From Desulfurococcales archaeon (lineage in GTDB: Archaea; Thermoproteota; Thermoprotei_A; Sulfolobales; NBVN01), in the NCBI GenBank assembly GCA_015521295.1, contig WAOL01000008.1, forward strand, positions 1 to 37,724: a DNA stretch of 37,724 nt, written 5' to 3'. The notes under the pieces were generated by a model. The model had not been told where the DNA came from, did not search any database, and worked only from the letters and a program-made list of their open reading frames with translations. Each line of letters begins with the position of its first letter. The stretch's first letter is position 1. Position numbers and translations under genes: made by a program. Below, one piece after another: positions 1-37,724 of the stretch.

Positions 1-723
1 CCCCCGGCACTGGTCGTGATAGGGAGCCATGACTACCTCATGGAAACCCTAACCTACTCAGCGGTTGGTGAGGGAGGCGAAGCGAAAGTGCTTCGGGCCG
101 GGTCGATGGGGGGAATACTAGCCGTAGGGAGAGGTGAAGCCGACCTCGGGGGCACACACATACTCGACGCTGAGAGTGGAGAATACAATGCACCAGTGAT
201 CAGGAAATTAGGTCTCGAGAGTAAGGTACGGTTAATTCGCGGGTGGGGAAGAGAAATAGGGCTGGTCGTAGCTAAGGGCAACCCCAAGCGAATCAAGGGA
301 TTCGAGGATCTACTAAGGGACGATGTACTCTTCATAAACAGGAATAAGGGATCAGGAACGAGGACGTTAATTGATATTAAGCTGAAGGAGATCGCATCAA
401 AAAAAGGACTAAGCTTCAGCGAGCTAAGGAAGAGAATCCGGGGCTACTGGAATGAGGTGAGGACGCACACCGCGGTTGCTGCCGCAGTCGCTCAAGGACG
501 AGCAGACGTTGGCGTAGCGATAAGATGGGCAGCCGACCTATACAAGTTAGACTTTATTAAGATAGGCGAGGAAATCTACGACATCATAATTCATAAAGAG
601 AGCCTAGGCAAACCCACCGTCAAAAGGATAATTCACATGCTACGTGATGAGGGCATCGATAACTACTTGAAGTTATTCACAGGATACAGGAGGCTGAAGA
701 ACACGGGAGAGTTCCTAATCTAG
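1..723 (+). CDS. Substrate-binding (PBP-like, molybdate/tungstate-type) domain protein, truncated at window start
   Basis: Frame is open from base 1 (PPALVVIGSHDYLMETL...) with no stop upstream. GSMGGILAVGRGEADLGGTHILD and GSGTRTLID resemble PBP-like domains found alone or fused to MoeA/HTH proteins. Confidence 0.7.
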   Translation, partial: PPALVVIGSHDYLMETLTYSAVGEGGEAKVLRAGSMGGILAVGRGEADLGGTHILDAESGEYNAPVIRKLGLESKVRLIRGWGREIGLVVAKGNPKRIKGFEDLLRDDVLFINRNKGSGTRTLIDIKLKEIASKKGLSFSELRKRIRGYWNEVRTHTAVAAAVAQGRADVGVAIRWAADLYKLDFIKIGEEIYDIIIHKESLGKPTVKRIIHMLRDEGIDNYLKLFTGYRRLKNTGEFLI

Positions 724-788
724 GTTTTTAGCCTGATCTTCCCCTAGTAGAGGTTTCACTTTTTATCATTTGAGAACCATGTACTAAA

Positions 789-798
789 GCTTATTAAA
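789..798 (+). promoter_or_regulatory. Candidate TATA box/box A for tRNA-Ala
   Basis: AT-rich gcttattaaa about 26-35 nt upstream of the tRNA 5' end. Confidence 0.4.
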
Positions 799-823
799 CT
801 ACTCAATACCAACATCACACGGT

Positions 824-899
824 GGGCCGGTAGCTCAGCTGGAAGAGCGCCGCCCTCGCACGGCGGAGGCCCCGGGTTCAAGTCCCGGCCGGTCCACCA
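824..899 (+). tRNA. tRNA-Ala(CGC), 3' CCA encoded, no intron
   Basis: Acceptor GGGCCGG/CCGGTCC, D stem GCTC/GAGC, anticodon stem CCGCC/GGCGG with loop CTCGCAC (anticodon CGC), T arm CCGGG-TTCAAGT-CCCGG, then A-CCA. Confidence 0.96.
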
Positions 900-990
900 T
901 ACCGGCCCCTTAATTCTGTTCATGAATCAAGCAGGTAGGTCCAGAAGAATTTATTGATTGATCGAGATACTTGATTATGGGAAGGTTACG

Positions 991-2163
991 TTAACGTGGC
1001 TCTATGTCCGGCGCTTCCCGCAGTTGCTTTAGCACGTAATCACGGATTTCCTGTGGGCTGGGTAGTTCCCTTACTAGGCGACCGTTATCGAGCCACTTAA
1101 TCATGAGGTCTTCGTGGCATCTTTCTGGCTGCGTTCCGAACCTAACTACTTCGTAGTCTAGGGTGCCACACCTGAACACCTTCTTAGCGCCAGGATCCTT
1201 CCCTCTTTTGCTGTAGGGTATCCATTCACCGTTACGTTCGATTTCAACTATGTCCATGCTCATGTCCACTGATGGTGGATACGTTATTGCGGTACCCACG
1301 CCAAAAGCGTCCGCAACATCGCGTAGCTCGGCTATCGCCTTCTCCCCCACACCGCCGCTGACAACTATCTTTACCTTCCCTTCCTTCCCCATTAGCTTCA
1401 GGGTCCATAATATCTCCTTGATTATTGCCTTCATGTTGCCGCGCCTGCTTCTAGGCGTGTCCAGTCGTATTCCGTAGAGCTTGTCCCCTAACGCCTCAAC
1501 CGCCTTGACCGCGGCAAACCGCTCGTCGTTGAACGTGTCTATTAGTGCTATCCTCGGCACACTCTTATCGAGTACCTCATCGTACGCTTTCCAAGCCTCG
1601 ACCTCATCCCCGAAGACGAGTATTAGGGCGTGCGGCATAGTCCCGGAAGGCTTAACCCCTATTGTTTCCTCGTTGAAGGCTCCTGAGACACCATCTAACC
1701 CGCCTATATACGCAGCCCTATCGAGCATAGGGGCTATCGCTGGGTGCGCGCCTCGCAGCCCGAAGTACAGTATCACTTTATCCATCGCTAGCTTCTTGAA
1801 CCTAGCCGCCCTAGACGTGACTGATGTGTAGTGGCGGAGTATCCCAAGCAATGGTGTCTCGTACTCACATATATCATAGTACCTACCCTCGATGACCATC
1901 ACAGGAAAGTTGTCCTTAATTAAGGTTCCCTCAGGGAGAGAGTAGACGTTGAGTGGCTTACCCTCAAGTAGCTTCAGCGCTTCCTCTAGACCAGCGTACA
2001 CGGCCCAAGAGTACTTTTCTGGGAGTGAGCCTGTGTGGATCTCCATCCTAACTCTTACATCCTCAAGGTGTTTGGCAGCAATGATCTTCTTTGTCCTGAT
2101 AAAGTATATGTCGGTGATCTTGCCCGACAGTATGTCCTCTTCAGAAGCTATGTAAAACCTCAA
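991..2163 (-). CDS. pncB: Nicotinate phosphoribosyltransferase
   Basis: 390 aa; archaeal NAPRTase-like motifs ([49 protein letters not shown]). Confidence 0.88.
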
Positions 2164-2221
2164 CTACTACACCGTTCTTAGTTAATGCGGGTGTATTATT
2201 AGGTTTTGGGGACTCAAACAT

Positions 2222-2614
2222 TCATTTCCGTGCTTTACGAATCCATTCCTCGAGTAGGCGGCGATCCTCCTCAGATATGAGGCCGAAGGTTTCTAGGTCG
2301 TCAAGTCGTTCCTCGAACTCTTGGTTGGGTATTAGTTGGGCGGACTCCTCCGTTAGCTCGAGGACGTACTGGTCAAGGAACACGAACTCGCCGTAACGTC
2401 CATCCCGGAATACTATAGACACTGAGGGAGGGTTAACCCTGTCCAGTGCCGCCCTTATAAGGCATAGGTCACACCCGCTGTAAATGACGCCCTCAACTAT
2501 GCTCACTGAGGGTGGCTTACCTTCCGTGCAGACATCGCTGCATTCCTCCATTAGGTTCGCGAGGTTCGAGAACATGAATTGCTCTAGCTCTTGAAGCTTC
2601 AGCTCACTCACCAA
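2222..2614 (-). CDS. Uncharacterised protein with two Cys pairs (CSDVC, CDLC)
   Basis: 130 aa ORF, no antisense competitor, directly downstream of the radical SAM gene; internal duplicated PPSVSIV motif. Confidence 0.65.
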   Translation of the reverse strand: MVSELKLQELEQFMFSNLANLMEECSDVCTEGKPPSVSIVEGVIYSGCDLCLIRAALDRVNPPSVSIVFRDGRYGEFVFLDQYVLELTEESAQLIPNQEFEERLDDLETFGLISEEDRRLLEEWIRKARK

Positions 2615-2644
2615 GTCAAGAGGTTACCACTGCCTTTAAAGCCC

Positions 2645-3466
2645 TCACACCATTTCATCAGGTATTTTTTCCGGGTTTACGAACCTCTTGGGTTTCAGGC
2701 CGCTCCTCCTTAGGATCTCCTTAACGTGCGGGTACATGAAGATCACCTCCCAGTCCACGTGGGCTAACCTCTCGTCAATCTCGGTTAACCTCAGGACGAA
2801 GCGGGCTATGTCTTCATCATTACTGAAGGATATCATTGCGGCAGCAATAACTTCTTCACCAGGTTCCATGCCCTCGCTTACGAGGTTCTTCAGTGCTTGG
2901 AATTGAAGCTCGAAGAACTCTGGTCTAGCGCCCGTTAACCTAGCAAATTCTTGGGAGGTGACGCCCTTGAACGATACCCTAACGAACACGTTACCGAGTT
3001 CAGCTAGGTCTCTGGCGTAGCTCCTGTCGTTACCTATTAGGATCCCGTTAGTCTCGAGTATGAAGATCATGCCGGCTCGCTTAGCAAGTTCCGCGACCTC
3101 GAGCACGTGGTCACGGGTTAGGGTAGGTTCACCGCCGCTTAGCCTTACGAGCCTGTATCCACGCTTACTCGCTATCTTGTAGAGCCTCCTCCAAGACTCC
3201 TTAGGGCTTAGGAGTTCTCCGCGCATGTAGTCGTCGCGAAAATACCAGGCCCAGCAGAACCCGCACCTTAGGTTACAGCCTATGACGTCCCCCGTCGCTA
3301 TGCCTCCGTACCATCTCCCGCCCCTGAACCTGAAGTATCTTCGGTACTCCTCACCGTTAATGATTTCAGAGACCTTAGGACGAACAATCGATGCCAGCGC
3401 TACTGGGTCATACCCTTTCCCCAGCAAGCCCTCACCGCCCATAGAGTTCGCGCCTCCTAGCCTCAA
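2645..3466 (-). CDS. Radical SAM domain protein
   Basis: GCNLRCGFCWAW (CX3CX2C cluster motif) and RLSGGEPTLT motif. Start could be 3442 instead of 3466. Confidence 0.9.
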   Translation of the reverse strand: MRLGGANSMGGEGLLGKGYDPVALASIVRPKVSEIINGEEYRRYFRFRGGRWYGGIATGDVIGCNLRCGFCWAWYFRDDYMRGELLSPKESWRRLYKIASKRGYRLVRLSGGEPTLTRDHVLEVAELAKRAGMIFILETNGILIGNDRSYARDLAELGNVFVRVSFKGVTSQEFARLTGARPEFFELQFQALKNLVSEGMEPGEEVIAAAMISFSNDEDIARFVLRLTEIDERLAHVDWEVIFMYPHVKEILRRSGLKPKRFVNPEKIPDEMV

Positions 3467-4310
3467 GTAATAAGGGTTCCCGACCCTCGAACTCGGCCGC
3501 CGTCATAATACGTGCCTTACCCGGTGTGCCGCGCATTACGTCGCCAAAGAAATCCCTATAGTTAAGATCCCTCAGTAGGTGGTGGTCAAGCACTATTACA
3601 GGTTCTGTATTGAGGGAGGCTACTACTCGTAAGTTGCTTAAGGCTTTCCTCAGTTCCTCAATGCCGAACTTATAACCTAGGAGGTAGGTGGGCGGCCCAT
3701 CCACTATAATTACGTCGGGTGCTGATCTCACGATGAATTCCAGGGACTCCTTGAGTATCGGGCCCTCCACATCCGATGTGAAAAGAAGTTTGCGGTTACC
3801 ATCATCAATCAGCACCTGAACTACGTACCCTAACTTAGGTGTACCCCCATGCGGGCAGGGAGCCGAGAACCGTAATCTAGTCCTGCCAAACACATACTCA
3901 GCGCCGTCTGCGACCCTGAGCTCACGCACCCTTTCCCGTACTAGCTTAAGGAACTTCGATGAACGTATCCTCTGAGACACGTTGATGTTGTTCTTAGGGT
4001 CCTTCACAATAACGACCTTACCGTTATAGATGTCTAGAGAGACATGCCTGCCGGGATCGTGATGATCATAATGATAGTGGGTAACGACTATCACATCGGC
4101 TTCGCTTGCTAGCTTCTCAATATCCTTAGCCACCTCCTCAAGCCTCCTCCACTCAAGTTCGTGTGGCGGTAACGAGTACCTTCGAGGCGCCAGCGAGACA
4201 GCCGGGTCTATGAATATCGTGACGTCAGGTGTCTCAACAAACGTCGCCATAGACCTAACCCCTAAGCTATCGAACCCCACCAACCGTACACGCGTGTCCA
4301 TCACCCTCAC
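3432..4310 (-). CDS. Metallo-beta-lactamase-fold hydrolase, UPF0282-like
   Basis: VVTHYHYDHHDPG motif, TSDVEGP, LDHHLLRD; 292 aa. Confidence 0.82.
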   Translation of the reverse strand: MRVMDTRVRLVGFDSLGVRSMATFVETPDVTIFIDPAVSLAPRRYSLPPHELEWRRLEEVAKDIEKLASEADVIVVTHYHYDHHDPGRHVSLDIYNGKVVIVKDPKNNINVSQRIRSSKFLKLVRERVRELRVADGAEYVFGRTRLRFSAPCPHGGTPKLGYVVQVLIDDGNRKLLFTSDVEGPILKESLEFIVRSAPDVIIVDGPPTYLLGYKFGIEELRKALSNLRVVASLNTEPVIVLDHHLLRDLNYRDFFGDVMRGTPGKARIMTAAEFEGREPLLLEARRRELYGR

Positions 4311-4489
4311 TGGGCGCTGACTAAGTTAAGGTGCGTTGGAAGGCTTAAACACTTGCTGATGGAATCCAAGGTAGTGGAGTCAGTCCAGGTAACGCGACGA
4401 GTTAAAATAATGGTTAAGTCGATACCCCAGAGCACGCTAGCTCTGCTAAGGCGTTCGGAAAAACTCTCGTGCGACTCTCTATTTTTCTG

Positions 4490-4813
4490 TTAGCCGAATA
4501 GTGATGATATGCCTTCAGCGATTTCCTCTTCGCTAACTTCCTTCTCTTCTTCCTCCTCTTCCTCCTCCTTCTTCTCCTCGGCAGGCGCGCCAGCAGCCGC
4601 TGGTGCCGCGGGCGCCGCTGCCGGTACTACGGGCGCCGCGGTTGCCTGCTTAATCACTTCCTCGATATTTATTTCTTTGAGGGCTGCTACTAGCATCTTA
4701 ACCCTGTTCTCGTCCACCTGTATTCCAGCTGCCTCCAACACCTTCTTAATGTTCTCCTCAGTTATCTCCTTTCCCGCTGAGTGAAGTAGTAGGGACGCGT
4801 ACACGTACTCCAT
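4490..4813 (-). CDS. rpl12: Ribosomal protein P1 (archaeal L12)
   Basis: [30 protein letters not shown]..., Ala-rich hinge, acidic tail ending SSLFG. Start chosen at MEYV, preceded by GGTGGTGA. Confidence 0.95.
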
Positions 4814-4911
4814 CCGCTTCACCACCGATATGTTGGGGGTGCGGCATTTTTAAGCTTAGCTAATCAGGGTAAAACCTAGAGAAACCTACTAAGTGGTTAA
4901 AGTTAAGGAGG

Positions 4912-6321
4912 TTAATCGCTTACATCGTTTAACTCACTTAGGCGGCGCTTGACCTCCTCCCTCATGCGTGTGTAATTAATTACGGCAGCAATCGTTGACG
5001 CAGCTCTCTCGGGCATTGGATACGTCGGTATCTTAGCACTGTTCAGCTTAGTTACTGCCCAGTAGCACTCCTCACCACCAATAAGCGTCAGGACAAGCGG
5101 CTTTGGTAGCCCGCCCATCGCCTTCACTCTCCTGATGAGCATACTCGCTATGACCATTGGATCCGTAACCGCAGTCTGGCAGTAAATACCCATTACAGCA
5201 CCGACCTCAGGGTTGTTGAGCGCCTCCATTATGGCGTCTACGAAGCCCTCGTTGCTGATCATTCCAGTAACGTCTATAGGATTGCCTAAGGATGCAAAGC
5301 CCGGCAACTTTGGCTTGAGCGCGTCCACCAAGCTCTTGGGCGGCGGCTCTAGCTTAACGCCGTTCTCCGATAGGGTATCGGTTGAGAGTACTCCCGCACC
5401 TCCGCCGTTCGTTACTAGGACTAGCTTACCTCCCTTGTACTCCGGCAGGTAGGAGAATGCCCTAGCCCAGTCGAAGGCTTCCTCCACGTTCCTCGCCTGG
5501 AGTATGCCTGTTTGTCTGAAGAGCGTTGAGTAAATCACCACGTTACCAGCAAGCGAGCCCGTGTGGGACGCGACAGCCTTGGCTCCAGCCTCTGTTCTGC
5601 CTGCCTTGACGACTATTATTGGCTTCTTCAGCGTGACTTTCTGAGCTACCTTCAGGAACCTCTTACCGTCAGTTACGCCCTCTAAGTAAATCAATATCAC
5701 CTTCGTGCTGGGGTCATCCGCTAAGTACTCGAGAAGGTCGGCGTCGTCTATGTCTGCCTTATTACCTATGCTAATTATTGCTGAGACACCGATCCTCTCA
5801 ACTATGGTCATACCCATTAGGGCTATTCCTAGGGCGCCTGACTGCGTTATGAAGGCCACCGAGCCGGGTATCACGTCGGTTGGACCGAAGGACGCGTTGA
5901 GCCTCGCTGGCGTGTAAATCATGCCGAAGATGTTGGGGCCTAGCACCCTTATGCCCTGTTTCCTCGCTCTCCTAACGAGTTCCTCCTCTAAGTCAGCCCT
6001 CCCAATCTCTTTGAAGCCAGAGGTTATTACAACAGCAACTTTCGCATTCTTTTTCCCTGCCTCATCAATCACGTCGAGCACATACTGAGCCGGTACGGAG
6101 ACCACGACCATGTCAATATCCTCTGGAACTGCTGATAGGCTTGGGTATGCTTTAAGCCCCAATATTTCTTTAGCCTTAGGGTTTACCGGGTATACCTTCC
6201 CCTTAAAGCCGTACTCGATAATGTTGCGCAGTATCTCGAAGCCTATCTTACCTGGCTTCCTTGAAGCCCCAACGACTGCTATCGACCGAGGCTTGAATAA
6301 AGCCTCTAGCTTCGGATCCAT
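4912..6321 (-). CDS. ADP-forming acetyl/acyl-CoA synthetase, alpha subunit
   Basis: MDPKLEALFKPRSIAVVGASRKPGKIGFEI..., GPNIFGMIY, TQSGALG, SHTGSLAG. Confidence 0.92.
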   Translation of the reverse strand: MDPKLEALFKPRSIAVVGASRKPGKIGFEILRNIIEYGFKGKVYPVNPKAKEILGLKAYPSLSAVPEDIDMVVVSVPAQYVLDVIDEAGKKNAKVAVVITSGFKEIGRADLEEELVRRARKQGIRVLGPNIFGMIYTPARLNASFGPTDVIPGSVAFITQSGALGIALMGMTIVERIGVSAIISIGNKADIDDADLLEYLADDPSTKVILIYLEGVTDGKRFLKVAQKVTLKKPIIVVKAGRTEAGAKAVASHTGSLAGNVVIYSTLFRQTGILQARNVEEAFDWARAFSYLPEYKGGKLVLVTNGGGAGVLSTDTLSENGVKLEPPPKSLVDALKPKLPGFASLGNPIDVTGMISNEGFVDAIMEALNNPEVGAVMGIYCQTAVTDPMVIASMLIRRVKAMGGLPKPLVLTLIGGEECYWAVTKLNSAKIPTYPMPERAASTIAAVINYTRMREEVKRRLSELNDVSD

Positions 6322-6468
6322 AACGATTCCCCGAGCCTTATAGGGGGTCGAGATTTAAAAGATAGTGTTAAAGAGGTGTTAGACCTTTGTCTAACCGTGA
6401 ATATGCCCTAACATAGTTTCCTAAGCTCTATTTTATTAAGGATAAACCATACCAACCATGTAGCGTAG

Positions 6469-6927
6469 GTGCTGGGCGTGCTGAGGGAAGTGCTTGCGGT
6501 GATGATGGCGTTGTCTCTCGTAGTTTACGTGCCTGTGTACGAGTACGGTATTTACGTGACGATAGGAAGTTACACGCTCTTCTGCGACGTGCTAGTAACT
6601 AGTGAGGGGAGAATTGCTGAGTCGGCATGCTACCTCACAAGGAGTGCTGGTGTGAGCTATGTTAACCCACACCTCCTCCGGATCCCCGGGACGAGCGTGA
6701 CGCTCGCTGAAGTGATTTCAGCCGCTATTCAACCAGGTCGGGAGAAGGGTGAGGTAAATGTCCATGTGGGTAGGTATACGTTCAATGTTAAGTACGTCTT
6801 AGTGGCCTCTGAAAACGTGGGTGTATTGACTGCGGAGGGCGTCTCACTCCTCGCCGCCATAGTTGTTATTGTTGTTGTCGGTGCTGCCTACACCCTCCTC
6901 TTCAGGAGGAAGTACTCTGTCTGGTGA
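6469..6927 (+). CDS. Uncharacterised membrane-anchored protein (N-terminal hydrophobic segment and C-terminal TM helix)
   Basis: GTG-start 152 aa ORF; hydrophobic N-terminus and C-terminal LLAAIVVIVVVGAAYTLLFRRK. Overlaps the 3' end of tmcA in convergent orientation. Confidence 0.6.
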   Translation: MLGVLREVLAVMMALSLVVYVPVYEYGIYVTIGSYTLFCDVLVTSEGRIAESACYLTRSAGVSYVNPHLLRIPGTSVTLAEVISAAIQPGREKGEVNVHVGRYTFNVKYVLVASENVGVLTAEGVSLLAAIVVIVVVGAAYTLLFRRKYSVW

Positions 6928-9381
6928 TTCCTCACTTTCCCTTTCCTCCGGCTTCGGGTTGATGATCCTTGCCCGTATCCCGAGTCTCTCAGCAACTTTC
7001 CTGAGGATCGTTACTGCCTTAACCTTACCTACGCGTAGTTCTTCGTAGATGTAGGCCCAATCCCTTCCCTGAAGTGCCCTAGCTATGACTACTGAGGCCT
7101 CTAGCTCACCGATCTCACTTATCCATCCCATCAGTAGTGCTTTCTTCACTAGTAACGTCATTACATCACCTACGGACTCGAATGTCATTATTCCTTCGAC
7201 GTATGCTTGAAGCCTTGACGCCTGCACGTCAGATATAGTTATCTTGGAGGCATATTCCTTGTTTCTCAAGCATTTCTTAAATAGGAGGTATATGGTGTCG
7301 GGTTCGAAGTCGTTGTACACTGAATGCAGGCTCTCGACTAGCTTAACGCTGAATTCCTTGATTCCCCTAACCACCAACTCCTCCCACTTCTCGCTGAGTG
7401 GCTTGACCACCAGCGACGTGTATTCTCCGCTGACAGGGTTGCGATCAGGAGACATGTGAAGCGGGTAGAATCCATTCTTTATCCAGAAGTTCATGAGTTC
7501 CTTGCTAACGCCGAAGCCCGCGCCTACCCAATCATAGCCTCTCCTCTTGGCTTCCTCAACAACTTTCCGCAACGCGTACGTGCCTATACCCTTCCCCTGC
7601 ACGTCGCTATGCACTGCGATCCTCACTATCCTCCACCCAACGCCCTTTCCGAAGTCCCTTAAGCGAAGGTGCTTCAGTAACCTGTCGGGTATTATGTTTC
7701 CGGGGATCTTACCGCCCATAAGCAGCTCGTCTATGATGTCGTCCGTTAGTCCGCCCTCTTCAGCTAACTGCACCGCTGCAACGATCTTCCCGCTCTTCTT
7801 GAGCTTAACTGCCCTGACACTATGGTGTGGCGCATCAGCGATCCTTCCAAGGTCATCTGGCTCGTTGCGGTAGTGTGCCAGCACGTATATGCCGAAGAGG
7901 GAGCGTAACTCCTTCTCCCCCTCCTTCGAGAACAGGTACTCAGGGTCATACTTCACGTACTCGAAGTTACCCTCCTCTATTTCCTTCAGATCCTCCTTAT
8001 CAAGCGGATCTGGCTCTGCGTCCAGAAGTAAGACGTCGAACTGGAATTTCTCGATAGGGTCATCAGCCGAGTACCTTATGGGTTCCATCATTTCGTACAG
8101 TACTAGCTTGGTCTTCTTATCCTCCTGTAACCTTTTAAGGAACCTTATGGAGAAGCCCCTCCCAGCACCTTCATAACCGTGTATGGTTGTTGCGTATATT
8201 GTTCTCTTGTATTTCCTCCAGATCTTATGCAGCAAGGGGACAGGTATGCCTGCCGCCTCGTCAACAACAACGACATCGACATTCAGCCTCAGCACAGTAT
8301 ATGGTTCCCAATACTCTATACTGAACCTATCACCCTTCAACTCCAGTACCTGCCCCTCACGCGTTATCTCCCTGTACTTGAGACCAACCACGTCAAGCGT
8401 CTTCTTGGCTAACTCCATGAATGCTTGGACGGAGAGAGGTGCTGACGCTGTTACGGCTACCCTAACCTTGTTCTTGACCCTCATGAGTTCGTTTATCAGG
8501 CCAACAATCCCTATTCCTACCGCGGATGACTTCCCCCTCCCTCTGTCAGCCGTTATTACTATAGCTACCCTCTTCTTCCCGGGCTTTGGAACTAGGTGAT
8601 CCTCTATTAACTTAATCACGTTCACTTGATCCTGGGTTAACGCAACCTTGTAAATCTCCTTAGGGAACAAGACATCCTTAGGTAACTTGAGTTTTTCTCT
8701 TGCCCTACGGCGTTTCTTCATTTTTAGGAAGCCTGTCTTAACTAGCCTGCCGTTGTCGGTGTCGAATATGTATATTCCCTTATGCTCCATGAGCTTCCTT
8801 ATGAAGTAGGATATGAAGACGTACCTCGGTTCAGGGTGGTTGGGTACGGCTAGGTTCTGGCGGAATATTGTCTTTAGTCTGGGCCATCTCTCGAGGGATG
8901 GGGCCATGTAAATAACTATTCCGCCGCCTTCAACGATACCCATTAACCGACCAACGTCGTTTGGCTTAAGGTCGTTGACTAAATCCATTATCAGCACCTT
9001 AAAGGTGGAGCCCAAGAACTTCTTGCTGACCTCGTACACAGCCTGTGTGAGATCCACGTCTGGGTTTTTCCCCAGCACGTTAGATAGTATCTTGGCGCGT
9101 TGCCTAGCATCCGGGAACTCGTCGTGGAATACGTGGAGTACTGGCACGGGCCCCTTGAGCAACCCCATCTTCTTCAACTTCTTAACGAACTTAAGCACGA
9201 CATCAGCCGTGACGCCGCCCACCTTAATTGGGTCGTCTCCTGACACCACCACTAGACGGCGTTCCCTGAGTTCCTGTATTCTCTTGACGTCCGCTAAATA
9301 ATACTTGATGAACTTCCTGTAGTCCTCCGTAACAACTTCCCGTAACTTCCTCCTTATCTCCGCCATGGCCTTCCTGCCCAT
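6844..9381 (-). CDS. tmcA: tRNA(Met) cytidine acetyltransferase TmcA (Kre33/NAT10 family)
   Basis: RecD-like helicase domain (VITADRGRGKSSAVGIG, VVVDEAAGIPVPLL) plus GNAT domain (VHSDVQGKGIGTYALRKV). Start chosen at MGRKAMAE rather than 9468. Confidence 0.93.
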   Translation of the reverse strand: MGRKAMAEIRRKLREVVTEDYRKFIKYYLADVKRIQELRERRLVVVSGDDPIKVGGVTADVVLKFVKKLKKMGLLKGPVPVLHVFHDEFPDARQRAKILSNVLGKNPDVDLTQAVYEVSKKFLGSTFKVLIMDLVNDLKPNDVGRLMGIVEGGGIVIYMAPSLERWPRLKTIFRQNLAVPNHPEPRYVFISYFIRKLMEHKGIYIFDTDNGRLVKTGFLKMKKRRRAREKLKLPKDVLFPKEIYKVALTQDQVNVIKLIEDHLVPKPGKKRVAIVITADRGRGKSSAVGIGIVGLINELMRVKNKVRVAVTASAPLSVQAFMELAKKTLDVVGLKYREITREGQVLELKGDRFSIEYWEPYTVLRLNVDVVVVDEAAGIPVPLLHKIWRKYKRTIYATTIHGYEGAGRGFSIRFLKRLQEDKKTKLVLYEMMEPIRYSADDPIEKFQFDVLLLDAEPDPLDKEDLKEIEEGNFEYVKYDPEYLFSKEGEKELRSLFGIYVLAHYRNEPDDLGRIADAPHHSVRAVKLKKSGKIVAAVQLAEEGGLTDDIIDELLMGGKIPGNIIPDRLLKHLRLRDFGKGVGWRIVRIAVHSDVQGKGIGTYALRKVVEEAKRRGYDWVGAGFGVSKELMNFWIKNGFYPLHMSPDRNPVSGEYTSLVVKPLSEKWEELVVRGIKEFSVKLVESLHSVYNDFEPDTIYLLFKKCLRNKEYASKITISDVQASRLQAYVEGIMTFESVGDVMTLLVKKALLMGWISEIGELEASVVIARALQGRDWAYIYEELRVGKVKAVTILRKVAERLGIRARIINPKPEERESEESPDRVLPPEEEGVGSTDNNNNNYGGEE

Positions 9382-9528
9382 GACGCCCGCACCCCTCAAC
9401 TGTAGCGCTTGAGACAAATAATAGTAATGGATACGTGGTATGCGACTTAAACTGCACTCTGGGAGCAATCCTCCAGTCTAACTGGGTAGCGGAGATGAAC
9501 TATAATTAAAATGTGTTCATGACGTACC

Positions 9529-11745
<2,217 letters not shown>

Positions 11746-11829
11746 CTAATTTTGTCTATTGAATTTTTAATTCATGCGTTCGAGGGGGGCACAAAATAGT
11801 GAATCTGTTTTAAAGTATTCGATGCCGCC

Positions 11830-13770
11830 TTACACCCGTTCCAGAACGTCCATGCCTAGCGCTTTCATGCTGTTGGCTAACACTACAGACACACCGTACG
11901 TAATGGCTAGCTTGAGTGTCCTTAATCCCTCATCTACCTCCTTAGCTATGGGTTCGGCACCGTACCACGTGTTAAAGGTGTCTGCAACCTTATTCATGTA
12001 CGCAACCAAATCCTCAGGCCTTAGGCTCTCGAGCACTCCCTCCATGACGTGCGGGAACTTACCAAGTAACCATAGGAGTTCACGGCGTAGCCCCTCTCCT
12101 GCGCCTTTGAATTCCAGCTTATTCCATGGAACCCCTCCGGCCTTGGTGAGCACCGCCTTAGCCCTGGCGTAGGTATACTGTATGTAGGGACCTGACGCTT
12201 GACGTATGTTCAGGGCTTTATTCACGTCAAAGACTAAGGTCTTGTTAGGTGATGTTGAGAGCATCATGTACCTGAAGGCTGACCTGGCCATCTTCTCTGC
12301 TATGTCCTCGCTCCGCAACCCCCTCTCACTCATGATGTCAAGTATCCTTCCCTTCATCTGGTCTAGGAGGTCATCTACGGTGACATACCTGCCTCTCCTG
12401 CCAGCCATTGAGGTGCCGACGAGGTTAACCATTTCGTAGGAGTAGTGAATGGTGTTTTCGGCCTCGAACTTATGTCCGAGGGCGTAGAGGGCTAGTCTTA
12501 GTTGAGCCTGCGGCAGCGTCTGCTCTATAGCGATCACGTTATACACTTTCTTTGCTTGAGCTTCCCTGAACTTCTTTAGGGTGTAGGCTATGTCCCTAGT
12601 CGTGTAGAGTGTTGTTCCGTCAGACCTGACGAGTATTAATGGAGGTATCTCTAGTCCTTCAGGTATTCTTAACCTGCGGCGCAAGTCCTTATCCTTGAGG
12701 AGTTCCTTGAAGTCTAAGGCAGGCACCCCTCTGTGAATTGTAAAGTATTGTGATTTCCTCGCCTCCTCAAGAACTTTCTGGACTAACCCTTCCCGGACCA
12801 AGTCGCTCTCCCAGTCCCATACGTCCATGTTGATCCCTAACTTGGTTAAGGTCTCCTTGATGCCTTTCATAACCTTCTCTGAGACCTCACGCATCACCTG
12901 TGCTTCCTCATTACCGAATTCATAGTTGCGCATTAACGCTGCTATGGAGGCTTTCGGATCCTTATCCTTTGATATCTCCTCTATTAGCCCGTCAACCTCC
13001 TCGGGTATTCTCTCTCGTATCCTTGCTAAGTCGCCCATTAGGGAGTCAAGTTCCCTTAACGCGTCACTGTATTCCTGTCCGCCCTTCTCCTTCAATGCCT
13101 CGACCTTCTTTTTGGCTTCAAGTAGGTCTACTATAGTTGCGGTAGCGGCGTAGATTAAGCCGTAGTACTTGTCCGGCTTCATTCCTTCAGGCGGGTTCGG
13201 CCTACCTAGTTTGAGGTAACCGTACGCTAGGTAAGCCACCTGAAGACCCATATCGTCGACGTAATACCTACGCTCAACGTTGTGGCCCGCCATGCTTAGG
13301 ATTCTGTAGATGAAGTCACCTATCGCGGCGTTCCTCCCTGAACCGATGTGGAGCGGGTGAACAGGATTCGCTGAGACGTACTCCACAACGATCTTTTGCG
13401 GCTCTTCAACTCTCGGCACCCCGTAATTTTCGCCAAGTTCCTTAAGCGACTTGAGGACATTGGACGCGTACTTCTCTACATCTATGAAGGCGTCGATGTA
13501 AGGCCCTACACGCATGACCTTACTTATCACGTCGACATTCCTTAAGCCAGCCTCAACCGAGACAGCAACTTCCTGGAACTTCAGCCCCAGTTCCTTAGAT
13601 AGCCTAGGCACAGGTATGCCTAGGTCTCCAAACTTTCTCAGCGGTGGTTCCTCGATCACTCTTATGATGAGGTCTGGTGGCACGTCAGTACCTAGTGATT
13701 GCGAGAACTCTCTAGATATGGACTCAGCTATCGTTTTAAGTAAGTCCCTGTAGGGGTCGGCGGTCGTCAA
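11830..13770 (-). CDS. argS: Arginyl-tRNA synthetase
   Basis: VEYVSANPVHPLHIGSGRNAAIGD signature; DALR-type C-terminus. TTG start with GGTGAT-N5 upstream. Confidence 0.95.
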   Translation of the reverse strand: MTTADPYRDLLKTIAESISREFSQSLGTDVPPDLIIRVIEEPPLRKFGDLGIPVPRLSKELGLKFQEVAVSVEAGLRNVDVISKVMRVGPYIDAFIDVEKYASNVLKSLKELGENYGVPRVEEPQKIVVEYVSANPVHPLHIGSGRNAAIGDFIYRILSMAGHNVERRYYVDDMGLQVAYLAYGYLKLGRPNPPEGMKPDKYYGLIYAATATIVDLLEAKKKVEALKEKGGQEYSDALRELDSLMGDLARIRERIPEEVDGLIEEISKDKDPKASIAALMRNYEFGNEEAQVMREVSEKVMKGIKETLTKLGINMDVWDWESDLVREGLVQKVLEEARKSQYFTIHRGVPALDFKELLKDKDLRRRLRIPEGLEIPPLILVRSDGTTLYTTRDIAYTLKKFREAQAKKVYNVIAIEQTLPQAQLRLALYALGHKFEAENTIHYSYEMVNLVGTSMAGRRGRYVTVDDLLDQMKGRILDIMSERGLRSEDIAEKMARSAFRYMMLSTSPNKTLVFDVNKALNIRQASGPYIQYTYARAKAVLTKAGGVPWNKLEFKGAGEGLRRELLWLLGKFPHVMEGVLESLRPEDLVAYMNKVADTFNTWYGAEPIAKEVDEGLRTLKLAITYGVSVVLANSMKALGMDVLERV

Positions 13771-13809
13771 TAAGCATCACCATTGTATTCAAAGTACTCG
13801 CCAGCGCGC

Positions 13810-14139
13810 TTACACGAACATCGTGAGGTCCCTGAAGTCCACAGGAGGTGTCTGACCTGATGACTTAAACCACTCGTACTTCTCCTCGAGGTATTCGACA
13901 AAGACTGGGCAACCGTCGAACCTACCGTCCCTGTCACACCTGGTGTTCTTAGTGAACTTTAGTTGCTTTATGAAGCAGTTGCCGGTCTTCTTGTCAAAGT
14001 ATGGACATATTTTGTGATATTTCTTAGCTGACCTAAGCATTCTGTCTATCCACTTCTTCTTCGGGTCTGCCTTCTCCTTAGCGGGTGCCGTGGTTGAAAG
14101 CATCTTGTTCAGCTCTTCCTCGCTTATTCGGGAGCTCAT
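13810..14139 (-). CDS. Uncharacterised Cys4 protein (CPYF-x6-C ... C-x8-CPVF)
   Basis: KICPYFDKKTGNC...TRCDRDGRFDGCPVFVEYL; start chosen at MSSRISEE. Confidence 0.72.
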   Translation of the reverse strand: MSSRISEEELNKMLSTTAPAKEKADPKKKWIDRMLRSAKKYHKICPYFDKKTGNCFIKQLKFTKNTRCDRDGRFDGCPVFVEYLEEKYEWFKSSGQTPPVDFRDLTMFV

Positions 14140-14203
14140 GGGATACCACCTCAACACATGTCTAATAAGGTAAGGGAGTACAGATTATTAATAAATTGCG
14201 CCT

Positions 14204-14284
14204 TTATACGGGTTCCTCCTGCATCAAATATTCTATTATCATTCTTAGAAAACTGTTTTCGTCGCCGTTGACTCTCCGTAGCAT
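14204..14284 (-). CDS. Possible 26-aa small ORF downstream of the wHTH-like gene
   Basis: ATG...TAA encoding MLRRVNGDENSFLRMIIEYLMQEEPV; coding status unproven. Confidence 0.2.
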   Translation of the reverse strand: MLRRVNGDENSFLRMIIEYLMQEEPV

Positions 14285-14289
14285 TTCTC

Positions 14290-14571
14290 TTATTCTAGAC
14301 CCACTATAGTGAATCTCCCGTCCTCAAGCACGTACACTCTTCCTTCATTGACTAGCCTTGTTAGGGCCCTTCGGATCTTATCCTCGCTCGCTAGCCCTGA
14401 AAGGAATGAATGAAGTTCCTTAACTGACATTGGCCTGTCCCTAAGCAAGTCCGTCAATATATCTACAAGCTGGTCCTCTGTTGGCGCCCTTACCACGACG
14501 ACCTCGGAGTCTTCGTAAACCACTTGCAACCCGAGCCGCCTACTAGGGTCGAGGTCTCTCTCGCCACTCAT
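14290..14571 (-). CDS. Small protein, possible winged-helix domain
   Basis: 93 aa; SVKELHSFLSGLASEDKIRRALTRLVNEGRVYVLEDGRFTIV has wHTH-like helix and wing spacing. Confidence 0.6.
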   Translation of the reverse strand: MSGERDLDPSRRLGLQVVYEDSEVVVVRAPTEDQLVDILTDLLRDRPMSVKELHSFLSGLASEDKIRRALTRLVNEGRVYVLEDGRFTIVGLE

Positions 14572-14634
14572 TTTTAAACCCTTATAGCCTACTGGGTTTA
14601 CAGCTTATAAGTTATTAACCTCCCCTCTTACTGG

Positions 14635-15039
14635 GTGTCAGTCTTGCCATGCCCCTGGTACCGAGACGGTTATTGCCACTCTCCCGCATTAGGCGAGCCT
14701 TCAAGTGACCCTGTCATAAACGCTGTTTGTTTGGGTAGTGAGGCCGTATATAAGAAGTGTCCCTTCTATAGAGAGAGGGCGGAGGTAAGGAGAGAGGAGG
14801 GTGTTAGGAGGAGAAGCGGTAAATACGGGAGGCCCCTGCTACTTATACACTCACTGAAGAAATGCCCTAAGTCGGATTGTGAGTTTTTCGTTGTTGAGGA
14901 GGATGAGAGTGGTGCGTACCTAGCGGCATGTAACGTCCTGAGAAGATACTTAACGAGGTATGAGGTTCCCCTTTGTGAGAATCACTGGAAGGACTGTCCC
15001 TACAGAAGAATAGGTATAACCATAGAGTCAAGTGAATGA
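14635..15039 (+). CDS. Uncharacterised Cys-rich protein with two Cys4-like modules
   Basis: GTG start about 25 nt after a TATA-like cttataagtt (leaderless architecture); CPWYRDGYC...C...CPFYRER and CPKSDCEFF...C...CPYRR. Confidence 0.7.
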   Translation: MSVLPCPWYRDGYCHSPALGEPSSDPVINAVCLGSEAVYKKCPFYRERAEVRREEGVRRRSGKYGRPLLLIHSLKKCPKSDCEFFVVEEDESGAYLAACNVLRRYLTRYEVPLCENHWKDCPYRRIGITIESSE

Positions 15040-15052
15040 AAGGGCGCGATAC

Positions 15053-15217
15053 TCACTTGATCTCCTCGATCACTACTGAAGGTATTGAGAGCCTGTCGAG
15101 CACTGCCTGTCTACTTTCCGGGACCTGGACAATGGTTACTTCATCGAACCAGTCCTTGTACCTTCGTACTCTACGTAGAACTGACCTGCTTTTCTTATCA
15201 TACCCAACGTAAACCAC
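15053..15217 (-). CDS. Small uncharacterised protein
   Basis: MVYVGYDKKSRSVLRRVRRYKDWFDEVTIVQVPESRQ...; GTG start at 15217 preceded by ggtgaggagg. The ORF track extends it to 15325. Confidence 0.55.
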   Translation of the reverse strand: MVYVGYDKKSRSVLRRVRRYKDWFDEVTIVQVPESRQAVLDRLSIPSVVIEEIK

Positions 15218-15305
15218 TAACCTCCTCACCAGAACTCCCCAAGTGAGGGTTGGAAGCGTTAATTCCTTAAAAGGCTGGAGACCGCGTACACCGCTTAAGT
15301 AAGGG

Positions 15306-16532
15306 TTAGCGGAGGAAGTCGTCAAGTTTCCTGTACTTCATCGGTACTAGGAGTTTGACTACTTCCCTGCGTGTTGAAGGATCCATGCCGGCGACGGCAT
15401 CTTTCACGGCATCCGGTAGTGTGCGGTACTTGCGTGGAGGCTGAGATAGGGCATTCCGGACGGTTTCACGTATGTGCCAATTCCCGACGCTTGCATAGTA
15501 CTGCGGAGTTATCTCCCTAATCACTATTGCCGCCGCCTTCCTCCCTCTTCTGTTTAGGTGTTCAATCACGGCGAACTTGGCCGCGTCGAAGCCACCGTCC
15601 AGCGTCTCGGTTCTCCCTAAGGGCGTTGCTTTGTTGTATATTATGAGGGGTTTTAGCGCGGTCTGCGTGAATACCGTTAGCGGATACCACACCTCAACCC
15701 ACTCTATTAGTGGTCTGCCAGGATACAGGATCACCTTGAACTTATTGCCTAGATATTCGCCCTCGTAGAGCTCGACGTCACTTATTTCTGGTAATGTCCT
15801 CACTCTCCTCAGCATGTAGTTAGTTAGTGTTCTGTCGACAGCCGTTATAGCCCACCTAGTAGGCACTAGCTTCCTCCTGCGGACACGTCCTATCAGGCCT
15901 AAGCTAAACGCCCTGATGATCGTGTACATGTCAACATCTCTCCTGTAGAGCTCCACGGCGCCCTCGGATGCTGGTAGGTCGTCCCATATCAGTCTCTCAA
16001 GGGGGCGAGGAAGGTGTGCATTACCAATTACGCGCACTTCCTCCGCTTCGGCCGCCGGCCCCACAGGGTCTAGCCCGGCGCTAAAGGTTAGTCTAGGCTT
16101 GGGTGGCTTACGTAGCACGGCTTCACTCTCAACAGGCTTTAGCGATACTGCAGCTACACTTACCTCATCGTCGTAGAGCTTGAAAGGGTCCGTGACCTTA
16201 ACCTTGACTATTGATGCTACTTGCTGAGCTCTCCTCCTGATTATCTCGTTGAGGCTTACTCTTCCCCACCATCCTAGCGGGTCGTCGAACCCCTTCGCCG
16301 CATCACCCCGTACGTTAGGTGGGACATTGAATATTACGGGCACGTTAGGGTAGTGCGCCTCCCCCACTATCACACTCGGCGGTGTTGCGCCCTCAACTTC
16401 CCTTCCTTTCACCGACATTATTGCCTTGATGTTCGCTCTGAACCTCTCCATAATAGGGCATACTGGGAGACCACAGAGTTTCCTGTAGCCCTTGCACTTC
16501 ACACATAGATGCGGTGGGACCTTATTCATCAT
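15306..16532 (-). CDS. Archaeal Nre-family DNA repair protein
   Basis: N-terminal CVKCKGYRKLCGLPVCPI zinc-finger-like motif, GWWGRVSLNEIIRRRAQQV, C-terminal PIP-like YRKLDDFLR. Confidence 0.85.
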   Translation of the reverse strand: MMNKVPPHLCVKCKGYRKLCGLPVCPIMERFRANIKAIMSVKGREVEGATPPSVIVGEAHYPNVPVIFNVPPNVRGDAAKGFDDPLGWWGRVSLNEIIRRRAQQVASIVKVKVTDPFKLYDDEVSVAAVSLKPVESEAVLRKPPKPRLTFSAGLDPVGPAAEAEEVRVIGNAHLPRPLERLIWDDLPASEGAVELYRRDVDMYTIIRAFSLGLIGRVRRRKLVPTRWAITAVDRTLTNYMLRRVRTLPEISDVELYEGEYLGNKFKVILYPGRPLIEWVEVWYPLTVFTQTALKPLIIYNKATPLGRTETLDGGFDAAKFAVIEHLNRRGRKAAAIVIREITPQYYASVGNWHIRETVRNALSQPPRKYRTLPDAVKDAVAGMDPSTRREVVKLLVPMKYRKLDDFLR

Positions 16533-16642
16533 CCTTCTCGCTCACTCTACAGTATGTATGTCTGTAGAGTGTTTAAAACTGGCTGAGGGTAAGGAATAAG
16601 AATTTAAGATTAGTCTAACTTACCTTAGACGGGGGATACGAA

Positions 16643-18775
16643 ACGGGCGCTGCTAAGCAAGAGTGTGACATTATCGTAGCGTTAGTCGGAAACCCGAACG
16701 TCGGCAAATCCACGCTATTTAACGTACTTACTGGGGAGACAGCACATGTAGGCAACTGGCCCGGAGTGACGGTTGAGCTGAAGCTGGGTATGCGTGAGTA
16801 CGAGGGCAGGAGGGTATGCTTCGTTGACCTCCCTGGAACTTATGGAATCAGCGGCACTAGCCTCGAGGAGGTCGTCGCCCGGGAATTCATTGTTTCTAGC
16901 GAACCGGACATCGTTATGGTGCTCGTCGACTCCACAGCCCCTGAAAGGACGCTCTACTTGGCGATCCAGGTGTTGGAGTTAACACCGAATGTGGTACTGG
17001 TTTTCACGAAGACCGACGAGGCACACCCGAGGGGAATCCACATACATTACGATAAGTTGGAGGAGTACCTAGGCGTCCCGGTAATCCCCGTCTCCGCGCT
17101 TAAGGGTGAGGGCATTAGGGACCTTCTCGAGGCACTCCTCAATTATAAGTCCAGGATTAAGCGGTCGGAACCCCTTACAATCGATTACGGCCCGCTGGAA
17201 CACTTCATACGTGAAATAGCGTCATTAATTGAGGAAGAGGGAGCCCTTCGCCAGTACCCCTCGAGATGGATTGCTATTAGGTTGTTAGAGGGTGACATGC
17301 GTATTGAGGATCTGCTGAAGCAGGAAGGGAAGGAAGCCCTACTTAAGCGTGTGTGGAACATCATCGACTCAGCGAGGAGGGTCCTCGGCGGTGACCTCAC
17401 GGAGCTCGCGATAAGGCAGCGCTTTGCGTTCGTTGATTCCCTGATAAGGAGGGTCGTGGTTAGGACGAAGGTTGAGGGAGGAAGTAGCCTCGAGAAGGTA
17501 CTACGTAGGCCGTTAGCTGGCCTCCTATTCAGTACGGCACTAACGCTAGGTGTCTTCCTGCTCATATTCTCGATAAACACCGGCTTCCCGCTGAACATCC
17601 TGCTTGAATTGGCTGGACAGGAGGGCTTGGCAGAGGCTGTGAGTACGTACAGCTTAAGCGGGATAGTCAGCATGGGGTTCAACGAACTCTCATCACTGGC
17701 GGAGTCTGGGTTAAGTGCTGTGAACGCGCCTCACTGGTTCGTGTCTTTAGTGGCGAACGGCATCATACCGGGTGTTGGATCCGTGCTCAGCTTCTTCCCC
17801 CTCATACTCATGGTGTTCCTGTTCCTGGCGATGCTTGAGGATAGCGGATTAATGCCTAGGATGGCCGTGGCGTTCCACTCCACCTTATCTAAGTTCGGTC
17901 TTTCCGGGAGGGCTGTTTATCCGTTAGTCATAAGCGTGGGCTGTAACGTGCCGGGCGTCATGACTAGCCGAACATCACTCGACGATGTTGAGAGGCATGA
18001 GCTAATCTTTTCGGTTCCCTTCATTCCCTGCCAGGCTAGGTTAGTGGTTGGCTTGGCTTTCGCTATGGCTCTCTTCAAGAGTGCGGTCATGCAAGCGGTT
18101 GCCGTGGTATTCATCTATGCGTTAGGTGCTGCCGCCGCCCTACTAACAGCCATTATTATCCGTAAGGCTATATACGGTATTCGTGAGTCACCTGAACTCA
18201 TAATGGAGTTACCACCCATACATAAGCCTAAGGCTAAGGTAGTGTGGTGGCTAACGTGGGACAACACTAAACACTTCCTCCGTAAGGCCGGGTTGATAAT
18301 ATTCTCGCTAAGCATCGTTGTGTGGGCACTCCTCTACACGGGGCCTGAAGGGTACTTGCCTGACGTGTACGGAGAGAACTTCTTCCAGCACAGCTTCGCG
18401 GCAATCATAGGGAATGCTGTGGCCCCTGCCCTTACGCCTTTCGGTCTGAACTACACGCAGGCATGGAAAGTTGGGTTCGCGTTAGTGAACGGTCTCGTTG
18501 CAAAGGAAGTCGTGCTTGACAGCTTGTCCGTCCTGCATGGTGGCGCTAACCCGATAGCAGCCATTAGGGCGTTGGGACTCAATATTGCTCAAGGTCTCGG
18601 AATACTGGCGTTCATAACGCTTTATCTGCCCTGCTTAGCTACGCTCGCCGTCATGTATCAGGAGAGCAAGAGTTTGAGGAAGACCCTAATCTCCTTGATG
18701 TACATGATGGGGTTGGCGTACATTGTCGCATTACTTGTTTACTACATTACATCCGCCCTACTCACCCTCTTGTAA
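16643..18775 (+). CDS. feoB: Ferrous iron transporter FeoB, non-canonical start proposed (ACG 16643)
   Basis: GNPNVGKSTLFN P-loop (16688-16723), VGNWPGVTVE, DLPGTYG, membrane domain with GCNVPGVMTSRT. Frame open from 16619; the first ATG/GTG/TTG in frame is GTG 16766, downstream of the P-loop. Confidence 0.9.
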   Translation, partial: TGAAKQECDIIVALVGNPNVGKSTLFNVLTGETAHVGNWPGVTVELKLGMREYEGRRVCFVDLPGTYGISGTSLEEVVAREFIVSSEPDIVMVLVDSTAPERTLYLAIQVLELTPNVVLVFTKTDEAHPRGIHIHYDKLEEYLGVPVIPVSALKGEGIRDLLEALLNYKSRIKRSEPLTIDYGPLEHFIREIASLIEEEGALRQYPSRWIAIRLLEGDMRIEDLLKQEGKEALLKRVWNIIDSARRVLGGDLTELAIRQRFAFVDSLIRRVVVRTKVEGGSSLEKVLRRPLAGLLFSTALTLGVFLLIFSINTGFPLNILLELAGQEGLAEAVSTYSLSGIVSMGFNELSSLAESGLSAVNAPHWFVSLVANGIIPGVGSVLSFFPLILMVFLFLAMLEDSGLMPRMAVAFHSTLSKFGLSGRAVYPLVISVGCNVPGVMTSRTSLDDVERHELIFSVPFIPCQARLVVGLAFAMALFKSAVMQAVAVVFIYALGAAAALLTAIIIRKAIYGIRESPELIMELPPIHKPKAKVVWWLTWDNTKHFLRKAGLIIFSLSIVVWALLYTGPEGYLPDVYGENFFQHSFAAIIGNAVAPALTPFGLNYTQAWKVGFALVNGLVAKEVVLDSLSVLHGGANPIAAIRALGLNIAQGLGILAFITLYLPCLATLAVMYQESKSLRKTLISLMYMMGLAYIVALLVYYITSALLTLL

Positions 18776-18821
18776 GTTCTAAGTTACGCTGAGAGCATGG
18801 AATTTTGTATCATAGCAAATC

Positions 18822-18831
18822 ACTTAAAAGG
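18822..18831 (+). promoter_or_regulatory. Candidate TATA-like element upstream of aRF1
   Basis: cacttaaaag about 30 nt upstream of the GGTGAT Shine-Dalgarno at 18856. Confidence 0.3.
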
Positions 18832-18855
18832 GTGGCTAGTGAGACTATGAGATAG

Positions 18856-18861
18856 GGTGAT
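18856..18861 (+). promoter_or_regulatory. Shine-Dalgarno sequence for aRF1
   Basis: GGTGAT, complementary to the archaeal 16S 3' end (AUCACC), 5 nt before codon TTT 18867. Confidence 0.6.
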
Positions 18862-18866
18862 CGGCA

Positions 18867-19967
18867 TTTAGCGATAAGTTCAGGATATCGAAGAGCGAGC
18901 TGAAAAGGCTCTTGAGGGAGCTGAAGAAGTGGAATGCCCACGCAACCACGCTCCTGAGCCTCTACATACCTCCGGGCAGGCCGATCGCTGACGTAGTTAA
19001 CGTTCTGCGTCAAGAGCTGTCCATAACCGAGAACATAAAGCTGAAAGCAACCAGGAACAGAGTTCAGACAGCGTTGAAGGCAGCCATAGATAGGCTTGTT
19101 AAGATACCGAAGGTCCCTCCGAATGGCTTAGTAATATTTGCGGGAGAGCATGACGAAACCGGTGAGACCATAGCCCTAGTGTTCGAGCCTCCAGAGCCCA
19201 TTAAGGTATTCTTCTACAGGACCGACAAGTTCTTCCACACAGAGTTCCTTGAGGACATGGTTGCGGAGAACGACGTGTACGGCCTTATAGTGATTGAGAG
19301 AGATGAAGCAACAATAGGTCTGCTTAAGGGCAATGCCATAAGGGTTCTGGACGAGATCGAAGGCTACATACCGGGTAAGCACAGCCGAGGCGGGTGGTCT
19401 CAGAGGAGGTACGAGAGGATAATAGAGGAACTAACTAGGGACTTCTTCAAGAGTGTTGGGGAGAAAGCTACTAACCACTTCCTACCGCTCCTCCAAGACG
19501 GTAAGCTCAAGGGAGTAATCATTGGGGGTCCCGGTTATACTAAGCTAGACTTCATTAAGGGCGACTTCCTAGATTACAGACTCAAGCGCTTGGTGCTCCC
19601 CAAGACTATAGATGTAAGTGATCAAGGAGAGCCTGGGCTCAAGGAGCTGGTTATGAGGGCTGAGGACATGATAAAGCAACACATCTACATAAGAACCCAG
19701 AAGGCCCTTGAGGAATTCAACTACCACCTAGCCAAGGACGATGGCCTAGCGATCTATGGTGAGAAGGAAGTTATCGACGCCTTAAACCTCGGCGCCGTTA
19801 AACATATCATAATAACGGAGGATCACCCCAAGTTCGAGGAGATAGTTAAGCTTGCTGAAAAGAAAGGCGCTGAGGTCTACGTGCTCACCGATGAAGTACC
19901 AGACTACATGTGGATTAAGAAGACGTTCAACGGTCTAGTAGGTGTTCTCAGATATCAGATCTACTAG
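18867..19967 (+). CDS. prf1: Peptide chain release factor aRF1, start codon unclear (TTT 18867 proposed; first canonical is TTG 18912)
   Basis: LKKWNAHATTLLSLYIPPGRPIADVVNVLRQE...NIKLKATRNRVQTAL, KHSRGGWSQRRYERI (GGQ-loop equivalent GGWSQRR region), VIIGGPGYTKLDF. Confidence 0.9.
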   Translation, partial: FSDKFRISKSELKRLLRELKKWNAHATTLLSLYIPPGRPIADVVNVLRQELSITENIKLKATRNRVQTALKAAIDRLVKIPKVPPNGLVIFAGEHDETGETIALVFEPPEPIKVFFYRTDKFFHTEFLEDMVAENDVYGLIVIERDEATIGLLKGNAIRVLDEIEGYIPGKHSRGGWSQRRYERIIEELTRDFFKSVGEKATNHFLPLLQDGKLKGVIIGGPGYTKLDFIKGDFLDYRLKRLVLPKTIDVSDQGEPGLKELVMRAEDMIKQHIYIRTQKALEEFNYHLAKDDGLAIYGEKEVIDALNLGAVKHIIITEDHPKFEEIVKLAEKKGAEVYVLTDEVPDYMWIKKTFNGLVGVLRYQIY

Positions 19968-20089
19968 AAGAACTGCCCCTTATTCCTCAGGTTACTGAGT
20001 GCCCTAAATCCCTTATGCTATCTTACTGTCTGTTGCTTAGTCAATCCACTTATAATGACTGTCTCGTAACGTTATGTCAGGTGTGGGGT

Positions 20090-23026
20090 ATGGTCAGCAC
20101 TAAGGACACAAATAAGAAAGGAGCTAAGCTAAGGTCACCAATAGTTACCGTGCTAGGGCACGTGGACCATGGAAAGTGCCTTCACCCAGACGAGAAGGTA
20201 ATGTTAGCCAATGGCAGATTAGCCAAGATAAAGACGCTATTCGAGGGTGTCACAGAGGGCGACATCATTAATGCTGGGAACGGATACGAGTTCATTAAGA
20301 GAAAAAATGAGGTGACGACCCTCACCCCTCAAGCACGCGTGAGGCGCGGCAGGACGAGTAAAGTGTGGCGCGTTTGGTATGAAGGGTACCTATACGAGGT
20401 TACCCTAAGTGATGGAAGTAAGGTAAGGGTGACGCCAGAGCATCCGTTCCTGACTCTTGACGGATGGATTAGAGCGGAGGACATTACTGCGGATGACGCG
20501 GTCGCCGTAGCTACGAACGTACCCAACCCGGAGAACTCGTGGAGCATTCTGGCCCGCATTGCACGTCTAGCGGGGATTAAGGAAGGTTTAGGACGTGTCG
20601 GTAGGGCTGCTTGGCGTCGTGCATTCGAACTCGTGGGCCTCAGGTGCGCTGGCCGGGTAATCGACTCGTCACTTAACGACACTATTGAAGCGATAGCTGT
20701 CGCTAACGCTACATCGGAGGTGCTCGCGGCCGCACTGGGGCTTAAAGTGAGTACATCGGCTAAGCTCGCGGGGTGCGTACTCGCAACCAGTAAGGCGTGG
20801 GGCGATAGTGCATTCGTGCCTGCCTCAGTCCTTCAAGCCCCGAACACCTTGCTTGGAGACTTCATTCGCGGCTTAGTAAAGGGATCCGGGATCATAGACC
20901 CTGAGACGCCCGAGATCCTGATCCCCGTCCCGAGCTTTGAGGCTGGCGTGGAGGTTAAGTACGTCCTAGCCCGCTTAGGCGTGTTCTCCTCCGTCACCGA
21001 GTTAAGGACGCGCCACTACGTTAGGGTTGCTGGCGTGAGGGACGTTGACTTACTCGCTAGGAAGGCGGGATTGAGAATCGATGTTATTGGTGAGGGTAGC
21101 ATTGATGATGGCAGGATCCTCAAGCTAGGTGACGTGCAGTTCGTCAGCGTCAAGTCCATCCGCAGGATCCCATATAAGGGATACCTCTACGACCTCTCCG
21201 TACCGCCAACGCAATGCTTCATCGCCAATAACGTTGTAGTGCATAACACCACGCTCCTCGATAAGATACGTGGTACGGCAGTCGTTAAGAAGGAGCCTGG
21301 CGAAATGACCCAGCATGTCGGCGCATCAATGATTCCTGCCTCAGTGATAGAGAAGATTGTTGAACCGCTCAAGTCAATGTTCCCAATAAAGCTTAAGATC
21401 CCGGGCCTGCTCTTCATAGACACGCCTGGCCACGAGGCCTTCTCTAATCTAAGGAAGCGTGGAGGAAGCATAGCTGACTTCGCAATACTGGTCATCGATG
21501 TTATGGAAGGTGTTGAGAAGCAAACCATCGAAAGTATCCAGATACTCATGAGTAGGAAGGTCCCCTTCGTTGTTGCCGCTAACAAGATAGATAGGATCTA
21601 CGGGTGGAGGCCTCAGCCCGATCAACCCTTCCTCTTCTCAATGAGGCAGCAGAGCAAGAGGGCTTTAGAGGAGTTGGAACGGAGAATATATACCATCGCT
21701 GGTCAGCTCTCTAGCTTAGGTATCCCTGCCGAGAGGTTCGACAGGATCAGGGACTTCACGAAGGCAATAGCGATCGTGCCGGTCTCAGCCAAGACAGGGG
21801 AGGGTATCCCCGAGCTACTTGCCGTCTTAGCCGGCTTGACGCAGAAGTATTTAACGAAGAGGATACTGTTCACGGAGGGTCCGGCGAAGGGTGTTGTGCT
21901 AGAGGTTAAGGAAATACCTGGTCTGGGAACGTGCTTAGACGTTGTGATATATGACGGGATTCTGAGACGTGGCGACATAATAGTCGTGGGTGGAATGAAG
22001 GAACCTATAGTTACTAGGGTTAGGGCCCTCCTCATGCCAAGGCCCCTTGAAGAGATGAGAGCCGCTAGTGAATCGGCATTCAAGAACGTTGATGAGGTCG
22101 TGGCGGCGGCAGGCGTTAGGGTCAGCGCCCCTGGCCTTGAGGAGGCGATAGCTGGCGCGCCACTGTACGCGGTGGAGAGCGAGGAGAAGGTTAAGGAATA
22201 TGTTGAGAAGGTGAGAGAGGAAGTAACGCAGGTGAGGTTTTCCAAGGACATTAACGGCGTCATAGTTAAGGCTGATACCTTGGGCACGCTTGAGGCTGTC
22301 GTGGGCATGCTTGAGTCCAAAGGCATACCGGTTAGGCTAGCAGACGTAGGTCCCTTAACTAAGAGGGAAGTTATTGAGGCGTCAATAGTTGCGAAGCAGA
22401 ACAGGTACTACGGTGTAGCGCTCCTGTTTAATGTCAAGCCACTACCAGACGCCGAGGAACTCGCTAGAAAGGAGGGTGTGCGCATATTCCAGGACTCGAT
22501 AATCTACAGGTTAATCGAGACGTACGAGAACTGGGTGGCAAAGGAGAAGCAGAGGGAAGAATACTACGAACTCCTCAAAACGGTGTTCCCAGCTAAGTTC
22601 CAAGTGCTTCCCGGGTTCGTGTTCAGACGCAGTGACCCGGCTGTCGTCGGCATACGGGTGCTGGCGGGCGTGATTAGGCCTGGCTACCCGATAATGCGTG
22701 ACGATGGAAGGCCCCTTGGTAAGATATATCAGATCCAGAGCAAGGGTAGGAACCTAGATGAGGCGAAGGCTGGAAAGGAGGTCGCTATTTCAATTGAGGG
22801 CAATGTCTTAGTGGGCCGTCACTTCGATGAGGGCGACGTCCTCTACACCGACCCTAGCGAGAAGGATTTGGAGACCGTGTTAACTAAGTTCAGGAAGTAC
22901 GTGACTGAGGACATGCTACCCTTAATCGAGGAAATCATTAGGATTAAGAGGAAACGAGATAAGAGGTTCGGGCTACCCATACTCCTTAAGCTAAGGAGCT
23001 TGAAGAAGGAATTCAAGGGCAAGTAA
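20090..23026 (+). CDS. infB: Translation initiation factor aIF5B/IF2 containing an intein
   Basis: Extein: SPIVTVLGHVDHGK//TTLLDKIRGTAVVKKEPGEMTQHVGAS, DTPGHEAF, ANKIDR. ATG at MVSTKDTNKK. Confidence 0.96.
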   Translation: MVSTKDTNKKGAKLRSPIVTVLGHVDHGKCLHPDEKVMLANGRLAKIKTLFEGVTEGDIINAGNGYEFIKRKNEVTTLTPQARVRRGRTSKVWRVWYEGYLYEVTLSDGSKVRVTPEHPFLTLDGWIRAEDITADDAVAVATNVPNPENSWSILARIARLAGIKEGLGRVGRAAWRRAFELVGLRCAGRVIDSSLNDTIEAIAVANATSEVLAAALGLKVSTSAKLAGCVLATSKAWGDSAFVPASVLQAPNTLLGDFIRGLVKGSGIIDPETPEILIPVPSFEAGVEVKYVLARLGVFSSVTELRTRHYVRVAGVRDVDLLARKAGLRIDVIGEGSIDDGRILKLGDVQFVSVKSIRRIPYKGYLYDLSVPPTQCFIANNVVVHNTTLLDKIRGTAVVKKEPGEMTQHVGASMIPASVIEKIVEPLKSMFPIKLKIPGLLFIDTPGHEAFSNLRKRGGSIADFAILVIDVMEGVEKQTIESIQILMSRKVPFVVAANKIDRIYGWRPQPDQPFLFSMRQQSKRALEELERRIYTIAGQLSSLGIPAERFDRIRDFTKAIAIVPVSAKTGEGIPELLAVLAGLTQKYLTKRILFTEGPAKGVVLEVKEIPGLGTCLDVVIYDGILRRGDIIVVGGMKEPIVTRVRALLMPRPLEEMRAASESAFKNVDEVVAAAGVRVSAPGLEEAIAGAPLYAVESEEKVKEYVEKVREEVTQVRFSKDINGVIVKADTLGTLEAVVGMLESKGIPVRLADVGPLTKREVIEASIVAKQNRYYGVALLFNVKPLPDAEELARKEGVRIFQDSIIYRLIETYENWVAKEKQREEYYELLKTVFPAKFQVLPGFVFRRSDPAVVGIRVLAGVIRPGYPIMRDDGRPLGKIYQIQSKGRNLDEAKAGKEVAISIEGNVLVGRHFDEGDVLYTDPSEKDLETVLTKFRKYVTEDMLPLIEEIIRIKRKRDKRFGLPILLKLRSLKKEFKGK
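20177..21247 (+). mobile_element. In-frame intein (357 aa) in the aIF5B P-loop
   Basis: Begins with Cys (CLHPDEKVMLANG), block B VTPEHPFLTLDGW, ends CFIANNVVVHN, followed by Thr(+1). Removing it restores GHVDHGKTTLLDKIRG. Confidence 0.96.
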
Positions 23027-23053
23027 CTTTTCCCTGCTATATCTAAACGCACT

Positions 23054-23473
23054 TTAAAACTCACCGCAATCGGGAGAGAAGACCACGCTTATCTCATATT
23101 CAGCTCTTTCGGGGCTGTCGGCTGCATGCACTATGTTCTCCTGAATCGACAAGGCATAATCACCTCTAATGGTTCCCGGGGGCGCTTTGCGCCCGTCAGT
23201 CGGGCCTATTAGGTTCCTGACGACACTTATCGCCTCATCACCCTCGACAATCATCGCTACTATGGGTCCGGAACTCATGAAAGTCACTAAGTCCTCGAAG
23301 AATGACTTGCCCTTGTGAATGTCGTAGAGCTTCTCCATACACGCGCGTGATGCACGTATCATCCTTAACTTAACTATTTTTAGGCCCTTGGCTTCCAGCC
23401 TTCTTATGACTTCGCCGATTAAGCCACGCCTAACACCATCGGGCTTGACAATAACCAGCTCACGCTGGTTCAA
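23054..23473 (-). CDS. ndk: Nucleoside diphosphate kinase
   Basis: [21 protein letters not shown]-like start, [30 protein letters not shown]. Confidence 0.96.
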
Positions 23474-23479
23474 TCAAAC

Positions 23480-23671
23480 TCACCTTTTTGACTTCTTGCC
23501 GAGGTAGTACGCTGTCCATGGTAGTCTTTTCGGGTCCCTGCCTAACTTGAAGTTCTTGAAGCATTTGCTTGAGCAGAACCAGAGTATCGTACCGTCATTC
23601 TTAACGTACATTATCCCCGTGCCAGGCTCGACAGGTCCCCCACAGAACGAGCATCGCTTCGGCCTAGGCAT
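23480..23671 (-). CDS. rpl24e: Ribosomal protein L24e
   Basis: [35 protein letters not shown] zinc motif. Confidence 0.95.
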
Positions 23672-23721
23672 TCCTCACACCCCCTCAGACTAGTGAGTCA
23701 ACTTAAAAGTTTGAGGCTGCC

Positions 23722-23988
23722 TTACCTCCTAGTTGAAAGCTTCCTCGCTTCCCTCTCCGTCTCCCTTAGTATTACTATGTCGCCGACCCTCACCGGGCCC
23801 TTAATATTCCTTGCTATGATCCTTCCCTTGTCCCTTCCTTCAAGGACCCTTACTCTGACCTGGGTTATCTCGCCGGTAACACCTGTCCTACCAACAATCT
23901 GTATTACCTCGGCCGGGAACCCGAACTCCTCGATGACGTTTACCTGCGGCTGACTGACGTCTATCTTCCTCTTGCCTTCCTCTGCCAC
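23722..23988 (-). CDS. rps28e: Ribosomal protein S28e
   Basis: [47 protein letters not shown]. Confidence 0.95.
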
Positions 23989-24147
23989 GACCCAAGCACC
24001 GTAGTTTCTAGGTTCCGTGGTTTTAAAAGAATTCCCTAGTGCGTGTCATGTGGTTGTTTGAGAATTGATGTAGCGCTTCTAACTCTCGTGTGAGTAGTTA
24101 TTAAAAATGAGTGGTTTCTGTAGTTGTGTGCTTGCGTCGCCTTAGGT

Positions 24148-24528
24148 TCAGGCCTTAGTCTTGAGTTCTTCGTAGGCCTTGATTAACTCATCGACTAGGT
24201 CCTTGGCCTCGCCGGGGTCCACGATGGCTACTGAAGATGCTTGAACCTCGATGCCCGCCATCTCTCCGAGCTTCTTCTTGCTCGGGACGTATAGGTAGGG
24301 CACCTTCTTCTCCTCACAAAGGAGTGGTAGGTGCATGACTACCTCGGGCGGGTCGACGTCTTCAGCTATGAGCACTAACTTCGCTAGTCCCCTCTCGACA
24401 GCCTTGGTTGTTTCGTTGACGCCCTTCCTGACCTTACCGCCGGTTTCCCTAGCCTTCTTGACTGCTTCGTACGCTTTCTCAGCTACTTCAGGTGGTACCT
24501 CAAACCTTACGTATGGGGGCTTGCTCAT
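24148..24528 (-). CDS. rpl7ae: Ribosomal protein L7Ae
   Basis: [43 protein letters not shown]. Start chosen at MSKPPY. Confidence 0.96.
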
Positions 24529-24604
24529 TCTCATCCACCTCGGTCGTCGCAATCACTACTCTCTAGGGGCGCTTAAAAGCGTAGCGTCCTGTTACTTATG
24601 CCTG

Positions 24605-26410
24605 TTACTTATGCATGAATACTGCCTCGACCCTAACGCCTCCCTTAGAGCGGGTCACGCCCCGCACCTTAATGAACCCATACCTCACGAACTGATACCT
24701 ATCTCCCGGCGATGCCTGCGTTAGGGAGGGTTCCGCCACGCCCTCATCCACCATTAGCTCTAAGCCCTCAGGTACTTTCACACGCACCGTTACGGGGGTC
24801 GTTACCGGCACCCACTGAATTATCCTCATCCTCTCCTGCTTTGCTTGCTCGACGCTACTCCCTAAGTACCTCGCTACCGCCTTAGTGTGCCCCTCAGTAG
24901 CGATTATCTCGACGTTACATAAGCCCATGAGCCTAACTCTCAACGCCTTACCCTTAGCAGTGAGGTTCTCTAAGTCCTTCTTCGATACGTAGACGACTGG
25001 CTTGCCGTTCTCCATGCTGACCTCGATTTCCCTCGCGCCTAAGCCCTTATTGTCTGGGTGGTATGGTAGGCTTGTCTTCTTTGGGCCTTCGTATGACTCT
25101 ATTACTAGCTTTATTGGGTCGAAGACCACCATTACCCTCCTCGTCGCTGAGTCTATGATGCTTCTGTTGAGGGCCGCTATGTTGTCCCAGCTTATGGTTG
25201 CGTCGTTGGGGTTTGTCCCTACCTGCAGTATTATCTTACGCAGTGTTTCTGCCTCTATGCCCCTATTCCTCAGGGAGGCAACGGTCCCGAACCTTATGTC
25301 GTCCGGCCCGCTGAACTTGCCTGGGTTCTCCTCAATTAGCTTCTTTATTTGCGACTTGCTTAATATCAGTCCCTCCAGCTTCAGCCTACCTAGGTTTATG
25401 ACGGTTGGGTACTCCCAGCCGAAATGCGCATAGAGGTAGCCCTGCTTCACCGTGTTCACTGCGTGTTCCTTCCCTCTCAGTATGTGGGTCACTCCAAGGA
25501 GGTGATCGTCAACGGCTGCTGCGAAGTTGTATGTTGGCCACACAACATACTTCGACCCGACTATGGGGTGTGGATGCTTGTCCGTGTCTATTATCCTGAA
25601 GGCGACCCAGTCTATCACTGAGGGGTCCTTATGCGTGATGTCCGTCTTCACCCTCAGCACCGCCTCACCTTCACTGAAGTGACCGGAGGTCATCTTCTCG
25701 AAGAGCTCCAGGTTCTCTTCAACGCTCTGGTGCCTGTGCGGGCATGGCTTCCTCCCGAGCTTGTACTTGAGGAACTCCTCCTGCGAGCAGAGATCTACGT
25801 ACGCTCCCCCTCTCCTAATCAGCTCCTTAGCTAGGTCGTAGTATATCTCCATCCTCAGGGACTGAATGTACTCCTCATCCCACTTAACGCCCAGCCACTC
25901 AAGGTCCTCCCGGATCAGCCTGTAGGCTTCAGGCATGGGGGGCTTGGTCTTAGGGTCGGTGTCCTCGAACCTAAGTATCATCTTCCCCTTGTACATGCGG
26001 GCGTACTCGCAACTTAGTATTGCTGGCCTAGCGTTGCCTAGGTGTATTAGGAAGTCCGGGTTGGGAGCGAACCTAGTCACTACTTTCCCTTCAGACGCGT
26101 TGGGGAGGGGTGGTAACCCTTCCTTAGCCTTCCTTTCCTCCTTCCTGCCTTCCTCAGGGGGCTTTAGCTCGCTTAGCTTACGTTCCTGCTCCTCTAGGGT
26201 TAAGCTATTCACTTCCTTCACTACCTTAGCCACGAACCTTCCTAACTCCGGCATTACCTCCTTCCTACGTAGCTCAGGGTGTCTGCCCAACACCTTATTT
26301 ATTACTGGGCCGGGCCTTGCCTTACCGCCGTGCTCTACCGCGTTTAGTAGTGCGTAGTATGTGACTTCATCGCGTATCTTCTCGAGAATCTCCTTAACAT
26401 CGTCACTCAT
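24605..26410 (-). CDS. gltX: Glutamyl-tRNA synthetase
   Basis: TRFAPNPDFLIHLGNARPAILS, RFEDTDPKTKPP; archaeal-type GluRS. Confidence 0.95.
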   Translation of the reverse strand: MSDDVKEILEKIRDEVTYYALLNAVEHGGKARPGPVINKVLGRHPELRRKEVMPELGRFVAKVVKEVNSLTLEEQERKLSELKPPEEGRKEERKAKEGLPPLPNASEGKVVTRFAPNPDFLIHLGNARPAILSCEYARMYKGKMILRFEDTDPKTKPPMPEAYRLIREDLEWLGVKWDEEYIQSLRMEIYYDLAKELIRRGGAYVDLCSQEEFLKYKLGRKPCPHRHQSVEENLELFEKMTSGHFSEGEAVLRVKTDITHKDPSVIDWVAFRIIDTDKHPHPIVGSKYVVWPTYNFAAAVDDHLLGVTHILRGKEHAVNTVKQGYLYAHFGWEYPTVINLGRLKLEGLILSKSQIKKLIEENPGKFSGPDDIRFGTVASLRNRGIEAETLRKIILQVGTNPNDATISWDNIAALNRSIIDSATRRVMVVFDPIKLVIESYEGPKKTSLPYHPDNKGLGAREIEVSMENGKPVVYVSKKDLENLTAKGKALRVRLMGLCNVEIIATEGHTKAVARYLGSSVEQAKQERMRIIQWVPVTTPVTVRVKVPEGLELMVDEGVAEPSLTQASPGDRYQFVRYGFIKVRGVTRSKGGVRVEAVFMHK

Positions 26411-26841
26411 TCCTCAACGCCCTCCGAAGCAACGTATATGCGGTAGTGATCCGGTTTCTCGCCGAGGACCTCCTCTATAAAGATTATCTTGCCTGCTTTG
26501 GGGGTTTTGATCGTTCTTCCCTCGCCTTTCCCCGTTATTATGTACCCTAGCTTGCTCCAGCGCCCCACGTCCTCGGTCTCATCCTTTATTAGGTAGACCT
26601 CTCTTCCCTCAGCCTCTATTACTTCGATGCTCGTGCCTTTGGGTGCCTTAACGCATTTGCTTAGGCGTTCGTTGCATACTATCACTGTTTCCTTAGCTAT
26701 GCCTTCTCGCAGGAGTTCAGGTATGCTCTCGCAGGGAACCTCCTCTCTTCTTCCTTCACGCTCTACGTAGCACTTTGTCGCGCCGTAGTATTTCCTGAGT
26801 TTCTCGAGTTCCTTTCTTACGCGTTCGGTTGCGCGTCCCAT
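26407..26841 (-). CDS. Uncharacterised protein, overlaps gltX start by 4 nt
   Basis: 144 aa, MGRATERVRKELEKLRKYYGATKCYVEREGRREEVPCES...; translationally coupled position. Confidence 0.65.
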   Translation of the reverse strand: MGRATERVRKELEKLRKYYGATKCYVEREGRREEVPCESIPELLREGIAKETVIVCNERLSKCVKAPKGTSIEVIEAEGREVYLIKDETEDVGRWSKLGYIITGKGEGRTIKTPKAGKIIFIEEVLGEKPDHYRIYVASEGVEE

Positions 26842-26844
26842 CGC

Positions 26845-27864
26845 TTACTTTCCTCGCAGGATTACGTACTGGCCTAGGTCCTCAAGTAACTTGCGTGCCT
26901 CCTCATCAACCGGTTTCGTGCTACGCAGAGCGCTTAACGCGTCCTCAAAGTACTTCTCAGCTTCCTTCCGGGCATACTCCACCGCGCCTGTCTTCTTTAT
27001 TAGGTTAGCTGCTTCCTCCAGCTCTTCCCTAGTGGCGTCTTTCTTGCCCAGCGTGCTTAGTAACTTACTGCGTTCTTCGGGGTTGAGGTGCTTGAGCGCG
27101 TAGATCACTAATATTGTTTTCTTGCCTTCTCGTATGTCATTGTATACTGGCTTACCTAGCTTTTCCTCCGTGGAGGTCAGGCCCAGGATGTCGTCCTGTA
27201 TCTGGAACGCTATCCCTATTCCGCGGGCGTAGCGGGATAGTTTCTCGAGTTCCTTGGGCGGCGCGTCAGCGAGTATTGCGCCTATTAGCAGGCTTGCTTC
27301 GAAGAGGGCCCCGGTCTTCTTATAGACCATCGTTATGTACTCATCGAGGGTTACGTTGTCCCTCTTAACCATGTCAAACTCTAGGGCTTGACCCTCGGCT
27401 ATCGTTGCCGACGCCCAGCTTAGCTTGTTGAGGGCTTCCACAACCCTGTCTGGCGGGACGCGCTCCGCTAGCTTACCTAGGGCTTCGAAGGCCTTGGCGA
27501 AGAGGAGGTCACCAGCTATTATCGCTACGTCGGTGCCCCACAGTACGTGTACCGTGGGTACTCCCCTCCTTAGGTTGTCCCTGTCGATTATGTCGTCGTG
27601 TATTAGGGTGAAGTTATGGAGTATCTCGACTGCCGCGCCCGCCTTAACGCCTAGTTCCTCTGGTAATCCGTACATTCGGCCGGCCAGGACCGTGGCTAGG
27701 GGCCTTAACCTCTTGCCCCCGGCCCTTATGAGGTGCATTGCGGCTTCGTAGAGGTACTGGGGTTCACCCTTAACTATCTCCTCTATGGTTCTGTTCGTGA
27801 GTTCGGCAACGTGTTTGGCGTACTTTAACAGCTCTCCGAACCTCTCCCTTAACTCTTCGGTCAA
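26845..27864 (-). CDS. Polyprenyl (geranylgeranyl) diphosphate synthase
   Basis: GGKRLRPLATVLAG, LIHDDIIDRDNLRRG, FQIQDDILGLT. Confidence 0.94.
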   Translation of the reverse strand: MTEELRERFGELLKYAKHVAELTNRTIEEIVKGEPQYLYEAAMHLIRAGGKRLRPLATVLAGRMYGLPEELGVKAGAAVEILHNFTLIHDDIIDRDNLRRGVPTVHVLWGTDVAIIAGDLLFAKAFEALGKLAERVPPDRVVEALNKLSWASATIAEGQALEFDMVKRDNVTLDEYITMVYKKTGALFEASLLIGAILADAPPKELEKLSRYARGIGIAFQIQDDILGLTSTEEKLGKPVYNDIREGKKTILVIYALKHLNPEERSKLLSTLGKKDATREELEEAANLIKKTGAVEYARKEAEKYFEDALSALRSTKPVDEEARKLLEDLGQYVILRGK

Positions 27865-27898
27865 GCATTCAACACCAAGAGTTAGGTGAGGTACCGAA

Positions 27899-28987
27899 TT
27901 AATAAGTGAGGTAGTGACCCGGTTTCAAGCCCCGCGCGCTCACCCAGTGGGTTAGGGGCGGTGTTATTATTGGTTTCAGGCGCTTCAGTTCCTCCACGTT
28001 GCGGGCTCCTGTCATGAGCACCGCCATCCTGAATGAATGTATTAAGGCTTTCGTGAACTCCCTCAGCCTGCCTGAAGCGTAGGCTTTGAGGAAAGGCAGG
28101 GCCATCCCTGCTGCGTCAGCCCCTATTACTATGGCTTTGACGGCGTCGACCGCAGTTCTTATCCCTCCGGACCCTATGATGTAGGCGTCGGGTGCTGCGT
28201 TCCTCACCTCAATTATTGAGGCTGCTGTCGGTATTCCCCACGTTAGGAGGTTCCTCGCTATTTCCTCCTTAACGTGGTCCCCTGCTTTCATCGCCCTGTA
28301 CATCTCCACCTTGACCCAGTTAGTTCCTCCGGTCCCCTCCACGTCGAAGTGCTTTATCCCCAAGGACCTCAGCGTGTTTGCTACCTCCTTTGATAAGCCG
28401 TTTCCAACCTCCTTCGCGATCACCGGTACGGGGGATTCGAGGATGAGCCTCTCTAAGCTCTTGATTATGCCTTTCATTGATGGTGTTCCTTCGGGCTGTG
28501 CCGCTTCCTGTGCTAGGTTTAGGTGCACTGCTAAAGCGTCAGCGTCAATCATCTCAACAACCTTCAGGACCTTTGCTGGCGGGTACTTGACTACCTCCGC
28601 CGCACCTATATTAGCTATTATTGGGGCTGTGGGGGCTACCTTCCTGACTACCCTGAACGTGTATTCTAGGTTCGGGTTCTCCAGTGCTGCCCTCTGGCTA
28701 CCGACGCCCAGGGCAAGCCCTTCCTCTTCGGCGATTGAGGCTAGGGCTGCGTTTATTCTCTCAGTTCCTGGGGCGCCGCCAGTCATCCCCGAAATTATTA
28801 ACGGTGCAGATAACTCCTTACCGAGGAACCTTACCCTAGTGTCCACATCCTCGGGGCCCGCGTCGATGATGGCTTGGTGCGGTATGTGAACGCATTCGAG
28901 GAGCGTTGTTAGTGGGCCCTCTACGTTCTCCTTGAGAACTACGTCTATGTGCTGCAACTTCCTTTCCGCGTTGTCGTCTAGAACCAT
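27899..28987 (-). CDS. fni: Type 2 isopentenyl-diphosphate delta-isomerase
   Basis: LIISGMTGGAPGTERINAALA, GVGSQRAALE, DVEGTGGTNW, GSGGIRTAVD. Confidence 0.94.
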   Translation of the reverse strand: MVLDDNAERKLQHIDVVLKENVEGPLTTLLECVHIPHQAIIDAGPEDVDTRVRFLGKELSAPLIISGMTGGAPGTERINAALASIAEEEGLALGVGSQRAALENPNLEYTFRVVRKVAPTAPIIANIGAAEVVKYPPAKVLKVVEMIDADALAVHLNLAQEAAQPEGTPSMKGIIKSLERLILESPVPVIAKEVGNGLSKEVANTLRSLGIKHFDVEGTGGTNWVKVEMYRAMKAGDHVKEEIARNLLTWGIPTAASIIEVRNAAPDAYIIGSGGIRTAVDAVKAIVIGADAAGMALPFLKAYASGRLREFTKALIHSFRMAVLMTGARNVEELKRLKPIITPPLTHWVSARGLKPGHYLTY

Positions 28988-29781
28988 ACTACAGTACCTC
29001 TCACTTTCCTTCCTTGGAGGGCATTAATTAAGTTGTGAGGTTTGAGTCCGTTAATTATGAGGGCCTTAACATCCTTCACACCGAGTCTTAACCCTGCTTC
29101 GACCTTGAACTTCATCGCGCCCGTCACGTCCGCTTTCCCTCCGGTGTCGGTCGATAGTGTCGCTAGGCCCCGCACTAGTTCCTGTGCCTGAACCTCAGGT
29201 ATTAGCTTCGCGTCGGGGTTTAGGCGGGGATCCGCAGTGAATATTCCGTCAACGTCCGTCAGGAATATCACGGTGTTCGCCCTCAAATCCTTCGCAAGCA
29301 ACCATACTAGGACGTCCCCCGAGATCACCTTGAAGCCCCCGCCCCTCATGGGGGCAACGTCCCCGAACATTACTGGGATCACGCCTACGTGAACGAGTTC
29401 CTTAACTATGCTTAGGTCACAGTCCGCTAGGTCATCCTTCAACGCGACGCACACAGCGCGGGTGGGTGTGGAGACCGCTGGCACACCACCCAGCACTAAG
29501 GTCCTCACGACCTCTATGTTCAGTACGGTCATGTAGTGCGCCACCCTCGTGAAGCACTCCCTACTTATCACGTCTTCACGCTCTAGGCACTCCCTGACTA
29601 GGGGATGGCCGAAGGAACCACCGCCATGGACTAGGACAATGTAGGTGTCGCCGCTAGCCTCCCTTAAGTACGTGCTTAGGTCTGTAGCTATGCTGGCTAG
29701 GACATCCCTCCTGATGGAGAAGGGCTTGCTCTTATCGGTTATGATGGAGCCTCCCAGCTTGATTATTGTTGTGTTGCTCAA
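28978..29781 (-). CDS. Isopentenyl phosphate kinase
   Basis: IIKLGGSIITDKSKPFSIR, VHGGGSFGHP, MFGDVAP, DVDGIFTADPR, TGGKADVTGAMKFKVE; next to fni. Confidence 0.92.
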   Translation of the reverse strand: MSNTTIIKLGGSIITDKSKPFSIRRDVLASIATDLSTYLREASGDTYIVLVHGGGSFGHPLVRECLEREDVISRECFTRVAHYMTVLNIEVVRTLVLGGVPAVSTPTRAVCVALKDDLADCDLSIVKELVHVGVIPVMFGDVAPMRGGGFKVISGDVLVWLLAKDLRANTVIFLTDVDGIFTADPRLNPDAKLIPEVQAQELVRGLATLSTDTGGKADVTGAMKFKVEAGLRLGVKDVKALIINGLKPHNLINALQGRKVRGTVVWF

Positions 29782-30560
29782 GGGCTCCTCACCCTTAAAA
29801 CGATCGCCTTGTCTCTAAGTCCCTCTACCACTGCATGTGTTTCCTTGCGCGTCGTTGCGGGTAGTTCCACGCCGTAGAGGGCATGCCATAACGCGTTGGC
29901 TAAGCGTAGCGCGGGGATCAATCCCTGAAGCGTACCTTTCTCCTCCAAGGCTCTGAAGGCCGTCACTACCGCCATGCCTGCTAAGTGTGTTAGGGTGTCG
30001 ACTTCGGCGGGTTCGTCAAGCATGCTTAGGTCTCTGACTGCTACGGTGCTGATAGCGGTCGTGAATTTCCTTGAGGCTTCAATTATTCCTTCGCCTGAGC
30101 GCCATACGTACGGCCTGCTCTTGACGGCTGAGAACCTTAAGGCCTTAACACCGTCCCCCACCCCAAGCGCCGAGTCCACAGTGGTGGCTGCCCACAATAT
30201 TTCTTCATCTATCCCGCCACTTAGCGCCCCTACGACAGCGTTTGTTACCGCTACGTATGCGTAGGGCACGTAAGCCGCGTTCCCTATGTAAGCAGTGATC
30301 TCCGCCGATGCGTCTATGCCGACTTCCTCAAGCAACTTCGAGTAGAAAATGATTATGATCTCAACTACCTCTTGAGGGATATTCGCGGGCAGTTTAAGGG
30401 ATCTTCCTTCAGGGGTTACTTTAGCCTCCACCGTCACCTTGTTAGTCGTGGGCACTACTAAGACGGGGTTCCGCCTGCCAGGTATCGGCACGTGTATTAG
30501 TGGGACGTGCTCGGTGAACTCATACCTAACTCTAACTACTTCTCCGCTCAACCACGGCAC
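29778..30560 (-). CDS. Divergent protein in the mevalonate-kinase position; possible degenerate GHMP-kinase-like
   Basis: 260 aa between MEMO and IPK genes; overlaps IPK by 4 nt. No PGKVILFGEH-like or PxGxGLGSSAA-like motif seen. Confidence 0.45.
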   Translation of the reverse strand: MPWLSGEVVRVRYEFTEHVPLIHVPIPGRRNPVLVVPTTNKVTVEAKVTPEGRSLKLPANIPQEVVEIIIIFYSKLLEEVGIDASAEITAYIGNAAYVPYAYVAVTNAVVGALSGGIDEEILWAATTVDSALGVGDGVKALRFSAVKSRPYVWRSGEGIIEASRKFTTAISTVAVRDLSMLDEPAEVDTLTHLAGMAVVTAFRALEEKGTLQGLIPALRLANALWHALYGVELPATTRKETHAVVEGLRDKAIVLRVRSP

Positions 30561-30601
30561 CTACTTACCTCTTCGGCGGGGCACTTATTTTGAATACTGT
30601 G

Positions 30602-31450
30602 TTAGAGGGCCCTAGCCGCTGCGTACCCCACTACCCAAGCCTTCTCTCCCGTCACGTCACCTGACGTCGCGTACTTCAGTACCTCTCCCTTGGTCGCGCC
30701 CAAGGACTTACTGAAGTACAGCATAACCATTGCGGGGCCGGGACCGCACATCGATATGCCCCTAGTAAGGACTGCGTCGTACAGTCCTTCAGGATCTAAG
30801 GCCTCTATCCTGTCCAGTACTATGTGATCTTTCCTCACAGCTAGTTCGTGTGGTTCGTAGTGACTCATGTCCGTTGACGCTATCACCACTACGTCCCTGC
30901 CCAGCTCCCTTACTGCCTCAACTATCGCGCTGGCTAAGTCCTTAGCTATCTGAGGTGTTTGGTAGAGCATAGCTATCGGAACTATCGATACTTCGCCGAA
31001 GATGTACTGCAAGAAGGGCAGTTGCACCTCTATGGAGTGCTCAGACTCGTGAGCCGACCTGTCGGGGGCGGCAACCCTCGACCTCCTGAGTATCTCCGCC
31101 GCTAACTCAGCATCCACTATGGCCTTGCCTAGCGGAGTTAGCCACTCACCGTCCGGGTATACCGCTATGGGAGCACCTGTTCCGGTGTGATTTGGGCCTA
31201 GAATGATGAAGGTGTCAGGCTTCCCCTCCTCAGCTATTTTGAGGTAAGTGTGGGCTGCTATGGGTCCACTGAACATGTAGCCTGCGTGAGGGGCTATGAA
31301 GCCCTTGCTCTCTGGCCTCCTAGTTCCGCTGGGTTTAGGTAGCTTACCGGGGCCCAGTTTGTGGGTGAAGCACCACTCTATCCTAGACCTGAGCCTGTCT
31401 GGGTCCGCCTCGTAGAACTGCCCCGCGACTACTGGGGGGCGTGTCACCAC
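30602..31450 (-). CDS. MEMO1 family protein
   Basis: [56 protein letters not shown]. Confidence 0.94.
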
Positions 31451-32079
31451 CTCATGGTCACCTTGGTCTCAAAAGAGTCTACGCTTACGGGTAGGTCACC
31501 GTCAGGCGGTATAACTCCGCGCTCCCTCAGCACCTGCCTTGCTAGGAGCCAGTATATTAGTGCTAGGGATTTCCTACCCTTGTTGTTGCCGGGTATGACT
31601 AGGTCGACGCTGCTTAGCTTGGCATCAGTGCTCGCTATCGCTATTACCGGTATACCTATCTTGGAGGCCTCCAGTATTGCCTGCTGATCTACTCTAGGGT
31701 CGGTCGCTATGAGTATGTCTGGCTCGACATAGTGCTTGAGCCAGGGGTTGGTTAGGGTTCCGGGTATGAACCTCCCAGTCACCGCCTTACCACCTGTCAT
31801 CTCGGCGAACTTCCTTACGGGGGTATAGCCGTACTGCCTTGCGGAGACCGCTAGGACAGCTTCCTGCGGGTACCTAGCTATAAACTTCGCCGCTACCCTT
31901 ATTCGCTCATCTATCTTCCTTATGTCGAGGACGTAGGGCCCCTCGGGCTTTTGCTTGTAGACGAACTTCTTCATGTGCTTTGTGCACATGTGGGTGCCTA
32001 TGTGGACGCCTGACTCTAAATATATGTTTAGGGGAACCAGGAGCTCTATTGATCCGCCTCTCTCGCCTGACTCGCTCAT
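31444..32079 (-). CDS. rps2: Ribosomal protein S2
   Basis: [49 protein letters not shown]. Confidence 0.96.
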
Positions 32080-32083
32080 GGCT

Positions 32084-32287
32084 TCACACCCTCCTTGTGT
32101 ACATCACCATTTCCTCGATGAGGTTAACGTGTGAAATAAAGACACGCCTGCAGCAGTACCTTCTTACCCCTAGGCTGTCGAGAACTTCCTTCGGGTCCTC
32201 CCCCCTCTTGACTCTCTCCGCGAATTGCTCCCACTTGTCCCCTATTACGGCGCCACAGGTTGGGCACCTTACAGGTATTAGCACCAT
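32084..32287 (-). CDS. rpoN: DNA-directed RNA polymerase subunit N
   Basis: [19 protein letters not shown] and [13 protein letters not shown]. Confidence 0.97.
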
Positions 32288-32294
32288 ACACGCA

Positions 32295-32717
32295 TCACCT
32301 GTATGACTTCTGCCTCCACCTCCTGGCGGAGTACCTCATCCACTTCTCCGGCTCCGTTCTTCTGGGATCGCCTGCTAGCATGGGGCGGCTATACTCCTTG
32401 TATATCCTCCTAAGTTCCTCACTGCCGGTGAACTCCACTAGGCCCCTAGCTATGGCTGTCCTCACGGCCTCGGCCTGGGCCATGAAGCCTCCTCCCTCAA
32501 CGCTTACCTTAATGTCCACCTGATCCCAGATCTGCCTGCCTGCGAGTAGAAGGGGCTCCATCATCTTCAGCCTAGCCATCTCGACGGGCCATATTTCAAG
32601 CGGTATACCGTTAATCCACACTCTGCCTTTGCCTGGCTTTATTATTGCCCTAGCTATGGCTGTCTTCCTCTTGCCGGTTGCAATGACTATTTTCCCGGTT
32701 TCCTGCTTCACGCTCAT
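32295..32717 (-). CDS. rps9: Ribosomal protein S9
   Basis: ATGKRKTAIARAIIKPGKGRVWING; ends RRWRQKSYR. Confidence 0.96.
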   Translation of the reverse strand: MSVKQETGKIVIATGKRKTAIARAIIKPGKGRVWINGIPLEIWPVEMARLKMMEPLLLAGRQIWDQVDIKVSVEGGGFMAQAEAVRTAIARGLVEFTGSEELRRIYKEYSRPMLAGDPRRTEPEKWMRYSARRWRQKSYR

Positions 32718-33172
32718 CCTTTCCACCCCATAGCCCTCGCGACTTCCGCTAGGGTTATGTATTCCCTCCCAAGGCGGGAGGCGTCCGCGTCCGGTACCTT
32801 AATGAATTCCTTCCCTCTTAACTCCTTCGGGATGCCGACGTAGACCTTTAGGTTCGTTAAGGCTTCCCTGCCCTTCAGGAAGTTCTTAGGTAGCATTCCC
32901 TTAACGGCGCGCTTGAATAATGATTCGGGGCTCCTAGGCCTCTTCGGTGAGCGTTTCTGTGGGTTGCGTAGGGTCTTTATTCTTAGCCAGACCCTGTAGC
33001 CTTCGATCACCATATTCTTCTTCCCTGAGAGAACCGACTTCTCGACGTTGACTACGTACACTTTGAAGCCTTCCTGCAGGGCCTTAGCTACGTGGGTCGC
33101 TAACCTCCCTAAGACCGCGCCTTCCGCGTCTATTATTATTGTTCTCTTCAGCCTAGGTTTCCCCTCACTCAT
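32714..33172 (-). CDS. rpl13: Ribosomal protein L13
   Basis: IIDAEGAVLGRLATHVAKALQEG; VKGMLPKNFLKGREALTNLKVYVG. Confidence 0.96.
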   Translation of the reverse strand: MSEGKPRLKRTIIIDAEGAVLGRLATHVAKALQEGFKVYVVNVEKSVLSGKKNMVIEGYRVWLRIKTLRNPQKRSPKRPRSPESLFKRAVKGMLPKNFLKGREALTNLKVYVGIPKELRGKEFIKVPDADASRLGREYITLAEVARAMGWKG

Positions 33173-33546
33173 TACGCCATCACCCTAACGCCACTTCCTT
33201 TCGGGTTCTCACGAATTAAGTCTTCTATGGTTATTGCTTTACCGCCAGCCGCCCTTATTTTGAGTAGGGCTGACTCACTGAATGCGTAGGCAGCGACCGT
33301 CACTTTCTTTGTTAGGGTCCCTGCACCGAGGACCTTGCCCGGAACAACTATAGTTTCACCTTCCTTAGCGTAGCGCTCTATACGGGATACGTTAACTACT
33401 ACCCTCCTCCTAGTGGGTCTTGAAAGTAGTTCCGCAACGTAATCCCATATAGGTGCGTTGTTCTCATTCGCGGCTTTCTTGAGTTTCCTTATGAGTTTCC
33501 TTAGCACTATGTTCGTTGGACCTGTTCTCCTAGCCATGCGACTCAC
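33172..33546 (-). CDS. rpl18e: Ribosomal protein L18e
   Basis: VVVNVSRIERYAKEGETIVVPGKVLGAGTLTKKVTVAAYAFS. Confidence 0.95.
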   Translation of the reverse strand: MSRMARRTGPTNIVLRKLIRKLKKAANENNAPIWDYVAELLSRPTRRRVVVNVSRIERYAKEGETIVVPGKVLGAGTLTKKVTVAAYAFSESALLKIRAAGGKAITIEDLIRENPKGSGVRVMA

Positions 33547-34388
33547 CCTCCTGCCTCCTCAATTCCTTCAATCTTGCTTAAAAGTGTGTCCAGCTTGCGG
33601 ATTATCTCCTTCACGGCCTCAACAACTATGGTTTCAGGTTTGAGCGCGCCTGATGACTCAATGTAGAGCCTGTATTCGTTCGGTCTTGCCCTAAGCGTTA
33701 TTGCGTCGTGCTCGCATACCCTGACACACTGGCGGCAGAAAGTGCATTTGTCGTTGTCGGCCACTAGCTTTCCTCCATCAATCCTTAGGGCACCTGTGGG
33801 GCAGTACTTGACACAGGCTCCGCAGAGGGTGCAGTCCTCCTCACTCACCCTTATGTCGGCGACGTATGTTGAGACCGCCACGGTTGCTGGGGACCACTTT
33901 ATGTGCTCGACTCCCCTGCCTAGGCGTGCGTAGGCCTCGAGCTCTATTCGCTGGCCGGGGCCAAGCACGACTATCGGGACGCGTTCCGTGACTGGCTTGA
34001 CGTTTGGGTCGGTTATGGATCTTAGCTCGCCTGAGTAAACAGTCTTGACCTCATCCTCCCCAGCTTCAGCCTCAAGCATTAGTATGGCGTAGCATTCCGG
34101 GTCGTTCTCAGCTTCTGGTTCCTTGCACTCCTCAGGTTGCTTATACCTCTTGATGGCTTCCTCGGATGTCAGCGGGATTAACCCTATCCTGTGGGCTATG
34201 ATCTCGTCGTGAAGTACCGAGGTGTTCGTGCGGAAGTAAATGAAGTCTACGGCCATGGAGGGGACGTACTCTAAGGCTGCTCTCCTAACCGCGTTTACGA
34301 GGGGTAACGGGACGTTTTTGAGGTGTAGTTTCACATGCGCGTCGCTTCTCTCTAAAACCCTAATCTCTGGTTTCCCTTCGTTATTCAT
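33543..34388 (-). CDS. rpoD: DNA-directed RNA polymerase subunit D with two ferredoxin-like Cys motifs
   Basis: LPLVNAVRRAALEYVPSMAVDFIYF, HRIGLIPL, CTLCGACVKYCPTGAL and CTFCRQCVRVCEHDAI. Confidence 0.96.
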   Translation of the reverse strand: MNNEGKPEIRVLERSDAHVKLHLKNVPLPLVNAVRRAALEYVPSMAVDFIYFRTNTSVLHDEIIAHRIGLIPLTSEEAIKRYKQPEECKEPEAENDPECYAILMLEAEAGEDEVKTVYSGELRSITDPNVKPVTERVPIVVLGPGQRIELEAYARLGRGVEHIKWSPATVAVSTYVADIRVSEEDCTLCGACVKYCPTGALRIDGGKLVADNDKCTFCRQCVRVCEHDAITLRARPNEYRLYIESSGALKPETIVVEAVKEIIRKLDTLLSKIEGIEEAGG

Positions 34389-34400
34389 TGCCCGGCACCT

Positions 34401-34802
34401 TCAGACTCTCCTTCCTCTTCTGCCGCCGGGCCTCCTCGTTGTGTCATGCGGTATCGGCGTTACGTCCTCTATCCTCCCTATGATGAAGCCTGCCCTAGCT
34501 AGGGCCCTGATCGCTGCTTGGGCCCCGGGGCCAGGTATCTTGGGTCCGTGACCTCCGGGACCCCTGACCTTAATGTGTATGGCCATTATTCCCTTCTCCA
34601 TCGCCTGCTGTGCAGCCCTGTACGCTATCATCATCGCTACGTAGGGTGACGGTTTCTCCCTGTCCGCCCTGACGACCATTCCTCCGGACATCCTAGCGAC
34701 GGTTTCCGCACCGCTTAGGTCGGTTATGTGGACTATCGTGTTGTTGAAGGAACTGAATATGTGTGCGATGCCCCACTTAATTTCCCTTGATGTGAACGCC
34801 AT
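34401..34802 (-). CDS. rps11: Ribosomal protein S11
   Basis: [41 protein letters not shown]-type tail. Confidence 0.97.
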
Positions 34803-34821
34803 GCGTGATCACCTCTATCCA

Positions 34822-35373
34822 TCATGCTTGAGGAGCAGGCGCCTCGACCTCACCCTCTTGCCGGGCTAGCCTCTCCTTGATCCTTTGGGCTAGGGGGGAG
34901 CCGGGCGCTATGTCTATTAGGTCTTCCTCCTCCCTCGTGACTAGGTAGCCTGGGGACGTTACTCTACGGCCCGCTATGGCTATGTGTCCGTGCACTATTA
35001 ACTGCCTTGCCTCGTGGATTGTTCTGGCGAAGCCCTTCTTGTAGACTATTGTTTGTAGTCTTCTCTCGAGGATGTGCTCCGTGGTTAGGCCGAGGATCTC
35101 GTCTATGGTTGCTGATTCGCTCTCAAGTAAGCCCATGTGGTAGAGCTTCCTTATTAGTTCGGCTTCCCTTGCCGCTCTGACCTCTGGCGGGAGTGATAGG
35201 AGGGCCTTGGCTTTCTCCCTGATCCTCCTGAGGAGTGTTTGGGCTTTCCAGATCTCCCTCTTATTCCTTAGGCCGTACTTGCCGAGGAGCTCCATCTCCT
35301 CAAGTAGCCTTTCCTTGATCCATGGGTGTCCGGGACGTTCCCACTTCTTCCTCGGCTTCTTCGGATCACCCAC
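34822..35373 (-). CDS. rps4: Ribosomal protein S4
   Basis: [67 protein letters not shown]. Confidence 0.97.
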
Positions 35374-35388
35374 TCACGACCACCTCCA

Positions 35389-35841
35389 TCACTTCTTGCC
35401 CTTCGTCACACCAACAACCGGGCCGAGCCTGCCGGTCGTGTGCGTTCTCTGGCCCCTTACCTTTAGTCCTAGCGAGTGCCTTATGCCTCTCCAGCACCTT
35501 ATCCTTGCTAGGCGCTCTATGTCCTGCCTTGCCTCGTAGATTAGGTCGGCGCCAATTAGGTGCCTGTCCTCGCCCGTCACGTAGTCCTTCCTCCTGTTCA
35601 GGTACCATGACGGGAGGCCGAAGGCCTTCGGGTTCCTGACGGCCTCCTCCAGCTTGGCTACGTCCTCCTCACTGAGGTAACCTACCCTTAGCCTAGGATC
35701 CAGGCCGAGCTTCCTAGCTATGGCTAGGCCTGTGTGGTACCCTATCCCCTTAATCTTGGCTAGGCCGTATGCGAGGGGGAGTTCCCCCTCGATGTCGACG
35801 CCGGCGATCCTGACTATGTGCTTGTATGTTTCCTCAGGCAT
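35389..35841 (-). CDS. rps13: Ribosomal protein S13
   Basis: HIVRIAGVDIEGELPLAYGLAKIKGIGYHTGLAIARKLG; GIRHSLGLKVRGQRTHTTGR. Start chosen at MPEETYKH. Confidence 0.96.
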   Translation of the reverse strand: MPEETYKHIVRIAGVDIEGELPLAYGLAKIKGIGYHTGLAIARKLGLDPRLRVGYLSEEDVAKLEEAVRNPKAFGLPSWYLNRRKDYVTGEDRHLIGADLIYEARQDIERLARIRCWRGIRHSLGLKVRGQRTHTTGRLGPVVGVTKGKK

Positions 35842-35916
35842 GATTACTACACCCGCGCACCTACCAACCAAGACAGAACATAGTATTTAAGTTTTAAAGG
35901 TTGTTCGGCCCGCGTA

Positions 35917-36705
35917 TCACGTGCTTAGGGGCTTAATGGCTTCCTTCGGGTTCATTGAGGTTAGCCTGTAGGCTTCCGTCACGTACCCTTTCCTCACGAG
36001 TGCTTCGTAGGTCTCGGCCACAGCTAGCGGATTTGAGGGATCCCTCCCGGCGTCGCTGTTCACTACTACGTGGCTCAGCGCGTCGGGTACGGACTCTATT
36101 AAGTATTCTAGGTCCTGCACACTTGCCTTACCTGGCTGGATCGTTATGCCTGCCCACGCCCCCAATTCAATTACCTCATTCAGTAGCGCGGGTTCCGGGG
36201 TTAGGTGGTCTATGATCACGTTCTCGGGCTTGATGCCCGATTCCTTAACCGCGTTGATTATTACTTTAAGTGCTTCCCTCTTCCGGTTGCGTGACGTGTG
36301 TATTACCGCTGTTAGGTCGGCTTCCTTAGCCATGGTTAGCTGGGCCCTCAACACTTCAGCCTCAAGGTTTGAGTCTGGATTTTCGATCCCTACTTCTCCC
36401 AGCACCTGCGCCTTGGGTAGCCACTTCCTCACAACCTCTAACTGGGCGGATGCGTGTTCCGGCTTGACGCACCTAGGGTGCAGGCCCACACTCACGACTC
36501 CCCTCAACCCAAGAGACTTGAGCCTCGCCACCTCCGCCTCCAAGTGGGTGAAGTGATCCTCCAGCGACGCTGGGTGTGAGGGCACGTAGGGAGTGTACGC
36601 TAACGTAACTACTGCTTCGTAACCTGCTTCCGCCAAGTAGGTTAGGTCCCTCCAGCTAAGGAAGACCGTGTGCATGTGCGGGTCAATTAACCCCGTCTTA
36701 ATCAC
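35917..36705 (-). CDS. TatD-related metal-dependent hydrolase
   Basis: IDPHMHTVFLSWRDL, VSVGLHPRCV, LGEVGIENPDSN, IHTSRN, IIDHLTPE, VNSDAGRDP. Confidence 0.85.
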   Translation of the reverse strand: MIKTGLIDPHMHTVFLSWRDLTYLAEAGYEAVVTLAYTPYVPSHPASLEDHFTHLEAEVARLKSLGLRGVVSVGLHPRCVKPEHASAQLEVVRKWLPKAQVLGEVGIENPDSNLEAEVLRAQLTMAKEADLTAVIHTSRNRKREALKVIINAVKESGIKPENVIIDHLTPEPALLNEVIELGAWAGITIQPGKASVQDLEYLIESVPDALSHVVVNSDAGRDPSNPLAVAETYEALVRKGYVTEAYRLTSMNPKEAIKPLST

Positions 36706-36913
36706 CGTTCCGTAGTGGCTGGTGGGGCATTAACCCTTGCGCTCCTTAAAGATTACGTTAACTCATGGCAGGTGGTGTTCGTTGCTTGGTGTTCGACGCT
36801 TAAGTGTGTGGTGTGCGAGGGCTTACGCGAAGTAACTACAGGCTAAGGTAAGGATGAGGGTTCTGATGTGTAGCAGCACGGCTCCTGGGACAGAAGTCGT
36901 TAGTTTGCTCTTC

Positions 36914-37708
36914 TCATACCTCCTTCCCAGCGCTTGCTTTGGTTCTCGCTTCTTTCCTTGCCTTTCCTGCTTCCCTCCGTTTCCTGGCTTCCTTCCTTAT
37001 TAGTGTCTCCATGGCTTTCAGCGCTACCTTAACCGCCACTTCCCTCGGTAGTCCTAGCTTGATGTTTGGTGGGTGATGCGGTCCTGTGAGCATCGGTGGG
37101 TGCCGCGGGCCCCGCCTCCTCGATGGTATTCCAGGGGCTAGCTCTTCCAACGTCGCTGCGAGCTTCTTCGAGGAGTGCTTAGCGGCCGGGCCCGCTACCG
37201 TGGTTGCGGCCTTAGCCACCCCGCCCTCCTCCAGGATCACAACTACGTACGCGGTGCTCGGTTTGTCCAGTAGCTCCTGCGTTATGACCGCAGTCCCGTA
37301 CCTCGCAGGCCTAGCGACCCACCCATCAATGACTAGCTTCGACCCATCATCACCCACGACCACGTACCCCTTAATACCTTTCACATCCACACGTGCCTCA
37401 ACTTTAGCGACGTGCTCCCAAGCCCTAACAACGCGCTCACCAACGCTCCCCAGCACCTCGAGAACCTCCTCAACACCCTTTAACCCTCGGGGAGCACGGC
37501 GCCTCCATCCCGTATCCTCAGCAAGGGCTGAAAGCCCCACAAACCTGTAGTCCCTCATAAGGGACGGCGGGGGCGGGAACATGGTTACGGCGGACTCAAC
37601 AGACCTAGTAAAGCCCGCCACACGGGGAGGCATGTGAACCCCAACAACACGGGAAACAACGTCCGCAGACCCGCATTCAACTAACCCAAACCTATAAACG
37701 CTAACCAC
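36914..37708 (-). CDS. Uncharacterised protein with Pro/His-rich segment and basic C-terminal tail
   Basis: 264 aa; frame is also open to the window end, so the start is uncertain. GPRHPPMLTGPHHPPN followed by a Lys/Arg/Ala tail. Confidence 0.6.
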   Translation of the reverse strand: MVSVYRFGLVECGSADVVSRVVGVHMPPRVAGFTRSVESAVTMFPPPPSLMRDYRFVGLSALAEDTGWRRRAPRGLKGVEEVLEVLGSVGERVVRAWEHVAKVEARVDVKGIKGYVVVGDDGSKLVIDGWVARPARYGTAVITQELLDKPSTAYVVVILEEGGVAKAATTVAGPAAKHSSKKLAATLEELAPGIPSRRRGPRHPPMLTGPHHPPNIKLGLPREVAVKVALKAMETLIRKEARKRREAGKARKEARTKASAGKEV

Positions 37709-37724
37709 GCCTCCACCCCTAAAC

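Follow-up and report, generated by a model that had tools for sequence, protein, structure and literature searches.

A conserved layout at the 5′ end of archaeal aRF1 genes strongly implies a +1 frameshift, with autoregulation as its likely purpose

Sequence comparison strongly implies that the gene for the archaeal release factor aRF1 in the window, by which we mean the whole 37,724-nt stretch of DNA analysed here, is translated by way of a +1 frameshift. Autoregulation is the likely purpose: we put at roughly 80% the probability that the shift is programmed, that it takes place at a stop codon read by aRF1 itself and that it acts as negative feedback on the level of the release factor. The first-pass annotation had suggested an autoregulatory device on a termination factor by analogy with prfB, an idea that the comparisons below favour, the feedback itself being read from the layout.

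The aRF1 reading frame occupies 18861–19967 on the forward strand and is preceded by an in-frame TGA at 18858–18860. From 18861 it reads TCG GCA TTT AGC GAT AAG and continues to CTC TTG, where the TTG at 18912 is its first ATG, GTG or TTG. The letters and coordinates reported earlier for this region (the TGA, GGTGAT at 18856–18861, 5 nt and then TTT at 18867–18869) are all right, as is the remark that the frame has no usable canonical start; the same is repeated in sister genomes, four of the same genus having TTT at the same place and either no canonical in-frame start or a later TTG only, so that neither chance nor a sequencing slip is a sufficient explanation. There is, however, a canonical start one frame away. 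A GTG at 18857–18859, inside GGTGAT, shares its frame with a TAG at 18869–18871, one base off the aRF1 frame. Because aRF1 is open only in +1, a ribosome starting at this GTG must shift by +1 at ATT-TAG-C to make aRF1. A gene with a truly non-canonical start would have no canonical start in any frame able to feed it, whereas here GTG 18857 would feed aRF1 via +1. The features of the locus are as follows.

18823–18830, forward strand: TATA-like box, CTTAAAAG, 26 nt upstream of GTG 18857.
18855–18862, forward strand: Shine–Dalgarno (SD)-like element, GGGTGATC, complementary to the 16S tail GATCACCT; it overlaps the GTG and ends 3 nt before the slip codon.
18857–18871, forward strand: 0-frame leader minigene, GTG ATC GGC ATT TAG (M-I-G-I-stop), with start and stop frame conserved in relatives.
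18866–18872, forward strand: proposed +1 shift site, ATT TAG C, with ATT in the P site, TAG in the A site and AGC (18870–18872) as the +1 codon.
18870–19967, forward strand: coding body of aRF1, read in +1; its product is predicted as MIGI|SDKFRISKSELKRLL..., with 369 amino acids.
18912–18914, forward strand: TTG, first canonical codon of the aRF1 frame, not accepted as its start (CTG in G001 and G004).
19389–19397, forward strand: GGC GGG TGG in the sequence, giving GGW in place of the catalytic GGQ.

The product matches the TIGR03676 profile at 406 bits, against a cut-off of 234.7, and is the only gene above cut-off in the genome; we take a second, weaker match to be pelota. The Pfam domains eRF1_1, eRF1_2 and eRF1_3 are all present, and by overall sequence and domains the protein is still an aRF1 despite its GGW, possibly with full release activity. 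A motif search for GGTGN6ATTTAGC finds it once in the whole genome. The neighbouring genes have peculiarities of their own. FeoB, upstream (16619–18775), has no ATG, GTG or TTG ahead of its P-loop GNPNVGKS, and a start at its first GTG (16766) would remove the P-loop; the FeoB of L039 likewise has no canonical start before the P-loop, and that of L032 has an ATG followed at once by a TGA in another frame. In aIF5B/IF-2, the next gene downstream, an intein (Intein_splicing Pfam domain, 20198–21247) lies in the P-loop GHVDHGK.

We propose the following sequence of events. Translation of the aRF1 mRNA would begin at GTG 18857 and, after M-I-G-I, bring UAG into the A site while the P site holds the tRNA that decodes AUU. 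With aRF1 plentiful, termination at UAG would release the four-residue peptide. With aRF1 scarce, the ribosome would wait, and this slow A site would favour a slip of the P-site tRNA one base forward onto UUU, whereupon reading would restart at AGC in the +1 frame and yield full-length aRF1. By the rules of pairing, a tRNA moving from NTT to TTT should retain its second and third codon pairs, and a move from TTT to TTT would be perfect. That ribosomes shift here in cells, that they do so by P-site slippage and that the outcome depends on the level of aRF1 are steps we infer.

To look for conservation, we compared the 5′ ends of aRF1 genes across 119 genomes belonging to the order and a further 40 that represent other orders in the phylum. 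The layout was counted in 91 loci of families f1, f2, f3, f4, f9, f10 and f11, with 68 loci (families f5–f8 and the other orders) serving as controls. In 83 of the 91 (43 genera and 7 of the order's 11 families), a stop follows 3–5 codons after a canonical start, and aRF1 is open in +1. The arrangement consists of the start, 1–3 codons, NTT (81 of 83), the 0-frame stop and then aRF1 in the +1 frame; starts within 12 nt lie in the 0 frame in 81 of the 83 and in the third frame in the other 2. The strict motif occurs in 5 of the 68 control loci, and its NTT form in none of these 68. Several of the genomes with the layout consist of a single contig, so it is not an assembly error.

The composition of the shift site is also constrained. 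The codon before the stop is ATT in 40 of the 83 loci, CTT in 22, TTT in 17, GTT in 2 and TAT in 2; the stop is TAG in 65, TGA in 17 and TAA in 1; and the +1 codon is AGC in 53, AGT in 12, GAC in 10, GAT in 5, GAG in 2 and AAT in 1. The resulting heptamers, in 81 of the 83, are ATTTAGC/T, CTTTGAC/T/G, CTTTAGC, TTTTAGC/T, GTTTAGC, ATTTGAT and ATTTAAT. Serine at the +1 codon is always AGY, although these genes use AGY for 49% of their serines, and outside g3 the slip bases are invariably TTT, although the same genes contain 440 TTC to 190 TTT. Selection therefore holds the 0-frame stop and the TTT, not merely the amino acid. In f11, apparently the Sulfolobaceae, 17 loci from 9 genera share an identical GATGAGTCTTT, whereas third positions downstream vary; the leader there is ATG AGT CTT TGA, and 10 of the 17 loci carry CTTTGAC, the consensus of the bacterial prfB shift site (PMC3711429). 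All three stop codons are in use, as fits aRF1, because aRF1 reads all three (PMC3521657); the 0-frame stop is thus one read by the encoded factor, and the GGW protein is assumed to read UAG, UGA and UAA likewise. Taken together, the comparison supports the layout, its conservation, selection for the 0-frame stop and the need for a +1 transition.

The signals upstream are less uniform. An SD stimulator is important in prfB. With the 16S tail taken from the relatives G059, G048 and G020, as no 16S was found in the window's own metagenome-assembled genome (MAG), the SD-like element of the window forms a duplex of −13.4 kcal/mol, against −6.2 kcal/mol for shuffles, and the mean for f1 is −9.3 against −6.1 kcal/mol. 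Upstream of the shift site in f11 and f9, pairing is at chance, with no enrichment over shuffles; we therefore reject a universal SD stimulator, and such an element would be at most part of the story. The spacing from TATA box to transcription start is well established, and the TATA-like CTTAAAAG 26 nt before the GTG therefore places the transcription start close to the GTG; a TATA-like box appears by eye at about the same distance in most f1 relatives, and the aRF1 mRNA is probably leaderless or nearly so. In f11, an 8-nt GATNAGGG directly before the ATG is nearly invariant (L049, L059, L068, L073 and L075–L086; absent in L074), possibly a leader or promoter element.

Four other explanations deserve consideration. 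First, the frameshift may be real without being autoregulatory, occurring at a fixed ratio or being merely tolerated. Frameshift and in-frame states replace one another several times on the tree, so regulation is not essential; but a stop kept for so long in the one gene whose product reads stops, with all three stops allowed, looks like the requirement of a sensor, and we regard a shift without feedback as improbable.

Second, translation could initiate non-canonically at TTT 18867, or at ATT 18866, with the SD-like GGTGAT directing the ribosome and with no frameshift, much as the first-pass annotation had it when it read TTT as a weak start codon. GGTGAT does sit 5 nt upstream of TTT, TTT is conserved in nearly all loci, and FeoB in the same window also has no canonical start. 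Such initiation would nevertheless leave unexplained why 83 loci have a canonical ATG, GTG or TTG one frame away with a conserved 0-frame stop within 3–5 codons, why TAG, TGA and TAA replace one another while a stop is kept, and why TCN serine codons are missing, and the sequence upstream in f11 and f9 resembles an SD no more closely than shuffles do. Initiation at UUU is not known to be a conserved strategy. A TTT start thus seems slightly less credible even than an unregulated shift, and the TTT is better understood as the slip site.

Third, the minigene could be a regulatory upstream open reading frame, with aRF1 beginning downstream, at TTG 18912 or elsewhere, by reinitiation. That TTG exists, and L015, L024 and others have a TTG or GTG at similar distances, but the relatives share no downstream canonical start and several have none at all in frame before LLSLYIPPGRP. 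TTG 18912 itself was rejected as a start, being CTG in the sisters G001 and G004 and cutting off a conserved N-terminal stretch. That stretch is conserved as protein and aligns with the crystal sequence of Aeropyrum pernix aRF1 (3agk), so it is part of the aRF1 protein; the alignment runs from frame residue 4, SDKFRISKSELKRLL, rather than only from TTG 18912, the outcome that had been named beforehand as fatal to an upstream start. The aRF1 chain of S. acidocaldarius (8hku) covers domains II–III only and is silent on the N-terminus. We consider reinitiation very unlikely. Finally, a sequencing indel or transcriptional slippage in the T run is hardly credible, for although a one-base indel would mend the frame and f9 has up to five Ts, the same layout recurs across 83 loci, some of them from genomes in a single contig; just three Ts are present at most sites, and slippage requires no conserved 0-frame stop.

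The +1 frameshift does not account for every locus. L015 and L024 (g10), with GGTG-N7-ATTTAGT and no in-frame start, do not fit the layout; in both, the GTG frame continues for some 14 codons to a TGA that overlaps a TTG of the aRF1 frame, perhaps allowing coupled initiation at the overlap. L111 (f4) has no canonical 0-frame start and L055 (f7) has neither the frameshift nor the in-frame layout; the model explains neither. In g3 (L011 and L012) the site is TAT TAG C, where a slipped tRNA would re-pair poorly, and L010, L028, L048 and L062 have the motif plus a nearby in-frame codon that could serve as a start. Families f5–f8, g28 and part of g10 manage without the frameshift layout, which is therefore dispensable. 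On a 70-row aRF1 tree, the frameshift and in-frame states require 6 changes, a count that does not fix their direction. It could reflect a gain early in the history of the order, after which f5, f7, f8, g28 and part of g10 went back to starting in frame. Within g10, the loci L016, L017 and L019 read GTG NNN NNA TTT AGY, so that their start is in frame and the MxxFS layout is kept, as expected if the frameshift was lost by a simple indel.

A second change sets one clade apart. The catalytic GGQ is described as universally conserved, yet the window gene has GGW. So do all 26 full-length f1 genes of the tree outside g4, g6 and g7 (the window, L002–L024, L026 and L027), which form one clade of 9 genera; their TGG is constant and their glycine codons vary. 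GGQ is found in g4, g6, g7 and every other sampled family, and GGW requires a single change on the 70-row tree. In other organisms the GGQ glutamine is methylated by Mtq2. Full-length or near full-length Mtq2 matches (TIGR00537) occur in 28 of 33 GGQ genomes and, setting aside G012 and G016, in 0 of 26 GGW genomes, many of which are incomplete MAGs and all of one clade. The matches in G012 and G016 were discounted, their sequence being unlike the Mtq2 of G007, G009 and G032 and looking like another methyltransferase. The GGW clade thus appears to be without Mtq2, a pattern that losing the substrate residue would predict. A second GGW match in the phylum, a release-factor-like protein from a different family (L226, G387:C58:7400-9000), also has KKGGWSQMRYNR; it was rejected as an aRF1, which it does not resemble, and by eye it would fall near the VLRF1-like group.

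Overall, we think it probable that a conserved autoregulatory +1 frameshift in aRF1 arose independently early in the order and was kept in most families, apparently including cultured species of the Sulfolobaceae type, and that one clade went on to replace GGQ by GGW and to lose Mtq2. GGW challenges the rule of a universal GGQ and, if this reading is right, a universal factor has had its regulation as well as its catalytic motif rebuilt in that clade. A conserved +1 shift in an essential universal gene would also be the first such case in archaea. Annotated aRF1 N-termini in the order are likely to be wrong, and the frameshift can be tested directly in Sulfolobus.

The frameshift is likely to be new. 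Our search for literature on frameshifting in aRF1, in the Sulfolobus release factor or in Thermoproteota, with preprints and most subscription papers outside its scope, found none. Reviews from 2016, 2021 and 2022 list a single programmed frameshift demonstrated in a cellular gene of archaea, the −1 shift of fucA1; for archaea they otherwise mention viral genes and possible cases in Mg-chelatase, and neither aRF1 nor any other release factor (PMC8211752, PMC5009743, PMC8915115). One published scan states that it missed shifts in prfB located within 50 nt of the start (PMC3711429).

Among known systems, several share single features with the aRF1 loci. In E. coli, infC uses an AUU start, and is likewise a translation factor controlled through an odd start; there the start codon itself is odd, whereas that of aRF1 is canonical and in another frame. 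Sulfolobus fucA1 (PMC8211752) is a cellular, crenarchaeal gene with a programmed frameshift, but it encodes a glycosidase, and its shift is −1, at an A-AAA-AAT heptamer, and not widely conserved. The class-I release factors of Mimivirus and Megavirus (R726 and mg280; PMC3521657) are of the eRF1/aRF1 type and undergo recoding that was proposed to be autoregulatory; they differ in being viral and in combining a frameshift with readthrough. According to the same paper, the eukaryotic and archaeal homologues of these factors have no autoregulatory recoding, a statement that the loci described here contradict for archaea.

The closest likeness is to bacterial prfB. Both genes encode a class-I release factor and have a 0-frame leader, a +1 direction and a stop read by the encoded factor; in both, NTT precedes the 0-frame stop (ATT TAG C here, NTT in 81 of 83) and the product lies in +1, which for aRF1 describes the layout. 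Ten f11 loci have CTT TGA C itself. Unlike prfB, the gene does not encode RF2, to which aRF1 is not homologous; its stop lies just 3–5 codons past the start, with TAG and ATT prevailing; an SD-like stimulator is found in part of the loci only; and since aRF1 reads all stops, any stop could serve. The aRF1 system therefore works like prfB without being a member of that family, and a feedback loop that evolved independently is the best explanation. If so, an unrelated release factor has converged on the same feedback logic, sometimes with the identical heptamer, and with all three stops because aRF1 is omnipotent.
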